A stretch of DNA of 64,000 bases from Thalassobius sp. Cn5-15. Lineage in GTDB: Bacteria; Pseudomonadota; Alphaproteobacteria; Rhodobacterales; Rhodobacteraceae. How positions within the stretch are numbered: position 1 is the stretch's first letter; every line of letters begins with the position of its first letter. The translations under genes and the position numbers were made by a program. Under the pieces are notes generated by a model that had not been told where the DNA came from, ran no database searches, and was given only the letters and a program-made list of their open reading frames with translations. Shown piece by piece: positions 1-64,000 of this stretch. Location: the NCBI RefSeq assembly GCF_022347685.1, contig NZ_JAKRGF010000003.1:310001-374000 (forward strand), read 5' to 3'.

Positions 1-1024
1 TGGCAATCTGCGCCTTGGTCTCATCGCCTGCGCGCACCAGCGTGGCATGGCCACTGATACCTGCCAGTAAGGGCCGAATGTCCTGACCCGGATCGGTCAG
101 CGCCCAGACGAGGCCACCGCCCCAGTCATACATTACACCGCGTGCGTTCAGCGCCGCCGCCACGCGCGGGCCATCCGATGGTTTCACCGAAATGCGCCAA
201 ACGTCGCCTTCTTGGGTCGCGAAACCTTCGACGTCGCGGATCCATTTCCACCCTGCGGCCAGTTTATCCGCGTCGGTTTCAACGCTGACGTCGCCAAACT
301 TGCCCAGCTGGGTTTTCAACTGTTCAGAGCGATAGGCCACCGCACCAGCGAAACCTTCGATGCGCACCATAGTGACCGGCGTGCCATCAACACCCACAGG
401 GGCATGGGCAGCCCCCGTCACATCGTAGGGCGATCCCAGCGCGGCAGACATCGCCTGCACCGCCGTCGCATCATCCAACCCGTTGATCAACACGGTCGCC
501 GCCGCCTCTGGCTTAGGCAGCACCTTGAAGCTGATCTCGCTCAGCACACCCAACGTGCCGTAGGAGCCAGCCAGCAGTTTCACCAGATCGTAGCCGGTCA
601 CGTTCTTCATCACGCGACCGCCGTTTTTCAGCACCACGCCGTTGCCATCCACAAACCGCACACCAAGCATATAGTCACGGCAGGCCCCAGCCTGCACGCG
701 GCGCGGACCCGAGATGTTGGCCGCTGCAACGCCGCCGATCGTCGGCACCCCAGCGGTGCCCAACAGCGCGCGGTGGTCCATCGGTTCAAACGGCAACCGC
801 TGCCCTTCGGAGGCCAGCAGCGCCTCAACCTCAGCCACCGGCGTGCCGGCCTTTACCACCAGCGTCAGCGCGCCGGGTTCATAAATCTCCACCCCCGACA
901 AACCACCAGTTTCCAGCACCGCGCCAGCGGGCGCCATACCACGGGTGTTGCCGCCGCGAATGGACAAGGGGGCATCGGCGCCCTTTATTATATCGGCCAG
1001 TTCGGCCTCTGTCTCAGGTCTCAT
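1..1024 (-). CDS. glcE: Glycolate oxidase FAD-binding subunit GlcE (3' end outside window)
   Basis: About 341 codons are visible; the stop lies beyond position 1. GlcE is the second FAD-binding subunit of the GlcDEF complex, which oxidises glycolate to glyoxylate. The sequence has the FAD_binding_4 layout: an SIRGGNTRG motif near residue 20, then an RxxxAGACRDYMLG stretch and the KNVTGYDL segment near residue 135. It follows glcD by 35 bases on the same strand, so the two form an operon and glcF probably follows outside the window. The start is uncertain. ATG at 1024 gives MRPETEAEL, while an in-frame ATG at 1039 adds five residues; neither has a strong ribosome binding site. The family assignment is secure. 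Confidence 0.9.
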   Translation of the reverse strand, partial: MRPETEAELADIIKGADAPLSIRGGNTRGMAPAGAVLETGGLSGVEIYEPGALTLVVKAGTPVAEVEALLASEGQRLPFEPMDHRALLGTAGVPTIGGVAAANISGPRRVQAGACRDYMLGVRFVDGNGVVLKNGGRVMKNVTGYDLVKLLAGSYGTLGVLSEISFKVLPKPEAAATVLINGLDDATAVQAMSAALGSPYDVTGAAHAPVGVDGTPVTMVRIEGFAGAVAYRSEQLKTQLGKFGDVSVETDADKLAAGWKWIRDVEGFATQEGDVWRISVKPSDGPRVAAALNARGVMYDWGGGLVWALTDPGQDIRPLLAGISGHATLVRAGDETKAQIA

Positions 1025-1059
1025 ATTTCCAGCTTTCATATATCTGAACTAGGGCGCAA

Positions 1060-2499
1060 TCACTCAGCCGCGATGCGGCGGGGTGCGCTGGTCGCCAGCG
1101 GGAAGACCTTGGCTGGGTTCAGCAGCCACTTGGGATCAAAGACGTCTTTGACCGCCATCTGCGCCTCCATATCCTCAGGCGCGAACTGATCGACCATCAG
1201 GTCGCGTTTCTCGATGCCCACACCGTGTTCACCAGTCAGGCAACCGCCCACCTCGACACAGAGTTTCAGGATATCGGCGCCAAAAGCTTCGCATTTTTCC
1301 AGATCACCGGGTTTGTTCGCGTTGAACAGGATCAACGGGTGCATGTTGCCGTCACCGGCGTGGAATACGTTGCCGACGCCCAGCCCATATTCCTTACTCA
1401 TCTCACCGATGCGGCGCAGGACGTAGGGCAGTTGGTTCACCGGAATGGTGCCATCCAGACACATGTAGTCGTTGATCTGCCCCATCGCGCCAAAGGCCGA
1501 TTTGCGGCCCAGCCAGATGCGTGCGCTTTCATCGGCGCTGTTGCTTTCGCGCAGTTCTACTGGATTGTGCGATTTCGCAATAGCGAGGATCTTTTCAAGC
1601 TGTTCGTCAATCTCGGCATCGCTGCCTTCGACCTCAACGATCAGCAATGCCTCGCAATCAGGGTAGCCCGCACCGGCGAAGGCTTCGGTCGCGCGGATAC
1701 AAGGGCGGTCCATAAATTCAATCGCAACCGGCAGAACCCCTGCCTTAATGATGTCGCTGACGCATTCGCCGGCAACCTCATTACTGTCAAACCCCATCAG
1801 CACAGGGCGTGCGCCCTCAGGCTTGCGCAGAATACGCAGGGTCGCTTCTGTCACTACACCCAATTGCCCCTCGGATCCGCAAATCACGCCCAGCAGGTCA
1901 AGACCGCCCGCATCAAGATGCGCGCCGCCAATCTCAACCACAGTGCCATCCATCTGCACCATTGTTACGCCCAAGAGGTTGTTGGTCGTGACGCCATATT
2001 TCAGGCAGTGCGCCCCACCAGAATTCATCGCAATGTTGCCGGAAATCGCACAAGCAAGCTGCGATGAGGGGTCAGGCGCATAGAAAAAATCTTCTTCCTC
2101 AACCGCGCCGGACACACTGAGATTGGTGCGTCCCGTCTGCACGCGGACGAAACGGTTGTCGTAATCGGTTTCCAGCACCTCGCTCATACGGGCGACACCC
2201 AGAATGACCGAATCCGCAGTGGGCAGCGCTCCGCCGGCCAGTGAGGTTCCCGCCCCGCGCGGCACCACCGGCACCCCCATGTCATGGCAGATTGTCAGCA
2301 CCGCTGCGACCTCTTCGGTGTTGCGTGGCAAAACGGCGGCCAGCGGTGGGCAGCGGTAAGCAGTCAGTGCATCACACTCATAGGCGCGGGTTTCCACTTC
2401 TTCGTGGATCACCGCGTCATGGGGCAAAACCTCTTGTAATTTTTTGACCAATAGCGGCTTAAGAGCCAATATATCTGGGTTGGGTTTTGGCATTTCCAT
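1060..2499 (-). CDS. glcD: Glycolate oxidase subunit GlcD (FAD-linked oxidase)
   Basis: This 479-aa protein is the catalytic flavoprotein subunit of glycolate/D-lactate-type oxidase and donates electrons to the membrane quinone pool. The N-terminal PCMH FAD-binding domain shows the PRGAGTSLAGGALP motif (about residue 80) and MNSGGAHCLKYG (about 160). The C-terminal FAD-oxidase domain has GNVFHAGDGNMHPLI and LTGEHGVGIEKR, both hallmarks of GlcD. The start has a very good GGAGG ribosome binding site six bases upstream. A 21-bp inverted repeat lies about 18 bp before the start and closely matches one upstream of the FadR-type gene at 43393, so glycolate-responsive control is likely. Confidence 0.96.
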   Translation of the reverse strand: MEMPKPNPDILALKPLLVKKLQEVLPHDAVIHEEVETRAYECDALTAYRCPPLAAVLPRNTEEVAAVLTICHDMGVPVVPRGAGTSLAGGALPTADSVILGVARMSEVLETDYDNRFVRVQTGRTNLSVSGAVEEEDFFYAPDPSSQLACAISGNIAMNSGGAHCLKYGVTTNNLLGVTMVQMDGTVVEIGGAHLDAGGLDLLGVICGSEGQLGVVTEATLRILRKPEGARPVLMGFDSNEVAGECVSDIIKAGVLPVAIEFMDRPCIRATEAFAGAGYPDCEALLIVEVEGSDAEIDEQLEKILAIAKSHNPVELRESNSADESARIWLGRKSAFGAMGQINDYMCLDGTIPVNQLPYVLRRIGEMSKEYGLGVGNVFHAGDGNMHPLILFNANKPGDLEKCEAFGADILKLCVEVGGCLTGEHGVGIEKRDLMVDQFAPEDMEAQMAVKDVFDPKWLLNPAKVFPLATSAPRRIAAE

Positions 2500-2516
2500 G
2501 TGACACCTCCCTTGAA

Positions 2517-2537
2517 TTGGTAAACTTATATAACCAA
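2517..2537 (-). promoter_or_regulatory. Candidate GntR/FadR-family operator upstream of glcD
   Basis: TTGGT and ACCAA arms are separated by an 11-base AT-rich spacer. Read on the glcD strand, the site matches 17 of 21 bases of the site at 43355-43375 in front of the FadR-type regulator gene. It sits between the glcD start and the divergent membrane-protein gene at 2621. TGGT/ACCA arms are typical of FadR-subfamily regulators. The link to one particular regulator is inferred. Confidence 0.6.
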
Positions 2538-2620
2538 AAAAACCCCTTCAGCAAAAACTTTTTGCCGAAGTGCCGTGGCGACACTTGTACATGCGCGGCC
2601 AAAACAGGCAGAAGGAGCAC

Positions 2621-3031
2621 ATGCAATGGGTTAAAATCATACACATCTTGTGCGTCATGGGCTGGATGACCAGCATCTTTGCCGTACCCCGTGCGCTGAT
2701 CTACTGGCGGCGCGAATATGATCGATTAGGCGAATTTGGCCCGCTCGGAGATCTGACAATCCGCCTCTATCGATTCTCTGCCGGGTTAGGCGTGATCGCG
2801 TTAATCACTGGGCTTTGGCTGGGCTGGCAATGGGATTTTGCCACTTGGGTCTGGCTGAAACTGGGACTCGTCTCTGCCCTTACGGGGCATTATATCTGGA
2901 CCGGTAAAATGGTGATCGCCGCACGGCGTGGCCAGTTTGCCGAGAGTGAAATGTTCCTGCGTATCTTTAATGAAGTCAGCGTTTTTGGCGTCATCGCCAT
3001 CCTGTGGGTCGTCGTCACCAAACCATTCTGA
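2621..3031 (+). CDS. HemJ/CopD-like small membrane protein
   Basis: A 136-aa protein with four predicted membrane segments. The N-terminal pattern (W)VKIIHILCVMGWMTSIFAVPR, with a His in helix 1 and an Arg at its end, followed by a tyrosine-rich YDRLGEF loop, resembles the HemJ (protoporphyrinogen IX oxidase, UPF0093) and CopD families. HemJ oxidises protoporphyrinogen IX in many alphaproteobacteria, but the assignment rests on the fold pattern only. ATG 2621 was chosen because GAAGGAG lies four bases upstream; a longer reading from 2570 has no ribosome binding site. A DUF599 gene follows after nine bases, so the two are probably co-transcribed. Confidence 0.7.
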   Translation: MQWVKIIHILCVMGWMTSIFAVPRALIYWRREYDRLGEFGPLGDLTIRLYRFSAGLGVIALITGLWLGWQWDFATWVWLKLGLVSALTGHYIWTGKMVIAARRGQFAESEMFLRIFNEVSVFGVIAILWVVVTKPF

Positions 3032-3040
3032 GGGCTGCAC

Positions 3041-3802
3041 ATGCTGGACAATATGATCGACCTGCCGATGTCCCTGCATGACATTGCCGCGCTGTTTGAC
3101 CGGATGGATCTGGTGGCGTTGCTGTGCCTGTTTTTTGCATGGCTATTGATCGGCTGGTTGATCCAGAACCCGCCGAAATCGCGCCCCTCTGTGGCACTCT
3201 TAATGGCGGAGTACCGACGCGAATGGATGCGTCAGATGGTCTATCGCAACCCGCGCATTTTTGACGCCCAGACTCTGACGACCCTGCGACAGGGCACGTC
3301 TTTCTTTGCCTCTGCCGCGATGATCGCCATCGGGGCAGCACTGGCAGCGGTGGGCAATGTCGATCAGTTGATCGACGTCGCCAGCGACCTGTCTATCAAC
3401 AACGATCCCCGCATCGTCTTTGAAGCCAAGCTCTTGGTGGTTCTGTTCTTCCTCACCAATGCATTCCTTAAATTTGTCTGGTCCCACCGCCTGTTCGGCT
3501 ACTGTGCGGTGATGATGGGGGCTGTCCCGAATGACGAGAATAACCCAGATGCCATACCCCGCGCCCTGAAAGCGGCCGAGATCAACATCACCGGCACCCG
3601 CAGCTACAATCAAGGTCTGCGGTCCATCTATTTCGCACTGGCGACAACCGCATGGATGATCGGGCCACTCGCGTTGATCGTCGCCACTCTTGTAACCTTC
3701 GGCGTGCTATGGCGACGCGATTTTGCATCACGGTCGCGGGCCGTCATTCTGGCGGCCACCGACGGAATGGAGCACAGCGCGGATAACCGCCGCGAACAGT
3801 GA
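3041..3802 (+). CDS. DUF599 family membrane protein
   Basis: A 253-aa protein with four hydrophobic segments: about residues 22-42, 88-105, a helix around 130-150 that carries the FLKFVWSHRLFGYC pattern, and 198-225. The sequence between segments includes RREWMRQMVYRNPRIFDAQ, a recognisable DUF599 signature. The family has no established function. It starts nine bases after the HemJ/CopD-like gene, indicating a two-gene transcript. The C-terminus is hydrophilic and probably cytoplasmic. Confidence 0.8.
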   Translation: MLDNMIDLPMSLHDIAALFDRMDLVALLCLFFAWLLIGWLIQNPPKSRPSVALLMAEYRREWMRQMVYRNPRIFDAQTLTTLRQGTSFFASAAMIAIGAALAAVGNVDQLIDVASDLSINNDPRIVFEAKLLVVLFFLTNAFLKFVWSHRLFGYCAVMMGAVPNDENNPDAIPRALKAAEINITGTRSYNQGLRSIYFALATTAWMIGPLALIVATLVTFGVLWRRDFASRSRAVILAATDGMEHSADNRREQ

Positions 3803-3860
3803 AACAGTTCACACAGCATCGTGACCCTGCACCCAAAGGTGCGATGCTATAAGTGCAAAC

Positions 3861-4238
3861 ATGACACGTCTTATCCTGCGCTCCACAATTTTTTCTCTCG
3901 CTTGTGCAACCTTTATTGGCACCGCTGCCTTCGCCGATGCCCCGGAAGTCCTGGCAGTTGAAACACAAAAATCCGGCATGGGCTGGCGGTTCGATGTGAC
4001 GATTAAACACAACGATACCGGCTGGGATCACTACGCCGACGCGTGGGAGGTTCTGGATCAGGACGGCAATCGGCTGGGGCTACGCAAACTGGCCCACCCC
4101 CATGTGGAGGAACAACCTTTCACCCGGTCGCTCAGCTCGGTGATGGTGCCGGACGGCACTCGCGTGGTCTATGTACGCGCCAGCTGTTCCAAAGGCGGCT
4201 GGAAAAGCAACACCGTCGCAGTGGAGCTAAAGCACTAA
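3861..4238 (+). CDS. Secreted hypothetical protein
   Basis: A 125-aa protein with a clear Sec signal peptide (MTRLILRSTIFSLACATFIGTAAFA, cleavage after AFA-D). The mature part, about 100 residues, contains WDHYADAWEVLDQDGNRLGLRKLAHPHVEEQPFTRSL, and looks like a small beta-rich domain of the kind found as a conserved hypothetical in Rhodobacterales. There is one cysteine in the mature chain (ASCSKGGW). It stands alone between the DUF599 gene and the DUF1285 gene. No function can be assigned. Confidence 0.75.
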   Translation: MTRLILRSTIFSLACATFIGTAAFADAPEVLAVETQKSGMGWRFDVTIKHNDTGWDHYADAWEVLDQDGNRLGLRKLAHPHVEEQPFTRSLSSVMVPDGTRVVYVRASCSKGGWKSNTVAVELKH

Positions 4239-4342
4239 CCACCGACTCCGCATCAGTTAATTTGCATCAATGATGGTCAATATTGCCGCCCGACCCTATC
4301 TTATCTGTGGTATAATTGCTGACAGTAAGAATGAGGACCGCG

Positions 4343-4924
4343 ATGCAACAGATCCCTTCCGCCGACGGAATCGCCAAAGCAGCCAAAGCCGCCCAGAACG
4401 GCAAAGGCCTGCCCCCTGTCCACCTGTGGAACCCTGACTTTTGCGGCGATCTGGACATGCGGATTGCCCGCGACGGCACCTGGTTTTACCTTGGAACGCC
4501 GATCGGGCGGCCAGAATTGGTGCGGCTGTTCTCCACCATCCTTCGCAAGGATGATGACAAATATTTCCTTGTCACACCGGTGGAAAAGGTCGGCATCACC
4601 GTCGATGACGCCCCTTTTGTGGCCGTCGATTTCACCGTGAAAGGCGAAGGCAACGGCCAGACGCTGCATTTTTCCACCAACCTTGGCGACGAAACCACAG
4701 CAGGCCCCGATGCGCCGATCCGTGTGATACGCGATTGCGAAACTGGCGAACCATCGCCCTATGTGCTGGTACGTACCAACCTAGAGGCATTGATTGACCG
4801 CAAAAGCTTCTACCGACTGGTAGAGATCGGCGCGCATCAGGAACAGGACGGGGTCAGTTGGTTTGGCCTGTGGTCCGGCGGCGCGTTTTTCCCCCTCATC
4901 CCCTCAGCAGAGTTGGAGGGCTAA
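4343..4924 (+). CDS. DUF1285 family protein
   Basis: A 193-aa soluble protein. The segments PPVHLWNPDFCGDLDMRIARDGTWFYLGTPIGRPELVRLFSTIL and YFLVTPVEKVGITVDDAPF are diagnostic for DUF1285, a conserved proteobacterial family of unknown function. The start at 4343 (MQQIPS) is preceded by GAGG at good spacing; an upstream in-frame ATG at 4316 is less likely. The gene ends 17 bases before the tesB stop on the opposite strand, so transcripts converge with no hairpin visible between them. Confidence 0.82.
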   Translation: MQQIPSADGIAKAAKAAQNGKGLPPVHLWNPDFCGDLDMRIARDGTWFYLGTPIGRPELVRLFSTILRKDDDKYFLVTPVEKVGITVDDAPFVAVDFTVKGEGNGQTLHFSTNLGDETTAGPDAPIRVIRDCETGEPSPYVLVRTNLEALIDRKSFYRLVEIGAHQEQDGVSWFGLWSGGAFFPLIPSAELEG

Positions 4925-4941
4925 GTCCCCCATCTTTCGCT

Positions 4942-5826
4942 TCACGACTCTCTGGGCGTTACGGGACGCACCAAGCCTTCTTGCGCAGTGCTGGCCACAA
5001 GGCGACCATCGCGGCTAAAGATCTGCCCGCGGTTCAAACCTCGTGCACCACCGGTCCAAGGGGCGTCCATCGCATAAAGATGCCAGTCACCGAACTCGAA
5101 ATCCTGATGAAACCAGACCGCATGGTCGAGGCTGGCAAACTGCATATCAGGATCGGCAAAGGCCTTCGCCCACGGCAACACAGCCGTGCCCAACAGATTG
5201 AAATCGGATGCATAGGCCAGTGCCGCGCGGTGCATCGACGGGTTCGCCCCCAGATCGCCGCGCGACCGCATCCAGACATATTGCACCGGATCACGCGGCT
5301 CCCGTGAAAACGGCGCACGCAGGCCAACGGCCCGCATCTCCACCGGCTTTGGCGCTTTCAACCACTGACAATAGCTTTCGGGGATCTGATCTGCAAAACG
5401 CGCGCCCAGTTCCGTCTCATTTTCCAGCCCTTCGGGACCGGGGACATCCGGCATTGTGATCTGCTGGGAATAGCCCTCTTCGCGCACATGGAAAGACGCC
5501 GCAAGGTTCAGGATCGGCTTACCCGACTGCACCGCAATCACCCGACGCGTGGCAAAACTGCGCCCATCGCGGTCCCGCTCCACGCGATAAAGAACAGGCT
5601 TGGTCGCGTCGCCGGGGCGCATGAAATAGGCATGCAGCGAATGCACGGGGCGATCGTCTCCCACAGTCTTGATCGCAGATTTCAGCGCCTGCCCGATCAC
5701 CTGCCCGCCAAAACTGCGTCCGCGTCCCTGCGGGGTGGCCATGCCGCGAAAGAAGTTGTCTTCCACCGCCTCGACCTGCAACAGGTCGTGCAGCCAACGG
5801 GAAATATCGGGTCGTTCGGTGCTCAT
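4942..5826 (-). CDS. tesB: Acyl-CoA thioesterase II
   Basis: A 294-aa TesB-type double hot-dog thioesterase that hydrolyses acyl-CoA to fatty acid and CoA. Seen motifs: GRSFGGQVIGQAL (about 35-48), HSLHAYFMRPGD (about 66), YASDFNLLGTA with the conserved Asp of the catalytic triad (about 210), and SLDHAVWFHQDF (about 235). The start at 5826 (MSTERPD) has AGAGG eight bases upstream; a longer reading to 5964 would run into the upstream terminator and is rejected. The gene probably has its own promoter, because a strong terminator for the preceding aminotransferase lies at 5913-5940. Confidence 0.93.
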   Translation of the reverse strand: MSTERPDISRWLHDLLQVEAVEDNFFRGMATPQGRGRSFGGQVIGQALKSAIKTVGDDRPVHSLHAYFMRPGDATKPVLYRVERDRDGRSFATRRVIAVQSGKPILNLAASFHVREEGYSQQITMPDVPGPEGLENETELGARFADQIPESYCQWLKAPKPVEMRAVGLRAPFSREPRDPVQYVWMRSRGDLGANPSMHRAALAYASDFNLLGTAVLPWAKAFADPDMQFASLDHAVWFHQDFEFGDWHLYAMDAPWTGGARGLNRGQIFSRDGRLVASTAQEGLVRPVTPRES

Positions 5827-5912
5827 CTTCGTGCCTCTGACTGTTGAGCGCCTGATTTGAGTGGATTTACCCCCCTGACGCAAGACCGCAGAAATCCGTA
5901 GATCCCAAGCAA

Positions 5913-5940
5913 AAAGGGCGCCCTGCTTAGGGCGCCCTTT
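5913..5940 (-). terminator. Rho-independent terminator after the aminotransferase gene
   Basis: An 11-bp perfect stem (AAAGGGCGCCC with GGGCGCCCTTT, 6-base loop) followed on the minus strand by a T run. It lies 20 bases past the aminotransferase stop and before tesB. Confidence 0.9.
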
Positions 5941-5960
5941 CGTAGCCTTATGAAGTGCGA

Positions 5961-7145
5961 TCAAACACCCGCGTCGATGATCGCCTGCGCCAAAATAGGC
6001 ACTGATGTTTTGTTCAGACCAGCGATGTTCATACGGGAATCGCCAACCATGTAGATCGCGTGCTCTTTGCGCATGACCTCAACCAGTTCCGGCGTGGTGC
6101 CAAGGCGCGAAAACATGCCGCGGTGCTGTGCGAGGAAGCCGAAACGGTCCGACCCCGACAGGCGCTGCAGCTCACCGGTCAGCTGTTCGCGCAAACCCAG
6201 CATCGACAGGCGCACCTCTTCCAACTCTGCCGCCCAGTCGGCCCGCAGCGCAGGATCCTGCAGGATCATCGACACAACGCGCGCACCGTGATCCGGCGGG
6301 AAAGAATAGTTCTGACGGTTGAGGAAGTTCAGCGACCCTTGCGTCAGGCCGACCAGCGACTTGTCCTGAGAGATTGCCATCAGGATGCCGGTCCGCTCAC
6401 GATAGACACCGAAGTTTTTCGAGCAACTGGCAGCAATCAGACATTCCGGCACCGAGGAGGCCACCAGACGAGTCGCCTGCGCATCCTCTTCCAGACCATC
6501 TCCAAAGCCCTGATAGGCGATGTCGATCATCGGGATCGCGCCAGTTTCCAGCAGAACCGCAACAACCTCTTGCCACTGCGCCATGTTCAGGTTGGCCCCG
6601 GTGGGATTGTGGCAGCAGCCGTGCAGCAGCACAACATCGCCCTTTTTGGCCTGTTTCAGATCGGCGATCATGCCGTCGAAATCCACGCCACGGGTTTCAC
6701 CATCGAAATAACGGTATTCCACCACAGGCATGTTCAGGAATTTCAGGATCGACAGGTGGTTCGGCCACGTCGGGTTCGACACGAACACGCGCGCCTCTGG
6801 GTTCGACCAGCGGATCATTTCAAACGCCTGACGGCAGGCGCCGGTGCCACCGGGGGTGGCGGCAGCAGAAATGCTGTCACGGGCCACGCTGTCGCCCAAC
6901 ACCAGATCAATCATCGCGTCAGAAAAACTGGGATCGCCGGCCAAACCTGTGTAGGCCTTGGTTTCCTGCTGTTCCCACAGCTGTTTTTCAGCGGCCTTCA
7001 CGGCGCGCATCACAGGCGTCACACCGTCGGCATTTTTATAGACCCCGACGCCAAGATCGATCTTGGTGTCGCGCGGATCTTCGCGGAAGGCCTGCATTAA
7101 GGCCAGGATTTTATCGGCGGGTTGTTGTTTCAGATTGCTGAACAT
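5961..7145 (-). CDS. Aspartate/aromatic amino acid aminotransferase (class I, TyrB/AspC type)
   Basis: A 394-aa PLP-dependent transaminase. The family layout is complete: KIDLGVGVYKNADG near the N-terminus, TPGGTGACRQAFE, CCHNPTGANL, DIAYQGFG, the PLP lysine in SCSKNFGVYRERTG (about residue 247), and the C-terminal GRMNIAG-like segment (SRMNIAGL). It converts aspartate, tyrosine or phenylalanine and 2-oxoglutarate to the keto acid and glutamate. The start at 7145 (MFSNLK) is preferred; the longer frame would overlap the end of sseA. GGAGAA at the end of sseA probably serves as its ribosome binding site, so translation is coupled and the order is sseA then this gene. Confidence 0.93.
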   Translation of the reverse strand: MFSNLKQQPADKILALMQAFREDPRDTKIDLGVGVYKNADGVTPVMRAVKAAEKQLWEQQETKAYTGLAGDPSFSDAMIDLVLGDSVARDSISAAATPGGTGACRQAFEMIRWSNPEARVFVSNPTWPNHLSILKFLNMPVVEYRYFDGETRGVDFDGMIADLKQAKKGDVVLLHGCCHNPTGANLNMAQWQEVVAVLLETGAIPMIDIAYQGFGDGLEEDAQATRLVASSVPECLIAASCSKNFGVYRERTGILMAISQDKSLVGLTQGSLNFLNRQNYSFPPDHGARVVSMILQDPALRADWAAELEEVRLSMLGLREQLTGELQRLSGSDRFGFLAQHRGMFSRLGTTPELVEVMRKEHAIYMVGDSRMNIAGLNKTSVPILAQAIIDAGV

Positions 7146-7149
7146 GGTC

Positions 7150-8007
7150 TCAGGCTTCTCCAGTGGCGACGGGGACAGTGGGGAAGGCCCCCCATTCCGT
7201 CCAGGATCCGTCATAAAGCGAATGATCGGTCTTGCCCGTGGCTTCCAGTGCCAGACTCAGCACTGCGGCGGTGACGCCGGATCCACAGCTGGTGATCACG
7301 GGTTTAGAAAGGTCAACACCCGCAGCCGCAAAGATCGCCGTGATCTCGGCCGGGGATTTCATTGTCTGGTCATCGTTCAGAAGCGACTTGAAGAACACAT
7401 TGCGCGATCCGGGAATATGGCCAGACCGCAGACCTTCGCGCGGCTCCGCCACCTCCCCACGGAAGCGTTCGGGTGCGCGGGCGTCCACGATCACGTAATC
7501 GCCCAGCTTCGCAGCCGAGGACACTTGCGTCACATCCTTCACCATCTCTGGGCGGCGACGCACGGTCATGTGGCGATCCCGAATAACAGGCGGCAGGTCA
7601 TCGACGGGACGGCCTTCGGCCAGCCATTTTGGCAGACCACCGTCCAACACGGCAATGTTGTCCTGCCCCATCAGCTTGAACAGCCACCAAACCCGCGCTG
7701 CGGAGTACAATCCGGCACCGTCATAGACCACAACCTGATGGCCATCTCCCACGCCCATGGCACGCAGACGCGACATGAATTTTTCCACCGGCGGCACCAT
7801 ATGTGGCAGGTCAGAGCGATGATCCGAGACATCATCAATGTCAAAGAAACGGGCGCCAGAAATATGCGCCTGATCAAATTCGGCGCGGGCATCGCGCCCC
7901 TCGGACGCCATATACATGCTGGCATCCAGAATACGCAGATCAGGATCTTTCAGATGCGCGGCCAACCATTCGGTAGACACCAGCGTTTTGGGATCATCAT
8001 AGGCCAT
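7150..8007 (-). CDS. sseA: 3-mercaptopyruvate sulfurtransferase
   Basis: A 285-aa two-domain rhodanese. The catalytic loop CGSGVTA (about residue 233) is the form found in SseA-type mercaptopyruvate sulfurtransferases rather than in thiosulfate-specific rhodaneses. The first domain has VVVYDGAGLYSAARVWW in place of the active loop, as usual. It moves sulfur from 3-mercaptopyruvate to thiols or cyanide and takes part in cysteine catabolism. The adjacent transaminase could supply mercaptopyruvate from cysteine; that link is inferred. The start at 8007 (MAYDDPK) is chosen because GGGGGTGG precedes it; an in-frame ATG lies at 8019. Confidence 0.92.
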   Translation of the reverse strand: MAYDDPKTLVSTEWLAAHLKDPDLRILDASMYMASEGRDARAEFDQAHISGARFFDIDDVSDHRSDLPHMVPPVEKFMSRLRAMGVGDGHQVVVYDGAGLYSAARVWWLFKLMGQDNIAVLDGGLPKWLAEGRPVDDLPPVIRDRHMTVRRRPEMVKDVTQVSSAAKLGDYVIVDARAPERFRGEVAEPREGLRSGHIPGSRNVFFKSLLNDDQTMKSPAEITAIFAAAGVDLSKPVITSCGSGVTAAVLSLALEATGKTDHSLYDGSWTEWGAFPTVPVATGEA

Positions 8008-8172
8008 CACCACCCCCATCGATCAGTTCATATCCGACCTATAGAACAAGGACGTCAAGGGCAAGACCCGCCCCCATCCGACCTAACGCCAGAACGCACT
8101 GCATCAGTTGAAGATTGAAAGATCATTGATAGGCGCTTGCAACGCGCCGTTGGTCTTCAGACCATTAAGCGA

Positions 8173-8652
8173 TCACTCACCATGACGCAGCAGGCGCTGT
8201 TTCTGGCGGCCCCAGTCACGCTTGGCTTCGGTGGCGCGTTTGTCGTGCAGCTTCTTGCCCTTGGCGATGCCGATCTTCAGCTTCGCCAGACCTTTGTGGT
8301 TAAAGTAGAGAACCATCGGCACCAGCGTCATGCCTTTGCGCTGGGTGTCGTTCCACATGCGCGACAGTTCTTTCTTGCTGACCAAGAGCTTACGACGACG
8401 GCGTTCCTCATGGCCCCAGGTCTTGGCCTGCTCATAAGGGGCGATGTAGCTGTTCACCAACCACAGTTCACCATTCTCAACCGCCGCATAGCTTTCAGCG
8501 ATATTGGCAGAGTTTTCGCGCAGAGACTTCACCTCAGACCCTTGCAGGATAATGCCGCACTCGACGTCATCCTCAATGGCATAGTCAAATCGGGCACGCC
8601 GATTTTCGGCCACCACTTTGTAATTCGGATCTGCGTTTTTCTTCTGTGCCAT
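8173..8652 (-). CDS. smpB: SsrA-binding protein SmpB
   Basis: A 159-aa tmRNA-binding protein for ribosome rescue. The full family pattern is present: [29 protein letters not shown] at the N-terminus, then [24 protein letters not shown], and the basic C-terminal tail [19 protein letters not shown], which enters the ribosome. No other translation gene is adjacent. It is divergent from the SulP permease gene, with about 220 bases between the two starts. Confidence 0.97.
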
Positions 8653-8816
8653 GGGGCTGTCCTAATGCGCATGAGCGCAACTGTCCATGCGTGCGCCCGT
8701 GTCAGATCAGAAACAAAGACTGTTTTTTCAAGCCAGCGGCGCCAAAACCTGCCACAGTTAAGGGGATCAACCAGCAGAGAGCGTCGGAAGGGGGATAAAA
8801 AACATTCGATCTTTCA

Positions 8817-8838
8817 TATATATTATTTCGAATATATA
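8817..8838. promoter_or_regulatory. AT-rich inverted repeat upstream of the SulP gene
   Basis: Perfect 8-base arms TATATATT and AATATATA flank a 6-base core (ATTTCG), 33 bases before the SulP start. It stands out against the GC-rich background and has the form of a dimeric regulator site overlapping a promoter. The regulator is unknown. Confidence 0.45.
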
Positions 8839-8871
8839 AGTATCGAACCAACGCGACAGGACATAAGACTC

Positions 8872-10635
8872 ATGGAACTGCCCCCTTACCTGCGGCGCAA
8901 CCTGCCAATCCTTGATTGGGCCACAGGCTACAACCGTAACACACTGACCAATGACATGTTGGCGGCGGTGATCGTGACGATCATGCTGATCCCGCAATCA
9001 CTGGCCTATGCGCTGCTGGCGGGGCTACCTGCGGAAATGGGGCTTTATGCGTCGATCCTGCCACTGGTGGCTTATGCAATCTTCGGCACCAGCCGCGCTT
9101 TGGCCGTTGGTCCTGTAGCCGTGGTGTCGCTAATGACCGCAGCGGCAGTGGGCAATCTGGCGCTGCAAGGCACCGCAGAATATGCGCAGGCGGCCATCAC
9201 ACTGGCGTTCATGTCCGGTGCAATCCTGTTGGTTATGGGGATTTTCCGGCTGGGGTTTCTGGCCAACTTCCTCAGCCATCCGGTGATTGCGGGGTTCATC
9301 ACCGCCTCTGGCATCCTGATTGCCACCTCACAGTTGAAACATATCGCTGGTATTGAGGCGCACGGGCACAACATGGTCGAACTGCTGTATTCACTCGCCA
9401 CGCATCTTAGCGAATTGAACCCGATCACCGCCGCCATCGGCATCAGCACTGTGGCGTTCCTGTTCTGGGTCCGCAAAGGGATGAAGCCGCTTCTTTTGTC
9501 GCTAGGCCTGCCACCGCGTTTGGCGGATACCGTAACCAAGGCAGGGCCTGTGTTCGCCGTCGCCGCAACCACGTTGGTGACTTGGGGCTTTGACCTAGGC
9601 GCGCGGGGTGTTGCCATCGTGGGGGATGTGCCCAAAGGCCTGCCGCCCTTCAGCCTGCCATCCTTCAGCATCGACCTTTGGGGGGCACTGTTCATGTCGG
9701 CGCTGCTGATATCGATCATCGGGTTTGTTGAATCCGTCTCCGTCGCGCAGACGCTGGCAATCAAGAAACGCCAGCGTATTGTCCCTGATCAGGAGTTGAT
9801 CGGCCTTGGCACCTCCAACATCGCGGCAGCGATCAGTGGCGGTTATCCTGTGACCGGCGGATTTGCCCGGTCTGTGGTAAACTATGACGCAGGCGCCGAA
9901 ACCCCTGCCGCGGGTGCCTTCACCGCTGTTGGCATCCTGCTGGCGGCGCTGTTTCTGACGCCGCTTTTGTTCTTCCTGCCCAAGGCGACGCTAGCAGCGA
10001 CCATCATCGTTGCGGTCCTCAGTCTTGTGGACCTGTCGATTCTGCGCAGCACATGGGACTATTCCCGCGTCGATTTCGCCGCTGTGGCCACCACCATCGC
10101 CTTAACCCTGTTGATGGGGGTCGAGATTGGCGTCTCTGCTGGTGTGATTCTGTCGATCCTGCTGTTTCTTTACAAAACCTCCCGTCCCCATGTGGCAGAG
10201 GTGGGGCTGGTTCCCGGCACCCAGCATTTTCGCAACATCCTGCGGCATCAGGTAGAAACCCATCCAGAGGTGGTCACCCTGCGCATTGACGAGAGTCTCT
10301 ATTTCGCCAACGCGCGCTTCCTAGAAGATTACATCTACGACCGCATTGCCTGCGAGGAGCCGATTGCGCATGTCGTGCTGCTGTGTTCCGCCGTTAATGA
10401 GATCGATATGTCCGCGCTGGAAAGCCTGGAGCAGATTAACCACCGCCTGGCAGACCTGAACATCAAGCTGCACCTGTCAGAGGTGAAAGGCCCAGTGATG
10501 GACAAGCTACAACGCAGTCACCTGCTGGACGCGCTGAGCGGAGAGGTGTTCCTATGCCATTATGATGCGATCTGCGCCCTAACCAACCAGCCGGAGGGCT
10601 GCGAGGGCGAGAGCACAAGCGATGCCGCAGAATAG
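8872..10635 (+). CDS. SulP family inorganic anion permease with STAS domain
   Basis: A 587-aa integral membrane protein. An N-terminal transporter domain of 10-12 helices shows the SulP signature (MLIPQSLAYALLAGLP, then YASILPLVAYAIFGTSRALAVGPVAVVSLMT). A C-terminal STAS domain begins near residue 455 (LRIDESLYFANARFLEDYI) and includes VNEIDMSALESLEQIN. Family members carry sulfate, bicarbonate or other anions, often with sodium or protons. The start at 8872 (MELPPYLRRNL) is the family start; the open frame runs much further upstream through smpB but only as a shadow of that gene. No sulfur-assimilation gene is adjacent, so the substrate is open. Confidence 0.92.
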   Translation: MELPPYLRRNLPILDWATGYNRNTLTNDMLAAVIVTIMLIPQSLAYALLAGLPAEMGLYASILPLVAYAIFGTSRALAVGPVAVVSLMTAAAVGNLALQGTAEYAQAAITLAFMSGAILLVMGIFRLGFLANFLSHPVIAGFITASGILIATSQLKHIAGIEAHGHNMVELLYSLATHLSELNPITAAIGISTVAFLFWVRKGMKPLLLSLGLPPRLADTVTKAGPVFAVAATTLVTWGFDLGARGVAIVGDVPKGLPPFSLPSFSIDLWGALFMSALLISIIGFVESVSVAQTLAIKKRQRIVPDQELIGLGTSNIAAAISGGYPVTGGFARSVVNYDAGAETPAAGAFTAVGILLAALFLTPLLFFLPKATLAATIIVAVLSLVDLSILRSTWDYSRVDFAAVATTIALTLLMGVEIGVSAGVILSILLFLYKTSRPHVAEVGLVPGTQHFRNILRHQVETHPEVVTLRIDESLYFANARFLEDYIYDRIACEEPIAHVVLLCSAVNEIDMSALESLEQINHRLADLNIKLHLSEVKGPVMDKLQRSHLLDALSGEVFLCHYDAICALTNQPEGCEGESTSDAAE

Positions 10636-10648
10636 CCGCCGCGAACAC

Positions 10649-10664
10649 CATACGCTTGCGTATT
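10649..10664. repeat. ATACGC-NN-GCGTAT palindrome, copy 1
   Basis: A 14-bp perfect palindrome with a TT centre, 14 bases after the SulP stop. A near-identical copy with an AA centre lies at 57150-57165, also a few bases after a stop codon. No T run follows, so it is not a typical terminator. Confidence 0.5.
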
Positions 10665-10690
10665 GAACAGTTCTGTGATGCCACTGCGGC

Positions 10691-11590
10691 ATGACAGAAC
10701 ACACCGCTCCCAAACCCGCGCCAAAACCGGCATCGGCCAATTTCATCGGCGCCCTGTGGATGGTGCTGGCTATGATCCTTTTTGCCATTGAGGACGCGCT
10801 GCTGAAACACGCCGCAGGTTCACTGCCTATCGGGCAGGCGATGATCTGTTTCGGCCTTGGCGGTGCGGTGCTGTTTGCGGGTCATCTGCTGATCACTGGC
10901 GAACGCCTCTATCATCGTGACGTGCTGTCCCGCCCGATGCAGCTGCGCGTGGTGTTTGAGGTGTTTGGCCGGCTGTTTTACGTGCTGGCAATTGCACTGG
11001 CGCCTTTGTCGTCGGCCACCGTCATCCTTCAGGCCACGCCATTGGTGGTTGTGGGTGCGGCGGCACTGTTGTTCGGTGAACGGGTCGGTTGGCGGCGATG
11101 GCTGGCGATCTTGATCGGCCTGAGCGGCGTTTTGATAATCCTGCGCCCCACTGGCGACAGCTTCACCATGTTGTCGGTGCTGGCAGTTCTGGGCATGCTG
11201 GGTTTCGCGGGCCGCGATCTGGCCAGCCGCATGGCGCCTGCGACACTCAACACATCAATACTGGGATTATACGGATTTCTGTCGCTTGCCCTCTCTGGGC
11301 TACTCTACCAGATCTGGGAAGGTCAGGCGTTGATACGCCCCGCAGCCAGCGACTTTCCGGTGCTGGCCTGCATCGTGCTGGTCGGGGTCTGTGCCTATAG
11401 TTCCCTGATGAAGGCGATGCGCACCGGCGAAGTATCAGCCGTCACCCCGTTCCGCTATTCGCGCCTGTTGTTTGGCGTTGGCATCGGGGTGGTATTTTTC
11501 GATGAGGGCTTTGATCATTACATGGCGATCGGCAGCGGTCTGATCGTCCTGTCTGGGCTTTTCATCCTGTGGCGCGGCAAACGCAGCTAG
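10691..11590 (+). CDS. EamA/DMT family transporter
   Basis: A 299-aa protein with ten hydrophobic helices arranged as two EamA repeats of five, the drug/metabolite transporter fold. The first repeat begins FIGALWMVLAMILFAIEDALLK and contains PLSSATVILQATPLVVVGAAALLFGERVGWRRW; the second ends VTPFRYSRLLFGVGIGVVFFDEG. Such proteins usually export small metabolites; nothing here shows the substrate. The gene ends one base from the stop of the convergent GlsB/YeaQ gene. Confidence 0.9.
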   Translation: MTEHTAPKPAPKPASANFIGALWMVLAMILFAIEDALLKHAAGSLPIGQAMICFGLGGAVLFAGHLLITGERLYHRDVLSRPMQLRVVFEVFGRLFYVLAIALAPLSSATVILQATPLVVVGAAALLFGERVGWRRWLAILIGLSGVLIILRPTGDSFTMLSVLAVLGMLGFAGRDLASRMAPATLNTSILGLYGFLSLALSGLLYQIWEGQALIRPAASDFPVLACIVLVGVCAYSSLMKAMRTGEVSAVTPFRYSRLLFGVGIGVVFFDEGFDHYMAIGSGLIVLSGLFILWRGKRS

Positions 11591-11591
11591 C

Positions 11592-11828
11592 CTACTTACG
11601 CCAGCGCGTGGGCACGATAATCAGCGCCCCGATAGAGGCAAGGATCGCGTCCACACCCGGCGGGCCGAAGCTGATGCCGAACATGATCCGCACAAAGTAG
11701 AACAAAAACGCACCGCCCACGCAGATGATAATTGAGGGCAGGATACCATTGTGGGTGAAACCGGTTTTCTCGACCAGATAGCCAAGGATACCCGCGATCA
11801 CGACGGTGCCAATCAAGGTTGGAAACAT
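11592..11828 (-). CDS. GlsB/YeaQ/YmgE family stress-response membrane protein
   Basis: A 78-aa protein of three hydrophobic, glycine-rich helices: TLIGTVVIAGILGYLVE, ILPSIIICVGGAFLFYFVRIMFG and VDAILASIGALIIV. Length and pattern fit the transglycosylase-associated (GlsB/YeaQ/YmgE) family of small inner-membrane proteins induced by general stress in some bacteria. It follows fmt by 14 bases on the same strand and may be read through from the def-fmt operon. Confidence 0.85.
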   Translation of the reverse strand: MFPTLIGTVVIAGILGYLVEKTGFTHNGILPSIIICVGGAFLFYFVRIMFGISFGPPGVDAILASIGALIIVPTRWRK

Positions 11829-11842
11829 CTCGCGCCCTCCGG

Positions 11843-12748
11843 TTACAGTTCTGTGCCCTTGGGCAGCGGCAGGCCGCGTAGGAACACCTCGGCATCTTGG
11901 GCCGCTTTACCTGCACGTTGCAAGCGCAACAGCTGCACCGCGCCCTCGCCACAGGCTACAGTCAGCGCATCATCCAGCACGCGGCCCGCCGCGCCGCTCC
12001 CATCTGCCAGACGGGAGGCCAGCAACTTGATCCGCTGTCCGTCATACTCCACAAAAGCCCCGGGGAAGGGTGACAATCCGCGGATTTTACGATCCACCTC
12101 TGCAGCAGGGGCGGACCAATCAATTGCCGCCTCGGCCTTGTCGATTTTGCTGGCGTAGGTGACGCCCTCCTCCGGCTGCACCTCGGGCGTCAAATCAAAC
12201 AGGCGAGACAGGGCCTCAACAATCAAGATGGAGCCCATGGCAGACAAACGGTCGTGCAGCTCTGCAGTGGTTTCTTCAGCCTCAATCGCTGTGGCCTCAC
12301 GCAGCAACACAGGACCAGTGTCGAGCCCCGCCTCCATCTGCATGATGCAGATGCCGGTTTCGGCATCCCCTGACATGATCGCACGGTGGATCGGCGCAGC
12401 ACCGCGCCAGCGCGGCAGGAGGGAAGCATGGATGTTCAGACAGCCCTGTGCAGGTGCATCAAGAACGGCCTGCGGCAACAACAGACCATAAGCAACAACG
12501 ACCGCCACATCGGCGTTGAGGGCGGCAAACTCCGCCTGCTCCTCAGGCCCCTTCAAGGATGCGGGATGGCGGACTTCCAACCCTAACTCCAATGCGCGGG
12601 CGTGAACGGGGGTCGGTCGTTCCTTCTTGCCGCGCCCCGCCTGACGCGGGGGTTGGCAGTAGACGGCGGCAATGTCATGGCCCGCCTCGACCAGCGCATC
12701 CAGAACCGGAACCGAAAACTCTGGCGTTCCCATAAAAACTACACGCAT
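11843..12748 (-). CDS. fmt: Methionyl-tRNA formyltransferase
   Basis: A 301-aa enzyme that formylates initiator Met-tRNA using 10-formyl-tetrahydrofolate. Seen: the N-terminal [16 protein letters not shown] start, the catalytic segment [17 protein letters not shown] (Asn and His), and [11 protein letters not shown] with the catalytic Asp; the C-terminal OB-fold domain follows FSPFPGA-type sequence ([14 protein letters not shown]). The start at 12748 is set by the family start and an AAAGGA ribosome binding site. It is the fourth gene of a probable def-def-def-fmt cluster, uniting addition and removal of the formyl group. Confidence 0.96.
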
Positions 12749-12836
12749 CTTACATGTCCTTTTTGCTGTCTGATCACTGATTAGAACCACAGGGACAATT
12801 CCCTATTTTCCCGATGGGTTTCTATTTCACAAACCC

Positions 12837-13331
12837 TTAGCGCGATTTACGCGCCTTGCGGATCAACATGTCGCGTTTGGTTTTGCTAAGATGGTCGAAA
12901 TACATCTTGCCATTAATGTGGTCGATCTGATGCTGCACAGAGGTCGCCCAAAGGCCGACAAAATCGCGCTCTTCTATCACGCCCTGTTCATTCATGAACC
13001 GAACTGTCACCGCGCGGGGACGCGAAATTTTAGCCGAAACACCGACCAGGTTTGGGCTTGCCTCATCATGTTCTCTTGGCTGGACGGAAGCATGCAGGAT
13101 CTCTGGATTCGCCATACGAACAGGCTGGTTGCCCTCCTCGGTCGCGTCCACCACGATAAGGCGCAGCATTTCGCCGATCTGGTTCGCCCCCATGCCGACG
13201 CCGGGCATCGCATACATGGTGTCAATCAGATCGTCCCAGACCTGATGCACATGATCGGTGATCTCAGTCACAGGTTCAGCCGCGGTGCGCAGGCGTTTGT
13301 CGGGCCAGGGGATACATTTGCGCACAGTCAT
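12837..13331 (-). CDS. Deformylase-like protein, probably catalytically inactive
   Basis: A 164-aa paralogue of peptide deformylase that lacks key residues. Motif 1 is GVGMGANQ instead of GxGLAAxQ. Motif 2 (EGCLS), which supplies the metal-binding cysteine, is replaced by EASPNLVG. Motif 3 (HEXDH) reads HQIDH, so the catalytic glutamate is glutamine. Both histidines survive. The rest of the fold is retained (MTVRKCIPWPDKRLR at the start, KMYFDHLSKTKRDML at the end). Its start overlaps the stop of the preceding def gene by four bases (ATGA), so it is co-translated with an apparently active enzyme. It is intact and in frame, which argues for a retained non-hydrolytic role, possibly binding formyl-peptides, ribosomes or the other deformylases. 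Confidence 0.85.
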   Translation of the reverse strand: MTVRKCIPWPDKRLRTAAEPVTEITDHVHQVWDDLIDTMYAMPGVGMGANQIGEMLRLIVVDATEEGNQPVRMANPEILHASVQPREHDEASPNLVGVSAKISRPRAVTVRFMNEQGVIEERDFVGLWATSVQHQIDHINGKMYFDHLSKTKRDMLIRKARKSR

Positions 13332-13828
13332 TGACGCGACTCCTTATATGCAGCTGCCAGCCGCGTGCGGTCATCGGGCGACAGGTGATCAAAGATCACC
13401 TTGCCGTTCAGGTGGTCCAGCTCATGCTGGGCGCATTTTGCTTCAAACCCCGCCATCTCACGGATGTGGCACTGACCGTCGAGGTCGAGCCATGTCATCA
13501 CAACCGTGGCAGGGCGGGAAATGTCCATCGGCACATCGGGGATCGACAGACAGCCCTCAATACCGCCCGCCATCTCGTCAGAGGCAGAGACGATTTCAGG
13601 ATTGATCAGAACCTGCGGCGCGCGCGTGCCCTCTTTCCAGTCGCAATCCATAACAAAGATCCGCTGCATCACCCCCACCTGCGGGCCCGCCAGCCCACGG
13701 CCCGGCGCGGCATACATCGTGTCCAGCATATCAGCAGCAAGACCGCGCAGATCTGCGCCCGCAGGCACCGGATCACACTTCTGCTGCAAGCGCGAATCTG
13801 GCCAGTGCAGAACCTCTAGCACCGCCAT
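13328..13828 (-). CDS. def: Peptide deformylase, second paralogue
   Basis: A 166-aa deformylase removing N-formyl from nascent proteins. All three motifs are usable: GRGLAGPQ (motif 1, with Arg and Gly substitutions), EGCLSIP with the metal-binding Cys (motif 2) and HELDHLNG (motif 3). It lies two bases after the first def gene and overlaps the third by four bases. Motif 1 differs from the canonical form more than in the gene upstream, so activity or substrate preference may differ. Confidence 0.92.
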   Translation of the reverse strand: MAVLEVLHWPDSRLQQKCDPVPAGADLRGLAADMLDTMYAAPGRGLAGPQVGVMQRIFVMDCDWKEGTRAPQVLINPEIVSASDEMAGGIEGCLSIPDVPMDISRPATVVMTWLDLDGQCHIREMAGFEAKCAQHELDHLNGKVIFDHLSPDDRTRLAAAYKESRQ

Positions 13829-13830
13829 AA

Positions 13831-14346
13831 TCAGCCGCGCGCCAGTTCGCGTTTCAACTTCTGCATCTTGCGGGTGATCATCTGCCGCTTCAGCGGTTTC
13901 AGATAGTCAATGAACAGCTTGCCATCGAGGTGATCAATTTCGTGCTGCACACAGGTCGCCCAAAGATCGCGGAAAGTCTCTTCTTGCTCTGCACCGTTGC
14001 GGTCTATCCAGCGCACGGTAACCTCAGCAGGGCGGATCACCTCTGCAAACTGATCTGGGATCGACAGGCAACCTTCGTCATAAGACGACATATCATCCGA
14101 GTGCGCGACAACCTCAGGATTGAACATCACCAGCGGCTGATCGGCCTCTTCCTGCGCGGTGCAATCCAGCGTAATGACCCGCTGCAGCACGCCGATCTGC
14201 GGCGCGGCCAGACCAATGCCCGGCGCGTCATACATGGTTTCCAACATATCATCCGCCAGCACGCGCAACTCATCACTCAAATCCGCAACAGGATCACAGA
14301 GCTTTTTCAGGCGCGGGTCGGGGTGGATCAGGATCTTGCGTTTCAT
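13831..14346 (-). CDS. def: Peptide deformylase, canonical copy
   Basis: A 171-aa deformylase with the textbook motifs GIGLAAPQ, EGCLSIP and HEIDHLDG, and the long basic C-terminal helix (RQMITRKMQKLKRELARG) that contacts the ribosome. It is the first gene of the def-def-def-fmt run and most likely the housekeeping enzyme. The start at 14346 (MKRKILIHPDPRLKKL) is the family start; an upstream extension to 14487 has no family similarity. The ribosome binding site is weak. Confidence 0.96.
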   Translation of the reverse strand: MKRKILIHPDPRLKKLCDPVADLSDELRVLADDMLETMYDAPGIGLAAPQIGVLQRVITLDCTAQEEADQPLVMFNPEVVAHSDDMSSYDEGCLSIPDQFAEVIRPAEVTVRWIDRNGAEQEETFRDLWATCVQHEIDHLDGKLFIDYLKPLKRQMITRKMQKLKRELARG

Positions 14347-14597
14347 GGGGTGGATGTAGGCCAAGGCGGGCTGCGGCGCAATGGGGACAGTATGCCCCAA
14401 CAGCGCGTTTCCCCGTGTTTTTACGGAGAATACCGCCTCGCCTGTGCGGCCAATGCCAGTTCTGACGCCAGCTGTGCACCAATCCACAGGAAACCAGAGT
14501 GTACGGCCTTGTTTCCGCCCCCCGCTTGCCCCTAGGCTCCGCCCTCAGAACAGCTGCCGGACACACCGCAGCGCCAGACGATCCAAGAGGGACATCC

Positions 14598-15767
14598 ATG
14601 AGCTTTGACGACATCCACAACCGCGTTGGCACCCATTCGCTGAAATGGGACATCATGGAGAGCCTCTACGGCGTCTCGCCCGAGGATGGGCTGTCCATGT
14701 GGGTCGCAGATATGGATTTCAAAGCGGCCGAACCGATCCAGAACGCACTACAGTCCATGCTGGATCATGGCATCCTTGGCTACTATGGCAACGATACCAG
14801 CTACCGTGCGGCGATCTGCTGGTGGATGGAAAACCGCCACGGCTGGACGGTTGATCCGGCCGCGATCTTCACCACCCACGGTCTGGTGAACGGCACAGGG
14901 GTCTGCGTTGATGCCTTTACCCAAGAAGGCGACGGAGTGGTGCTGATGACACCCGTTTATCACGCCTTTGCCCGCGTCATCACCGCCGCTGGCCGCCGCG
15001 TGGTGGAATGCGATCTGCGCAATGACAATGGCCGCTATGAAATGGATTTCGACGCCTGGGATCAGCAAATGGATGGGTCGGAAAAGATGCTGATCCTGTG
15101 TTCGCCGCACAATCCCGGCGGCCGTGTTTGGACCCGTACAGAACTGGCAGGCGTGTTGGCCTTTGCAAAGCGCCATGACCTTATTCTGGTGTCAGATGAG
15201 ATCCACCATGATCTGGTCTTCCCCGGCACAACACATATCCCGATGGCCAATATCGACGGGGCTGAGGAACGGTTGGTGATGATGACATCTCCCTCCAAAA
15301 CCTTCAACATTGCAGGCACCCACTGCGGTCAAGTGATCATCCCCGACACCACCCTCCGCGCCCAGTTTGGCGCACGCATGGCCGCACTGGGCCTGTCCCC
15401 CAACGCCTTCGGCCTGCACGCAACAGAGGCCGCCTATTCTCCCGAGGGCGCCAAATGGGCCGATGCAGTGCTGAACTATATCGACGGCAACCGCAAACTG
15501 TTCGACGAAGGAATCAACGCCATCCCCGGCCTCACCTCAATGCCGATGGAGGCCACCTATCTGGCCTGGGTCGATTTTTCCGGCACGGGTATGTCGATGC
15601 AGGATTTCACCAAACGCGTGGAGAAAGACGCCAAGATCGCCGTGAACCACGGCCCGAGCTTCGGCTCTGGCGGGGACAACTTCCTGCGCTTCAACCTCGC
15701 CACCCCCCGCGCCCATGTGGAGGAAGCGGTGAAGCGGATGCAGGCCGCCTTTGGCGATCTGCAGTGA
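14598..15767 (+). CDS. MalY/PatB-type cystathionine beta-lyase aminotransferase fold protein
   Basis: A 389-aa PLP enzyme of aminotransferase class I in the MalY/PatB subgroup. Seen: SMWVADMDFKAAEPI, GYYGNDTSYRAAICWWMENRHGW (family-specific), CSPHNPGGRVWT, SDEIHHDLVFPG, the PLP lysine in TSPSKTFNIAGTHCG (about residue 235), and the C-terminal LRFNLATPRAHVEEA. It probably cleaves cystathionine or related C-S bonds. AGAGGGACATCC precedes the ATG at 14598; an upstream extension is rejected. It is divergent from the def operon and convergent with an AraC-type gene. Confidence 0.9.
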   Translation: MSFDDIHNRVGTHSLKWDIMESLYGVSPEDGLSMWVADMDFKAAEPIQNALQSMLDHGILGYYGNDTSYRAAICWWMENRHGWTVDPAAIFTTHGLVNGTGVCVDAFTQEGDGVVLMTPVYHAFARVITAAGRRVVECDLRNDNGRYEMDFDAWDQQMDGSEKMLILCSPHNPGGRVWTRTELAGVLAFAKRHDLILVSDEIHHDLVFPGTTHIPMANIDGAEERLVMMTSPSKTFNIAGTHCGQVIIPDTTLRAQFGARMAALGLSPNAFGLHATEAAYSPEGAKWADAVLNYIDGNRKLFDEGINAIPGLTSMPMEATYLAWVDFSGTGMSMQDFTKRVEKDAKIAVNHGPSFGSGGDNFLRFNLATPRAHVEEAVKRMQAAFGDLQ

Positions 15768-15802
15768 TATGACAGTTGGGCGCCCTGCCGATCGCGGGGC
15801 GT

Positions 15803-16711
15803 CTACCCACCGCGGTGCAATTGGCGGAAAGCACGCGGTGACAGGTCTGTGTTCGCCTCAAAACTGCGGGTGAAGGCACTGCGGGAGGCAAAACCGACCA
15901 TCTCCGCAATTCGTTTCACAGGCAGATCGGTATCCCGCAACAATGCCGCCGCTTGCCGCATCCGCAACGCCCGCAACAGATCCATCGGACCAGACCCGTA
16001 GGCTTCGGTAAAGCGTTTGGCAAAGGCGGAGCGGCTCATGAACACGCTTTCGGCCAGACTTTCGACTGAATGGTTCGCGCCCGGCTCATCCAGCATCGCC
16101 CGCAACGCGTTCCAAAGCATGGGATCCGCCAACGCTGCCATCCATTCCAACTGTCGTCCTGTCGCCAGTCGTTTACGCAGCATCTCGATTACACATTGGG
16201 TGAGAAGCGCGCGGATCATCGCGCGGCTCCCCATCTTGGGATTTGAAATCTCACACAACAAGCCTTGCAACGCACCCTGCATGGCGCTGGTTTCACCGAT
16301 CCGTTCCACCAGTGGTTCACGGATCAAATCGATCACATCACTGACCCCGCGCAGGCCAACGCGGATGCGGCCACACAGCGCGGTCATCTGATCGCCCCCC
16401 GTAGGCCCCTCCCCCGCCATCAGACGCGCCAGATGCAACTGAGCAGGTTGGCATTCCGGCACCGGATCGCGAGAGGTGCCATAGCTGCGCAGACTGTGAT
16501 GTAGCAAAGCCGGGATCAACACCAGCGAACCGCGCGCGACCCGCAACGGGGGTTGGTTGGCGAAAGCGATTTCTCCCTCCCCTGAGAGAATATAGTGCAG
16601 CGTGGCCGACGCATCCTGCGACAGACCAATGTTGCATTGCCCCTTAAGTTCGCACAGGGCGAAGGGGTCAGTGGTAATTTCCAGATCATTGAACAGATTA
16701 TCATAACGCAT
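15803..16711 (-). CDS. AraC family transcriptional regulator with cupin-type sensor domain
   Basis: A 302-aa regulator. The N-terminal half has a cupin pattern (LHYILSGEGEIAFANQPPLRVARGSLVLIPALLHHSLR), of the AraC cupin_6 type. The C-terminal helix-turn-helix domain contains SVESLAESVFMSRSAFAKRFTEAYGSGPMDLLRALRMRQAAALL and VKRIAEMVGFASRSAFTRSFEA. The start at 16711 (MRYDNLFNDLEI) gives the usual length; an open extension to 16981 overlaps the divergent gene and is rejected. Divergence from the isochorismatase-family gene and three direct repeats between them suggest that it controls that gene. Confidence 0.88.
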   Translation of the reverse strand: MRYDNLFNDLEITTDPFALCELKGQCNIGLSQDASATLHYILSGEGEIAFANQPPLRVARGSLVLIPALLHHSLRSYGTSRDPVPECQPAQLHLARLMAGEGPTGGDQMTALCGRIRVGLRGVSDVIDLIREPLVERIGETSAMQGALQGLLCEISNPKMGSRAMIRALLTQCVIEMLRKRLATGRQLEWMAALADPMLWNALRAMLDEPGANHSVESLAESVFMSRSAFAKRFTEAYGSGPMDLLRALRMRQAAALLRDTDLPVKRIAEMVGFASRSAFTRSFEANTDLSPRAFRQLHRGG

Positions 16712-16739
16712 ATCGGCTCTTAGCACTTGCTGGACGATC

Positions 16740-16786
16740 GGGCACGTTTTTATGGCCAAGGGCACACCATACGGACGAAAAGGCAC
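16740..16786. promoter_or_regulatory. Three direct repeats with 20-21 bp spacing, candidate AraC half-sites
   Basis: GGGCAC at 16740, GGGCAC at 16760 and AGGCAC at 16781 lie on one helix face in the 125-bp divergent promoter region. Roughly 21-bp spacing of direct repeats is the usual arrangement for AraC-type half-sites. Confidence 0.45.
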
Positions 16787-16836
16787 ATCGATTTCCGTAC
16801 CCCTATGCACACTGCAACTCATTGGAGGAATGACTG

Positions 16837-17688
16837 ATGTGCAATTGCCATGATCACGACCCGCAAAAAGCCAATCAACCGGCGCACGGTATGACACGCC
16901 GCGCCGCCCTGCGCGGGGGCTTTGCCGCCACAACCGCTGCAGCCGCCGCGACCTTTGCTGGCGCACAAGGTGCCGCAGCAATGGACAAAAGCCCGTATGC
17001 CGAGCCGGCAGAACCCGCCCTGCCCCCGTCGGATATGAAGCTGGACCTCAGCCGCGCCGCGCTGGTGGTGATCGATCCGCAGATCGACTTCCTTCATCCC
17101 AAAGGCGTAACCTGGGGCGTCATCGGCCCGAGCGTCGAAGAGCACAACACCGTGCAAAACATCGAAACCCTGTTCAAATCGGCCAAGCAGCACGACATCA
17201 CCACCGCCGTGTCGCCGCACTACTACTACCCCACCGACCATTCGTGGAAGTTTGAGGGTGCGCTGGAAAAGCTGATGCACAAAATCGGTATGTTCAACCG
17301 CGCAGGCCCATTGGATCTGGACGGGTTCGAAGGCTCCGGCGCCGACTGGATGCCGCAGTACAAACAGTACATCGAGGATGGGAAAACCATCGTCACTTCG
17401 CCGCACAAGGTTTACGGTAACGACACCAACGACCTTAGTCTGCAGCTGCGCAAACGCGGTGTGGATCAGGTGATTCTGGCAGGCATGTCGGCAAACCTCT
17501 GTGTTGAATCGCACATGCGTGAATTGCTGGAAGACGGCTTTGAGGTTGCCGTGGTCAAAGACGCCACCGCCGCCGCAAAAGTGCCCGAAGGTGACGGCTA
17601 CCTCGCCGCGCTGATCAACTTCCGGTACATGGCCAACGCGGTCTGGACCACTGAAGAAGCGGTTGCGCAGATCACCGCTGCTGCCTGA
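16837..17688 (+). CDS. Tat-exported isochorismatase-family cysteine hydrolase
   Basis: A 283-aa protein. The N-terminus has a twin-arginine motif (MTRRAALRGG) followed by an alanine-rich hydrophobic stretch ending in GAAA, so export by Tat to the periplasm is likely; a CNCHDHDP segment precedes it. The mature part has the isochorismatase-fold triad: Asp in VVIDPQIDFL, Lys in SPHKVYG and Cys in SANLCVESH. Family members hydrolyse isochorismate, amides or carbamoyl compounds; the substrate is not shown. AraC control is suggested by the divergent regulator. The ATG has TTGGAGG upstream. Confidence 0.87.
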   Translation: MCNCHDHDPQKANQPAHGMTRRAALRGGFAATTAAAAATFAGAQGAAAMDKSPYAEPAEPALPPSDMKLDLSRAALVVIDPQIDFLHPKGVTWGVIGPSVEEHNTVQNIETLFKSAKQHDITTAVSPHYYYPTDHSWKFEGALEKLMHKIGMFNRAGPLDLDGFEGSGADWMPQYKQYIEDGKTIVTSPHKVYGNDTNDLSLQLRKRGVDQVILAGMSANLCVESHMRELLEDGFEVAVVKDATAAAKVPEGDGYLAALINFRYMANAVWTTEEAVAQITAAA

Positions 17689-17816
17689 TCAAAGAACGCA
17701 TAATCCCTTCCCGTGGCGGCGCACATTCCACCGCCGCGGGGCTCAGGGTGTCGTTCTGACCCGGTCGCAAGCGGCCACTGTGAACCTGTCTCCCCAGACA
17801 TTCCGCCAGAACGACA

Positions 17817-17842
17817 AAGCGGGCCCTCGGGCCCGCTTTTCA
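17817..17842. terminator. Rho-independent terminator between convergent genes
   Basis: A 10-bp stem (AAGCGGGCCC with GGGCCCGCTT, TC loop) followed by TTTTC on the plus strand. It can end the isochorismatase-family transcript and, less efficiently, the convergent one. Confidence 0.85.
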
Positions 17843-17867
17843 TTGGATAAATGTTCAATCAAACGTC

Positions 17868-18224
17868 TCAGATACGTCGCTCCTCGATCAAGCCGCTGAC
17901 TTCCACCGCATCCAGCACAAAATCGGCGGGCTGTTTACCGGTGATCGCCGTCAAGCGCTTGAACTCATAACACATCTGCCCCGCCTCTTCGGCGCTAGCC
18001 AGAATCAGACACTGATACAGGTGTTCGCCCCGGTCATAGAGATCCACAAACCCACGCAGATGCGGCGCGGCCTCTGCGTCCAGTGCAAACCCGGTGTCCC
18101 AGAACCGCAGCACACGATAGGTCTGACCGTCTGCCTCAACCAGCATTTTGCTTTTGCGCGACTGGTCCTTTTTGCGCGCGGCATCCAGACCAGCCTGAAC
18201 CTCTTTGGGTACAAATGTTGTCAT
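17868..18224 (-). CDS. Conserved hypothetical protein
   Basis: A 118-aa soluble protein without signal peptide or membrane segment. It begins MTTFVPKEVQAGLDAARKKDQSRKSKMLVEADG, then has a beta-rich centre (YRVLRFWDTGFALDAEAAPHLRGFVDLYDRGEHLYQCLI) and an acidic end. GAGGAGAACGCGAC precedes the ATG at 18224, which decides the start. I recognise a recurring Rhodobacterales hypothetical but no functional domain. It stands between the terminator at 17817 and the cobM end. Confidence 0.78.
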   Translation of the reverse strand: MTTFVPKEVQAGLDAARKKDQSRKSKMLVEADGQTYRVLRFWDTGFALDAEAAPHLRGFVDLYDRGEHLYQCLILASAEEAGQMCYEFKRLTAITGKQPADFVLDAVEVSGLIEERRI

Positions 18225-18324
18225 GTCGCGTTCTCCTCTATCGTCAAAGTGACGCGATCTAACCGGTTCGGTCAAGCAAAGGTTTCACGACACCGCCGCT
18301 TGACCAGCGAGTGTTTACAGATAG

Positions 18325-19116
18325 TTACTGATCGATCGGCTCTTCCAGCACGGCGCCTTCAACGGGGCGCAGCACGTGCGGCATGGTCGGATCGTAAAGC
18401 GCGGAATCTTTGAAATCGCGCACATTGCCCAATGCCGGACCCACCAGAATCAGCGCGGTACGAGTGATTTTTTCCTCGCGTACTTTCTTGCGAATATCGC
18501 TCAGCGTGCCTTTGATGAACATCTCATCCGGCCAGCCGACGCGGTAACCGACCACAACAGGACAATCCTCACCGTAGTATGGCACCAGCTGACGCTCGAT
18601 TTCACGCAGGTTGCGGATACCAAGGTGGATCGCCAGCGTCGCGCCAGTGCGGGCGAAATTTTCCAGCGTCTCGCCTTCGGGCATCGAGGTGGATTTCATC
18701 GACACACGAGTCAGAATGATCGACTGCGCCACCTCGGGGATGGTTAGCTCTTGGCCCAGTGCAGCGGCCATCGCGGCGTAGGCTGGCACCCCCGGGATCA
18801 CCTCATAGGCAATGCCATCCGCCTTCAGACGACGGATCTGTTCGGCAATAGCGCCATAAAGCGACGGATCGCCCGAATGTACCCGCGCCACATCTTCGCC
18901 GCGTTCATGCGCCGCCAAGATTTCAGCATGGGTATCGTCCAGCGTCATTGGTGCGGTGTCCAGCACCCGTGCGCCTTCGGGCGCACAGGCCACCACCTCT
19001 GGCGGCACCAGTGAGCCTGCATAGAGACACACAGGACATTCACCGATCACCCGTTCGGCCTTTTTGGTCAACAGTTCAGGGTCCCCCGGACCCGCCCCGA
19101 TAAAGTATACGGTCAT
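18325..19116 (-). CDS. cobM: Precorrin-4 C11-methyltransferase
   Basis: A 263-aa SAM-dependent methyltransferase of the tetrapyrrole methylase fold. Seen: VYFIGAGPGDPELLTKKA at the N-terminus, ARVHSGDPSLYGAIAEQ (the SAM loop GDPSLYG), YEVIPGVPAYAAMAAALGQELT and RTALILVGPAL. It methylates C11 of precorrin-4 to give precorrin-5 in aerobic cobalamin synthesis. The start at 19116 (MTVYFIG) is the family start. It is the last gene of the minus-strand cob operon, 34 bases after cbiG-cobJ. Confidence 0.95.
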   Translation of the reverse strand: MTVYFIGAGPGDPELLTKKAERVIGECPVCLYAGSLVPPEVVACAPEGARVLDTAPMTLDDTHAEILAAHERGEDVARVHSGDPSLYGAIAEQIRRLKADGIAYEVIPGVPAYAAMAAALGQELTIPEVAQSIILTRVSMKSTSMPEGETLENFARTGATLAIHLGIRNLREIERQLVPYYGEDCPVVVGYRVGWPDEMFIKGTLSDIRKKVREEKITRTALILVGPALGNVRDFKDSALYDPTMPHVLRPVEGAVLEEPIDQ

Positions 19117-19150
19117 GCGCCGCGCCCCTCTTTCAATGTGCCAAAAATAC

Positions 19151-21010
19151 TCATTTTGCTGCCTTGCCAGACAGATCGCCGTCAATCTTGCGCGCATAGC
19201 CACGCGGCGTGAACATACGAGGGCCTTCACCCAGCTCTGCCAAACGCGAGTTGCTGGAGCCGATCAGAACCACGGTCAGCATATCAACCTCATCCACCTC
19301 CAGCTGATCCAGACGGCGGTAGCGCACATATTCCTCTGGCCGACCCAGCGACGATGCCAGCATCACCGGCGTATCCGCCGGACGGTGCTGCAGCAGGATA
19401 TCGCGTGCCTCTGCCAGCAGGGTCCGGCGGGTTTTCGAGACAGGATTGTAGAAAGCAATCACGAAATCGCCCTCGGCAGCGGCTTTCAGACGGCGCAGAA
19501 TATCATCGCGCGGGGTCAGCAGATCTGACAGCGAAATGGTGCAGAAATCGTGGCCCAAAGGCGCCCCTGCGCGGGCCGCAGCGCCCTGCAACGCAGACAC
19601 ACCCGGCGAACATACAACCTCAACCCGATGCGCGGCATCGGATACGCCGTGCTCATCCGGCCCGCGGTCCAACAGTTCAAAGACCAGCGCGCCCATCGCG
19701 TAGATGCCCGCGTCGCCGGAACAGACCAGCGCCACGTTCTTACCCTTCGCCGCCTGTTCCAGCGCGTAGCGGCAACGTGCCTCTTCCCCACCCAACGGGA
19801 AATCAGAACGCTCTTTGCCAGCGGCAAGCGGCCCTAGCAGATCAATGTAGAGGCCATAGCCCACCAACTCTTCCGCCTCAGACACCAGACGCGACACCTC
19901 GGGCGTGCGCCATGCGGATTGGCCAGGGCCGATGCCGACAACCGACAGCCGACCACGTGAACGGCCCGCGATTTCCAACACCGGTGTGTCAGCCATCGCC
20001 AGCGCGGCGGTGCCCATTGCAGTTTTCCGCTTCGGCTCTATCAGGGTCACGGCAGCGCCACCCGCAGCCAGTGCTGCATTTTCCGCCACACCGTGGGTGC
20101 CAATTTCAGCGAAGACAACGTCAGACGAGGTCGCACAGCGCGGGGTTTCCGCGTCCAGTTCAGCCGCGGTGAACAGGCGCAGCGGCACGTTAAACTTCAC
20201 TGCCAGTGCGTTCATTGCAGGTTCATCCGCCTTCAGGTCCGCCGTGGCAATTGCCGCCAGTGCGCCGCTTGCAACACCTGCATCAGACAGCAGTTCAGCC
20301 ACCAGACCGTCCAGCTCTTCGGTCGGACAGTTGCGCGAGCATCCCACGCCCAGAACGACACGCTGCGGGTGGAAGACCAGCGTGGTCTCATCCGTTACCT
20401 CAACAGGGGCAACAGTCGCGTGAATGGTCACACCGTCGCCCTTTGGCAGGCCGGACAACCAATCAGCCGCCTCTGCCGCCTCACCCACAACGGATGCGCC
20501 TGCACCAGAGAGCAGAGCGGCCATTGCCGCCTTGGCATTATCCGGGTTCGCCAGGACCCAGCCGTGAGGTGGTTCATCCAGTGCTACGCCCATTGCCACG
20601 TCGCCTGCGGTTGTGACAGCTGCGGTGGCATTCAGCGCCTCAGCGATCTGGCCAGCCAGACGGTTTGCACCGCGATGGCCACCCAGCAGAGGTACCACAA
20701 CGGCCCCATCGTCAGAGACAGACACAACCGGCGGCTCAGCACGTTTATCGCTTAGCATCGGAGCAACAGCGCGGACCAGAATGCCCGAGGCGCAGACGCC
20801 CACGACCGGCACGCCAGCGGTGAACAGATCACGCGCGTGATCCAGCGCATTGGGGAAGAAGGCATCTGCCTCAGCCACGCGCCCCTCACGGCCATGCAGG
20901 TCAGCACCCAGCAGATCGGCCACCTTGCGCGCCACCACTTCGCCCGAGGCGCTGAGAGCCAGTACAACCGGCTTTACGTTTTCATTTCCGGCAGTTGCAG
21001 TCACAGCCAT
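19151..21010 (-). CDS. cobJ: CbiG-CobJ fusion: cobalamin biosynthesis protein / precorrin-3B C17-methyltransferase
   Basis: A 619-aa fusion. The N-terminal 340 residues are CbiG-like: KPVVLALSASGEVVARKVADLL, VPVVGVCASGILVRAVAPMLSDKR, VVPLLGGHRGANRLA and the CbiG_C/CobE part VVLGVGCSRNCPTEELDGLV. The C-terminal 250 residues are CobJ: RLSVVGIGPGQSAWRTPEVSRLVSEAEELVGYGLYIDLL, CSGDAGIYAMG and FYNPVSKTRR. CobJ methylates C17 and contracts the ring. CbiG normally opens the delta-lactone in the anaerobic (cobalt-early) route, so its presence here is of interest. The start at 21010 overlaps the cobI end by ten bases and has GGGGG upstream. Confidence 0.92.
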   Translation of the reverse strand: MAVTATAGNENVKPVVLALSASGEVVARKVADLLGADLHGREGRVAEADAFFPNALDHARDLFTAGVPVVGVCASGILVRAVAPMLSDKRAEPPVVSVSDDGAVVVPLLGGHRGANRLAGQIAEALNATAAVTTAGDVAMGVALDEPPHGWVLANPDNAKAAMAALLSGAGASVVGEAAEAADWLSGLPKGDGVTIHATVAPVEVTDETTLVFHPQRVVLGVGCSRNCPTEELDGLVAELLSDAGVASGALAAIATADLKADEPAMNALAVKFNVPLRLFTAAELDAETPRCATSSDVVFAEIGTHGVAENAALAAGGAAVTLIEPKRKTAMGTAALAMADTPVLEIAGRSRGRLSVVGIGPGQSAWRTPEVSRLVSEAEELVGYGLYIDLLGPLAAGKERSDFPLGGEEARCRYALEQAAKGKNVALVCSGDAGIYAMGALVFELLDRGPDEHGVSDAAHRVEVVCSPGVSALQGAAARAGAPLGHDFCTISLSDLLTPRDDILRRLKAAAEGDFVIAFYNPVSKTRRTLLAEARDILLQHRPADTPVMLASSLGRPEEYVRYRRLDQLEVDEVDMLTVVLIGSSNSRLAELGEGPRMFTPRGYARKIDGDLSGKAAK

Positions 21011-21714
21011 GGGTCGCCCCCTTTTACGAGTAGAATCATAGAGAAATACGGCGCTTTTTCCGGCGCCTCGCTCAGCGGGCAAACCACCTCTTCGGGCAGG
21101 CTTGCACGCTCGATATACTTGGCCTTGTCGGTCAGGCCGAGATCGGCAATCACCGTGCGGATCTTGCCTAAATGCCGACCCACCTTCATGATCGCCACAC
21201 TTTCCGCGCCTTCGATGCGCGCGCGCAGCTCCGCCTCGGGCAAGGGGCCCGGCAGTACGGTCAGCCGTTCATTGCGCGCCACCAGCGGCACACCCGCACG
21301 CGCCGCGCAAGTGGTGATGGACGTGACGCCTGGCACCACCTCTACCTCAAACCGTTCAGACAGGCGGGCAAAGAGGTACATGAACGACCCATAGAAAAAC
21401 GGATCCCCTTCACAGAGGCAGATGACGTCCTGACCGGCGGCCAGCGCCTCGGCGATTTCAGCAGCGCCTTGATCATAAGCAGCCTGTGCAGGACCGCGTT
21501 CCACGGTCATTGGCACATCCATCACAATCTCACGCGCGCCATCCGGGATCACGTCTGCCGCGATGGCGCGGGCGAAACTATCGCCGCCGGCCAATGCTGG
21601 ATAGGCTACGACCTCAGCACCTGAAATCAGGCGATGGGCACGCAAGGTCATCAGGTCGGGATCCCCCGGCCCCAAACCAACGCCGTAAAGTTTGCCGCGA
21701 GCTGTTGCAGTCAT
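21001..21714 (-). CDS. cobI: Precorrin-2 C20-methyltransferase
   Basis: A 237-aa tetrapyrrole methylase. Seen: GKLYGVGLGPGDPDLMTLRAHRLI, CLCEGDPFFYGSFMYLFARL, VEVVPGVTSITTCAARAGVPL and VAIMKVGRHLGKIR. It converts precorrin-2 to precorrin-3A, the first committed corrin methylation. The start at 21714 overlaps the cobL stop by four bases (ATGA), and its end overlaps the cbiG-cobJ start, so the three genes are translationally coupled. Confidence 0.95.
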   Translation of the reverse strand: MTATARGKLYGVGLGPGDPDLMTLRAHRLISGAEVVAYPALAGGDSFARAIAADVIPDGAREIVMDVPMTVERGPAQAAYDQGAAEIAEALAAGQDVICLCEGDPFFYGSFMYLFARLSERFEVEVVPGVTSITTCAARAGVPLVARNERLTVLPGPLPEAELRARIEGAESVAIMKVGRHLGKIRTVIADLGLTDKAKYIERASLPEEVVCPLSEAPEKAPYFSMILLVKGGDPWL

Positions 21715-22925
21715 CTTTTGATCAAGCTCCACTGGGTGACGGTGCGCAGAGGTTTCCAGCCGCTCAAGGGACCGATCGCCTCGGCCCGCTCGACCGAGAT
21801 TTTGACCAGTTCACCGCCAAATTTCTTCTGGAGGGACACAAGGGTCGCCTCACTTTCAATTGTGACCGCATTGGCAACCAAGCGGCCGAGGGGGCGCAGC
21901 GCAGCCCATGCATGCTCAAAGGTTGCATGGCTGAGGCCGCCACCGATAAACACCGCATCCGGCGCGGGCAAACCGACCAGCGCATCGGGCACCTTGCCCT
22001 CCACCAGCTGCAGTTTCGGCACGCCCAGCGCCAGCGCGTTTGCCGCCGCCAGTGCGCGGCGATCCGCACGTGGTTCGATCCCGATAGCGCGGGCGTACGA
22101 GGCAGAGCGCATCCATTCAACCGCCACCGATCCGCAACCAGTGCCAATGTCCCACAACAGAGCCCCGCGCATTGGCATCAGTTTTGCCAATGTGGCGGCG
22201 CGCACCTCTTGTTTGGTCATGGTGCCGTCGTTTTGGAACAATTCATCCGCCAGCCCCGGAACCCGTGGCAACAAAGCCGCATCCGGCGCAGCGATGCATT
22301 CGACAGCCAGTGTGTTAAAAGGGGGCACCTCATGATCCCACGCCTCTGCCACGCCATCAAACCGCGCCTCATCCGCGCCGCCCATGTTGGACAACACCGT
22401 CATCCGCGATTTGCCAAAACCGCGATCCGTCAGAAAGGCCGCGATCTTCGCCGGTGTTTCTGATCCTGTGGTCAGGATCAACAAGCGTGCAGATGGCTGG
22501 ATGAAGGCAATCATCTGCTCTACTGGCCGACCATGCACCGTCAAGGTTTCCAGATCCGCCATCGACCAGCCCAGCCGCGCAGCGGCCAGTTGAAACGCCC
22601 CTACCTGCGGGTGATAAACCAGTTCGGCCGGATCCATCTGGCGACCAATGCTGGCGCCAACTGAAAACCATAGGGGATCACCGGTGGCCAGAACCACCAC
22701 ACGCTTGCCCTTCAGCCCCTTCAGCATGCCAATGAGTGCATTGAAGGGTGATGGCCATGCCAACCGCTTAGCAGTCACATCGGCGGAGAGTTTATGGTGG
22801 CGCTCACCGCCCACGATCACCTCTGCCGCCTCCACAACTGCGCGGGTGGCGGGCATCAGCCCGTCAACGCCATCCTCGCCAATGCCGACGATATGCAGCC
22901 AGGGATCAACCTTGGTCGCTGTCAT
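21711..22925 (-). CDS. cobL: Precorrin-6Y C5,15-methyltransferase (decarboxylating)
   Basis: A 404-aa two-domain enzyme. The N-terminal CbiE-type methylase domain shows WLHIVGIGEDGVDGLMPATRAVVEAAEVIVGGERH and VLATGDPLWFSVGASI. The C-terminal CbiT domain shows EVRAATLAKLMPMRGALLWDIGTGCGSVAVEWMR (SAM site DIGTGCG) and DAVFIGGGLS. It methylates C5 and C15 and decarboxylates the C12 acetate. Its start overlaps the cobH stop by one base (TGATG). Confidence 0.95.
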   Translation of the reverse strand: MTATKVDPWLHIVGIGEDGVDGLMPATRAVVEAAEVIVGGERHHKLSADVTAKRLAWPSPFNALIGMLKGLKGKRVVVLATGDPLWFSVGASIGRQMDPAELVYHPQVGAFQLAAARLGWSMADLETLTVHGRPVEQMIAFIQPSARLLILTTGSETPAKIAAFLTDRGFGKSRMTVLSNMGGADEARFDGVAEAWDHEVPPFNTLAVECIAAPDAALLPRVPGLADELFQNDGTMTKQEVRAATLAKLMPMRGALLWDIGTGCGSVAVEWMRSASYARAIGIEPRADRRALAAANALALGVPKLQLVEGKVPDALVGLPAPDAVFIGGGLSHATFEHAWAALRPLGRLVANAVTIESEATLVSLQKKFGGELVKISVERAEAIGPLSGWKPLRTVTQWSLIKR

Positions 22926-23566
22926 CAGGCCTTCTCCTCAGGCAGACCAGCAGCCAATGCGTTTACGGCGGCCGAGGCAATGGCCGATCCACCGCGGCGG
23001 CCCCGCAGAGCGACGAAATCGCAACCACGTGGATGAGCGGCCAGTTCAGCTTTGCTCTCTGCCGCGCCGACGAAGCCGACGGGGAAGCCAAGGATCGCCG
23101 CCGGTTTCGGGGCGCCCTGGTCTAAGAGTTCCAACAGATGGAACAGCGCGGTCGGGGCGTTGCCGATGGCGACGACAGCACCATCCAAATGATCAGCCCA
23201 CAGCTCTACCGCTGCGGCGGAACGGGTATTGCCGATCTCTGCCGCCAAGGGCGGGGTGCGGGGATCATTGAGGGTGACAATCACCTCATTCTCCGCAGGG
23301 AGGTAGCGCCGGATGATGCCCGCGCCGACCATTTCGCAATCACACAGAATCGGCTTACCCGCCTGCAACGCTGCGTTACCTGCCGCATAGACGTCAGGGG
23401 AAAAGGCCAGACGGTCGGCAACCTCAACCATGCCGCAGGCGTGGATCAGCCGGATCGCAAGGCGTTGCATACCTGCGTCAAACCGATCCAGTTTCGCCTC
23501 GCGGCGCACGGTGGCGAAGCTTTCGGCGTAGATGGCCGAGGGGTCTTTTTCATAGGGTCGCATCAA
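22925..23566 (-). CDS. cobH: Precorrin-8X methylmutase
   Basis: A 213-aa enzyme that moves the C11 methyl to C12, giving hydrogenobyrinate. The catalytic histidine lies in IRLIHACGMVEVADRL (about residue 42). Other family motifs: ILCDCEMVGAGIIRRYL, GNAPTALFHLLELL and GFPVGFVGAAESKAEL, and GRRGGSAIASAAVNAL at the C-terminus. It lies 72 bases after cbiX and is coupled to cobL. Two adjacent ATG codons begin the gene. Confidence 0.96.
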   Translation of the reverse strand: MMRPYEKDPSAIYAESFATVRREAKLDRFDAGMQRLAIRLIHACGMVEVADRLAFSPDVYAAGNAALQAGKPILCDCEMVGAGIIRRYLPAENEVIVTLNDPRTPPLAAEIGNTRSAAAVELWADHLDGAVVAIGNAPTALFHLLELLDQGAPKPAAILGFPVGFVGAAESKAELAAHPRGCDFVALRGRRGGSAIASAAVNALAAGLPEEKA

Positions 23567-23638
23567 GGCAGCCTCTGTACGAATGGCCGCCGAAGGATAC
23601 CTCCGGCGGGGAGTATGCTCAGGAACGTTGAAAGGCCG

Positions 23639-24895
23639 TTAGCCTTTACGGCGAGCGCTTTCAGGGCCAAGCGGGTGTTTGGCGTGCGGATATTCAGCAT
23701 GCACGTGGTCGTGATCATGGTGGTGATGGTGGCCGTGGTCATGGGAGTGGTCATGGCTGTGCCCGTGGTGGTGGTGACCATGCGCGTGGTCATGGTGGTG
23801 ATGCCCCATATCCAGGCGGCATTCGCCAGTACAGAACAGATCACACATCTTACAATCCGATACGTTCGATCCGGGCGCAGAGGCACCTTGGCCTTCGACG
23901 TGGTGGTGGTGGCTTTCCTGTATGGAACCAACCTCCGCCTCAAAACCAAGAACCTGCACGCGGTATTTACACATCACACATGTCGGCGGCGGGACCGAGG
24001 CGAGAGCAGGATGCGCAGTGCCTTCGGCAGCCTTAGCGCGGTCTTCGGCAGAGATGACAATCTTGCCATCCTCCATCGCCAGTTCCTGCGTGCGGAACAG
24101 ACAGGTGCCACAGTTCGGCGGCGGCACAGCGCCCGCCTGTTCGATGATCCGTTCGGCAAAGGTCGCCAGCACCTGTTCGTGATCGTTCAGGTAGCCTGCC
24201 TTCACGAACTGGATTTCGGGGTGATCCACGGCAACCTTATCGGTGAAGCCATAGATCCGGTCGATCAGGATGCCCGTGAACAGGAAGTAGGGGAACACGA
24301 TGACCCGTTTATAGCCTAGCTTGCTGGTGTGACGCAGGCAGGGTTCCACGAGCGGGAAGGTGACGCCGGAATAGCCGACCTCCAACCAGCCAAAGCCCAT
24401 GCCCTCTTGCAAGAGGCGGGCGATTTTCGACACGTTGGCGTTTGCATCAGGGTCTGAGGCCCCGCGCCCGATCACCACCAGACAGGTGTCATGCAGCGCG
24501 ACCTCACCATGTTCGGCGTTAGCCTGTTCCACCGCTGCCTGAATGCGGGCACCGGCGGCGGCGACCATTTTGGGATCAACACCCAATTCGCGGCCATAGG
24601 ACACCTCGATGCCATGTTTCTTGGCGTAGGTATTCAGAACAGTGGGAATATCGTTCTTCGAGTGCATCGCCGCAAACAGCATGCCCGGCACCGCCAGAAT
24701 ACGATCGCAACCTGCCTCACGCAGTTTGTCCAGACCGTCGCGAATTACCGGATTGGCGAATTCCAGATAGCCGTATTCTACCAGCCAATCCTGCGGCAGC
24801 AGGGCGGGCAGTTTGTCGGCAAGGACGGAAAATTCATCTACTGCAGCTTGGCTGCGCGACCCGTGGCCGCAGATCATTACACCAGTTTTGCTCAT
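23639..24895 (-). CDS. cbiX: CbiX-type sirohydrochlorin cobaltochelatase with Cys-rich insert and His-rich tail
   Basis: A 418-aa protein. Residues 1-255 form two CbiX half-domains; chelatase histidines are visible in MICGHGSRSQAAVDEF and at AAMHSKND. Residues 255-370 carry a duplicated motif, VPPPNCGTCLFR and VPPPTCVMCKYR, then DCKMCDLFCTGECRLD, giving CxxC pairs able to bind an Fe-S cluster or metal. The last 50 residues are a His/Asp/Gly run (HHHHDHAHGHHHHGHSHDH and similar), a likely cobalt or nickel store. CbiX inserts cobalt early in the anaerobic route, whereas cobN at 36474 encodes the late chelatase. It lies four bases after the small membrane-protein gene. Confidence 0.92.
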   Translation of the reverse strand: MSKTGVMICGHGSRSQAAVDEFSVLADKLPALLPQDWLVEYGYLEFANPVIRDGLDKLREAGCDRILAVPGMLFAAMHSKNDIPTVLNTYAKKHGIEVSYGRELGVDPKMVAAAGARIQAAVEQANAEHGEVALHDTCLVVIGRGASDPDANANVSKIARLLQEGMGFGWLEVGYSGVTFPLVEPCLRHTSKLGYKRVIVFPYFLFTGILIDRIYGFTDKVAVDHPEIQFVKAGYLNDHEQVLATFAERIIEQAGAVPPPNCGTCLFRTQELAMEDGKIVISAEDRAKAAEGTAHPALASVPPPTCVMCKYRVQVLGFEAEVGSIQESHHHHVEGQGASAPGSNVSDCKMCDLFCTGECRLDMGHHHHDHAHGHHHHGHSHDHSHDHGHHHHHDHDHVHAEYPHAKHPLGPESARRKG

Positions 24896-24899
24896 GACT

Positions 24900-25133
24900 T
24901 TAGGCTTCCTGCAATTCTTCGTCGTGGGTCGCGTCGTGGTCCGAGGCGGCGTTCGCAGCCTCCGTGTCTGTCTTACTGCCCTTCAGGCCCGCAATCAGGG
25001 CAATAAGCCCCGCCGCGCCCAAAGCGCCCAGCGCGATCCAGTGATCATGGCCCGCCGCATCACCCAAATGGCCGATGTGCGCCTGCGCTGCTGTTGCCCA
25101 AAACAGGGCTGCAATTGAATAGATGGCTTTCAT
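24900..25133 (-). CDS. Small exported/membrane protein with His motif, first gene of the cob operon
   Basis: A 77-aa protein. MKAIYSIAALFWATAAQA is a signal peptide or first helix, followed by HIGHLGDAAGHDHW, then a hydrophobic helix (IALGALGAAGLIALIAGL) and an acidic tail with HDATHDEE. It resembles the DUF6732-type small proteins seen near Rhodobacterales cobalamin genes. The His pairs could bind cobalt outside the membrane. It starts at 25133 with GGGGAAAC upstream and ends four bases before cbiX, so it leads the operon. Involvement in cobalt uptake is inferred from position and composition. Confidence 0.75.
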   Translation of the reverse strand: MKAIYSIAALFWATAAQAHIGHLGDAAGHDHWIALGALGAAGLIALIAGLKGSKTDTEAANAASDHDATHDEELQEA

Positions 25134-25507
25134 GCCGTTTCCCCAGTTCAACCTCACTTTGCAGAGAGAATGCCCGGGTTCGGGCATCTGACGACGTTTG
25201 TTCCTGATCCCCGATGTGGGTCGACCGTACAAACACACCTCTCCGGCCCCCATCTGTCGGGGACTCGTCTGTGCGTTGTTATAAAGGCCACGCATCCCTG
25301 CCGCAATGCGGTTCGCGGCACAGATCACCCCAAAGCCGACGTCAAAGTGACACTCTGCGACCTTATCGGCGAAATTCGTATGCACCCGTATCCGCTATCT
25401 GCACCGTAGCCTGTGCACAGATGCAGGAGACTTGCGCCCGCAGACGCGTACCCTGCCCGCCGTCATGACGTTAGGATCATGACAACTTACATGAAAAGGA
25501 CTTCACC
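25134..25507. promoter_or_regulatory. Divergent promoter region of the cob operon and the glutathionyl-hydroquinone reductase gene
   Basis: This 374-bp stretch has no convincing gene. On the cob side are a 7-bp hairpin with a 4-base loop (ATGCCCG/CGGGCAT, 25172-25189) and a wider stem TCCCCGA (25208-25214) with TCGGGGA (25257-25263), so the leader may be structured. No B12 box (GCCACTG) occurs on either strand, so it is not a canonical cobalamin riboswitch. GTCATGAC, a short palindrome, lies near 25463 before the plus-strand gene. Confidence 0.45.
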
Positions 25508-26491
25508 ATGGGCAAGCTGATCGACGGTGTCTGGCATGACGTCTGGTATGACACTAAATCCTCAGACGGAGCGTTCAAACGGTCAGAGGCCGCGTTCCGA
25601 AATTGGATCACCGCTGATGGTTCCGCGGGCCCTTCGGGCGACGGTGGGTTCAAGGCCGAAAGTGGACGCTACCACCTCTATGTCTCTTACGCCTGCCCTT
25701 GGGCGCACCGCGCGCTGATCTTTCGCGCTCTGAAAGGATTGAGTGCTCACATCACCGTATCCGCCGTGCACCCCGATATGCTGTCGGACGGCTGGAACTT
25801 TGGCACCGATTTTGACGGGGCAACGGGTGACACCCTTTATGGGCTGCCATTCATGCGGGATGTCTACCTGAAGGCGCTGCCTCATATGTCCGGTCGCGTT
25901 ACCGTGCCAGTTCTGTGGGACAAACAGCGCGAAACCATCGTGTCGAACGAAAGCTCTGAGATTATCCGAATGCTGAACAGCGCCTTTGACAGCATCACCG
26001 GCAATATGGACGACTACTGGCCCGCCGATCAGCGCGCTATGATCGAAGAGGTGAACGCGCGAATCTACGACACGCTGAACAATGGTGTTTACAAAGCGGG
26101 CTTCGCCACCACGCAAGCGGCCTACAACGCCGCAGTCGAGCCGCTGTTTGACACGCTGAATTGGCTGGAAGAGCGCCTCAGCACCTCGCGCTACCTTATA
26201 GGCGACAGGCAGACAGAAGCTGACTGGCGTCTGTTCACTACGCTGATACGATTTGATCCAGTCTATCACCTGCATTTCAAATGCAACCGCGCGCGGATCG
26301 TCGATTACCCCAACCTCTGGGCCTATACCCGTGACCTCTATCAGACTGCGGGCGTGTCGGAGACGGTGAAAATGGATCACATCGTGCGCCACTATCACTA
26401 CAGCCACGATAGCATCAATCCGCACCGCATCCTGCCGATCAACCCTGTTTTGGACTATATGGCACCACACGGACGTGACCGGATGACGTGA
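25508..26491 (+). CDS. yqjG: Glutathionyl-hydroquinone reductase (YqjG/Xi-class GST)
   Basis: A 327-aa member of the Xi class of glutathione transferases. The catalytic cysteine is in YACPWAHRALI (CPWA, about residue 63), characteristic of S-glutathionyl-hydroquinone reductases. The C-terminal GST domain holds DYWPADQRAMIEEVNARIYDTLNNGVYKAGFATTQ and TEADWRLFTTLIRFDPVYHLHFKCN, both family-specific. It removes glutathione from glutathionyl-hydroquinones. AAAAGGA precedes the ATG. It lies upstream of DUF1636-cobC-cobD but is probably unrelated to B12. Confidence 0.93.
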   Translation: MGKLIDGVWHDVWYDTKSSDGAFKRSEAAFRNWITADGSAGPSGDGGFKAESGRYHLYVSYACPWAHRALIFRALKGLSAHITVSAVHPDMLSDGWNFGTDFDGATGDTLYGLPFMRDVYLKALPHMSGRVTVPVLWDKQRETIVSNESSEIIRMLNSAFDSITGNMDDYWPADQRAMIEEVNARIYDTLNNGVYKAGFATTQAAYNAAVEPLFDTLNWLEERLSTSRYLIGDRQTEADWRLFTTLIRFDPVYHLHFKCNRARIVDYPNLWAYTRDLYQTAGVSETVKMDHIVRHYHYSHDSINPHRILPINPVLDYMAPHGRDRMT

Positions 26492-26552
26492 TTGCCCACT
26501 TGTGCCAGCGCCAATTTTCGGTTTTCTCTGCCCCCGATAGAGGAGCGCGCGA

Positions 26553-26933
26553 ATGACAACTTGGATTACGGTGTGTGACACCTGCAAAACCGAAGATTGG
26601 GAGGCCTCAGGCCGCGAACAGAAAGACGGCGAAGTTCTGGCCGAACTGGTCGAGGCCTGCGCCAGTGGCCGCGCGGATGTGAAAACCCGTCGTGTGTCCT
26701 GTCTGATGGGCTGCAATCAAGCTTGCAACATCGCGATCCAAGGTGAAGGCAAATTAGCCTACACTCTGGGCCGGTTCGATCCCACCGAGGAGGCTGCAGC
26801 GGCAATCGTCGAATACGCTGCCCTGCATGCCGACAGCAAATCCGGTCAGGTGCCGTTTCGCCAGTGGCCACAAGGCGTGAAAGGGCATTTTGTCACCCGC
26901 CATCCACCGCTACCGACGGATGAGGCGGAATAA
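26553..26933 (+). CDS. DUF1636 metal-binding protein of the cobalamin region
   Basis: A 126-aa protein with cysteines arranged as WITVCDTCKTEDW near the N-terminus and VSCLMGCNQACNIAIQ near residue 50. This pattern is that of the thioredoxin-like DUF1636 family, which can hold a 2Fe-2S cluster and is frequently found in cobalamin gene clusters. It directly abuts cobC (stop and start adjacent), so the genes are co-expressed. A role as a redox or metal-delivery partner in corrin synthesis is inferred. Confidence 0.85.
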   Translation: MTTWITVCDTCKTEDWEASGREQKDGEVLAELVEACASGRADVKTRRVSCLMGCNQACNIAIQGEGKLAYTLGRFDPTEEAAAAIVEYAALHADSKSGQVPFRQWPQGVKGHFVTRHPPLPTDEAE

Positions 26934-27872
26934 ATGATCCAAGAGGCTCGCGATCACGGCGGCGGCGTCGATGCTGCGGCAAAAACATACGGTGGCGTAC
27001 GATCTGATTGGCTGGACCTGTCGACCGGCATCAATCCGGTGCCCTACCCCATCGGCGAGATCAAAGCCGACGCTTGGAACGCCCTGCCCGACAAAGGCGC
27101 ACAACAGGCGTTGGTCGCAGCGGCGCGACAATTCTGGAACGCACCCGAAGGTGCTGCCATTTTGGCTGCGCCCGGCGCCTCATCCCTGATCGCACGCATT
27201 CCGGCGCTGCGCACAGCGGGCCGCGTGGATATTCCCACCCCCACCTACAACGAACACGCCGCTGCCTTTGCTGCGGCAGGCTGGCAGGTGACACCAAAGG
27301 ATCCCAGCGCCCGCGTTATCGTCCATCCGAACAATCCCACCGGCCACCTCTACAATACGGAACCGTATTGGTCAGATCTGCATATCATTGATGAGAGCTT
27401 CTGCGATGTGACCCCAAAGGCGACGCTGATTGAGCGTGCGGCCAATAACGGTACGATCGTTCTGAAAAGCTTTGGTAAATTCTGGGGCCTCGCTGGTCTG
27501 CGTCTGGGGTTTGCTATTGGAGACCCTTCTCTGATTGCAAAACTGGAACAGATGCTGGGCCCATGGCCCGTTGCCGGCCCTGCCCTGCGTGTTGGCACTG
27601 CCGCGTTGCAGGATCACGCATGGGCCGATGCCACTCGCCAGCGGCTGCAATCCGACAGTGACCGGTTGGATCAGATGATGACACAGGCAGGCGCGACGTT
27701 ACACGGCGGCACCACCCTGTTCCGTCTGTATGAGGTCGATGATGCCGCCCAATGGCAGAACCGTTTTGCGCAGGCGCAAATCTGGACCCGCATCTTCCCC
27801 TATTCCCGCAATTTCATCCGTCTGGGCCTGCCCGCGCCCGACCAATGGCACCGGCTGGAGGCCGCACTATGA
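26934..27872 (+). CDS. cobC: Threonine-phosphate decarboxylase
   Basis: A 312-aa aminotransferase-fold PLP enzyme (called CobC in aerobic, CobD in enteric nomenclature). Seen: HGGGVDAAAKTYG, WLDLSTGINPVPYP, HPNNPTGHLY, HIIDESFCDVTP and the PLP lysine in LKSFGKFWGLAGLRLGF. It decarboxylates L-threonine O-3-phosphate to (R)-1-aminopropan-2-ol phosphate for the nucleotide loop. It starts right after DUF1636 and overlaps cobD by four bases (ATGA). Confidence 0.93.
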   Translation: MIQEARDHGGGVDAAAKTYGGVRSDWLDLSTGINPVPYPIGEIKADAWNALPDKGAQQALVAAARQFWNAPEGAAILAAPGASSLIARIPALRTAGRVDIPTPTYNEHAAAFAAAGWQVTPKDPSARVIVHPNNPTGHLYNTEPYWSDLHIIDESFCDVTPKATLIERAANNGTIVLKSFGKFWGLAGLRLGFAIGDPSLIAKLEQMLGPWPVAGPALRVGTAALQDHAWADATRQRLQSDSDRLDQMMTQAGATLHGGTTLFRLYEVDDAAQWQNRFAQAQIWTRIFPYSRNFIRLGLPAPDQWHRLEAAL

Positions 27873-28777
27873 TTCTGTTTCTTGCCATGCTCCTGGACGC
27901 TGCCGTGGGCGAACCCAAGGCGATCTATGACCGTGTCCCCCACCCTGCCATTCTGATGGGGCGATTGATCGGCTGGGCCGACACCCGTTTCAACAATGAT
28001 GAAGACAACTATGAACGCCGCCGTGAGAAGGGCGTACTGACAATGGCCGCGCTTGGCCTTGGCGCGCTGGTGCTCGGCTGGATCCTTGCCAGCTTTGGCC
28101 CCATCGTCGAACTCCTCATTCTGGCCGCGCTTCTGGCGCAGCGGTCGCTAGTGGACCATGTGCGTGACGTAGGCAATGCGCTGCGCCTGTCCGTAGGTGA
28201 TGGCCGCCTGATGGTCGCCCGCATTGTCGGGCGCGACACTTCAGACATGGATGGCCCCGCCATCAGCCGCGCCGCGATTGAAAGCGCGGCCGAAAACTTC
28301 TCCGACGGGGTGATTGCACCAATTTTCTGGTATGCGCTCCTCGGGCTGCCGGGGTTACTGCTGTATAAAATCACCAACACTGCTGACAGCATGATCGGCT
28401 ATCGTACCGAGCGGCATGAAGATTTCGGCTGGGCTGCTGCCAAATTCGACGATCTGCTGAATCTGGTTCCCGCCCGCCTGACTGCGGTTCTGATTGCCCT
28501 GACACACCGTGTTTATCAGGGCTGGCCGCTCTTGGTGCAGGATGCGCGCCGTCACCGATCCCCCAACGCAGGGTGGCCAGAGGCCGCGATGGCCCGCGCG
28601 CTGGATGTGGCGCTCGCCGGGCCGCGCTCATACGAAGGTGAAATGCAGGATTTCGCCTATGTAAACGTCGAAGGCACCCAAGACGCCAGCCCCGATCACG
28701 TCGATGCAGCCTGCACCGCGCTATGGCGGGTTTGGGGCGTCATGCTCGCTCTTGCCCTGATCGTCACGGTGATCTGA
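27869..28777 (+). CDS. cobD: Adenosylcobinamide-phosphate synthase (CbiB/CobD)
   Basis: A 302-aa membrane protein with about four or five helices. Family motifs: LDAAVGEPKAIYDRVPHPAILMGRLI, GRDTSDMDGPAISRAAIESAAENFSDGVIAPIFWY and ITNTADSMIGYRTERHEDFGWAAAKFDDLLNLVPARLTA. It attaches the aminopropanol arm to adenosylcobyrate. The start at 27869 overlaps the cobC stop (ATGA); the frame continues upstream within cobC only by chance. Confidence 0.95.
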   Translation: MILFLAMLLDAAVGEPKAIYDRVPHPAILMGRLIGWADTRFNNDEDNYERRREKGVLTMAALGLGALVLGWILASFGPIVELLILAALLAQRSLVDHVRDVGNALRLSVGDGRLMVARIVGRDTSDMDGPAISRAAIESAAENFSDGVIAPIFWYALLGLPGLLLYKITNTADSMIGYRTERHEDFGWAAAKFDDLLNLVPARLTAVLIALTHRVYQGWPLLVQDARRHRSPNAGWPEAAMARALDVALAGPRSYEGEMQDFAYVNVEGTQDASPDHVDAACTALWRVWGVMLALALIVTVI

Positions 28778-28846
28778 GAATTTTCTAACCCATACGGCGC
28801 CGTACGTGGTAGGCAGCGCGCAACTTATTCAACTCAAGAGGCATTT

Positions 28847-30022
28847 ATGAAACGCGCTCTAACGACCCTTGCCCTAATCGCAGGTCTGGCCGCCCCCGCA
28901 TACGCCAGCGAATGTGGCGGTAATTTCAACGCATTTGTCAAAGACCTGCGCAACGAGGCAGAGGCCAACGGGTATGATGCAGGTCTAACCAAACGCTTCT
29001 TCGCCAATGTTCGCCAAGATCAGAACGTGCTGGCTGCCGACCGCCGCCAAGGCGTGTTTCAGATGGATTTCACAAGCTTTTCACGTCGGTTGATTTCGCA
29101 AGGCCGCATCAACACCGGCAAGCGCAAAGCGCAGGAATACAGCGCCGTTTTTGACCGGATCGAACGAGAATATGGCGTGTCGCGCGGTGTCCTTTTGGCG
29201 TTCTGGGCGTTTGAAACGGATTACGGCGGGTTTCAGGGTGACATCAATACACTGAACGCACTGGTCACGCTGGCTCATGACTGCCGCCGTCCCGAATTGT
29301 TCCGCCCCCAAGTCTTTGCTGCGCTGGAGCTGTATCGCCGCGGCAATTTTGACCCCCAACGCACCACAGGTGCCTGGGCGGGCGAAATCGGCATGGTGCA
29401 GATGCTACCTGCCGACATTCTGGAAAACGGTGTGGATGGCGACGGCGACGGTCAAGTATCGCTAAAAACCTCTGCCCCTGATGCGTTGATGTCGGGGGGC
29501 AAAATGCTGCAACACCTCGGATGGCGTGCGGGGGAACCATGGCTGCAAGAGGTTGAGGTGCCTGCCAATATGGACTGGTCCCTCAGCGGTACGGCACAGG
29601 CACTGCCAGTCAGCAAATGGCAGGCGATGGGCGTGCGCCCACGCTCCGGTGCATGGGATGGCAAGGGGCTGAAGGCTAAGTTAATCCTGCCGCAGGGCCG
29701 GAATGGCCCCGCTTTCGTTGCCTATCCGAACTTCGACGTTTATTTTGAATGGAATCAAAGCTTTACATATGTACTGACTGCTGCCTACTTCGGCACCCGC
29801 CTGATGGGTGGTCCGGTATTTAACGCAGGTAACCCTGATCCCGGTCTGGAAGGCGCGGAGATGAAAGCCCTGCAAAGCAAGTTGGCCGCGCGCGGGCATG
29901 ATGTGGGCAAAATCGACGGTATCTTGGGCGCGGGCACCCGTGCTGCGACGCAGGCGGAACAGCAACGTCTGGGCCTGCCAGCGGATGCTTGGCCAACACG
30001 AGCGCTGCTGAACGCACTGTGA
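28847..30022 (+). CDS. Lytic murein transglycosylase (MltB family) with peptidoglycan-binding domain
   Basis: A 391-aa exported enzyme. A signal peptide (MKRALTTLALIAGLAAPAYASE) precedes the SLT_2/MltB domain: FNAFVKDLRNEAEANGYDAG, the catalytic glutamate in LLAFWAFETDYGGFQGD, and EIGMVQMLPADILENGVDGDGDG. The last 60 residues (MKALQSKLAARGHDVGKIDGILGAGTRAATQAEQQRLGLPADAWPT) form a PG_binding_1 domain. It cleaves the glycan strand of peptidoglycan with 1,6-anhydro ring formation, acting in the periplasm. No lipobox is visible, so it is probably soluble. Confidence 0.93.
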   Translation: MKRALTTLALIAGLAAPAYASECGGNFNAFVKDLRNEAEANGYDAGLTKRFFANVRQDQNVLAADRRQGVFQMDFTSFSRRLISQGRINTGKRKAQEYSAVFDRIEREYGVSRGVLLAFWAFETDYGGFQGDINTLNALVTLAHDCRRPELFRPQVFAALELYRRGNFDPQRTTGAWAGEIGMVQMLPADILENGVDGDGDGQVSLKTSAPDALMSGGKMLQHLGWRAGEPWLQEVEVPANMDWSLSGTAQALPVSKWQAMGVRPRSGAWDGKGLKAKLILPQGRNGPAFVAYPNFDVYFEWNQSFTYVLTAAYFGTRLMGGPVFNAGNPDPGLEGAEMKALQSKLAARGHDVGKIDGILGAGTRAATQAEQQRLGLPADAWPTRALLNAL

Positions 30023-30044
30023 TCCAAAGGCTTTAGAACATTTA

Positions 30045-30074
30045 AACCGGCCGCATTATTGGCGGCCGGTTTTC
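30045..30074. terminator. Bidirectional terminator
   Basis: A 10-bp stem (AACCGGCCGC with GCGGCCGGTT, 7-base loop) followed by TTTTC on the plus strand. It separates the convergent transglycosylase and 131-aa hypothetical genes and abuts the stop codon of the latter. Confidence 0.88.
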
Positions 30075-30468
30075 AGTAGGTCACCGAATTCTCAGCCATT
30101 TCACGTACCGGGAAACGCTGACCGTCGGCAGTCAAAATCACCAAACGACCACTATTTTCCACGATGCGATCGCAGCGTGTCACCTCGGTGATAAAATCAA
30201 CACAGACCACACTGCCCTCCTCAGCGCGCCACATGCCGTGCCAGTCACCGCCACCGGCATAGGTCCACTGGTAGGTACCATCCTCTTTGTAAGCTGAGGT
30301 GCCGCCATCAAAAAACTCCAGCGTGCGTCCCTGCAGCCTATTTTGAAGATCCAATTGACTGAACAACATATCGCTGTCGCGGTCCGGCCAAATCTGTTCC
30401 TGCGCAAGCAACGGGCCTGCAATGAGAGCGGCCAGCGCCGCCCATTTCAAAGCGTTAGGTGTCTGCAT
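30073..30468 (-). CDS. Exported hypothetical protein
   Basis: A 131-aa protein with a signal peptide (MQTPNALKWAALAALIAGPLLAQE). The mature part is rich in aromatic and acidic residues (GRTLEFFDGGTSAYKEDGTYQWTYAGGGDWHGMWRAEEGSVVCVDF) and holds two cysteines that could form a disulfide. The pattern resembles small periplasmic beta-barrel domains that recur in Rhodobacterales. Function unknown. It lies between smc and the transglycosylase. Confidence 0.75.
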   Translation of the reverse strand: MQTPNALKWAALAALIAGPLLAQEQIWPDRDSDMLFSQLDLQNRLQGRTLEFFDGGTSAYKEDGTYQWTYAGGGDWHGMWRAEEGSVVCVDFITEVTRCDRIVENSGRLVILTADGQRFPVREMAENSVTY

Positions 30469-30560
30469 TCTCTACCTCCTGTTCCAAGTGATCCTGACAC
30501 GGGTTGAAGCGCGACAGGGTCACAATCAGGTGACGTCTTAGTAAAGGGAGGGGTGAGGGA

Positions 30561-33500
30561 TCAGGCGACCAGCGCCTCAGCCTTCTTCAGATCGACGCTG
30601 ACCAGTTGGCTAACACCCTGTTCTTGCATGGTGACACCGAACAGGCGGTCCATACGTGCCATCGTCACCGCATGGTGGGTGATGATCAGGAAACGGGTAT
30701 CGGTGCGGCGACACATTTCGTCCAGCAGATCGCAAAAGCGCGTCACGTTCGCATCATCCAGCGGTGCGTCCACCTCATCCAACACGCAGATCGGCGCAGG
30801 GTTGGCAAGGAACACAGCAAAGATCAGCGCCATCGCGGTCAGGGTTTGCTCCCCCCCGGACAAGAGAGACAACGTCGACAGTTTCTTGCCCGGCGGCTGG
30901 CACATGATCTCTAGCCCCGCGTCCAGTGGATCATCACTTTCGATCAGTTCCAGATTGGCCTCCCCGCCACCAAAAAGGTGGGTGAACAAGAGCGAGAAAT
31001 TGGAGTTTACCTGCTCAAACGCGGTCAACAGCCGTTCGCGACCCTCTTTGTTGAGGTTGGCGATACCGGACCGCAGCGCTTTTATCGCCTCCTCAAGGTC
31101 AGCCTTTTCGTCGACCAGCGCCCCATGTTCTTCACGCACTTCCTTTGCGTCTTCCTCGGCGCGCAGGTTGACTGCCCCCAGTGCGTCTCGCTGACGTTTC
31201 AGGCGATTGACGTCTTGTTCCAACGCGTCTGCATCGGCCATGTCTTCGGGATTTACATCCAGCGTCTGCAGCAATGCCTTGGGTGTGACCTGCATCACCT
31301 CATCAATCCGCTCAACAGTCAGAGCGACTGTTTCGTGCGCAGCCTCTGCGCGGGCCTCTGACCCTGCACGGGCTTCGCGGGCATCAGATGCAGCGCGTTC
31401 TGCGTCGCGTTCGCCCTGTTCAGCCAGCCGCAGGGCATTTTCCGCCTCTGCCAAAACATCAGCCGCCTGTTTCCGCCGATCCTCTGCGGTTTCAATCGCC
31501 TCACCCAGCTCTTCGCGCTTTTCCGCGATCTCTTCAGGCATGGCCATCGCTTCGGCTAGTTCTTCTTCGCTTTCTTCCTTGCGCTCCGCCAGTTCTGTAC
31601 TGCGTTTGGAGGCGGTTTCAAGGCGGTGTTTCCAGCCAGAGATTTCCTTGGTCACCTCCTGCGTGCGACGCAGGCGGGCCTCACCCTCGCGGCGCACCTC
31701 ATCATGGGCGGAACGTTTGGTCATCATGGTCATCCGCGCGGCCTCAACCGTCAGCTTCAGATCCTCAATCGCGGCGCGGGCCTCTGTCAGATCCTCCAGA
31801 TCCTCCATCGCTTCTTCGGCCTCAACCACACGCTCACGGGCCTCCATCGCTTCATCTTCATGGCGCTCCACCGCCATACCGAGACTTTCAAGCTTTGAGC
31901 CCGCCAGTGTCATATCCGCCTCTGCCCGCGACAACTTGCGAGAGGCCTCATTCACCAGACGATCCGCATCACGGCGTGCCTGACGGGCAGCCTGATCAGC
32001 GCGGGTCAGATCAGCCAGACGTTGCGTCAATGCCTCATGCGCCGCACGTGCAGCTTCAGCGCGGCTGTTGGCGTGTTCTGATTGCTGTTTTAACTCTTCC
32101 AAACGGTTCAGCTGTTGCAGGCGCAGCGCGGCAGCGGACGGTGCATCCTCTGCCCAGGCGCGATAGCCATCCCAACGCCACAAGTCGCCTTCTATCGACA
32201 CAAGGCGCTGCCCCGGCTGCAAAAGAGGCTGAAGGCGCGGCGCGTCCTCAGGATCAATCAAACCGATTTGCCCCATACGCCGCGCAAGAACATCCGGCAC
32301 TGAAACATGATTGGACAGCGCAGGCACGCCGTCAGGCAGTCGTTGCACCACATCGTAATCAGGCAATTCGGTCCAGCCAGAGGGGCCATCCCCCTCCACC
32401 TGCGGAGCGCGCAAATCATCAGCCAGCGCAGCGCCCAGCGCCTTTTCAAACCCAATCTCCACCTGCAGGCGGTCAAGGATCTGGCCACCCTCTGCCGTGT
32501 CACGTTCCAAAAGTTTCGCGAGTGCCGTGACCTCAGCCCTGAGCGCGTTCAATTCGCCCTCAGTCTCGGACCGTTCGGCGCGCACATCTGCCTCACGCGC
32601 CTGTGTCTCCGCGCGGGCGGTTTCTGCGTCCAGCAGGGTCTCTTCGGCGTTTTCGGCAGTCGCTTGCGCGATCTCTGCTTCTTCTTCAGCGCTGGCGAAA
32701 TTCGCCTCTGCCTGCTCGGACGCCTGCTGCGCGGCAGTGACAGCATCGCGGGCTTTCATCGCCTCCGCCTCAGACCGTGCCAGCGTGCGGCGCACATCAT
32801 CCAGCAAGCGCTGCGCTGATTGGTGGCGGGCGGACAAACGCGCAACATCTTCGGTCTGTTGCGACATCTCTGCCTCACGTTCCTGCAGGATGGCAGCGGC
32901 CTCTTGCGCCATGTCTGATGCGATCTCCAGCTTTTCCTCATGGCCTTCGCTGGCTTTTTGCAACTCCCGCGCTTCCCACTCCAGACGTTCGATCGTTTCA
33001 CCAGCGTCGCGGTTCAGGCCGGCCTCGCGCTCGATATCCTTGGCCATCTGCAGAATGCGATTTTTCAGCGTTTCAATGGATTGCAGCGCCTGGGCTTCCT
33101 GATCCTTCAGCGTATCACGCTGCACCATGAGGCGTTGCAGTATCGCGGCGGCAATCGCCTCTTCTTCCCGCAGGGGAGGCAAGCCTGCATCCAGTTCTTC
33201 CCGCATCTTGGCGATTTTGCGCGCCTCTGCCTCTGCTTGTGCGGCGACCGTGACTCGGGACCGAAGCTCTGCCTCTGCAGCCAGTCGCGCCTCATCCGCC
33301 TCGCGCCAGCGGCGGTAGAGCAGCAGACCCTCAGCCTTGCGAAGCTCTTCGCCAATGATGCGATAGCGGGCGGCCTGACGGGCCTGACGATCGAGCGTTG
33401 CCAGTTGACTGGCCAGCTGATCTACCACGTCATCGACACGCGCCAGATTCTGTTCCGCGCCCTTCAGCTTCAGTTCTGCCTCATGACGCCGCTGATAGAG

Positions 33501-34016
33501 GCCAGAGATCCCCGCAGCCTCTTCCAGAATACGCCGCCGCGCCTTGGGTTTAGCGTTGATCAGTTCTGAAATCTGACCCTGCCGCACCAGCGCCGGTGAA
33601 TGTGCGCCAGTGGAAGCATCTGCAAACAGCATCTGCACGTCACGGGCACGGACATCCTTGGTATTCACCTTGTAGGCAGATCCAACATCGCGGGTAATCC
33701 GGCGGACAATTTCCAGCTGATCATCGTCATTGAACCCCGCGGGCGCCAAGCGCTGCGAATTGTCGATGACAAGGCTGACCTCAGCATAATTCCGCGCCGG
33801 ACGGGACGAGGCACCGGCAAAGATCACATCCTCCATCCCGCCACCGCGCATCGCCTTGGGACGAGTTTCGCCCATCACCCAGCGCAGCGCCTCCAAAAGG
33901 TTCGATTTGCCACAGCCGTTCGGCCCGACCACGCCGGTCAACCCGTCCTTGATCAACAGATCGGTCGGATCGACGAAGCTTTTAAAGCCGGTCAGTCTGA
34001 GTTTAGAAAACAGCAA
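30561..34016 (-). CDS. smc: Chromosome segregation protein SMC
   Basis: A 1151-aa SMC ATPase. Walker A GPNGCGKSNLLEALRWVMGE lies near residue 33. Long coiled coils (rich in Glu, Ala, Arg) flank a hinge at about 510-640 (DGPSGWTELPDYDVVQRLPDGVPALSNHVSVPDVLARR). The C-terminal head has LSLLSGGEQTLTAMALIFAVFLANPAPICVLDEVDAPLDDANV, joining the ABC signature and Walker B. It organises and segregates the chromosome with ScpA/ScpB. A perfect DnaA box lies 115 bases upstream of its start. Confidence 0.97.
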   Translation of the reverse strand: MLFSKLRLTGFKSFVDPTDLLIKDGLTGVVGPNGCGKSNLLEALRWVMGETRPKAMRGGGMEDVIFAGASSRPARNYAEVSLVIDNSQRLAPAGFNDDDQLEIVRRITRDVGSAYKVNTKDVRARDVQMLFADASTGAHSPALVRQGQISELINAKPKARRRILEEAAGISGLYQRRHEAELKLKGAEQNLARVDDVVDQLASQLATLDRQARQAARYRIIGEELRKAEGLLLYRRWREADEARLAAEAELRSRVTVAAQAEAEARKIAKMREELDAGLPPLREEEAIAAAILQRLMVQRDTLKDQEAQALQSIETLKNRILQMAKDIEREAGLNRDAGETIERLEWEARELQKASEGHEEKLEIASDMAQEAAAILQEREAEMSQQTEDVARLSARHQSAQRLLDDVRRTLARSEAEAMKARDAVTAAQQASEQAEANFASAEEEAEIAQATAENAEETLLDAETARAETQAREADVRAERSETEGELNALRAEVTALAKLLERDTAEGGQILDRLQVEIGFEKALGAALADDLRAPQVEGDGPSGWTELPDYDVVQRLPDGVPALSNHVSVPDVLARRMGQIGLIDPEDAPRLQPLLQPGQRLVSIEGDLWRWDGYRAWAEDAPSAAALRLQQLNRLEELKQQSEHANSRAEAARAAHEALTQRLADLTRADQAARQARRDADRLVNEASRKLSRAEADMTLAGSKLESLGMAVERHEDEAMEARERVVEAEEAMEDLEDLTEARAAIEDLKLTVEAARMTMMTKRSAHDEVRREGEARLRRTQEVTKEISGWKHRLETASKRSTELAERKEESEEELAEAMAMPEEIAEKREELGEAIETAEDRRKQAADVLAEAENALRLAEQGERDAERAASDAREARAGSEARAEAAHETVALTVERIDEVMQVTPKALLQTLDVNPEDMADADALEQDVNRLKRQRDALGAVNLRAEEDAKEVREEHGALVDEKADLEEAIKALRSGIANLNKEGRERLLTAFEQVNSNFSLLFTHLFGGGEANLELIESDDPLDAGLEIMCQPPGKKLSTLSLLSGGEQTLTAMALIFAVFLANPAPICVLDEVDAPLDDANVTRFCDLLDEMCRRTDTRFLIITHHAVTMARMDRLFGVTMQEQGVSQLVSVDLKKAEALVA

Positions 34017-34130
34017 GTGGCGCGGTATCCCTGCGTTTGGCCTAAATATGATTCCAATGATCCCTGATCCTGAGTGGTCACGAAGGCGTGAGTCAACGCA
34101 ATGACCCCGTATTTCGACTTATCCTGTCAG

Positions 34131-34139
34131 TTATCCACA
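34131..34139. promoter_or_regulatory. Single consensus DnaA box upstream of smc
   Basis: TTATCCACA, the strict consensus DnaA box, lies in the 610-bp gap between smc and cobW, about 115 bases from the smc start. Only one box is seen, so this is not an origin. A role in cell-cycle control of smc is possible but unproven. Confidence 0.45.
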
Positions 34140-34248
34140 AAATATTGCGGGTTGTCGGCAAAAGCCCTGCGAAATGACGTCGTTTTTAATCCCCGGCGCT
34201 GCGCAAACACGCTTGACCTATGGGGCGCATTTACGCGATCAAATGCCT

Positions 34249-34438
34249 CGTATGGTTTCTGCGGGTCACCGGATCTGCAGGACGAAGAGGGAATGTGGAA
34301 CAGGAGATCCAAGCCGGAACCTGCGACCACAGCCGCCCCCGCGACTGTCCGCGGTGAGCCGCTGTCAAAGAGCCACTGAGCATACGCTTGGGAAGGCGAC
34401 AGCGGTATTGACCCGCCAGCCAGGAGACCTGCCATACG
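34249..34438 (+). ncRNA. Cobalamin (AdoCbl) riboswitch
   Basis: All conserved parts of the B12 element are visible in order. P1 is CGTATGG (34249-34255) with CCATACG (34432-34438). Between them come GGGAATGTGG, CCGGAACCTGCGACCACAGC, CCCCGCGACTGT, the B12 box GCCACTG (34372-34378), GGGAAGGC and AGCCAGGAGACCTGCC. Downstream, CCGAAAGC/GCTTTCGG and CCTGC/GCAGG hairpins lie before the cobW ribosome binding site and may form the expression platform. It should repress cobW, the GNAT gene and possibly cobN when B12 is plentiful. Confidence 0.95.
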
Positions 34439-34626
34439 CAGAAAAAACCGAATCCGTCGGGGATGGCGGGTGAGAGGAAAGATGCCCGAAAGCCGCAGCA
34501 TATCTGTGCGACCGCTTTCGGCGACTGCACTCTGGCACTGTCCCCCGGCACTGATTACATAGCCGAAAATCAGCCTGCGTGGCAGGTTCCGCAGTCACCG
34601 CCCGCCCAAAGAGAGAGAACACAAAT

Positions 34627-35709
34627 ATGTCCGCCAAGATCCCCGCCACCGTTGTCACAGGTTTCCTGGGCGCCGGGAAAACCACGCTTATCCGCAACAT
34701 GCTGGCCAATGCCAACGGCAAACGCATTGCGCTGATCATCAATGAATTCGGCGACCTTGGCGTCGATGGTGACATCCTGAAGGGGTGCGGCGATGAAACC
34801 TGCACCGAAGATGACATCATGGAGCTCAGCAACGGTTGCATCTGCTGCACCGTGGCCGAAGATTTTATTCCGACGTTGGAGAAACTGCTCGATCGTGATC
34901 AGAAGCCTGACCACATCGTGATCGAAACCTCCGGCCTTGCGCTGCCGCAGCCGCTGGTCCGCGCCTTTAACTGGCCCGAGATCTCGACCCGCGTGACAGT
35001 GGATGGCGTTGTCACCGTCGTGGACGGCCGCGCTGTACATGACGGCCAGTTCGCCCACAACGTCGCTGCGGTGGACGCACAGCGCAAGATGGACGAAAAC
35101 CTCGACCATGAAACGCCACTGTCCGAACTGTTTGCAGATCAGGTCACCTGCGCCGATATGATCGTGGTCAACAAATCAGACCTACTGAGCGAGGACGAAG
35201 CATCCCAGCTGACCGCCAAGCTGAAGTCAGAGAGCCGGTCAGGCGTGCAGGTTATCAAAGCCTCGATGGGGGCGCTGCCAGTGGATGTGCTGCTAGGCCA
35301 AGGGGTGGGCGCCGAAGAGGACATGGACGCCCGCCACGAAAGCCACCACCATCACCACCATGAGGATGACCATCACCACGACGATGATCATCATGATGAT
35401 CACGACCACCACCACGATCATGATCACGACGCTTTCGAAAGCTTCGTCGTGGAGCGCGCCGAAGTGGCCGATCCCAAGGCCTTCGCTGATCAGGTGGTAT
35501 CCGTCATCCGCGACCATGGCATCCTGCGCCTGAAAGGCTTCGCCGCTGTTGAAGGCAAACCCATGCGTCTGACCCTGCAGGCCGTTGGCCCGCGCATCGA
35601 TACCTATTTCGACCAACCCTTCGGCAGCGCCCCGCGCCAGACCCGTCTGGTGGTGATCGGTGAATCCGGCCTGGACCGCGCCGCGATCGAAAAAGCGCTG
35701 CAGGCATGA
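34627..35709 (+). CDS. cobW: CobW family GTPase with His-rich metal-binding loop
   Basis: A 360-aa G3E-family GTPase. Walker A GFLGAGKTTLIRN (about residue 12), the metal-binding GCICCTV motif (about 74), NKSDLL for guanine recognition and a C-terminal CobW_C domain (VSVIRDHGILRLKGFAAVEG) are all visible. A loop of about 38 residues at 235-275 consists almost wholly of His and Asp, typical of CobW. It is thought to load cobalt onto the CobNST chelatase. It follows the cobalamin riboswitch and overlaps the GNAT gene by four bases. Confidence 0.96.
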   Translation: MSAKIPATVVTGFLGAGKTTLIRNMLANANGKRIALIINEFGDLGVDGDILKGCGDETCTEDDIMELSNGCICCTVAEDFIPTLEKLLDRDQKPDHIVIETSGLALPQPLVRAFNWPEISTRVTVDGVVTVVDGRAVHDGQFAHNVAAVDAQRKMDENLDHETPLSELFADQVTCADMIVVNKSDLLSEDEASQLTAKLKSESRSGVQVIKASMGALPVDVLLGQGVGAEEDMDARHESHHHHHHEDDHHHDDDHHDDHDHHHDHDHDAFESFVVERAEVADPKAFADQVVSVIRDHGILRLKGFAAVEGKPMRLTLQAVGPRIDTYFDQPFGSAPRQTRLVVIGESGLDRAAIEKALQA

Positions 35710-36173
35710 TCGAAATCGCGCAGGAATCACCGCTGACCGATGACGGACGCGCCCTGCTGGCCGGATCCGATGCGGCCCTGCGCGCGGTCTATTCGGCTGA
35801 CGAATGCTTCACCCTTGATCCAGAGGAACTGATGGATGACAGCATCACCTTCTTGGTCGCCCGTGAAAACGGCGCGGCATTGGGATGCGTGGCATTGGTG
35901 GATTGTGGCGACTACAGCGAGGTTAAACGCCTGTTTGTCACGCCGGAGGCACGTGGCAAGCAACTGGCGAAGCATCTGATGGACGCGCTGGAAAGCCGCG
36001 CCATCGCGCTGCGACACTCGGCGATCAAGCTGGAAACAGGTGACAAGCTGGTGGCGGCAGTCGCGCTCTATAAACGTCTGGGCTACGCAGTTTGCGGTCC
36101 GTTCGGGAACTATCCCGAACATCCCGCCAGCCTCTTCATGCAGAAACCGCTGCTTCCGGCGGTGGTTGCCTGA
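35706..36173 (+). CDS. GNAT family N-acetyltransferase
   Basis: A 155-aa acetyltransferase. The acetyl-CoA loop is VKRLFVTPEARGKQLAKHLMDALE (pattern RxxGxG/A modified as ARGKQLA), followed by LETGDKLVAAVALYKRLGYAVCGPFGNYPEHPASLFMQKPL, as in many GNATs. Its start overlaps the cobW stop (ATGA), so it is co-translated with cobW and falls under the riboswitch. The substrate is unknown; a connection to cobalamin synthesis is only positional. Confidence 0.85.
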   Translation: MIEIAQESPLTDDGRALLAGSDAALRAVYSADECFTLDPEELMDDSITFLVARENGAALGCVALVDCGDYSEVKRLFVTPEARGKQLAKHLMDALESRAIALRHSAIKLETGDKLVAAVALYKRLGYAVCGPFGNYPEHPASLFMQKPLLPAVVA

Positions 36174-36230
36174 AACATGGGCCTGCCTGCCTCAGCAACA
36201 CGTGCGGTGGATATCATAAGAGCTGAGCGA

Positions 36231-36401
36231 TCAGCCCTTATGCTCTTCCTCAGACGCCTTGCCTTCCTCGGCGGCCTTCTTCATCCGCTCCAACAGCGCG
36301 GCCTTGTCAGTGCCGGCATCGTTGTTGCGGCGATCGTTCTTGTTGCGGGGCTTGTTTTTGCCATATGTGGGCTTCACCCCGCCCATTCTGCTGTAATCCA
36401 T
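36231..36401 (-). CDS. Small highly charged protein antisense within the cob operon
   Basis: A 56-aa reading frame on the minus strand, starting MDYSRMGGVKPTYGKNKPRN and ending in AEEGKASEEEHKG. It is rich in Lys, Arg, Asn and Glu, with no hydrophobic segment. GAGGGAAGAG directly precedes the ATG. Codon use (AAG, GCC, CGC, GGC) is like that of neighbouring genes, whereas the competing plus-strand frame at 36177-36473 reads as a Leu/Ala-rich shadow. It fills the 300-base gap between the GNAT gene and cobN. Function unknown; the basic N-terminal half could bind nucleic acid or ribosomes. Confidence 0.7.
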   Translation of the reverse strand: MDYSRMGGVKPTYGKNKPRNKNDRRNNDAGTDKAALLERMKKAAEEGKASEEEHKG

Positions 36402-36473
36402 CTCTTCCCTCTTTTACTGGTTCTGACGGCTCATGCCGCACTCTACCACAAAGCTCAAGCAAAGGACTGCTAG

Positions 36474-39400
36474 ATGCATCTTCTCGCTGCGACCCCCGGC
36501 TCTATTGATGATGGGCAGGAGCCTGTGGATCTGGGCCAGACACCGGCCGAACTGGTGTTTATTTCTGCCGCCGACACGGAACTGGCGGCACTGAGCCAAG
36601 CACGTCAGGATCTGGAGGACGCACCGCAGCTGCGTTTGGCCAACCTCACCCACCTGCAACACCCGATGTCGGTGGACCTGCATCTGGATGATTGCGCGAC
36701 CAAATCGAAACTGGTGATTGCACGAATCCTTGGCGGCGCGGGGTATTGGAAATACGGGTTCCAACAATACGCCGCCCGATTGGCAGAGGTGGGCGTGCCT
36801 TTCGTGGCACTGCCCGGCGATGATAAGCCAGACGCAGAGCTGCGTGAGCTGTCCACTGTATCTGCCGCCGATTACGACGCACTGTGGGCCTACATGGTTG
36901 AGGGCGGGCCAGACAATGCGCTGAACTTCCTGTCCTACGCACGCTGGATGCTGGCAGGGCATGAGGGCGAGGCCCCGCAAGCTGCGGCGCCACTGCTGCG
37001 TGCAGGTGTGTACTGGCCCGGTGCAGGTGTTGCTGATCTGTCTGCCGCGCAAACCGCATGGCAGGACGGGCAGCCGGTGGTTCCGCTGATCTTCTACCGC
37101 GCGTTGGTACAGGGGGCAGGCCTGAACCCGATCAACCGCATGGTGAAATCGCTGCTGCGCCAGGGGCTGAACCCGCTGCCAATCTTTGTCGCCTCCCTAA
37201 AGGATCCGGTGTCAGTCGCGACATTGGAAACCCTGTTCACTGCCGCACCGCCCTCGGTCATCCTGAACGCCACATCCTTTGCCGTCGGTAGCCCCCATGT
37301 GGGCGACACCAGCCCTGAAAACCCGCTGATCATGCCCGCAGCCGATGAGGCACCAGTATTTCAGGTAGTTCTGGCAGGCAGCAACGAACAGGCCTGGGCC
37401 GAAGGCCTGACCGGCCTGTCAGCACGCGACATCGCAATGAATGTCGCCCTGCCAGAGGTGGACGGTCGCGTGCTGTCCCGCGCGATCAGCTTCAAGGATG
37501 AGGCCTATTTTGATGAAGCCACAGAATGCCCCATCGCCACCTACCGCGCGCAAGGCGACCGGATCGAATTTGCCGCCTCGCTCGCCGCGAACTGGGCCCG
37601 TCTGCGCCATACACCTATCGCAGATCGCAAGGTCGCAATGGTGCTGGCAAACTATCCTAACAAGGACGGGCGACTGGCCAATGGCGTCGGCCTCGATACA
37701 CCTGCGGCGGCGGTCAACATGCTGCAGGCGTTGGGTCAAGCAGGCTACGACGTAGCAGACGCCCCCGCCGACAGTGACACCTTGATGAAGGCCATCATGG
37801 CCGGCCCCACCAACTGGCTGACCGACCGCGCCACGCGTGAAGGTGGGGTGACCCTGTCACTAACCGACTACAAACGGTTCTACGACGCCCTGCCGTGGGA
37901 GGTGCGCGAACCGATGGAGGCGCGCTGGGGCCAACCAGAGGAGGATCCATTCTTTACCGCAGACACAGGTTTCGCCCTGTCGATCTTCCCCTTCGGCAAC
38001 GCGCTGATCGGGGTGCAGCCCGCGCGGGGCTATAATATCGACCCAACGGATACCTACCATTCGCCCGATCTGGTGCCGCCGCACAACTATCTGGCCTTCT
38101 ACTTTTACCTGCGCCACGTGTTTGGTGCCCATGCGATTGCGCATATGGGCAAGCACGGCAATATGGAATGGCTGCCGGGCAAAGCACTGGCGCTGTCATC
38201 GACCTGCTGGCCCGAGGTGGTCTTTGGCCCGACGCCGCACCTCTACCCCTTCATCGTCAATGACCCCGGCGAAGGCACGCAGGCCAAACGCCGCGCCCAG
38301 GCGGTGATCATCGACCACCTGACCCCACCCCTGACCCGCGCCGAAAGTTATGGCCCGATGAAGGATCTGGAGGCGCTGGTGGATGAATACTACGAGGCAG
38401 CGGGCGTTGACCCCCGCCGTATCGAGCATCTGCGACGTGAAATCCTATCGCTGACCTCCGCCACCGGCATTGGCGAGGACGCGGGCCTAAATGGGGAAGA
38501 TGAGGATCGCGATCTGGCCAAGCTAGACGCTTACCTCTGCGACCTGAAAGAGGCGCAGATCCGCGATGGGTTGCATATTTTCGGCACCTCACCAGAAGGC
38601 GTGCAGGCCCGCGATCTAGCCATCGCGCTGGCCCGTGTGCCGCGTGGGCAGGGCAAGGGCGTGGACAATTCGCTGATCCGTGCCTTAGCAACCGATCTGG
38701 GGTTGGATTTTGATCCGCTTGATTGTGACATGGCCGCGCCTTGGACTGGTATACGCCCCGACCTTTTGGCCGCATTGGACGCCGCCACATGGCGCAGTAC
38801 AGGCGACACGGTGGAACGGTTGGAATTACTGGCGATCACACTGGTCGGCACCGGCGCTGAAGCTCCCGGTGAGCAGTCGGCAGAGGTGCTGACCCATCTG
38901 CGAGAGAAGATCATCCCAACGCTGGACGCCTGTGGTCCGGCAGAGCGTGACGGTTTCCTCAAAGTGCTGGAGGGTCGCTTCCTGCCACCTGGCCCCTCTG
39001 GCGCACCGACGCGCGGACGGTTAGACACGCTGCCGACAGGACGAAACTTTTACTCCGTCGACAGCCGCGCAGTGCCGACACCAACCGCTTGGGCGCTGGG
39101 ATGGAAATCTGCCAACCTACTGATCGAAAAGCACCTTCAGGATCACGGCGACTGGCCGCGCAGCATGCTGGTCACCGCATGGGGCACCGCAAACATGCGC
39201 ACCGGCGGCGATGATATCGCACAGGCGCTGGCCCTGATGGGGGTGAAGCCAAAATGGGACAGCGCCAACCGGCGCGTGACAGGGTTTGAGATCCTGCCCG
39301 AAGGGGTACTGGGCCGTCCGCGTGTGGATGTAACACTGCGTATCTCGGGCTTTTTCCGCGATGCCTTCCCACAGCTGATCGCGCTGGTCGATAGCGCCGC

Positions 39401-40175
39401 ACGCGCGGTGCAGGCGCTGGATGAAAGCGACGATCAAAACCCAGCCGCCGCCCGTGCACGGGCCGGTGAAGGCGCAGCGCGCGTTTTTGGGTCAAAACCA
39501 GGTGCCTATGGCGCGGGTCTGCAGGCATTGATTGATGAGCGCATCTGGAATGACACCGCCGATTTTGCCGAGGCTTATCTCGAATGGGGCGGCTATTCCT
39601 ATGGCGCTGGCGGTGAGGGCACACGCGACCGCGTCGGCTTTGAGCAGCGCCTTAAACAAACAGAAGCGATTGTGCAAAATCAAGACAACCGCGAACACGA
39701 CCTTTTAGACAGTGACGACTACTACCAATTCGAAGGCGGCGCAGCCGCTGCGGTGAAAACCCTGCAGGGTGAGGCGCGTCCGATCTATCACAACGACCAT
39801 TCGCGCCCCGAGCGTCCTGTCATCCGCACCTTGGATGAGGAGATTGGCCGCGTGCTACGCTCCCGCGTGGTAAACCCCAAATGGATCGATGGCGTGAAGC
39901 GTCACGGCTACAAAGGCGCGTTCGAAATTGCTGCGACGGTCGACTACCTCTTTGCCTTTGCCGCAACCACAGGCGTGGTGAAACATCACCATTTCGACAT
40001 GGTGCACGCTGCCTTTCTAGAAGATGACGATACGCGCGAGTTCATCGCTGATCACAACGCCCCTGCGCTACGCGAGATTGCCGAGCGCCTGAAGGAAGCC
40101 CTAGATCGTGGTCTCTGGGTGCCGCGGTCAAATTCGGCTCGTGCGTTTATCGAGGGCCTTTTGGAAAACAACTGA
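36474..40175 (+). CDS. cobN: Aerobic cobaltochelatase subunit CobN
   Basis: A 1233-aa large subunit of the ATP-dependent CobNST chelatase, which inserts cobalt into hydrogenobyrinate a,c-diamide. CobN/BchH family segments include GVGLDTPAAAVNMLQALGQAGYDV, NYLAFYFYLRHVFGAHAIAHMGKHGNMEWLPGKALALS, the tail-ward SKPGAYGAGLQALIDERIWND and YSYGAGGEG. CobS and CobT are not in the window. AAAGGA precedes the start. It lies 300 bases after the GNAT gene, separated by a small antisense gene, and ends at a very strong terminator. Confidence 0.97.
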   Translation: MHLLAATPGSIDDGQEPVDLGQTPAELVFISAADTELAALSQARQDLEDAPQLRLANLTHLQHPMSVDLHLDDCATKSKLVIARILGGAGYWKYGFQQYAARLAEVGVPFVALPGDDKPDAELRELSTVSAADYDALWAYMVEGGPDNALNFLSYARWMLAGHEGEAPQAAAPLLRAGVYWPGAGVADLSAAQTAWQDGQPVVPLIFYRALVQGAGLNPINRMVKSLLRQGLNPLPIFVASLKDPVSVATLETLFTAAPPSVILNATSFAVGSPHVGDTSPENPLIMPAADEAPVFQVVLAGSNEQAWAEGLTGLSARDIAMNVALPEVDGRVLSRAISFKDEAYFDEATECPIATYRAQGDRIEFAASLAANWARLRHTPIADRKVAMVLANYPNKDGRLANGVGLDTPAAAVNMLQALGQAGYDVADAPADSDTLMKAIMAGPTNWLTDRATREGGVTLSLTDYKRFYDALPWEVREPMEARWGQPEEDPFFTADTGFALSIFPFGNALIGVQPARGYNIDPTDTYHSPDLVPPHNYLAFYFYLRHVFGAHAIAHMGKHGNMEWLPGKALALSSTCWPEVVFGPTPHLYPFIVNDPGEGTQAKRRAQAVIIDHLTPPLTRAESYGPMKDLEALVDEYYEAAGVDPRRIEHLRREILSLTSATGIGEDAGLNGEDEDRDLAKLDAYLCDLKEAQIRDGLHIFGTSPEGVQARDLAIALARVPRGQGKGVDNSLIRALATDLGLDFDPLDCDMAAPWTGIRPDLLAALDAATWRSTGDTVERLELLAITLVGTGAEAPGEQSAEVLTHLREKIIPTLDACGPAERDGFLKVLEGRFLPPGPSGAPTRGRLDTLPTGRNFYSVDSRAVPTPTAWALGWKSANLLIEKHLQDHGDWPRSMLVTAWGTANMRTGGDDIAQALALMGVKPKWDSANRRVTGFEILPEGVLGRPRVDVTLRISGFFRDAFPQLIALVDSAARAVQALDESDDQNPAAARARAGEGAARVFGSKPGAYGAGLQALIDERIWNDTADFAEAYLEWGGYSYGAGGEGTRDRVGFEQRLKQTEAIVQNQDNREHDLLDSDDYYQFEGGAAAAVKTLQGEARPIYHNDHSRPERPVIRTLDEEIGRVLRSRVVNPKWIDGVKRHGYKGAFEIAATVDYLFAFAATTGVVKHHHFDMVHAAFLEDDDTREFIADHNAPALREIAERLKEALDRGLWVPRSNSARAFIEGLLENN

Positions 40176-40205
40176 ACCGATGAGGCAGCCTCCCCCGCCG
40201 GACAC

Positions 40206-40243
40206 ACTTGGGGGCGCAGATCCGCATCTGCGCCCCCAAGTTT
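40206..40243 (+). terminator. Strong Rho-independent terminator after cobN
   Basis: A perfect 16-bp stem (ACTTGGGGGCGCAGAT with its complement) with CCGC tetraloop, then TTTC, 30 bases after the cobN stop. It closes the riboswitch-controlled unit. Confidence 0.93.
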
Positions 40244-40310
40244 CATGCCTGACTGCCCTCCCAAACAGTGGCATGAGGGACCTCATCCTAACAGCTAGCG
40301 CGCGGCTGCA

Positions 40311-40712
40311 TCACGCGTCGCCTGTCGCTGCCAAAGAGCGGCACCACATATCCCCGGCCTTGGAAACTCGACATTTGTAGTCACCACCGGCCGCCAATAC
40401 GGCAGCGTCCGCCGGGTCATTACAGTGTAGTTTCACCTGCACTACCGCCACATCACCACCGATCTGACGCACCTCACAACTTGTGAGAGTTTCCATCGCC
40501 ATACCTGCCAATAAACTGACCTGATCCATGCGCGGATCCGCCATGGGATTGGTTCGAATCGCCTCAACCGTGTGACCGGCTGCCCGCATGGTGAACTGCA
40601 TGTCAGCCACCGCAACGCGCGTTGGCGGCACACCGCGAAAATTCCGGCCAGCCATATCGCAGCCCGCCAGAAAGAGAATCATCACCCCGCAAATCACTAA
40701 AAAATAACGCAT
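40311..40712 (-). CDS. Putative lipoprotein, hypothetical
   Basis: A 133-aa protein with a lipoprotein signal: MRYFLVICGVMILFLAGC, lipobox LAGC with Cys18. The mature part contains RVAVADMQFTMRAAGHTVEAIRTNPMADPRMDQVSLLAGMAMETLTSCEVRQIGGDVAVVQVKLHC and four more cysteines in all, perhaps forming disulfides. Likely anchored in the outer or inner membrane facing the periplasm. No known family recognised. It is divergent from the 10-TM protein gene at 40871. Confidence 0.78.
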   Translation of the reverse strand: MRYFLVICGVMILFLAGCDMAGRNFRGVPPTRVAVADMQFTMRAAGHTVEAIRTNPMADPRMDQVSLLAGMAMETLTSCEVRQIGGDVAVVQVKLHCNDPADAAVLAAGGDYKCRVSKAGDMWCRSLAATGDA

Positions 40713-40804
40713 AACAGGATGATTACGGCGGAGAGGTTAATGCTCAATTAATGCGTTCGGATTTATTGGCCGCATTCACCAGTTCCTGAGGGGTCTACCA
40801 TTGC

Positions 40805-40843
40805 ATTCCATTTTTTGAATATTATATATTCCATAATTGGAAT
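40805..40843 (+). promoter_or_regulatory. Twin ATTC-N8-GAAT motifs, candidate SqrR/BigR-type operators
   Basis: Two perfect copies lie at 40805-40820 and 40828-40843, offset by 23 bp, within an AT-rich promoter region starting 66 bases before the downstream gene. ATTC-N8-GAAT is the motif I recall for the persulfide-responsive ArsR-family repressor SqrR of Rhodobacter capsulatus. The motifs are seen directly; the regulator identity is inferred. Confidence 0.65.
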
Positions 40844-40870
40844 ATTAATGGAATCTCGATGGAGGCCGTC

Positions 40871-42085
40871 ATGGCATCAAACTTCAAACGCCCTGCCGAC
40901 AACTATACGCCGCTCTACTTCCTTGCTTCCCTCGGCGCGGGGGGGCTGGCTGTCACGTTTTTCATGTATCTGATGTTCTGGGTGCCGCACCCTGACCAGC
41001 CGGTGCCGCTGTTTGGTGACATTACAACGGCCTTTCAAACCGGCACCCTGCCGATGCAGGTTGCAATCGCTGTCGCGGTCCTTGGAATCGCGGGCTTTGC
41101 AATCCTGAACATCAAGACACTGCTCTGGAACCTCTCGGCCCTCTCCGCTTTCCGCAATTCAGACGCCTACAAGACCCTGACCAGTACAAATGGCGAAGCC
41201 ACCCTGTTGGCCGCCCCGCTGGCGATGGCTATGACCGTGAACGCTCTTTTCATCATCGGAATGGTGTTTGTCCCGAACCTGTGGTCGGTGGTGGAGTATC
41301 TGTTCCCTATGGCCGTGCTGACCTTTTCCCTGATCGGGATCTGGGCACTGCGACTGATCGGACGCTATCTGGGCCGCATCTTTAGTGAGGCAGGACAGTT
41401 TTCGCTGGCAGGCCACAACTCCTTCGCACAGCTGATGCCTGCATTTGCTCTGTCAATGATCGGCGTTGGTCTTTCGGCCCCTGCTGCGATGAGCCACAAT
41501 CACATCACCGTAACAATTGCGATGCTGCTGTCGACCTTCTTTGCTGTTGTCGCTGTGATCTACGCACTGTTCGCTGCGATCACCGCTGTCAGCGCCATGC
41601 TGCAACATGGTACCGCCAAAGAGGCAGGTCCGACCCTGATGGTAATCGTACCGCTGATGACCGTGCTGGGCATCCTGTCCTTCCGCCAGTCCCACGGGCT
41701 GCACACCAGTTTCGACGCCCATGCTGAGGCGAGCGATGGCATGATGTTCTTTGCCCGCATGCTGAGCGTTCAGATCGTCTTCATCGCCCTAGGCATGGTG
41801 GTGATGCTGCGGCAGGGATATTTCAAGGACTACGTTTTTGGCCGCCTGACCTCGCCCGGATCATACGCGCTGGTTTGCCCCGGTGTGGCACTGACGGTGA
41901 TGATCCACTTCTTCCTCAACAAAGGATTGGTGCCTGCCGGTGCGGTGGACCAATTCAGCCTGACCTATTGGGCGGTGACCGCCGTCGCACTGGCTGCACA
42001 GATAGCGATGATCGCGCTGGTGCTGCGCCTCAACCGTCAACATTTTGGCCGCTCTGATGAAACAGCGGTGATGCCGGCGGAATAA
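40871..42085 (+). CDS. Ten-TM membrane protein, TsoY/TDT-like
   Basis: A 404-aa integral membrane protein with ten predicted helices, beginning FLASLGAGGLAVTFFMYLMFWVPHPDQP. The ten-helix layout recalls the tellurite-resistance/dicarboxylate transporter (TDT/SLAC1) superfamily, which includes sulfite exporters, and proteins that some annotation systems call TsoY family. No selenocysteine (in-frame TGA) is present. The start at 40871 has GGAGG six bases upstream, so an in-frame ATG at 40859 is less likely. Two ATTC-N8-GAAT motifs upstream suggest sulfide/persulfide control, consistent with a sulfur-anion role. Substrate unproven. Confidence 0.7.
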   Translation: MASNFKRPADNYTPLYFLASLGAGGLAVTFFMYLMFWVPHPDQPVPLFGDITTAFQTGTLPMQVAIAVAVLGIAGFAILNIKTLLWNLSALSAFRNSDAYKTLTSTNGEATLLAAPLAMAMTVNALFIIGMVFVPNLWSVVEYLFPMAVLTFSLIGIWALRLIGRYLGRIFSEAGQFSLAGHNSFAQLMPAFALSMIGVGLSAPAAMSHNHITVTIAMLLSTFFAVVAVIYALFAAITAVSAMLQHGTAKEAGPTLMVIVPLMTVLGILSFRQSHGLHTSFDAHAEASDGMMFFARMLSVQIVFIALGMVVMLRQGYFKDYVFGRLTSPGSYALVCPGVALTVMIHFFLNKGLVPAGAVDQFSLTYWAVTAVALAAQIAMIALVLRLNRQHFGRSDETAVMPAE

Positions 42086-42108
42086 ACGGCAGCGAAACTG
42101 AAACAACA

Positions 42109-42133
42109 GGCGGTCCCTTCGGGGGCCGCTTTT
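42109..42133 (+). terminator. Rho-independent terminator
   Basis: An 8-bp stem (GCGGTCCC with GGGGCCGC, one G-T pair, UUCG loop) followed by TTTT, 24 bases after the 10-TM protein gene. Confidence 0.82.
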
Positions 42134-42226
42134 GCGTTAGCAGCAACGCCTGCCCCTTGCGCCCTGAAGCCAAACACCTCAAAGTCGGTCCAGACCGCAA
42201 GAAACAGGCGACAGGAGATCCCCCAG

Positions 42227-42835
42227 ATGACAGTAGACAGCGACCGTCATGCAATGAAGATGGCCAAGAAGAAGGCCGCCCGTGACAAGATCATGGCCAC
42301 CAAAATCGACGAAAAAGGCCTGATCATCGTTAACACTGGCAAGGGCAAAGGCAAAAGCTCTGCCGCGTTCGGCATGATCTTCCGCTGCATCGCCCATGAC
42401 ATGAAGTGCGCCGTGGTGCAATTCATCAAAGGCGGAATGAGCACCGGCGAACGTGACCTGATTTTGGACAAATTTTCCGACACTTGTTCCTTCCACACAA
42501 TGGGCGAAGGGTTTACCTGGGAAACACAGGACCGCGACCGTGACGTTGAAATGGCACAGGCCGCGTGGGAAAAGGCCAAAGAGCTGATCCGCGATGACAG
42601 CCACAAAATGGTGCTGCTGGATGAGATCAACATCGCCCTGCGGTATGACTACATCGACGTCAACGAGGTGGTGCAGTTCCTTGAGGAGGAAAAGCCGCCA
42701 ATGACCCACGTGGTCCTGACGGGTCGCAATGCCAAGGAAGAGCTGATCGAAGCCGCCGATCTGGTGACAGAGATGGAGCTGGTCAAACACCCCTTCCGCG
42801 CCGGTATCAAAGCGCAGATCGGGGTGGAGTTTTAA
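42227..42835 (+). CDS. cobO: Cob(I)yrinic acid a,c-diamide adenosyltransferase
   Basis: A 202-aa CobA/CobO-type adenosyltransferase. The P-loop NTGKGKGKSSAAFG (about residue 36), VQFIKGGMSTGERD, the GFTWETQD motif (about 97), LLDEINIALRYDY and VLTGRNAKEELIEAADLVTEM define the family. It transfers the adenosyl group from ATP to the corrin cobalt. CAGGAGATCCCCCAG precedes the ATG. It lies apart from the other cob operons, between two unrelated membrane-protein genes, with no riboswitch visible upstream. Confidence 0.96.
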   Translation: MTVDSDRHAMKMAKKKAARDKIMATKIDEKGLIIVNTGKGKGKSSAAFGMIFRCIAHDMKCAVVQFIKGGMSTGERDLILDKFSDTCSFHTMGEGFTWETQDRDRDVEMAQAAWEKAKELIRDDSHKMVLLDEINIALRYDYIDVNEVVQFLEEEKPPMTHVVLTGRNAKEELIEAADLVTEMELVKHPFRAGIKAQIGVEF

Positions 42836-43318
42836 GTGTTCATCACTGGGCACCTTTCCGGGGCCTATCTGGCGCTGAAGCCCTTTCAGCGCCACCTTCC
42901 CCGACAGGTATTCGCCGCGGGTCTCGTTGGGGGAATTTTACCGGACATTGATATGCTCTGGTTTCATTTTGTCGATCATGGTGCATTTCATCATCATCAG
43001 TATCTGACCCATCGCCCTCTGCTATGGGTGATCGTTCTGCTAACGGGCCTGTTGCTCCACCGGATGCAAAATACGTTGGGTCTGACGGTCATTATGGTCG
43101 GCGTGGGCGGATTGGTTCATATGGCATTGGACACCATCGCAGGCGCTATCGCTTGGGGCTGGCCGCTGGACCATACTCCAAACACGCTAGTCATCGTGCA
43201 GGCGACCCACAGCCACTGGATCCTATCCTTCCTAAATCACTGGACCTTTCAGGTCGAAATTTTAATGACAACGATCGCGCTATTTCTGTTGTGGCGCAGT
43301 AAATCTGTCCCGCGCTAA
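42836..43318 (+). CDS. Membrane-bound metal-dependent hydrolase (YdjM/DUF457-like)
   Basis: A 160-aa protein with about four helices and a set of His/Asp residues at the membrane surface: FITGHLSGAYLAL, GGILPDIDMLWFHFVDHGAFHHHQYLTHRP, and GLVHMALDTIAGAIAWGWPLDHTPN. These match the YdjM/DUF457 family of predicted membrane metal-dependent hydrolases. The start is GTG, immediately after the cobO stop, with GGAG inside the cobO end, so it is translationally coupled to cobO. No role in B12 synthesis is known. Confidence 0.8.
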   Translation: MFITGHLSGAYLALKPFQRHLPRQVFAAGLVGGILPDIDMLWFHFVDHGAFHHHQYLTHRPLLWVIVLLTGLLLHRMQNTLGLTVIMVGVGGLVHMALDTIAGAIAWGWPLDHTPNTLVIVQATHSHWILSFLNHWTFQVEILMTTIALFLLWRSKSVPR

Positions 43319-43354
43319 GCCCTTTACCAATCCCCTGCTTGCCAGCCCTCTATG

Positions 43355-43375
43355 CTGGTCATATAAATTGACCAA
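43355..43375 (+). promoter_or_regulatory. Candidate autoregulatory operator of the FadR-type gene
   Basis: TGGTCA and TGACCA arms flank a 7-base AT-rich spacer (TGGT-N11-ACCA overall), 17 bases before the regulator start. The 21-bp site matches the glcD upstream site in 17 positions, and the following ATT is also shared. Confidence 0.65.
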
Positions 43376-43392
43376 TTACATAAAGGTGATAG

Positions 43393-44160
43393 ATGCCCTT
43401 CCAGAAAGTTCAGCCCGAAAAACTCTCCACTGCAGTGACGCGCCAGATCGAATTGTTGATCCTGCGTGGCATCCTGCGCCCCGGTGAACGGCTGCCCGCA
43501 GAGCGGGAGCTGGCGGATCGGCTGGGTGTATCGCGCCCATCGCTGCGCGAAGCGATCTCGGATCTGCAGGAAAAAGGGTTGCTGACCTCTAAGGCAGGAT
43601 CGGGGATCTATGTGGCGGATGTACTTGGATCGGCCTTCTCGGACTCTTTGGTCAAGCTGTTCGCCAACCATGACGAGGCGGTGTTTGACTACATTTCTTT
43701 CCGTCGTGACATGGAAGGTCTGGCGGCAGAACGTGCCGCTCGGCTGGCATCGGATACCGACCTGAAGGTGATCCAGACCATCTTTAATAAGATGGAAGGC
43801 GCCCACTCAAAGCGCAATCCCGATGATGAGGCGCAGCTGGACGCGGATTTTCACCTGTCCATTATCGAGGCCAGCCACAACGTGATTATGCTACACATGA
43901 TGCGGTCGATGTATCAGCTGTTGCGCGAAGGTGTGTTCTATAATCGCAAGATGATGTTCAAACAGCGTACAACCCGCGACACCCTGCTGACCCAGCACCG
44001 TGCGATCAACACCGCGTTACAGGCACGCGATGCCGAAGCGGCACGGCGCGCAGTGGAAGCGCATTTAGACTACGTGCGCACCACGCTGCAGGACCTAAAC
44101 AAGAGCGAACGCAACGAACGTGTCGCCCAGCAGCGGTTTCAACACGAACAATCACGCTGA
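43393..44160 (+). CDS. FadR-subfamily GntR regulator, probable regulator of glycolate oxidase
   Basis: A 255-aa regulator. The N-terminal winged helix contains TRQIELLILRGILRPGERLPAERELADRLGVSRPSLREAISDLQEKGLLTSKAGSGIYV, a clear GntR signature. The C-terminal helical FCD domain begins near residue 85 and shows the metal/ligand pattern with AQLDADFHLSIIEASHN (Asp and His) and TQHRAINTALQARDAEAARRAVEAHLDYV. The overall type is PdhR/LldR/GlcC. A shared operator in front of this gene and of glcD argues that it is the GlcC equivalent; the assignment is inferred. Confidence 0.9.
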   Translation: MPFQKVQPEKLSTAVTRQIELLILRGILRPGERLPAERELADRLGVSRPSLREAISDLQEKGLLTSKAGSGIYVADVLGSAFSDSLVKLFANHDEAVFDYISFRRDMEGLAAERAARLASDTDLKVIQTIFNKMEGAHSKRNPDDEAQLDADFHLSIIEASHNVIMLHMMRSMYQLLREGVFYNRKMMFKQRTTRDTLLTQHRAINTALQARDAEAARRAVEAHLDYVRTTLQDLNKSERNERVAQQRFQHEQSR

Positions 44161-44187
44161 CCCCACTGATACCCAAAGCGCAATGGG

Positions 44188-44655
44188 TCAGGCGATCGCG
44201 CGGTAGCGATCTTCGATATCGGCGGCCATGCTCGCGATACGGGTGTGAAAACCCTTGTTCATCTTGGTACGGGCAAGCTTCAGCGACTGTAATAACAGGC
44301 GTGCGGCCAGTGTGTGCGCCTCTAGCGTCACTTCAAAGGACAGGCGCGTGCGGTCACGCGACATCGCCACCAGTTCCACATCCACACGAATCCCAAGACC
44401 GGTGCCATCGCCGCGAAACCGCATCACATTGGGTGCATCATATTCTGTCAGCGTCAGGACCACATCGCGCGGCTTACCACGGTAGTCGAACTGAATCTCC
44501 CATTCCATCCCCTCGCCGGTGGTGTGCAGCATATCGCGTCGCTCCACCTCGACCCCCCGGCGCAGGGCAGCGCGTTCGAACGCCTCAAAATCAGTCATCA
44601 TGGCAAAGACATGATCAATCGGGACGTCTACGTCTTCCTTAGCTGAAAAAATCAT
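44188..44655 (-). CDS. SRPBCC family protein
   Basis: A 155-aa protein with the START/SRPBCC beta-grip fold: it begins MIFSAKEDVDVPIDHVFAMMTDFEAFERAALRRGVEVER, continues WEIQFDYRGKPRDVVLTLTEYDAPNVMRFRGDGTGLGIRVDVELVAMSRDRTRLSFEVTLEA and ends with a long helix (LLLQSLKLARTKMNKGFHTRIASMAADIEDRY). Such proteins bind hydrophobic ligands or take part in coenzyme Q and lipid handling. The ligand is unknown. It lies downstream of nudC on the same strand (69-base gap). Confidence 0.82.
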   Translation of the reverse strand: MIFSAKEDVDVPIDHVFAMMTDFEAFERAALRRGVEVERRDMLHTTGEGMEWEIQFDYRGKPRDVVLTLTEYDAPNVMRFRGDGTGLGIRVDVELVAMSRDRTRLSFEVTLEAHTLAARLLLQSLKLARTKMNKGFHTRIASMAADIEDRYRAIA

Positions 44656-44724
44656 TCAAATCCTACTGTTCTGATGTCGCCGGGGTGGGCGATATGTGCA
44701 TGCGTTTCAGATGTATATCTTGTC

Positions 44725-45687
44725 TTAATCCAGCTTGTCTGCAAGCCAGTTCCGCAACAAAAACTGCGCGATTGCGCCTTTCCGCGCAGGTTTCAACTGA
44801 GGGTGGCGATCGGAGAAGGCAAGCATAACCTCTTCACGGCTAAACCACCGTGCATCCTCGATTTCATGAGGGTCAATGGTGATCTGATCCCCCAGTGCCT
44901 CGCCTGCGCAGCCCACCATCAGCGAATTGGGAAAGGCCCAGGGCTGGCTGGCCAGATAGCGCACATCACCGACCATGACACCGGCCTCTTCCCAGACCTC
45001 GCGGCGCGTCGCTGCCTCCAGCGTTTCACCGGGTTCCACAAAACCGGCAAGCAGGGAATACATCCCCTCAGGCCAGCCGGGAGAACGCCCCATCAACACG
45101 CGATTGCCACGGGTGATCAGCATGATCACCACCGGATCGGTGCGCGGAAAGTGCGAGGCACCACAGCTGCCGCAATCACGTTGCCATCCGGCCTGCGTCA
45201 CATCACTGCGCGCACCGCAACGGGCGCAGAACCTATGGGTGCGGTGCCAATTCAGCAACGCCCGTGCAGTCGCCGCCAATTCCGCATCACGGGCATCAAG
45301 CCCTGCCATTACCATCCGCAACTCAACAAACTGTGCCTCAGGCACATCAATGTGCTGTTGGCGTGACTTGTCGGTAAAAGCATCCAGCGCCAGCCCTTCA
45401 GTCTCTTCCGGATGCCAACGAGAGATATCATGGGCAAAAATGGCATCGCCCGCCTCATCAAGTCCTAAAAACAGCGGGGCCTCAGCCGCATGGGACAATA
45501 CCGGATGATCCATTGCCACCCGCAACAGCTGCACAGCGTCGTCAGGATTCTGAACCAAAGGCTTACCTCGCCACAGCACGATCGAACGGCTGCCAGCAAG
45601 GGTATGCAGGGCGGAGACATCAGCGCGGCGATGCGCCGCCCGGTCCAGCCCCGATCCCCCGAAACTGACTGTTTCTGCATCTTTCAC
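44725..45687 (-). CDS. nudC: NAD(+) diphosphatase / NADH pyrophosphatase NudC
   Basis: A 320-aa Nudix hydrolase. Zinc-ribbon cysteines are in FCARCGARSDVTQAGWQRDCGSCGASHFPRTDPV. The Nudix box is GFVEPGETLEAATRREVWEEAGVMVG, followed by the NudC-specific SQPWAFPNSLM. It cleaves NADH or NAD to NMN(H) and AMP, and may also de-cap NAD-RNA. GTG at 45687 is proposed as start because GGAGGG lies just upstream and the resulting MKDAETVSFGGSG fits the family; an ATG at 45711 is the alternative. Confidence 0.92.
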   Translation of the reverse strand: MKDAETVSFGGSGLDRAAHRRADVSALHTLAGSRSIVLWRGKPLVQNPDDAVQLLRVAMDHPVLSHAAEAPLFLGLDEAGDAIFAHDISRWHPEETEGLALDAFTDKSRQQHIDVPEAQFVELRMVMAGLDARDAELAATARALLNWHRTHRFCARCGARSDVTQAGWQRDCGSCGASHFPRTDPVVIMLITRGNRVLMGRSPGWPEGMYSLLAGFVEPGETLEAATRREVWEEAGVMVGDVRYLASQPWAFPNSLMVGCAGEALGDQITIDPHEIEDARWFSREEVMLAFSDRHPQLKPARKGAIAQFLLRNWLADKLD

Positions 45688-45824
45688 CCGCTGCCCTCCT
45701 GCACACGTCACTTAGTGACGGAACGATAGAGCCTGCATAGGGAAACGGAAAGCCACGAATGCGCGACCTATGACGGAACAGCAGTACGGGCAAAAACCAT
45801 CTTTTGCTTGCTGTGAATTTCATA

Positions 45825-45842
45825 AATACTACCATAAGTATT
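45825..45842. promoter_or_regulatory. Inverted repeat overlapping the leader of the nucleotidase gene
   Basis: AATACT and AGTATT arms flank a 6-base centre, ending 17 bases before the proposed start at 45860. It is AT-rich within a GC-rich region and may be an operator or leader hairpin. No regulator can be named. Confidence 0.35.
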
Positions 45843-45859
45843 CAAAAGGGATGTATGAC

Positions 45860-47779
45860 ATGCCCCCACAGACCCCTTGCGAAGACGCCCAGCGGCCACT
45901 TCAACACGACCTGCACGACTTCAGCTCTGTGACCACAGCCTCTTTGCGCATTCTGCACACGTCCGACCTCCACGGACAATTACACGGATACAACTACGGG
46001 CTGGACCGCGACGGCCCGCCTGCAGGGCTGTGCCACCTCGCGCCGCTGATTGCCAAACAGCGGCAAGAGGCAGATGCATGTCTGCTGTTTGACAGCGGGG
46101 ACTTCCTCACGGGCACATTGATGGCAGCCCCGGATGTGCTGCAGACCGTACCACGCGACCAGCGCACACTGGGCTACTTTCCAATTGTCGGCATGATGAA
46201 CCGTCTGGGATATGATGCAGTGGCCCTCGGCAATCACGAATTTGACAACGGGCAGCGCGCGCTGCCGCCCTTGATACATCAGGCCGCGTTCCCGCTGGTG
46301 CTCAGCAATCTGGTAACAGCCGAAGGCGTTGCAAAACCGCTGCACAGCCTGCCGCAACAACTGCTGCTTCGACGCAGCCTCACCTGCAAGGACGGGAACA
46401 TACGCAAACTGTCGATCGGGGTGATCGGCCTGACACCCGTGCAAACGCCGGAATGGACAATGCCGGGCCAAGCTGACTGTCTGACACTAGCGCCCATGGC
46501 CAAAGCCGCCAGCAGCGCCGCGCAATCCCTGAGACAGCAGGGGGCGGATCTGGTTATTGCGATTGCCCACACCGGCATCGGCGACGAAAAACAAATCACA
46601 CCACCGGATCAATCTGCCCTGCAGATCGCTCAAGAGGCGGACATCGATGCTTTGCTGTGCGGCCATCAACATCATTGTTTTCCCACACCGCAATCCGCAG
46701 GCAAAAACCCTGCGGACCAACCGTTACCCCCTAAAGGCCATCCTTTGATCGACGCCCATCGTGGCCGCATTGCCGGATGCCCTGCTACGATGCCCGGGTC
46801 CTTTGGCAGCCATCTGGGTCAGATCGATCTGACCCTCCGTCATGATCAAACCGGTTGGCGCGTGACCGCACAACGCAGTCGACTGCTGACCGCCGTGGCA
46901 ACAGCAGCCCCAAATCGCGATCTTGTTGCCCCCTACCACCGCGCCGCCCGCGACTTTGCCCGCCAGCCCGTCGCGCAAATGACCCGGACCCGACATTCCT
47001 ACTTTGCCCGTTTTGCCAATGACGGCAGTGTGCAGTTGCTGGCTAAGGCGCAGGCACATGCCGCGCGGCACCTGATCCAGGGCAGTTCGGACGAAAAGCT
47101 GCCGCTTGTCTCTGTCGCCACATCATTTCGCACCGGCGGCACCAACGGGCGGCGGGGGTATCTGCAGATCCCCGCTGGCCCGCTAAATAGGCATCACCTG
47201 ACCGAGCTCTACCCTTTTGAGGATCAACTTTGCCTGACCCGCCTCACAGGACAGGATCTACGACTGTGGATGGAACATAGTGCACGCAATTTTCACACCA
47301 TCGTCCCCGGCCGACCGGATCAGCCGCTGCTGAATCCGGAAGTGCCCGGTTACCTCTTTGATCACTTTCTGGGGCTGACGTATGAATTCGACCTGACCGC
47401 GCAACCTGGCAATCGCGTGCGGAACCTGCGCTGGCAGGGTCAGGGACTTAAGGACGACCAGATTATCCTGACGGTCGGCAATAGTTTCCGTATGAGTCAT
47501 GCAGGAGGCCTGCCGAAACGGCAGACCAGCGTCCCAACCGGACTGTCTATCCATGCGGTGCTAGAGCGATATTTTACCTCCGCTCATTGGCGTCGCACGG
47601 AAAGTCGCGGCAAAGGGCAAACAGCCGAGATCTGGCGTTTCACCAAGATCGGCAACACCTCCGTCCTCGTCCCCACGGTATTGCCAGCCCTCAACCATCT
47701 GGAGGGTATCGCGCATCTGTCGCCAGAGGCTCAGGCTGCAACGCCGCCCGGATCCGTCCAGCTGAAACTACACCTCTGA
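45860..47779 (+). CDS. 5'-nucleotidase / 2',3'-cyclic phosphodiesterase family protein
   Basis: A 639-aa two-domain metallophosphoesterase. N-terminal motifs: LRILHTSDLHGQLHGYNYG, CLLFDSGDFLTGTLM, GYDAVALGNHEFDNG, VIAIAHTGIGDE and DALLCGHQHHCFP, the dinuclear metal ligands of the CpdB/UshA family. The C-terminal domain has GGTNGRRGYLQIPAGPLNRHHLTELYPFEDQLCLTRLTGQDLRLWMEHSA, the substrate-binding 5_nucleotid_C type. No signal peptide is visible, unlike the periplasmic E. coli enzymes. The start at 45860 is spaced well from AAAGGG; ATG 45851 is too close to it. Confidence 0.88.
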   Translation: MPPQTPCEDAQRPLQHDLHDFSSVTTASLRILHTSDLHGQLHGYNYGLDRDGPPAGLCHLAPLIAKQRQEADACLLFDSGDFLTGTLMAAPDVLQTVPRDQRTLGYFPIVGMMNRLGYDAVALGNHEFDNGQRALPPLIHQAAFPLVLSNLVTAEGVAKPLHSLPQQLLLRRSLTCKDGNIRKLSIGVIGLTPVQTPEWTMPGQADCLTLAPMAKAASSAAQSLRQQGADLVIAIAHTGIGDEKQITPPDQSALQIAQEADIDALLCGHQHHCFPTPQSAGKNPADQPLPPKGHPLIDAHRGRIAGCPATMPGSFGSHLGQIDLTLRHDQTGWRVTAQRSRLLTAVATAAPNRDLVAPYHRAARDFARQPVAQMTRTRHSYFARFANDGSVQLLAKAQAHAARHLIQGSSDEKLPLVSVATSFRTGGTNGRRGYLQIPAGPLNRHHLTELYPFEDQLCLTRLTGQDLRLWMEHSARNFHTIVPGRPDQPLLNPEVPGYLFDHFLGLTYEFDLTAQPGNRVRNLRWQGQGLKDDQIILTVGNSFRMSHAGGLPKRQTSVPTGLSIHAVLERYFTSAHWRRTESRGKGQTAEIWRFTKIGNTSVLVPTVLPALNHLEGIAHLSPEAQAATPPGSVQLKLHL

Positions 47780-47848
47780 ACAGGACAATCCCATCCGCCG
47801 ACCCACGCGCCCCCTTGCAACAGCTGCGTCCCTGACCTATATCGCCCT

Positions 47849-47945
47849 TGAGAGGTTGGCGCGGGCGAGCGCCTCGCCAACCCGGTCAGATCCGGAAGGA
47901 AGCAGCCGTAACGAGCCCCGCTTGGGTCGTTGTCCAGCCTCTCAC
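47849..47945 (+). ncRNA. ffs: Signal recognition particle RNA (4.5S, bacterial small type)
   Basis: Terminal stem GAGAGGTTGG (47850-47859) pairs with CCAGCCTCTC (47934-47943). The apical domain has GTCAGATCCGGAAGGAAGCAGCCGTAACGA with the GGAA tetraloop and the conserved internal loops; TGGGTCGTTGTCCAGCC closes the other side. The RNA works with Ffh in protein targeting. It lies between the nucleotidase gene and rsgA, on the same strand as both. Confidence 0.97.
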
Positions 47946-48077
47946 CTACCCTCACTCAATGCAGCGAAAATGGCATGGGACCGAACAGGTCCCCGCAGTC
48001 ACCCTGCATTTGCTTGCGCTTGCGGACAAAACACGCATGCTGCGCAGCACTGAATGATACGCAACCAAGAGGATCCC

Positions 48078-49199
48078 GTGAGCGTCCATAACCTTGCAGA
48101 TCTGGGGTGGAGCCCGTTTTTCGCCGATCAATTCGAGGCGAAGACCGATTCGGGCCTGATCCCTGTGCGCGCCGCCACGGTGCAGCGCAGTCTGGCCCGG
48201 GGCTTGGGCGCAGATGGTATGACACGGCTGATTTTTCCCAGTGACATCAGCGCATCAGATTTGGCTGTCGGCGACTGGATCTTGATTGATCCTGAAACCC
48301 ATATGATCTGCCGCGTTTTGGACCGGCATTCCAAACTCAGCCGTCGCGCAGCAGGGGTAGAAGCGAAATCACAGCTCTTGGCTGCCAATCTGGACACATT
48401 GTTCATCACCACCTCCTGCAATGAGGATTTCAACCCCGCCCGCATCGAACGTTATCTGGTGCTAGCGCTTGATGCGGATGTGACACCGGTGCTGGTACTG
48501 ACCAAATCCGACCTGACTGATGAGGCCGGCCGCTATCTGAAAGAGGCGCAGGACATCTCGCCCAAATTTGCCGATGTGCTGTGCATCAATGCCACGATAG
48601 CGGATGGTGTGGCGACGCTGGAACGCTGGTGCGGCGCGGGGCAAACGGTCGCCTTTGTCGGCTCTTCAGGCGTGGGAAAATCAACGCTGATCAACTCGCT
48701 GACAGAGGCCGCGCAGGCCACCGCCGGTATCCGTGAAACTGATGCCAAGGGACGGCACACCACCACCTCACGCTCACTGCATTTTGCCAATGCAGGTGGC
48801 ATGGTGATCGACATGCCGGGGATGCGCGAACTCGGGCTGCATGACGTCGCTGGCGGCATCGCCGAACTGTTTGATGACATCACCGAACTTGCCACCACCT
48901 GCAAGTTTCGCAATTGCGCCCATGTGTCGGAACCCGGCTGCGCAGTGCTGGCCGCGATGGACGCCGGCGAAATTTCAGAAACACGACTGGACCGCTGGCG
49001 CAAACTACATGCCGAGGATCAGCTAAATTCTCAAACCATGGGACAAACCCGCCGTCGGGCCAAGGAAATCACCCGTCAGCACAACGCCACGCTAGAGGCG
49101 CAATACCGGATGAAGGGCAAACGTCAGCCGACAGAAGGCAACAGCAAAGGCAGCAAAAGCAAGGGCGGTAAAGGCCGCGGGAAGAGCCGCAACCGCTAA
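48078..49199 (+). CDS. rsgA: Ribosome small-subunit-dependent GTPase RsgA
   Basis: A 373-aa circularly permuted GTPase that helps 30S maturation. Motif order is G4 (LTKSDLT), G1 (VGSSGVGKSTLINSL), G2 (TDAKGRHTTTSRSL) and G3 (DMPGMRELGL), as expected for the permutation. A C-terminal zinc site follows: CKFRNCAHVSEPGCAV. The tail is very basic (RMKGKRQPTEGNSKGSKSKGG), probably for rRNA binding. GTG at 48078 has AAGAGGA upstream and is preferred over ATG 48054, which has none. It is convergent with a phosphatase gene. Confidence 0.93.
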   Translation: MSVHNLADLGWSPFFADQFEAKTDSGLIPVRAATVQRSLARGLGADGMTRLIFPSDISASDLAVGDWILIDPETHMICRVLDRHSKLSRRAAGVEAKSQLLAANLDTLFITTSCNEDFNPARIERYLVLALDADVTPVLVLTKSDLTDEAGRYLKEAQDISPKFADVLCINATIADGVATLERWCGAGQTVAFVGSSGVGKSTLINSLTEAAQATAGIRETDAKGRHTTTSRSLHFANAGGMVIDMPGMRELGLHDVAGGIAELFDDITELATTCKFRNCAHVSEPGCAVLAAMDAGEISETRLDRWRKLHAEDQLNSQTMGQTRRRAKEITRQHNATLEAQYRMKGKRQPTEGNSKGSKSKGGKGRGKSRNR

Positions 49200-49202
49200 G
49201 GC

Positions 49203-49703
49203 TTAGCCGCCACGCAGTACCCGTCCGGTTTTGGCCCAGTGCATCTGCGCCTCTGTCTCGATCGCGCAGGGCCGTGCCTGCCGCAACCGCGCCAGTGCCG
49301 ACTCGGGTGTTTCACCCGCCTCGATCATCAGCCGCAACATCACCATACCGGACCGACCGCAACCGCCCATGCAATGGACAAGCACGCGACCGCCGCCACG
49401 CAGGGCGGCCAATGCAGTATCGCGCACCTCTGGCCATTGCTCGGCAAAAGCCTCATCCGGTACGCCATAGTCCGCTATCGGCAAATGCACCCACCGACTG
49501 CCCGCATCCGAAATGTCAGACCCCAAAATCGTTGCGCCTTCGGTCAGGAATTCCACCTCGGTCACCAGGGAAATCAGCATCGATGGCTTCCACTCCTTCA
49601 GATGCTCCAAATCCGCTGCGTAGGTGCCCCCCCGCCCCGGCAAAGGGCAGAGCGCCAGAATACCGCCGCCCACAGTGAGGGCATGCACAACAAAATCAGA
49701 CAT
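49203..49703 (-). CDS. Dual-specificity/tyrosine protein phosphatase family protein
   Basis: A 166-aa phosphatase. The P-loop VLVHCMGGCGRSGMV fits HCxxGxxRSG, with Cys as nucleophile; a general-acid Asp may lie in LPIADYGVPDEAF. The preceding region (LKEWKPSMLISLVTEVEFL) is typical of small bacterial cyclin-dependent kinase inhibitor 3-like phosphatases. The start at 49703 (MSDFVVHAL) has GGGAGG upstream; an ATG at 49721 is less likely. No partner kinase is adjacent. Confidence 0.87.
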   Translation of the reverse strand: MSDFVVHALTVGGGILALCPLPGRGGTYAADLEHLKEWKPSMLISLVTEVEFLTEGATILGSDISDAGSRWVHLPIADYGVPDEAFAEQWPEVRDTALAALRGGGRVLVHCMGGCGRSGMVMLRLMIEAGETPESALARLRQARPCAIETEAQMHWAKTGRVLRGG

Positions 49704-49840
49704 TGGCGTTGCCTCCCACAAGGCCGAAACGCAGACGAAGAACTTGCTTACACAATCGGCGTATGATGGGGCGCAAGGTGTGATGTGGCAAGCCTGAACC
49801 CCCGACGCCCCCCGTATTGACCGAGCCAGCCAGATGGGTC

Positions 49841-51385
49841 TTAGGCCAAACCGCCCTCAACCACCTGCTGCGGGTGTTCTTCGGCCCAATCGCGCAGAAA
49901 CTCTGTCACCGCCAGCTGTCCCGGCCACTCCAGCGCTTGTCGCGGTAGGTCAATGCCCTGCGCCAGCGCCAGTTCAAGACAAGCGATATGATCACGTGCT
50001 CCCCGCGCCGGGCAGTGTTCCGCCCCATGCACAATCGTGGACAACAAAGTACCGCCATAGCCGTTGACATGCGTCAGATCCGCACCGCATTCAATAAACA
50101 GCGCCATGACGTCTGGTATCCCCTCCCACGCAGCAATCTGCAAAGGTGTCAGGCTCTGGCCATCCACACCGTCGATCGGCAGGCCCAACGCCAGCAGCGT
50201 GCGCAAATGGTCACGGCCGCGATCCAAAGGGATGATCGCGTGCAAGAGGTTCTGATAGGCTTCAGGCAAAGCCGCCGGATCAAGTCGCACACCAGCAACA
50301 TGCCCCTCAACCGCCGCAGCCAGCACCTTTTCTACCGCGCTCAACTGCGGGGTGCCATGCGCCTCAATCGCCAATGCCAGCGCCTCATTGCCAAAGACCT
50401 TCGCATACCCATAGGCATTGGCACCCTGATAGCGCACCGATGGGTCTGCGCCCGCGCTCAGCAACAGATCAACCATCTCTGCGTCACACATCCGCCGCGC
50501 TGCCTGATGCAGGGTGGGAATGACCCACGGCATATCACCGCCCACAGGATCAGCGGTAAACTCATTCACATCCGCCCCCGCTGCCAGCAACAGGCGCACC
50601 GCCACGTGATCGTTGAAATCCAGCGCTCGCAACAGGGCGTTGGTGCCTTTGGGATCGGCACCGGCGCGCAGCAACATCTCTATCCCGCGGGTATGGCCCA
50701 GCTCTGTCGCGTGATAGAGGCTCTCCCCATCGTTGGGATCCGCGCCATGATCCAGCAGCCATTGCGCCAGCACCATGTTATTCGCATGCCCCAGCGCGCC
50801 ATATAGCACCGACAGCCCGTGCCCATCTGGCCCCGCCAATGCGTCATTCACATCGGCGCCATTGTCGATCAGCAGCTGCGCAATCTCCAGCATCGCAGCC
50901 TTTCTGTCCGGCCAAACATGGATCATCTTTGAGAAACACAAATGCACCATCGGGCTGCGCGGCCCCAAAGGCGCCACCGCAGCCGTCGGATCCGCAGCCA
51001 GGGCAGCGCGCACCACCTCAACATCATATAGTGCAATCGCACAGCCCAGCAGGCCATCCACCAGATCCGGCGTCTGAGCCAGCAAATGCTGCACCACTGC
51101 CCCCTGCCCGTTGGCCAGTGCCAGCTTCAACCGCTGCTGCCGTGCCGCGCGATCCAGCCCCATCGTTTCTGCCGCCAGTTTCAGTACGGGCCAACTGTTG
51201 AAATTCTGTTCGCGGGCAATGACATGCAGATAGTCCGCATGTTGCAACACCCGCGTATCTGTCCCAGCGTCAGAACGCGGCGGATGAATGCGCAGCCGTT
51301 CCAGCGCGCGTGCGTCGCCCGCCTGATGGTCCCTACGCAGCCGTTTGGCCGCACGGCGCAGTTTATCGAGTGAAAGATGTGTCAT
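49841..51385 (-). CDS. Large ankyrin-repeat protein
   Basis: A 514-aa soluble protein. At least six ankyrin-type units end in GAD-like turns (GADVND, GADPND, GADPKG, GADVNE, GADPSV, GADLTH) spread over residues 180-460. The N-terminal 80 residues are not repeats (LDKLRRAAKRLRRDHQAGDARALERLRIH, basic helices). No signal peptide or membrane helix is present, so it is probably cytoplasmic and mediates protein binding. It is divergent from dnaX with 288 bases between them, in which I see no further gene. Confidence 0.88.
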   Translation of the reverse strand: MTHLSLDKLRRAAKRLRRDHQAGDARALERLRIHPPRSDAGTDTRVLQHADYLHVIAREQNFNSWPVLKLAAETMGLDRAARQQRLKLALANGQGAVVQHLLAQTPDLVDGLLGCAIALYDVEVVRAALAADPTAAVAPLGPRSPMVHLCFSKMIHVWPDRKAAMLEIAQLLIDNGADVNDALAGPDGHGLSVLYGALGHANNMVLAQWLLDHGADPNDGESLYHATELGHTRGIEMLLRAGADPKGTNALLRALDFNDHVAVRLLLAAGADVNEFTADPVGGDMPWVIPTLHQAARRMCDAEMVDLLLSAGADPSVRYQGANAYGYAKVFGNEALALAIEAHGTPQLSAVEKVLAAAVEGHVAGVRLDPAALPEAYQNLLHAIIPLDRGRDHLRTLLALGLPIDGVDGQSLTPLQIAAWEGIPDVMALFIECGADLTHVNGYGGTLLSTIVHGAEHCPARGARDHIACLELALAQGIDLPRQALEWPGQLAVTEFLRDWAEEHPQQVVEGGLA

Positions 51386-51673
51386 CGGGTTCCCCTATTA
51401 TACGCCCATTGGTTCGCTGACACGGGCAGGAAAATCCGAAAATCGGTTTTCATATCATCAAAGGGAGGCAATCACGCTTTCCGCGAACCTGGGGGCCGTC
51501 CCTGATCGGCCTGTCCCTGCTTAACAAGCCATCCCCCTCTGGTGCAAGCCCCGCATATCCCCGCCCGCAAGGTACCAATCCGGTAGACGCGCCAGCACCC
51601 TTGGCCTACCCTAAGCGGCAGACGAATCCGCGCACCCTCAGGGACCGCCGCAAGCCCCCCGTGAAAGGCCGAC

Positions 51674-53461
51674 ATGAGCGACACCACCACCCCCGCCTAT
51701 CAGGTTCTGGCCCGCAAATACCGCCCGGAAACTTTTGCCGATCTGGTGGGACAGGATGCGATGGTGCGCACCCTGAAAAACGCGTTTGAGGCGGACCGGA
51801 TCGCGCAGGCCTTTGTGATGACGGGTATTCGCGGCATCGGCAAAACCACCACCGCACGGATTATTGCCAAGGGGATGAACTGTATCGGCCCAGACGGCAC
51901 CGGTGGGCCAACGACGGAACCCTGTGGCCAGTGCGAACATTGCACCGCCATCATGGAAGGCCGCCATGTTGACGTGATGGAAATGGACGCCGCATCACGC
52001 ACTGGTGTGAATGACATCCGTGAAATCATCGACTCGGTCCATTATCGCGCTGCTTCGGCCCGCTATAAGATCTACATCATCGATGAGGTTCACATGCTGT
52101 CAACCAGCGCGTTTAACGCGCTGCTGAAAACGCTGGAAGAGCCGCCGGCGCATGTGAAGTTCATTTTTGCCACCACCGAGATTCGCAAGGTCCCTGTCAC
52201 CGTCCTCAGCCGCTGTCAGCGCTTCGACCTGCGCCGGATTGAACCGGAACAGATGATCGGCCTGTTGCGCAAAATCGCGGGTGCCGAGAATGCGGAAATC
52301 AGCGATGACGCACTGGCGCTGATCACCCGTGCTGCCGAAGGATCTGCGCGGGATGCAACGTCGCTCTTAGATCAGGCAATCAGCCACGGGGCGGGCGAAA
52401 CCAGCGCCGATCAGGTCCGCGCCATGCTGGGTCTGGCCGATCGCGGCCGGGTTCTGGACCTCTACGATATGATCATGAAGGGCGATGCTGCTGCCGCACT
52501 GACCGAACTGGGATCACAATACGCCGATGGTGCAGACCCGATGGCGGTGCTGCGGGATCTGGCCGAGATCACGCATTGGATTTCCGTGGTGAAGATCACG
52601 CCCGAAGCGGCAGAGGACCCCACCGTCAGTCCCGATGAACGCGCCCGTGGTCAGGCGATGGCAGAGGCACTGCCGATGCGATCCATGACCCGCATGTGGC
52701 AGATGCTGCTGAAAGCACTGGATGAGGTCGCCAGCGCCCCCAACGCGATGATGGCCGCCGAAATGGCTGTGATCCGCCTGACGCATGTGGCCGACCTGCC
52801 CAGCCCGGAGGAATTGGTCAAACGCCTGAAGAATGCCACACCTCCGCCAATGCCCGGTGGCGGCGCCCCGATGGGTCCGAACGGTGGCGGCGGTGGCTAT
52901 GCACCGCAGGCGCAGGGCGGCATGGGCGGCGGCATGACCAACGCCCAAGGCGCGCCGATGGGTGGCGCCCCGATGGGAAATGGGGGGCCACAGGCGGCAT
53001 TGGCGCAGGATGTGCAAAACGCGCTGGCCCGCTATCCGACGTTTGAACATGTGGTCGAGCTGATCCGCGAACGCCGCGATATGAAGCTCTTGGTGCAGGT
53101 GGAAACCTATATGCGTCTGGCGAACTATCAGCCGGGCCGCATCGCCTATCAGCCGACATCCGATGCGCCGCAGGATCTGGCCAGCCGTCTGGGCCAAGCG
53201 CTACAAAGCTGGACCGGCAGCCGCTGGGTCATCACGCTGGTCAATGAGGGTGGCGCAGACACCATTGATGAAAAGCGCAACGCCAAACTGAACGCCCTCA
53301 AGGCCGAAGCAGAGGCGCACCCGATGATGCAAGCCATCCGCGCTGCCTTCCCTCAGTCGCGCATCACCAAGATCCGCACCCCCGAAGAACTGGCCGCCCA
53401 AGCCCAAGAGGATGCGCTGCAAGAGGTGGAGGACGAATGGGATCCCTTCGAGGAGGAGTGA
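51674..53461 (+). CDS. dnaX: DNA polymerase III subunit gamma/tau
   Basis: A 595-aa clamp-loader ATPase. It has YQVLARKYRPETFADLVGQ, Walker A GIRGIGKTTTARII (about residue 51), zinc cysteines in MNCIG...EPCGQCEHC, IYIIDEVHMLS (Walker B), the SRC motif LSRCQRFDLRRI and a C-terminal tau part (ARYPTFEHVVELIRERRDMKLLVQVE). A Gly/Pro/Met-rich linker of about 50 residues (392-440) separates the domains. It leads the probable order dnaX, phzF-like, ybaB, recR. Confidence 0.96.
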   Translation: MSDTTTPAYQVLARKYRPETFADLVGQDAMVRTLKNAFEADRIAQAFVMTGIRGIGKTTTARIIAKGMNCIGPDGTGGPTTEPCGQCEHCTAIMEGRHVDVMEMDAASRTGVNDIREIIDSVHYRAASARYKIYIIDEVHMLSTSAFNALLKTLEEPPAHVKFIFATTEIRKVPVTVLSRCQRFDLRRIEPEQMIGLLRKIAGAENAEISDDALALITRAAEGSARDATSLLDQAISHGAGETSADQVRAMLGLADRGRVLDLYDMIMKGDAAAALTELGSQYADGADPMAVLRDLAEITHWISVVKITPEAAEDPTVSPDERARGQAMAEALPMRSMTRMWQMLLKALDEVASAPNAMMAAEMAVIRLTHVADLPSPEELVKRLKNATPPPMPGGGAPMGPNGGGGGYAPQAQGGMGGGMTNAQGAPMGGAPMGNGGPQAALAQDVQNALARYPTFEHVVELIRERRDMKLLVQVETYMRLANYQPGRIAYQPTSDAPQDLASRLGQALQSWTGSRWVITLVNEGGADTIDEKRNAKLNALKAEAEAHPMMQAIRAAFPQSRITKIRTPEELAAQAQEDALQEVEDEWDPFEEE

Positions 53462-53465
53462 CCCT

Positions 53466-54305
53466 ATGACACGCACACGCCGTTTCCTGCAGGTCGATGT
53501 GTTCTGCGATCAGCCGGCCAAGGGCAATGGGCTGGCGGTCGTGGTGGATGCCGATGGGCTCAGCACCCAGCAGATGCAGGATTTCGCCGCCTGGACCAAT
53601 CTGGCGGAAACCACGTTTCTACTGCCCCCAGAAAATCCCGCTGCGGATTACCGCGTGCGAATCTTTACCCCGACTAAGGAAATGCGCTTTGCCGGCCATC
53701 CAACACTGGGCAGCGCGATCAGCTGGCTGCATTGTGGCGGTGCGCCATGCGATGCCGGGCGGCTGATGCAGGAATGCGATATTGGGTTGGTTGAGGTGGA
53801 CCTAAGTACCACACACCCTGCCTTTGTCGCTCCGCCAACCGAAATCACCCCGATGCCAGAGGCCGAGCGCGCACGCCTGATCGCAGCGATGCAGATTGAT
53901 CCCGCATGGGTCAAAAACACCATCTGCCTCAACAACGGACCCGCTTGGAACCTGTTTGAACTGCAGGACGCCGCGCAGGTTCTGGCGGTCGACGCCAGCC
54001 TGACCCGTTCGCCCGATCACGCGGGCCTGTCGTTGATCGGCACCCATTCGGCAGGCGAACCATGTGCCTACGAGGTGCGTAATATCGCCCCCTCCAGCGG
54101 CATGGTAGAGGATCCGATCACCGGATCCCTCAACGCCGCCATCGCGCACTGGCTGGCCGCCACAGATCGCCTGCCCGACCAGATGACCGTGGCGCAGGGC
54201 AGCGCCATCGGACGTCCCGGACGAGTCAACTACCGCAAGCGCGGCGATCAGGTGCTGATCGGTGGCGCAGTAAACATACTGATTGACGGACAGGTCACGC
54301 TATAG
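53466..54305 (+). CDS. PhzF family isomerase/epimerase
   Basis: A 279-aa protein of the diaminopimelate epimerase fold. Seen: RFLQVDVFCDQPAKGNGLAVVVD at the N-terminus, the conserved glutamate in NLAETTFLLPP (about residue 43), RIFTPTKEMRFAGHPTLGSA (about 65) and VEDPITGSLNAAIAHWLA with the GRPG-V turn (IGRPGRVNY). Most PhzF-like proteins have unknown substrates and are not linked to phenazine. The gene starts four bases after dnaX, with GAGGAG at the dnaX end as ribosome binding site, so it is coupled to dnaX. Confidence 0.92.
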   Translation: MTRTRRFLQVDVFCDQPAKGNGLAVVVDADGLSTQQMQDFAAWTNLAETTFLLPPENPAADYRVRIFTPTKEMRFAGHPTLGSAISWLHCGGAPCDAGRLMQECDIGLVEVDLSTTHPAFVAPPTEITPMPEAERARLIAAMQIDPAWVKNTICLNNGPAWNLFELQDAAQVLAVDASLTRSPDHAGLSLIGTHSAGEPCAYEVRNIAPSSGMVEDPITGSLNAAIAHWLAATDRLPDQMTVAQGSAIGRPGRVNYRKRGDQVLIGGAVNILIDGQVTL

Positions 54306-54397
54306 CTGCGACTTTGACGACCCTTGCGGCAACCCGGCACTTGCCGCACTGCTCGCCAGTCCGTATCTAGAGGCCAACAACTTCTCAGGAGATACCC

Positions 54398-54742
54398 ATG
54401 CTCAAAGGTCTCGGCGGTCTTGGCGATATGGCCAAGATGATGAAAAAAGCACAGGAAATGCAGGGCAAAATGGCCGACCTGCAAGAGGAATTGGCAAACA
54501 TGACCGTTATCGGCGAATCCGGTGCCGGTCTGGTCAAAGCCAGTTGCACCGCCAAAGGCATTCTGAACGGTCTGGACATCGACCCGTCGATCTTCCACCC
54601 CGATGAAAAAGAAGTGGTGGAGGATCTGATCCTTGCCGCGATCAAAGACGCGCAGACCAAGGCAACTGCCAAAGCGCAGGAAGAAATGTCCAAACTGACC
54701 GAAGGTCTGGGCCTGCCGGCAGACGTCAAACTGCCGTTCTGA
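54398..54742 (+). CDS. ybaB: YbaB/EbfC family nucleoid-associated protein
   Basis: A 114-aa DNA-binding protein. MLKGLGGLGDMAKMMKKAQEMQGKMADLQEELANMTVIGESGAGLVKASCTAKGILNGLDIDPS is typical of the family, followed by EVVEDLILAAIKDAQTKATAKAQEEM. It forms a tweezer-shaped dimer and is normally encoded between dnaX and recR, as here. It lies 92 bases after the phzF-like gene and is followed by a strong terminator. Confidence 0.95.
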   Translation: MLKGLGGLGDMAKMMKKAQEMQGKMADLQEELANMTVIGESGAGLVKASCTAKGILNGLDIDPSIFHPDEKEVVEDLILAAIKDAQTKATAKAQEEMSKLTEGLGLPADVKLPF

Positions 54743-54763
54743 TCCCAGCATCATACGTTACCG

Positions 54764-54790
54764 AAGGGTCCGCTAACGCGGGCCCTTTTT
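54764..54790 (+). terminator. Rho-independent terminator between ybaB and recR
   Basis: A 10-bp stem (AAGGGTCCGC with GCGGGCCCTT, TAAC loop, one G-T pair) followed by a T run. It suggests that recR has its own promoter despite synteny with dnaX-ybaB. Confidence 0.9.
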
Positions 54791-54848
54791 CGTATACACC
54801 CCGCGCATTGCACTGTTCATCAGTCGGAGGCCAGCGTATCGTCACCCC

Positions 54849-55448
54849 ATGACTGACCACGCCCCCAAAGACATCGACACATTGATTGAGTTGCTGGCAA
54901 AACTGCCCGGCCTTGGACCACGGTCGGCCCGCCGCGCAGTTCTACACATGATCCGCAAACGGGCGATTCTACTAGCCCCGCTGGCCGACCAGATGCAACG
55001 GGTGGCCGAAACCGCGCGCGAATGCCTGAACTGCGGCAATGTCGGCACGGCGGATGTCTGCGATATCTGCGCCAATGAGGCGCGTGGCAACGGCATCCTG
55101 TGCGTGGTGGAGGATGTGGCCGATCTGTGGGCAATGGAACGGGCAGCTGTGTTCAAGGGCCGCTATCACGTTTTGGGTGGCACACTATCAGCACTAGACG
55201 CTGTGGGGCCGGAAGAGTTGCGCATCCCGCAACTGGTGGACCGCGTGACGTCCGAGAATGTGACAGAGGTCATTCTGGCACTGAACGCCACCATAGACGG
55301 TCAAACCACCGCTCATTACATCGCTGATCAGCTGGAGGGACGGGTCACGCTCACCTCGCTGGCACAAGGCGTGCCCATCGGCGGCGAATTGGATTATCTG
55401 GATGAGGGCACGATCACCGCCGCGCTCAACGCACGGCGCCAGATCTGA
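54849..55448 (+). CDS. recR: Recombination mediator RecR
   Basis: A 199-aa protein. The helix-hairpin-helix [24 protein letters not shown], zinc site [16 protein letters not shown] (about residue 58), Toprim segment [28 protein letters not shown] and a C-terminal Walker-like end ([29 protein letters not shown]) are all present. With RecF/RecO it loads RecA on gapped DNA. A start 58 bases after the upstream terminator implies separate initiation. Confidence 0.97.
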
Positions 55449-55536
55449 AAAGGTTTAGGGGGACACTGCCCCCTTGGCCCTCAACCCATTCACCCGGGAT
55501 AATATTCGGACAGAAAAAGGCGCAGCAGCGCATAGA

Positions 55537-55568
55537 AAAACCCCGAGGCGCTGTGCCATCGGGGTTTT
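55537..55568. terminator. Bidirectional terminator between recR and trcR
   Basis: A 10-bp stem (AAAACCCCGA with TCGGGGTTTT, 12-base loop) with T/A tracts on both sides, fit to end both convergent transcripts. Confidence 0.88.
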
Positions 55569-55594
55569 GATGTTCATACCAAACAGGCGCAGCC

Positions 55595-56341
55595 TTAGGG
55601 CTGTTCGTCGTCGTCCGAATCACCGGGGAGGTTGAAGAAGCTGTCAGCGTCGATGATCTCTTCTTCCTTCTCTTCGGGTTCATCGCCGCCGAGGCTAAAG
55701 GTTTCCAGACCTTCGATGGCGGTCGGGATTTTCGGCGCCTCTTCTTCCATGGCCAACGACTGTTCGGTGCTGACCAGCTTACGGCGCTCATCATCGCTCA
55801 TCACGCCGCCTTCGGCAGCTTTCTTGGCGACAGCCTTCTGAACGGCGGCGTCCAGTTCAGACTGCTTACACAAGCCCAGCGCCACCGGGTCCACCGGCTG
55901 AATGTTGGCGATGTTCCAGTGGGTACGCTCACGAATCGCCTGAATGGTCGGCTTGGTGGTGCCCACCAGTTTAGCGATCTGCGAATCTGCCAGTTCGGGA
56001 TGAAATTTCACCAGCCAGTAGATCGACGCCGGACGGTCCTGACGTTTGCTGAGCGGAGTGTAACGCGGGCCGCGGCGCTTTTCCTCGCCCACAGCGGCTG
56101 CGTTGAACTTCAGCTTCAGTTTGTGCAGCACGTTCTTTTCGGCGGCGTCAATCTCTTCTTGCGTCAGCTGGTTGTTGGTGACGGGATCAAACCCCTTCAC
56201 GCCGGGCGCAACATCACCATCGGCGATGCCCTGAATTTCCAGCTCATGCATGCCGACGAAATCGGCAATCTGCTTGAAGCTGATCGTGGTGTTGTCGATC
56301 AGCCAGACAGCGGTGGCTTTGGCCATAATCGGCTTGGACAT
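55595..56341 (-). CDS. trcR: TrcR-type cell-cycle transcriptional regulator (DUF1013)
   Basis: A 248-aa protein. MAKATAVWLIDNTTISFKQIADFVGMHELEIQGIADGDVAPGVKGFDPVTNNQLTQEEI is the DUF1013 core with a helix-turn-helix-like segment; SIYWLVKFHPELADSQIAKLVGTTKPTIQAIRERTHWN adds a second one. The C-terminal third is acidic (EEEAPKIP, EPEEKEEEIIDADSFFNLPGDSDDDEQP). TrcR homologues are conserved in alphaproteobacteria and have been linked to the CtrA/GcrA cell-cycle network. GGAG lies upstream of the start. Confidence 0.9.
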   Translation of the reverse strand: MSKPIMAKATAVWLIDNTTISFKQIADFVGMHELEIQGIADGDVAPGVKGFDPVTNNQLTQEEIDAAEKNVLHKLKLKFNAAAVGEEKRRGPRYTPLSKRQDRPASIYWLVKFHPELADSQIAKLVGTTKPTIQAIRERTHWNIANIQPVDPVALGLCKQSELDAAVQKAVAKKAAEGGVMSDDERRKLVSTEQSLAMEEEAPKIPTAIEGLETFSLGGDEPEEKEEEIIDADSFFNLPGDSDDDEQP

Positions 56342-56470
56342 TGCATGTCTCCTTAACTTACAACTTCCCCGTCGCCTGAAAGCAGGCTGTCCCGATTTTC
56401 GGAACGGATCACCTTTTTGGGGGAACTTGGCCCCTGTATAGTCTTTTGCGAGTGATAAGGAAAGAGAGTA

Positions 56471-57145
56471 ATGCGTTTACCTAAATTGCGCCGCGCCACA
56501 CGACAACTGTGTGGCCTAATCGCGGCTGGCCTGCTGGCGGTGTCTACCGTCCCTGCCCGCGCTGACGGCGAAAAATCCGGCGTCTTTGACTACTATGTCA
56601 TGGCGCTGAGCTGGTCGCCGACATGGTGCGCACTGGAAGGCGATGCGCGCCAGTCGCCGCAATGCGACAAGGCGGCCGATTTCGGTTGGGTCCTGCACGG
56701 GGTCTGGCCACAGTTTCATCGCGGCTGGCCGGCCTACTGCCCCACGGTGGAACGTCATCCCAGCCGTCAGATGACAGCCGAGATGGCCGATATTATGGGC
56801 ACCCCTGGCCTGGCTTGGCATCAGTGGAAAAAGCACGGCACCTGTAGTGGATTATCCGCGCGAGGCTACTACGATCTGTCGCGAGAGGCTTACGCCAGCG
56901 TGACCCGCCCAGAGGTGTTCCGCAAGCTAGAGAAATCCGTGAAGCTGCCCGCCAGCGTAGTGGAGGAAGCATTCCTGAAGGCAAACCCTGCCTTTGAACC
57001 GGATATGGTCACTGTGACCTGCAAATCGGGCCGGATCCAAGAGGTGCGGGTGTGCCTGTCAAAGGATCTGGACCCAGTGCCCTGCGGTCAGGACGTGGTG
57101 CGTGATTGCCAGATGAAGGACGCGCTGCTGGACCCGGTGCGTTAA
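56471..57145 (+). CDS. Secreted ribonuclease T2 family protein
   Basis: A 224-aa exported RNase. A signal peptide (ends TVPARA, residue 31) is followed by YYVMALSWSPTWC, the CAS-1 motif FGWVLHGVWPQ (about residue 72) and the CAS-2 motif WHQWKKHGTCSG (about 117), which hold the two catalytic histidines. Cysteines are abundant and fit disulfides. It cleaves RNA through 2',3'-cyclic phosphates in the periplasm or medium. It is divergent from trcR and followed by an ATACGC palindrome. Confidence 0.93.
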   Translation: MRLPKLRRATRQLCGLIAAGLLAVSTVPARADGEKSGVFDYYVMALSWSPTWCALEGDARQSPQCDKAADFGWVLHGVWPQFHRGWPAYCPTVERHPSRQMTAEMADIMGTPGLAWHQWKKHGTCSGLSARGYYDLSREAYASVTRPEVFRKLEKSVKLPASVVEEAFLKANPAFEPDMVTVTCKSGRIQEVRVCLSKDLDPVPCGQDVVRDCQMKDALLDPVR

Positions 57146-57149
57146 GGAA

Positions 57150-57165
57150 CATACGCAAGCGTATG
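57150..57165. repeat. ATACGC-NN-GCGTAT palindrome, copy 2
   Basis: CATACGC and GCGTATG arms around AA, five bases after the RNase T2 stop. The first copy (10649-10664) has the same arms and a TT centre. Confidence 0.5.
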
Positions 57166-57206
57166 GAAGGCGCGCCACCCGCGCCCTCCATGATTTCAGG
57201 GTCGGA

Positions 57207-58187
57207 TCACACCTTCAGAACGATTTTACCGATATGGGTGTTGCTTTCCATATGGGCGTGAGCGGCGCTGGCATCCTCCAGCGCGTATTCACTGTCCATC
57301 ACCGGCGCAATGCGCCCCGCCGACAGCAGTGGCCAGACCTGTTCGCGCAGCTCCGCCGCGATACCGGCCTTGGCCAGATCGCTTTGCGGGCGCAGAGTGG
57401 AGCCTGTGATCGTCAAACGGCGCAGCATCACTTGCGCGAAGTTCAACTCAACCTTAGGCCCTTGCAGGAAAGCGATCTGCACCAGCCGCCCTTCATCCGC
57501 CAATGCGCGGATATTGCGCGGGATATAGAGACCGCCAACCATATCGAGGATCAGGTGCGCGCCGCCTTCCGCGCGCATGATGTCGACGAAATCCTCATCG
57601 CGATAAACGATGGTCCGCTCTGCCCCTAGGGCGGCGCAAGCAGCGGCTTTTTCTTGCGTTCCGACAGTAGCGAACACGCGGGCGCCAAGGGCATTGGCCA
57701 GTTGGATCGCCGTCGTGCCGATGCCAGACGCACCGCCATGCACCAGAAAGCGTTCACCCGCCTTCAACCCGCCGCGCTGGAACACATTGGACCATACGGT
57801 GAAGAATGTTTCAGGGAGGCAGGCGGCCTGTTTCAGGCTCATCCCATCAGGCACGGGCAGACAATGGGCGGCAGGTGTGGCGACATATTCAGCGTAGCCA
57901 CCGCCGGGCAGCAGGGCGCAGACCTGATCGCCGACAGACCAATCACTGACGCCTTCGCCCAGGGCCACCACCTCGCCCGAGGCCTCCAGCCCCGGCAGAT
58001 CACTGGCGGTGGGCGGCGGCGCATAAAGACCCGCACGCTGCAACGCGTCGGGGCGGTTCACACCGGCATAGGCGACCTTGATCACCACCTCACCAGAGGC
58101 AGCCACGGGCATAGGACGACTGCAGGGTTTCAACACATCGGGGCCGCCGGCCTCGGTAATTTCGACAGCGCGCATTGTGTCAGCCAT
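57207..58187 (-). CDS. NAD(P)H-quinone oxidoreductase (zinc-independent MDR family)
   Basis: A 326-aa medium-chain dehydrogenase/reductase of the quinone oxidoreductase group. Seen: VKVAYAGVNRPDALQRAGLYAPPP, LPGLEASGEVVALGEGV, the NADP site LVHGGASGIGTTAIQLANALGARVFATVG (about residue 145) and LILDMVGGLYIPRNIRALADEGRLVQIAFLQG. The structural and catalytic zinc ligands of alcohol dehydrogenases are missing, as usual for this group. It reduces quinones or other activated double bonds. It lies 42 bases after the COQ9 gene. Confidence 0.92.
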   Translation of the reverse strand: MADTMRAVEITEAGGPDVLKPCSRPMPVAASGEVVIKVAYAGVNRPDALQRAGLYAPPPTASDLPGLEASGEVVALGEGVSDWSVGDQVCALLPGGGYAEYVATPAAHCLPVPDGMSLKQAACLPETFFTVWSNVFQRGGLKAGERFLVHGGASGIGTTAIQLANALGARVFATVGTQEKAAACAALGAERTIVYRDEDFVDIMRAEGGAHLILDMVGGLYIPRNIRALADEGRLVQIAFLQGPKVELNFAQVMLRRLTITGSTLRPQSDLAKAGIAAELREQVWPLLSAGRIAPVMDSEYALEDASAAHAHMESNTHIGKIVLKV

Positions 58188-58229
58188 GCTGTCCTCCCTT
58201 CTTATCTGTTCTGAAAATCTCTGCCGCGG

Positions 58230-58913
58230 TTACGGCTTCTGATGACCCGGCAAATCTGTCTGCGCAGCTGCGGGTGCACTGATTCGATCAAGTATCGACA
58301 ACGGACCCTTCAGCACACCGGACAGCAACTTGTTGTCGCGCACGCCTGCCTTCAGTTTTTCGAACTGCATGACATTGTCGATGCGACGGTCCAGAAACTC
58401 CCACGTCGCGGCGTGCTCTGCGCTATCATCGCCCAGCCAATAGAGCAGGGTGGTGGTGTAAACGCCAGACAGAGTGGCGCGCTTGGTGTACCAGTTCACA
58501 TCGTCGGATGTATCGCCCAGCGCGGTCCAGATCTGATCAACTGTGCCCCAGACCAGCCGCGTGCCCTCTGCCGCGTAGTGTGGCAAAGCAAACAGGGTCA
58601 TGCCTCGACGAACAAGCTCTTTATCCTCAACAGCTTCCAGTCGAAATTGCACCGCTGCAGCGATGCGATCACGAAACCGCATGTCCGCCAGATCCGCGTC
58701 TGCCAAACGGGCCAGCATAGCCGCATCACCCGCCTGGTGATAGGCCACCGCCAGATCCACCGCCCCACGCGGGCACAGGGCATTGGCCACCACCGGGTTC
58801 ACGTCCACATCTGTCAGCGTTGCCTGCCATGTTGCATCACTCCACCCGTCAAAAGGCACATGCATCAGCGCCGCCTCCAACAGATCAGCCTTTACATCAC
58901 GGGTCTCAGTCAT
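58230..58913 (-). CDS. COQ9 family protein
   Basis: A 227-aa protein of the COQ9 (TetR-like fold) family. LLEAALMHVPFDGWSDATWQATLTDVDVNPVVANALCPRGAVDLAVAYH and WYTKRATLSGVYTTTLLYWLGDDSAEHAATWEFLDRRIDNVMQFEKLK are characteristic, the latter ending in the amphipathic C-terminal helix. In mitochondria COQ9 presents lipid substrates to COQ7 in ubiquinone synthesis; the bacterial role is assumed similar. ATG 58913 has AAAGGA upstream; ATG 58931 is possible. It is divergent from rpsU. Confidence 0.9.
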   Translation of the reverse strand: MTETRDVKADLLEAALMHVPFDGWSDATWQATLTDVDVNPVVANALCPRGAVDLAVAYHQAGDAAMLARLADADLADMRFRDRIAAAVQFRLEAVEDKELVRRGMTLFALPHYAAEGTRLVWGTVDQIWTALGDTSDDVNWYTKRATLSGVYTTTLLYWLGDDSAEHAATWEFLDRRIDNVMQFEKLKAGVRDNKLLSGVLKGPLSILDRISAPAAAQTDLPGHQKP

Positions 58914-58991
58914 GCTGTCATCCTTTCGCAAAGTGCCACAATGGCAATGGGGGTGGGCACCCTAGACAGATAGCGCGTTCCTTGCTAAAGG

Positions 58992-59042
58992 ACCACCTCC
59001 TGCAACTTCATGCAACTTAACTAGAAAGGTGGTGAAAACCAC
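58992..59042 (+). promoter_or_regulatory. rpsU leader with mutually exclusive hairpins at the Shine-Dalgarno
   Basis: GTGGT-GAAA-ACCAC (59029-59042) forms a 5-bp hairpin with a GNRA loop that ends at the ATG and covers part of the AGGTGG Shine-Dalgarno. ACCACCT (58992-58998) can instead pair with AGGTGGT (59027-59033). The two structures exclude each other. TGCAACTT occurs twice between them (59001 and 59011). This could serve translational control of S21. Confidence 0.5.
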
Positions 59043-59249
59043 ATGCAGGTTTCTGTTCGTGACAACAACGTCGATCAGGCGCTCCGCGCCCTGAAGAAAA
59101 AGCTCCAGCGCGAAGGTGTCTTCCGCGAAATGAAGCTCAAGCAGCATTTCGAGAAGCCGTCCGTCAAAAAAGCGCGCGAGAAAGCTGAAGCCGTACGTCG
59201 TGCCCGCAAACTGGCACGCAAGAAAGCCCAGCGCGAAGGTCTGCTGTAA
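59043..59249 (+). CDS. rpsU: 30S ribosomal protein S21
   Basis: A 68-aa ribosomal protein: [20 protein letters not shown] at the start, then [35 protein letters not shown] and a basic tail. S21 sits at the 30S platform near the anti-Shine-Dalgarno sequence and is needed for initiation on natural mRNAs. The gene is monocistronic with a strong terminator 44 bases after the stop. The leader can form hairpins over the ribosome binding site. Confidence 0.97.
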
Positions 59250-59292
59250 GATCTTCTCTCAAAGGCTTTGAGCTTTTGAACGGATAAGTTAG

Positions 59293-59326
59293 AACCCCCG
59301 GTCGTTCGCGCCCGGGGGTTTTTTTG
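59293..59326 (+). terminator. Rho-independent terminator of rpsU
   Basis: A 9-bp stem (AACCCCCGG with CCGGGGGTT) followed by seven Ts. A second small hairpin (CCGCCCC-GTG-GGGGCGG) lies at 59380-59396 without a T run. Confidence 0.93.
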
Positions 59327-59464
59327 TTATTTCAGCTTTATAGCTAGAGCTATTTGTATCAAACGATTGGGACCGAGCGCCGCCCCGTGGGGGCGGAATG
59401 GCGCGGCCTAACAGTGCCTGTTGGGCGGGAGTTCGATAAAAGACAACTACGATATCTTTGGTGA

Positions 59465-59923
59465 TCACACCGGCAGCGCCGTGGTCTTGAACACTGTGCG
59501 CAGGGCAAAGCTGGATTGCATCTGCGCTACGCCGGGCAAACGCGCCAGATGCTGGCGGTGGATACGTGCGAAATCTTCGGTGTTTTCAGCAACCACCTTC
59601 AGCAGATAGTCCGCAGACCCCGCCATGAGGTGGCACTCGAGCACATCAGGAATGCGCGCCACCGCCTTTTCAAAGGCCTCCAACACCTCATCCGCCTGCC
59701 CCTGTAGGGTAATTTCCACAAACACAGTGGTCGATACCCCGATTTTACGTGGGTCCAGCAGCGCGACGTAGTCACGAATATACCCGTCCGCTTCCAGCCG
59801 CTGCACCCGGCGATGACAAGCCGAAGCCGAGAGGTTCACCGCATCCGACAGGTCAGCATTGGACATCCGCCCCTTGCGTTGCAAAACCGTCAGGATACGC
59901 CGATCTGTCGTGTCTAAGGTCAT
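59465..59923 (-). CDS. Lrp/AsnC family regulator, probable AldR-like activator of ald
   Basis: A 152-aa regulator. The N-terminal HTH is LDTTDRRILTVLQRKGRMSNADLSDAVNLSASACHRRVQRLEADGYIRDYVALLDPRKIG. The C-terminal RAM domain contains VFVEITLQGQADEVLEAFEKAVARIPDVLECHLMAGSADYLLKVVAENTEDFARI. It is divergent from alanine dehydrogenase, an arrangement known for Lrp-type regulators that sense alanine. The intergenic region has inverted TTTATGCAA/TTGCATAAA elements. Confidence 0.92.
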   Translation of the reverse strand: MTLDTTDRRILTVLQRKGRMSNADLSDAVNLSASACHRRVQRLEADGYIRDYVALLDPRKIGVSTTVFVEITLQGQADEVLEAFEKAVARIPDVLECHLMAGSADYLLKVVAENTEDFARIHRQHLARLPGVAQMQSSFALRTVFKTTALPV

Positions 59924-60017
59924 TTATGCAAAATCCTTCGCCAAATTTGACGATCCTTCGTAGAAAATTTCTGACGCAACGTCAAATACAGCGGAGTTTC
60001 GGAACCGATTGCATAAA
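59923..60017. promoter_or_regulatory. Lrp/ald divergent promoter with paired inverted 9-mers
   Basis: TTTATGCAA (59923-59931) and its exact complement TTGCATAAA (60009-60017) flank an AT-rich stretch. ATCCTTCG also occurs twice, 20 bp apart (59933, 59953). This fits an Lrp-type multimeric binding region; assignment inferred from position. Confidence 0.45.
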
Positions 60018-60068
60018 AAATAGGCAAAATGAAAACAGGAAAATCATCTGGCAGCGAGGAGATGCGCA

Positions 60069-61184
60069 ATGAAAATCGGATGCCCCAAAGAAATCAAGCC
60101 ACAGGAATTCCGCGTTGGCATGACGCCCAACGCAGCCCGTGAAGCAGTAGAAGCTGGTCATCAGGTGATGATCGAAGCGGGCGCAGGCCTTGGCGCTGGT
60201 TTCACAGATGCGGACTACACACTGGCGGGCGCCGCCATTGTGGACACGGCCGAAGAAATTTTTGCCACCGCCGAAATGGTCGTCAAGGTGAAAGAACCGC
60301 AAGCGGTTGAGCGCAAGATGCTGCGTGAAGGTCAGCTGTTGTTCACCTACCTTCACCTTGCCCCTGATCCCGACCAGACCCATGACCTGATTGCCTCAGG
60401 CTGTACCGCGATTGCCTATGAAACCGTGACGGACCGCAATGGCGGCCTCCCCCTCTTGGCCCCAATGTCAGAGGTTGCGGGCAAACTGGCGCCGCAGGTG
60501 GGCGCATGGACCCTACAGAAGGCCAATGGCGGCCGTGGCGTCCTGATGGGGGGCGTGCCCGGTGTATCGCCGGCCAATGTCGTGGTGATCGGTGGCGGCG
60601 TCGTTGGCACGCAGGCCGCGCGTGTCGCCGCTGGCATGGGCGCTGATGTGACCGTTTTGGACATGTCGTTGCCGCGTCTGCGCTATCTGGACGATGCCTT
60701 CCGGTCTGAGTTCAAGACCGCCTACGCCTCCAAGGGCAACACCGCCGAACTGGTCCGTCAAGCCGATATGGTTGTTGGCGCTGTGCTGATCCCCGGTGCC
60801 GCCGCGCCGAAACTTATTAGCCGCGAACAACTGAGCGAGATGAAGCCAGGCGCGGCACTAGTGGACGTGGCGATTGATCAGGGCGGGTGCTTTGAAACCT
60901 CGCGCGCGACGACCCATGCGGATCCGATCTATGACGTCGATGGCATCATGCACTACTGTGTCGCCAACATGCCGGGCGCAGTTGCGCGCACGTCCACCAT
61001 CGCGCTGGGAAATGCGACCATGCCCTTCATGATGGCGCTGGCGAACAAAGGCTGGAAACAGGCCTGTGCTGACGACGAGCATCTGCTGAACGGTCTGAAC
61101 GTCCACGCGGGCAAGCTGACCTACTACGCAGTCGGCAAAGCGCTGGGGATCGACGTGACCTCGCCGCAACTGTTGGTTAAATAA
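60069..61184 (+). CDS. ald: Alanine dehydrogenase
   Basis: A 371-aa NAD-dependent enzyme interconverting alanine and pyruvate plus ammonia. Seen: IGCPKEIKPQEFRVGMTPNAAREAVEAGHQVMIEAGAGLGAGFTDADY, the catalytic Lys in MVVKVKEPQ (about residue 74), the catalytic His in LLFTYLHLAPD (about 95), and the NAD-binding loop VVVIGGGVVGTQAARVAAGMGADVTVLD (about 170). It supports growth on alanine and ammonia assimilation. The divergent Lrp-type gene is probably its regulator. Confidence 0.97.
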   Translation: MKIGCPKEIKPQEFRVGMTPNAAREAVEAGHQVMIEAGAGLGAGFTDADYTLAGAAIVDTAEEIFATAEMVVKVKEPQAVERKMLREGQLLFTYLHLAPDPDQTHDLIASGCTAIAYETVTDRNGGLPLLAPMSEVAGKLAPQVGAWTLQKANGGRGVLMGGVPGVSPANVVVIGGGVVGTQAARVAAGMGADVTVLDMSLPRLRYLDDAFRSEFKTAYASKGNTAELVRQADMVVGAVLIPGAAAPKLISREQLSEMKPGAALVDVAIDQGGCFETSRATTHADPIYDVDGIMHYCVANMPGAVARTSTIALGNATMPFMMALANKGWKQACADDEHLLNGLNVHAGKLTYYAVGKALGIDVTSPQLLVK

Positions 61185-61232
61185 ACCTACTGAATAAACC
61201 TGATGGCGGTCCAAACCCAAGCTGGACCGCCC

Positions 61233-61964
61233 TCAGACCACCGGAGCCGGATGGCGCACTGCGACCGGATTCACCCCAAACCGGGCGCGAAAGGCGCGGC
61301 TGAAACCCTCCCCCGATCCATAACCGTAGCGCCGCGCCACCTGCTCCACCCGATCGCCACGGGCCAGATCCTGATGCGCCACCGTCAGCCGCCAATGGCG
61401 CAGGTAGGCCATTGGGGTCATCCCCACAGCGGCGGCAAACAACTCTGAAAACCGGCTGAGCGACAATCCCGCCTCCTGCGCCAGATCGCTGTTGTTCCAG
61501 CCTTGGCCGGGGCGGTCGTGAATCGCTACCAAAGCCCGCGCCAACCGCAAATCCGACAGCCCTGCCAGAACACCCGGCTCGGCACTGCCGCAACTGATCT
61601 GATGGCGCAGAATGCGCACCATCAACACCTCACCCAAGCGGCGCTGGACTGTCGGCCCACCGCAGTGTTTTCCCGCAATCTCAGCCTGTAGAAACGCGAT
61701 CAACCCAACCACTTCTGGGCTATCCTGCAGCGGCATATCCACCGCCGCAGGCAGCGCCTGCATCAACGGGTTCGCCGCACCACCCCAGCCAACACGGGCG
61801 GCAAAAACAACCCGGTTATCGCATCGCCCCTGAGGCTGCCCGCGCAGCACAACATGACAGGGCTGACCGTCTTCATCCCCCAGAACCAACAGGTTCGCCT
61901 CCTCTGGCGCGGCTGGCTCTATATCCATTTCAAACCGTTCCATAAGCGCGTTAAGGCGGTCCAT
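61233..61964 (-). CDS. AraC family transcriptional regulator (cupin-type)
   Basis: A 243-aa regulator. The N-terminal part (residues 1-130) resembles the AraC cupin_6 domain (LMQALPAAVDMPLQDSPEVVGLIAFLQAEIAGKHCGGPTVQRRLGEVLMVRILRHQI). The C-terminal HTH shows NNSDLAQEAGLSLSRFSELFAAAVGMTPMAYLRHWRLTVAHQDLARGDRVEQVARRYGYGSGEGFSRAFRARFGVNP. The start at 61964 has AAAGGG upstream; a longer frame to 62045 is rejected. It is divergent from the peroxiredoxin-like gene and likely regulates it. Confidence 0.88.
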   Translation of the reverse strand: MDRLNALMERFEMDIEPAAPEEANLLVLGDEDGQPCHVVLRGQPQGRCDNRVVFAARVGWGGAANPLMQALPAAVDMPLQDSPEVVGLIAFLQAEIAGKHCGGPTVQRRLGEVLMVRILRHQISCGSAEPGVLAGLSDLRLARALVAIHDRPGQGWNNSDLAQEAGLSLSRFSELFAAAVGMTPMAYLRHWRLTVAHQDLARGDRVEQVARRYGYGSGEGFSRAFRARFGVNPVAVRHPAPVV

Positions 61965-62086
61965 CGCTACGCCCTTTCGGTGTTTAAATCGGATTATTCG
62001 GATTTTTCCGACACAAAAATGCCTCACATAGGTATTCAACGTCAATCCCTGTTTTTGTCGTTACGGCAACCAGAAAGGAAATGCTT

Positions 62087-62623
62087 ATGCTGATGCCCCG
62101 TCAGAAAACCCCAAACCTCACCCTACCGACACTGGATCATGGTGATTTCGACCTGTCCGCGCAAACCACCGAACGTGGCACGCTGGTGTGTTTCTATCGC
62201 GGCCTGCACTGTCCGATTTGCGCCAACTACCTGACCGAGCTGGAGAAGCTGGCTGATAAATTTGCCGAACGCGGCATCGACTGCGTTGCTGTCAGCTCTG
62301 ACGGTGAAGAACGCACCCGCGAGATGGCCAAGAAGATCAGCAGCACCAAGATCAAGTTTGCCTATGATCTGCCATTAAGTGTTGCAAAGGACTGGGGCCT
62401 CTACATCTCTACTTCACGGGGCAAAACCTCCATCGGTATCGAAGAGCCTGCGCTGTTCTCCGAACCCGGCCTGTTTCTGGTCAGCGAGCAGCAGACACTG
62501 TTTTACGGCTCGGTGCAGACCATGCCGTTTGTTCGCCCCCACTTCTCTGAACTGCTGGGCGCAGTGGATTTCGCTATCGCCAACAACTACCCCGCACGCG
62601 GCGAATACACCGGCGAGGTCTGA
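62087..62623 (+). CDS. Peroxiredoxin-like (AhpC/TSA) family protein
   Basis: A 178-aa thioredoxin-fold protein. FYRGLHCPICANYLTELEKLADKFAERGIDCVAVSSDGEERT carries a CPIC active site like that of peroxiredoxin-like and thiol-disulfide proteins; a resolving cysteine may be Cys of GIDC. It probably reduces peroxides or thiols. The start at 62087 is seven bases from AAAGGA; ATGs at 62081 and 62093 are alternatives. Control by the divergent AraC-type regulator is likely. Confidence 0.87.
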   Translation: MLMPRQKTPNLTLPTLDHGDFDLSAQTTERGTLVCFYRGLHCPICANYLTELEKLADKFAERGIDCVAVSSDGEERTREMAKKISSTKIKFAYDLPLSVAKDWGLYISTSRGKTSIGIEEPALFSEPGLFLVSEQQTLFYGSVQTMPFVRPHFSELLGAVDFAIANNYPARGEYTGEV

Positions 62624-62685
62624 GGCGGGGCCTGAGGCCACGCCCACACCAGACCACACCAGACCACAACCATACGCACCCGAAC

Positions 62686-62712
62686 GCGCCCGCTAAAACT
62701 GCGGGCGCATTT
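62686..62712 (+). terminator. Rho-independent terminator after the peroxiredoxin-like gene
   Basis: An 8-bp stem (GCGCCCGC with GCGGGCGC, 7-base loop) followed by ATTT. The stretch before it has the direct repeat CCACACCAGA twice (around 62644-62664), of unknown meaning. Confidence 0.75.
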
Positions 62713-62869
62713 GGCGTTTGAACACATGTTCCTCAATCGCACGCATTAGTGGAACAGGACTCTCTTTCAGACGGCGCACAGAGGGGATGCGTCTTTTGCA
62801 CAGTTTGCCCTCTTTTGCTTTGGGGCAAAGCCCTTATCTTCCTCTCAACAACATTTCAGGAGCGCAGAC

Positions 62870-63565
62870 ATGTCCTTTCCCACCGACTACCCGATCAACA
62901 ACCGCTGGCCCGCCAAAGATCCGTCGGTGATCCAGCTCTACTCCTTCCCGACGCCGAACGGCATCAAGGTGTCCCTGATGCTAGAGGAAAGCGGTCTGGC
63001 CTATGAACCGCACACCGTCACGCTGGCCGATTCTGATGTGCGCAGCCCCGAATTTCTATCGCTCAGCCCCAATAACAAGATCCCGGCGCTGATCGACCCC
63101 ACCGTCGAAGGTGAACCTGTCACTGTTTTCGAATCCGGTGCTATCTTGATTTATCTGGCGGAAAAGTCGGGCCAGTTCCTGTCCACCGATCCAGCCAAAC
63201 GCGCGGAAACTCTTCAGTGGCTGATGTGGCAAATGGGCGGTCTGGGCCCGATGTTTGGCCAACTGGGCTACTTCACCAAATTCGCTGGCGCCGAGATTGA
63301 GGATCCCCGCCCGCGTGAACGCTTTCTGAATGAAGGCAAACGTCTGCTGAACGTGCTGAACGGCGCGCTGGACGGCAAAGACTGGGTTGTGGGCGACTAT
63401 TCCATTGCGGACATGGCCATCGGCCCGTGGCTGAACGCGTTGGAAATGTATGGCACCAAAGACGCCCTTGGCTTCGCCGAGTATAAAAATGTCGTCGCCT
63501 ATCTGGACCGGTTCAACGCACGCCCCGCCGTGCAGCGCGCAAAAAATATCCCGCCGCGTCCCTAA
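62870..63565 (+). CDS. Glutathione S-transferase family protein (YfcG-like)
   Basis: A 231-aa GST. The thioredoxin-fold half has VIQLYSFPTPNGIKVSLMLEESGLAYEPHTV, SLSPNNKIPALIDP and VFESGAILIYLAEKSGQFL, the Ser/Asn-based disulfide-reductase pattern of YfcG/YghU relatives. The helical half ends with WVVGDYSIADMAIGPWLNALEMYG. It acts on disulfides or electrophiles with glutathione. TCAGGAG lies upstream. Two hairpins follow (63579-63597 and 63653-63681). Confidence 0.93.
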   Translation: MSFPTDYPINNRWPAKDPSVIQLYSFPTPNGIKVSLMLEESGLAYEPHTVTLADSDVRSPEFLSLSPNNKIPALIDPTVEGEPVTVFESGAILIYLAEKSGQFLSTDPAKRAETLQWLMWQMGGLGPMFGQLGYFTKFAGAEIEDPRPRERFLNEGKRLLNVLNGALDGKDWVVGDYSIADMAIGPWLNALEMYGTKDALGFAEYKNVVAYLDRFNARPAVQRAKNIPPRP

Positions 63566-63578
63566 GCATCACAATAGA

Positions 63579-63597
63579 GGTGGGCACATTGCCCACC
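63579..63597. repeat. GGTGGGC/GCCCACC hairpin element
   Basis: A 7-bp stem with an ACATT loop, 14 bases past the GST stop. It is a GC-rich inverted repeat with no T run; elements of this form are common between Rhodobacterales genes from memory, but only one copy is seen here. Confidence 0.4.
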
Positions 63598-63652
63598 CTA
63601 CGGGGGCGTATGGAAATACCGCCCCCCTTTTTTGCGCCTGTCTAAATGCAGA

Positions 63653-63681
63653 AAAGCCGACCCAAACTGGATCGGCTTTCC
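63653..63681 (+). terminator. Rho-independent terminator after the GST gene
   Basis: An 8-bp stem (AAAGCCGA with TCGGCTTT, 11-base loop). A further stem, GAGGCCCT/AGGGCCTC (63691-63713), lies between it and the last gene and may serve the minus strand. Confidence 0.7.
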
Positions 63682-63756
63682 CGAAATTATGAGGCCCTGT
63701 ATGAGAGGGCCTCAAAGCGTATTATATGAGCGGCTTGCCGTATAGATCTGGCCAAA

Positions 63757-64000
63757 TTATTTGCCCAGCGCAAACAGAACGCCATTCTGGATCGCGGCAA
63801 ACGACGCGTCATCTTCATCCAGGTTATCGATCACTTCAGCCGCGCTCTGCAGTGCAGCGGCATCAACCAGCGCCAAATCAACGTTCGGTGCGTACTGGCG
63901 GATCTGAGCTTCTTCAAAGCCCGAGATGTCGGCGGTCATAGCAGAAGCAGCACCGGTCAGAGCGATCAGGGCGGCGGCGGATGCGGTTACGATGGTTTTC
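63757..64000 (-). CDS. Small exported hypothetical protein (5' end just outside window)
   Basis: The visible frame reads KTIVTASAAALIALTGAASA, a signal peptide, then MTADISGFEEAQIRQYAPNVDLALVDAAALQSAAEVIDNLDEDDASFAAIQNGVLFALGK. Only the first codon is cut; its last base is G, consistent with ATG, so the full protein is about 81 aa. The mature domain is acidic and helical and probably periplasmic. I do not recognise the family. A shorter reading from the internal ATG at 63939 would lose the signal peptide and is rejected. Confidence 0.78.
   Translation of the reverse strand, partial: KTIVTASAAALIALTGAASAMTADISGFEEAQIRQYAPNVDLALVDAAALQSAAEVIDNLDEDDASFAAIQNGVLFALGK

Follow-up and report, generated by a model that had tools for sequence, protein, structure and literature searches.

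Glycolate is released by algae at large scale (PMC11323563), and the described regulators of the glycolate oxidase genes glcDEF that lie closest to the system presented here belong to the FadR subfamily. In Paracoccus denitrificans, the FadR-subfamily regulator GlcR (Pden_4400; mBio 2024) represses glcDEF and binds the intergenic fragment, from which it is released by glycolate and not by glyoxylate (PMC11323563). The glcR gene adjoins glcD in divergent orientation. GlcC of Escherichia coli, likewise a FadR-subfamily regulator of glcDEF, is an activator whose gene also adjoins glcD, while PdhR of E. coli regulates pyruvate dehydrogenase and has a TTGGT-N3-ACCA site in the pdhR promoter. The subfamily further includes LldR. 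Its typical, non-defining operator consists of the boxes TKGT and ACMA separated by 2-3 nt. According to the text of Suvorova et al. 2015, the FadR-subfamily sites have 3 nt between GT and AC, or 2 nt in several groups, a range given for 'most' sites; the 3-nt group names GlcC, LldR and PdhR, and weaker extra half-sites are reported 7-12 nt from the site centres (PMC4494728).

Our search of the literature for a printed case of an 11-nt spacer found none among the matches listed, and no glycolate regulator of the Roseobacter group was found in the open-access literature searched. Bacteria of this group, to which the genome studied here presumably belongs, are marine. Here we describe glycolate-oxidation genes that are apparently under the control of a distant regulator gene with the same DNA switch, the half-sites of which are unusually far apart.

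Results

Two matching operator-like sites

The window, i.e. the whole stretch of 64,000 nucleotides of Thalassobius sp. Cn5-15 DNA that was analysed, contains the following genes and predicted sites.

1..1023, minus strand: probable glcE with a putative start, truncated at the edge of the window (positions 257-742 give a GlcD-like match)
1060..2499, minus strand: glcD, FAD-linked glycolate oxidase subunit (NF008408, E 2.3e-159)
2517..2537, minus strand: predicted operator before glcD, TTGGTTATATAAGTTTACCAA, read 2537-2517 on the glcD strand
43355..43375, plus strand: predicted operator before the regulator gene, CTGGTCATATAAATTGACCAA
43393..44160, plus strand: FadR-subfamily (GntR + FCD) transcriptional regulator of 255 aa (PF00392, E 9.5e-21; PF07729, E 4.9e-24)

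The glcD product strongly matched the GlcD models, with scores below their cut-offs (NF008408, 531 of 897 bits; TIGR00387, 446 of 568). The regulator gene lies 41 kb from glcD, and a preliminary description of this DNA had called it FadR-type. Indeed, its product, hereafter the 43393 protein, has an N-terminal GntR winged helix and a C-terminal FCD domain, both above the gathering scores. A gene for a TsoY-family (seleno)protein is located upstream of it, at 40859-42085.

On the glcD strand, the first site reads TTGGT-N11-ACCAA, exactly as the preliminary description had it. For the second site identical arms and spacing had been claimed; the spacing is the same, whereas the arms differ by one mismatch, a C at position 1. 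Our recount returned the 17 of 21 identical bases that had been given for TTGGTTATATAAGTTTACCAA and CTGGTCATATAAATTGACCAA, the mismatches being at positions 1, 6, 13 and 16. The gap to the start codon, previously put at 17-18 bases, is 17 nt at both glcD (2499) and the regulator gene (43393).

When the 64 kb window was searched with the arms alone, allowing at most one mismatch, there were two matches (expectation, 1.28), a count also attained in 34 of 100 shuffles. Since these window-level statistics were unconvincing, genome-wide and comparative tests were used. The full 21-mer, with up to three mismatches, found the two sites only in the genome of 3,525,422 bases, and the reversed control found none. 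A looser pattern search of the same genome, with three mismatches, did not outperform its control (46 matches versus 40). Together with the comparative data given below, we regard it as confirmed, at the level of sequence, that the shared operator-like site is real and not a product of chance.

Relation of the 43393 protein to described regulators

The best NCBIfam model for the 43393 protein was PdhR, with 206.9 bits under an equivalog cut-off of 330. The LldR model scored 195.2 bits (195.8 in the genome search; cut-off 311) and the GlcC model 147 bits (cut-off 301). Assignment of the 43393 protein to GlcC, PdhR or LldR was therefore rejected, each score being below the respective NCBIfam equivalog cut-off. 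The protein had earlier been termed a GlcC equivalent, which is wrong as regards membership and, with a site that straddles the predicted -10 region, probably also as regards the mode of action. It is 31% identical to GlcC of E. coli (the GlcC row being cut at 243 aa) and 39% identical to PdhR of E. coli. With the latter it has in common the stretch VSRPSLREAI, identical in a PdhR chain and taken by us to be the recognition helix, as well as the TTGGT/ACCA arms. When its own genome was searched with the LldR model, the 43393 protein was the sole strong match, the next scoring 67.5 bits. The regulator of Thalassovita mediterranea is 98% identical to it.

GlcR resembles the 43393 protein in being a FadR-subfamily regulator of glcDEF, the role proposed here for the latter. 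However, the two proteins are only 41% identical and fall into separate supported clades (98/87 and 99/96), and on these grounds the 43393 protein was rejected as the Paracoccus GlcR. The gene arrangement differs as well, with glcR next to glcD and the 43393 gene 41 kb away. A later in vitro sensor study by Barthel et al. may define the GlcR operator. We found TGGT-N11-ACCA in the glcR-glcD intergenic region of P. denitrificans, in the record of another strain; GlcR binding to such a fragment was demonstrated in PMC11323563, the main text of which does not contain the words operator, motif or footprint. In the GlcR site, positions 7 and 15 are T and A, as opposed to A and T in the sites described here. 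A second imperfect GGT...ACC box is located about 30 bp from the P. denitrificans N11 site (L067:2900-2947), and Paracoccus zhejiangensis has a similar pair.

The 43393 protein is joined in its clade by a Sinorhizobium regulator, the gene of which lies about 2.6 kb from glcD, and the glcD gene of that organism has an N11 site; none was seen before the Sinorhizobium regulator gene itself. In a test of whether the 43393 clade and GlcR make up a single clade, from which the rows of E. coli, Sinorhizobium and P. zhejiangensis (dld-side) were kept out, the p value was 0.048, to which we attach little weight. A search for a regulator gene beside glcD, covering 29 glcD loci and roughly 1.5 kb of flanking sequence in either direction, gave one weak match only.

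Co-occurrence of the site with the regulator

We sampled 149 genomes from the family to which the window belongs, of which 139 contained glcD and 117 had a regulator match at E 1e-40; five of these matches were only 37-45% identical and were counted as regulator absent. The upstream pool also took in seven further genomes of the window's genus and five from other families, and the upstream counts omit glcD genes with missing starts (G046, G121) and partial regulator genes (G046, G121, G170). Scored with a weight matrix, for which the top score among 1330 control windows served as the threshold (0/1330 thus pass by construction), the site was present before glcD in 112/112 genomes with the regulator and in 1/37 without it. 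Within the window's family alone, these numbers were 105/105 and 1/32. When the arms were required in the N11 arrangement with at most two mismatches, the site was found in 112/112 genomes with the regulator, 97 of them with perfect arms, 12 with one mismatch and three with two, and in 2/37 without it, one of the two being weak. The single exception by weight matrix, G085, combines an imperfect glcD site with a regulator that was not found in a genome that is 91% complete. A pattern search of the same 149 genomes gave matches in 111, versus 10 matches in nine genomes for the reversed control. Co-conservation in relatives, the check suggested in the preliminary description, thus turned out in favour of the proposed connection.

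This regularity also bears on the possibility that the shared site is recognised by a different protein, with the regulator gene as just one of its targets. Besides the near-complete match of site and regulator, the arms correspond to the E. coli pdhR half-site, as a PdhR-like helix would read, and the genome holds no second strong match to the LldR model. We therefore consider binding by another protein very unlikely.

Self-regulation had been assumed because it is usual in the FadR family. In agreement with this, the site was usually present in the region upstream of the regulator gene itself, namely before 98/116 orthologues by weight matrix, with 18/116 lacking a recognisable site; from this we infer binding at its own promoter. 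By arms the count was 91/116, including one site at a distance of 119 nt that is doubtful. Among the best 80 of 150 named regulator orthologues, 72 were preceded by the site; these overlap with the genome sample and are not independent of it.

The genomes counted are related by descent. In a tree of 74 GlcD proteins, 46 from genomes with the regulator and 28 from genomes without it, the presence of the regulator changed nine times and that of the site eight times, so the match of site and regulator is probably not one single event. On the well-supported branches there were only two independent pairs, and the sign test (p 0.5) was underpowered. At glcD loci without an orthologue of the 43393 gene, no relative of the 43393 protein or of GlcR was found within 1.5 kb upstream at 29 loci, one of them shortened by a contig end, or, at eight further loci, in the flanks on both sides. 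Two genomes, G080 and G162, had the regulator and no glcD at E 1e-150; their glcD may have been lost or be missing from the assembly. In these genomes, genes of the lactate-dehydrogenase type are preceded by sites, as is malate synthase G (L331-L333, L336, L337).

Spacing and arm types

At glcD, the best spacing between the arms was 11 nt in 110.5 of 112 cases, ties being shared. Before the regulator gene it was 11 nt in 71.4 of the approximately 102 cases that reached two mismatches at any spacing, and the rest were thinly spread. The TKGT and ACMA boxes of the typical FadR-subfamily operator are thus present, but at a spacing of 11 nt. The contrast with the 3-base spacing of PdhR and FadR sites, already noted in the preliminary description, is real and lies outside the published 2-3 nt; for GlcC and LldR, too, the published spacing is 3 nt versus 11 here (PMC4494728). 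The half-sites are 15 bp apart instead of 7, i.e. 8 bp wider, despite the alike recognition stretch of the protein.

In relatives, the regulator sites mostly have arms of the type TGGTC/GACCA and the glcD sites arms of the type TGGTW/TACCA. At position 6, C occurs in 93% of the regulator sites versus 4% of the glcD sites; for G at position 16, the corresponding shares are 80% and 11%. Judging from these sequences, the difference in arm types could tune affinity.

Predicted promoter layout

The predicted promoter elements at the two sites are as follows.

2525..2530, minus strand: predicted -10, TATAAG, inside the operator (TATNAT-like block in aligned relatives)
2549..2554, minus strand: predicted -35, TTGCTG (sequence and aligned relatives), 18 bp from the -10 (17 in most relatives)
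43339..43344, plus strand: predicted -35, TTGCCA (sequence; TTG at this offset in 61/90 orthologous promoters)
43362..43367, plus strand: predicted -10, TATAAA, between the operator arms (sequence and aligned relatives), exactly 17 bp after the -35

When 112 glcD and 90 regulator promoters were aligned on the operator, a TTGCCA-like block became apparent, with TTG at one offset in 75/112 and 61/90 promoters, respectively, and in at most 12 at the other offsets examined. In 12/112 glcD promoters TTG was located one base further out, and TTG at the common offset was absent from 37/112 glcD and 29/90 regulator promoters. A TATNAT-like block lies between the operator arms of the aligned relatives, exactly 17 bp past the TTG block. 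Weighing against a -10 box, this block is partly matched by its mirror on the opposite strand. At glcD (n=112), 84 sequences were within two bases of TATAAT in the forward direction versus 55 on the mirror strand, the forward strand being better in 41 cases, worse in nine and tied in 62. At the regulator (n=90), the numbers were 74 versus 34, with 73 better, four worse and 13 tied. A simple consensus promoter scan reported no promoter at the glcD site or the regulator site, and the claim of promoter activity is for this reason drawn from the aligned relatives. With a TTG block, 17 bp and TATNAT, the layout is of the sigma-70 type, and the AT-rich spacer of the operator is best read as a promoter -10 element rather than as a regulator contact. 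Immediately upstream of the operator on the glcD strand, a terminator-like hairpin (2546-2570; 11 pairs followed by a T run; 0.4 expected in shuffles) overlaps the predicted glcD -35.

With arms that straddle the predicted -10 box, the 43393 protein is predicted to be a repressor, unlike the activator GlcC. Activators rarely bind across a -10 box. Activation of glcDEF by the 43393 protein would be in line with its subfamily, the E. coli activator of glcDEF being GlcC (PMC11323563), but given the position of the operator in both promoters, and a GlcC score of 147 bits where 301 are needed, we consider this unlikely.

Additional targets and the effector

For lldD and malate synthase G, sets of 30 loci each were assembled, chosen as the closest to a gene whose site had been found beforehand, and the resulting rates are therefore biased upward. 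An N11 site with at most two arm mismatches was present at 24/30 lldD loci, our genome included (24/28 with the regulator, 0/2 without), and at 21/30 malate synthase G loci (21/27 with the regulator, 0/3 without). Of the latter sites, 18/21 were separated from the aligned gene start by 61-85 nt; the other three were further off and are doubtful. In the genome of the window, lldD is preceded by a weaker N11 site with two arm mismatches, GCGGTAAAGAAACCTAACCAA, at a distance of 6 nt from the aligned start and of about 21 nt from the likely ATG; no site was found upstream of malate synthase G. As with LldR, lldD is a probable target of the 43393-type regulator, as far as the sites tell.

The lldD sites, which serve as a partial natural control, have retained the arms and A7/T15, and the ATAT core is present in 0/24 of them; in malate synthase G sites it is present in 2/19. 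With A7/T15 kept, the half-site is best written as TTGGTNA. A TTG block also occurs in the lldD promoters, displaced outwards by three bases relative to glcD, and these promoters may share sequence with the operator in a different register. The lldD sites are, moreover, informative with respect to a chance likeness of two AT-rich promoters with similar -10 regions. The arms alone were not significant in the window, and part of the similarity probably stems from the shared -10 box. Nonetheless, the genome-wide search, conservation in more than 100 genomes and lldD sites that keep the arms without the ATAT core leave chance a negligible probability.

Since N11 sites are also located before lldD and malate synthase G, glycolate is only one candidate effector; lactate may act in its place or alongside it. 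Conceivably, the 43393 protein acts chiefly as a repressor responding to lactate (LldR-like) or to 2-hydroxy acids in general, with glcDEF as one of several targets and lactate as the main signal. This would fit the sites before lldD and malate synthase G in genomes with the regulator and their absence in those without it (0/5), the 195 bits to the LldR model, and relatives in Azospirillum and Skermanella that adjoin lactate genes. However, the most constant site is that of glcD (112/112), and the Sinorhizobium relative of the same clade is encoded near glcD. Furthermore, the rates for lldD and glcB are biased upward, and the window's own genome has a weaker site before lldD and none before malate synthase G. 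A role directed mainly at lactate or at 2-hydroxy acids in general is therefore possible, but we do not regard it as probable.

Discussion

In the model that we favour, the 43393 gene would encode a FadR-subfamily repressor that binds TTGGTNA-N7-TNACCAA, in which TTGGT and ACCAA are 11 nt apart, and thereby covers the -10 box both at glcDEF and at its own promoter. The bound repressor would block RNA polymerase until a 2-hydroxy acid, i.e. glycolate and perhaps lactate, releases it, upon which glycolate oxidase and the regulator would rise together. In relatives, the repressor probably covers lldD and malate synthase G too, which would make it a regulator of 2-hydroxy-acid oxidation. As a whole, this model of an autoregulated, trans-acting repressor of 2-hydroxy-acid oxidation at an N11 operator over the -10 box seems to us highly likely.

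The N11 operator would be new for the FadR subfamily relative to the spacing of 2-3 nt given for most sites in PMC4494728. It raises the structural question of how a PdhR-like recognition stretch reads half-sites that are 8 bp further apart, and it is not obvious that a standard FadR dimer would reach half-sites at a distance of 15 bp. As a speculation, outer extra half-sites, such as those mentioned above, may have taken over as operator arms. The chances seem to us evenly balanced that one alphaproteobacterial FadR branch, comprising the 43393 protein, rhizobial relatives and the GlcR of Paracoccus, recognises half-sites of the PdhR type at a distance of 15 bp via an undescribed dimer or double-dimer geometry, with repression built into the design by arms that flank the -10 box.

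For the use of glycolate by marine bacteria, these findings provide a candidate regulator, an operator and a probable regulon composed of glcDEF, the regulator gene itself, lldD and malate synthase G. Lastly, a Sulfitobacter plasmid (L071) carries glcDEF and an adjacent GlcR-type regulator gene beside transposition genes, which suggests that this locus is a mobile copy of the Paracoccus-type system.
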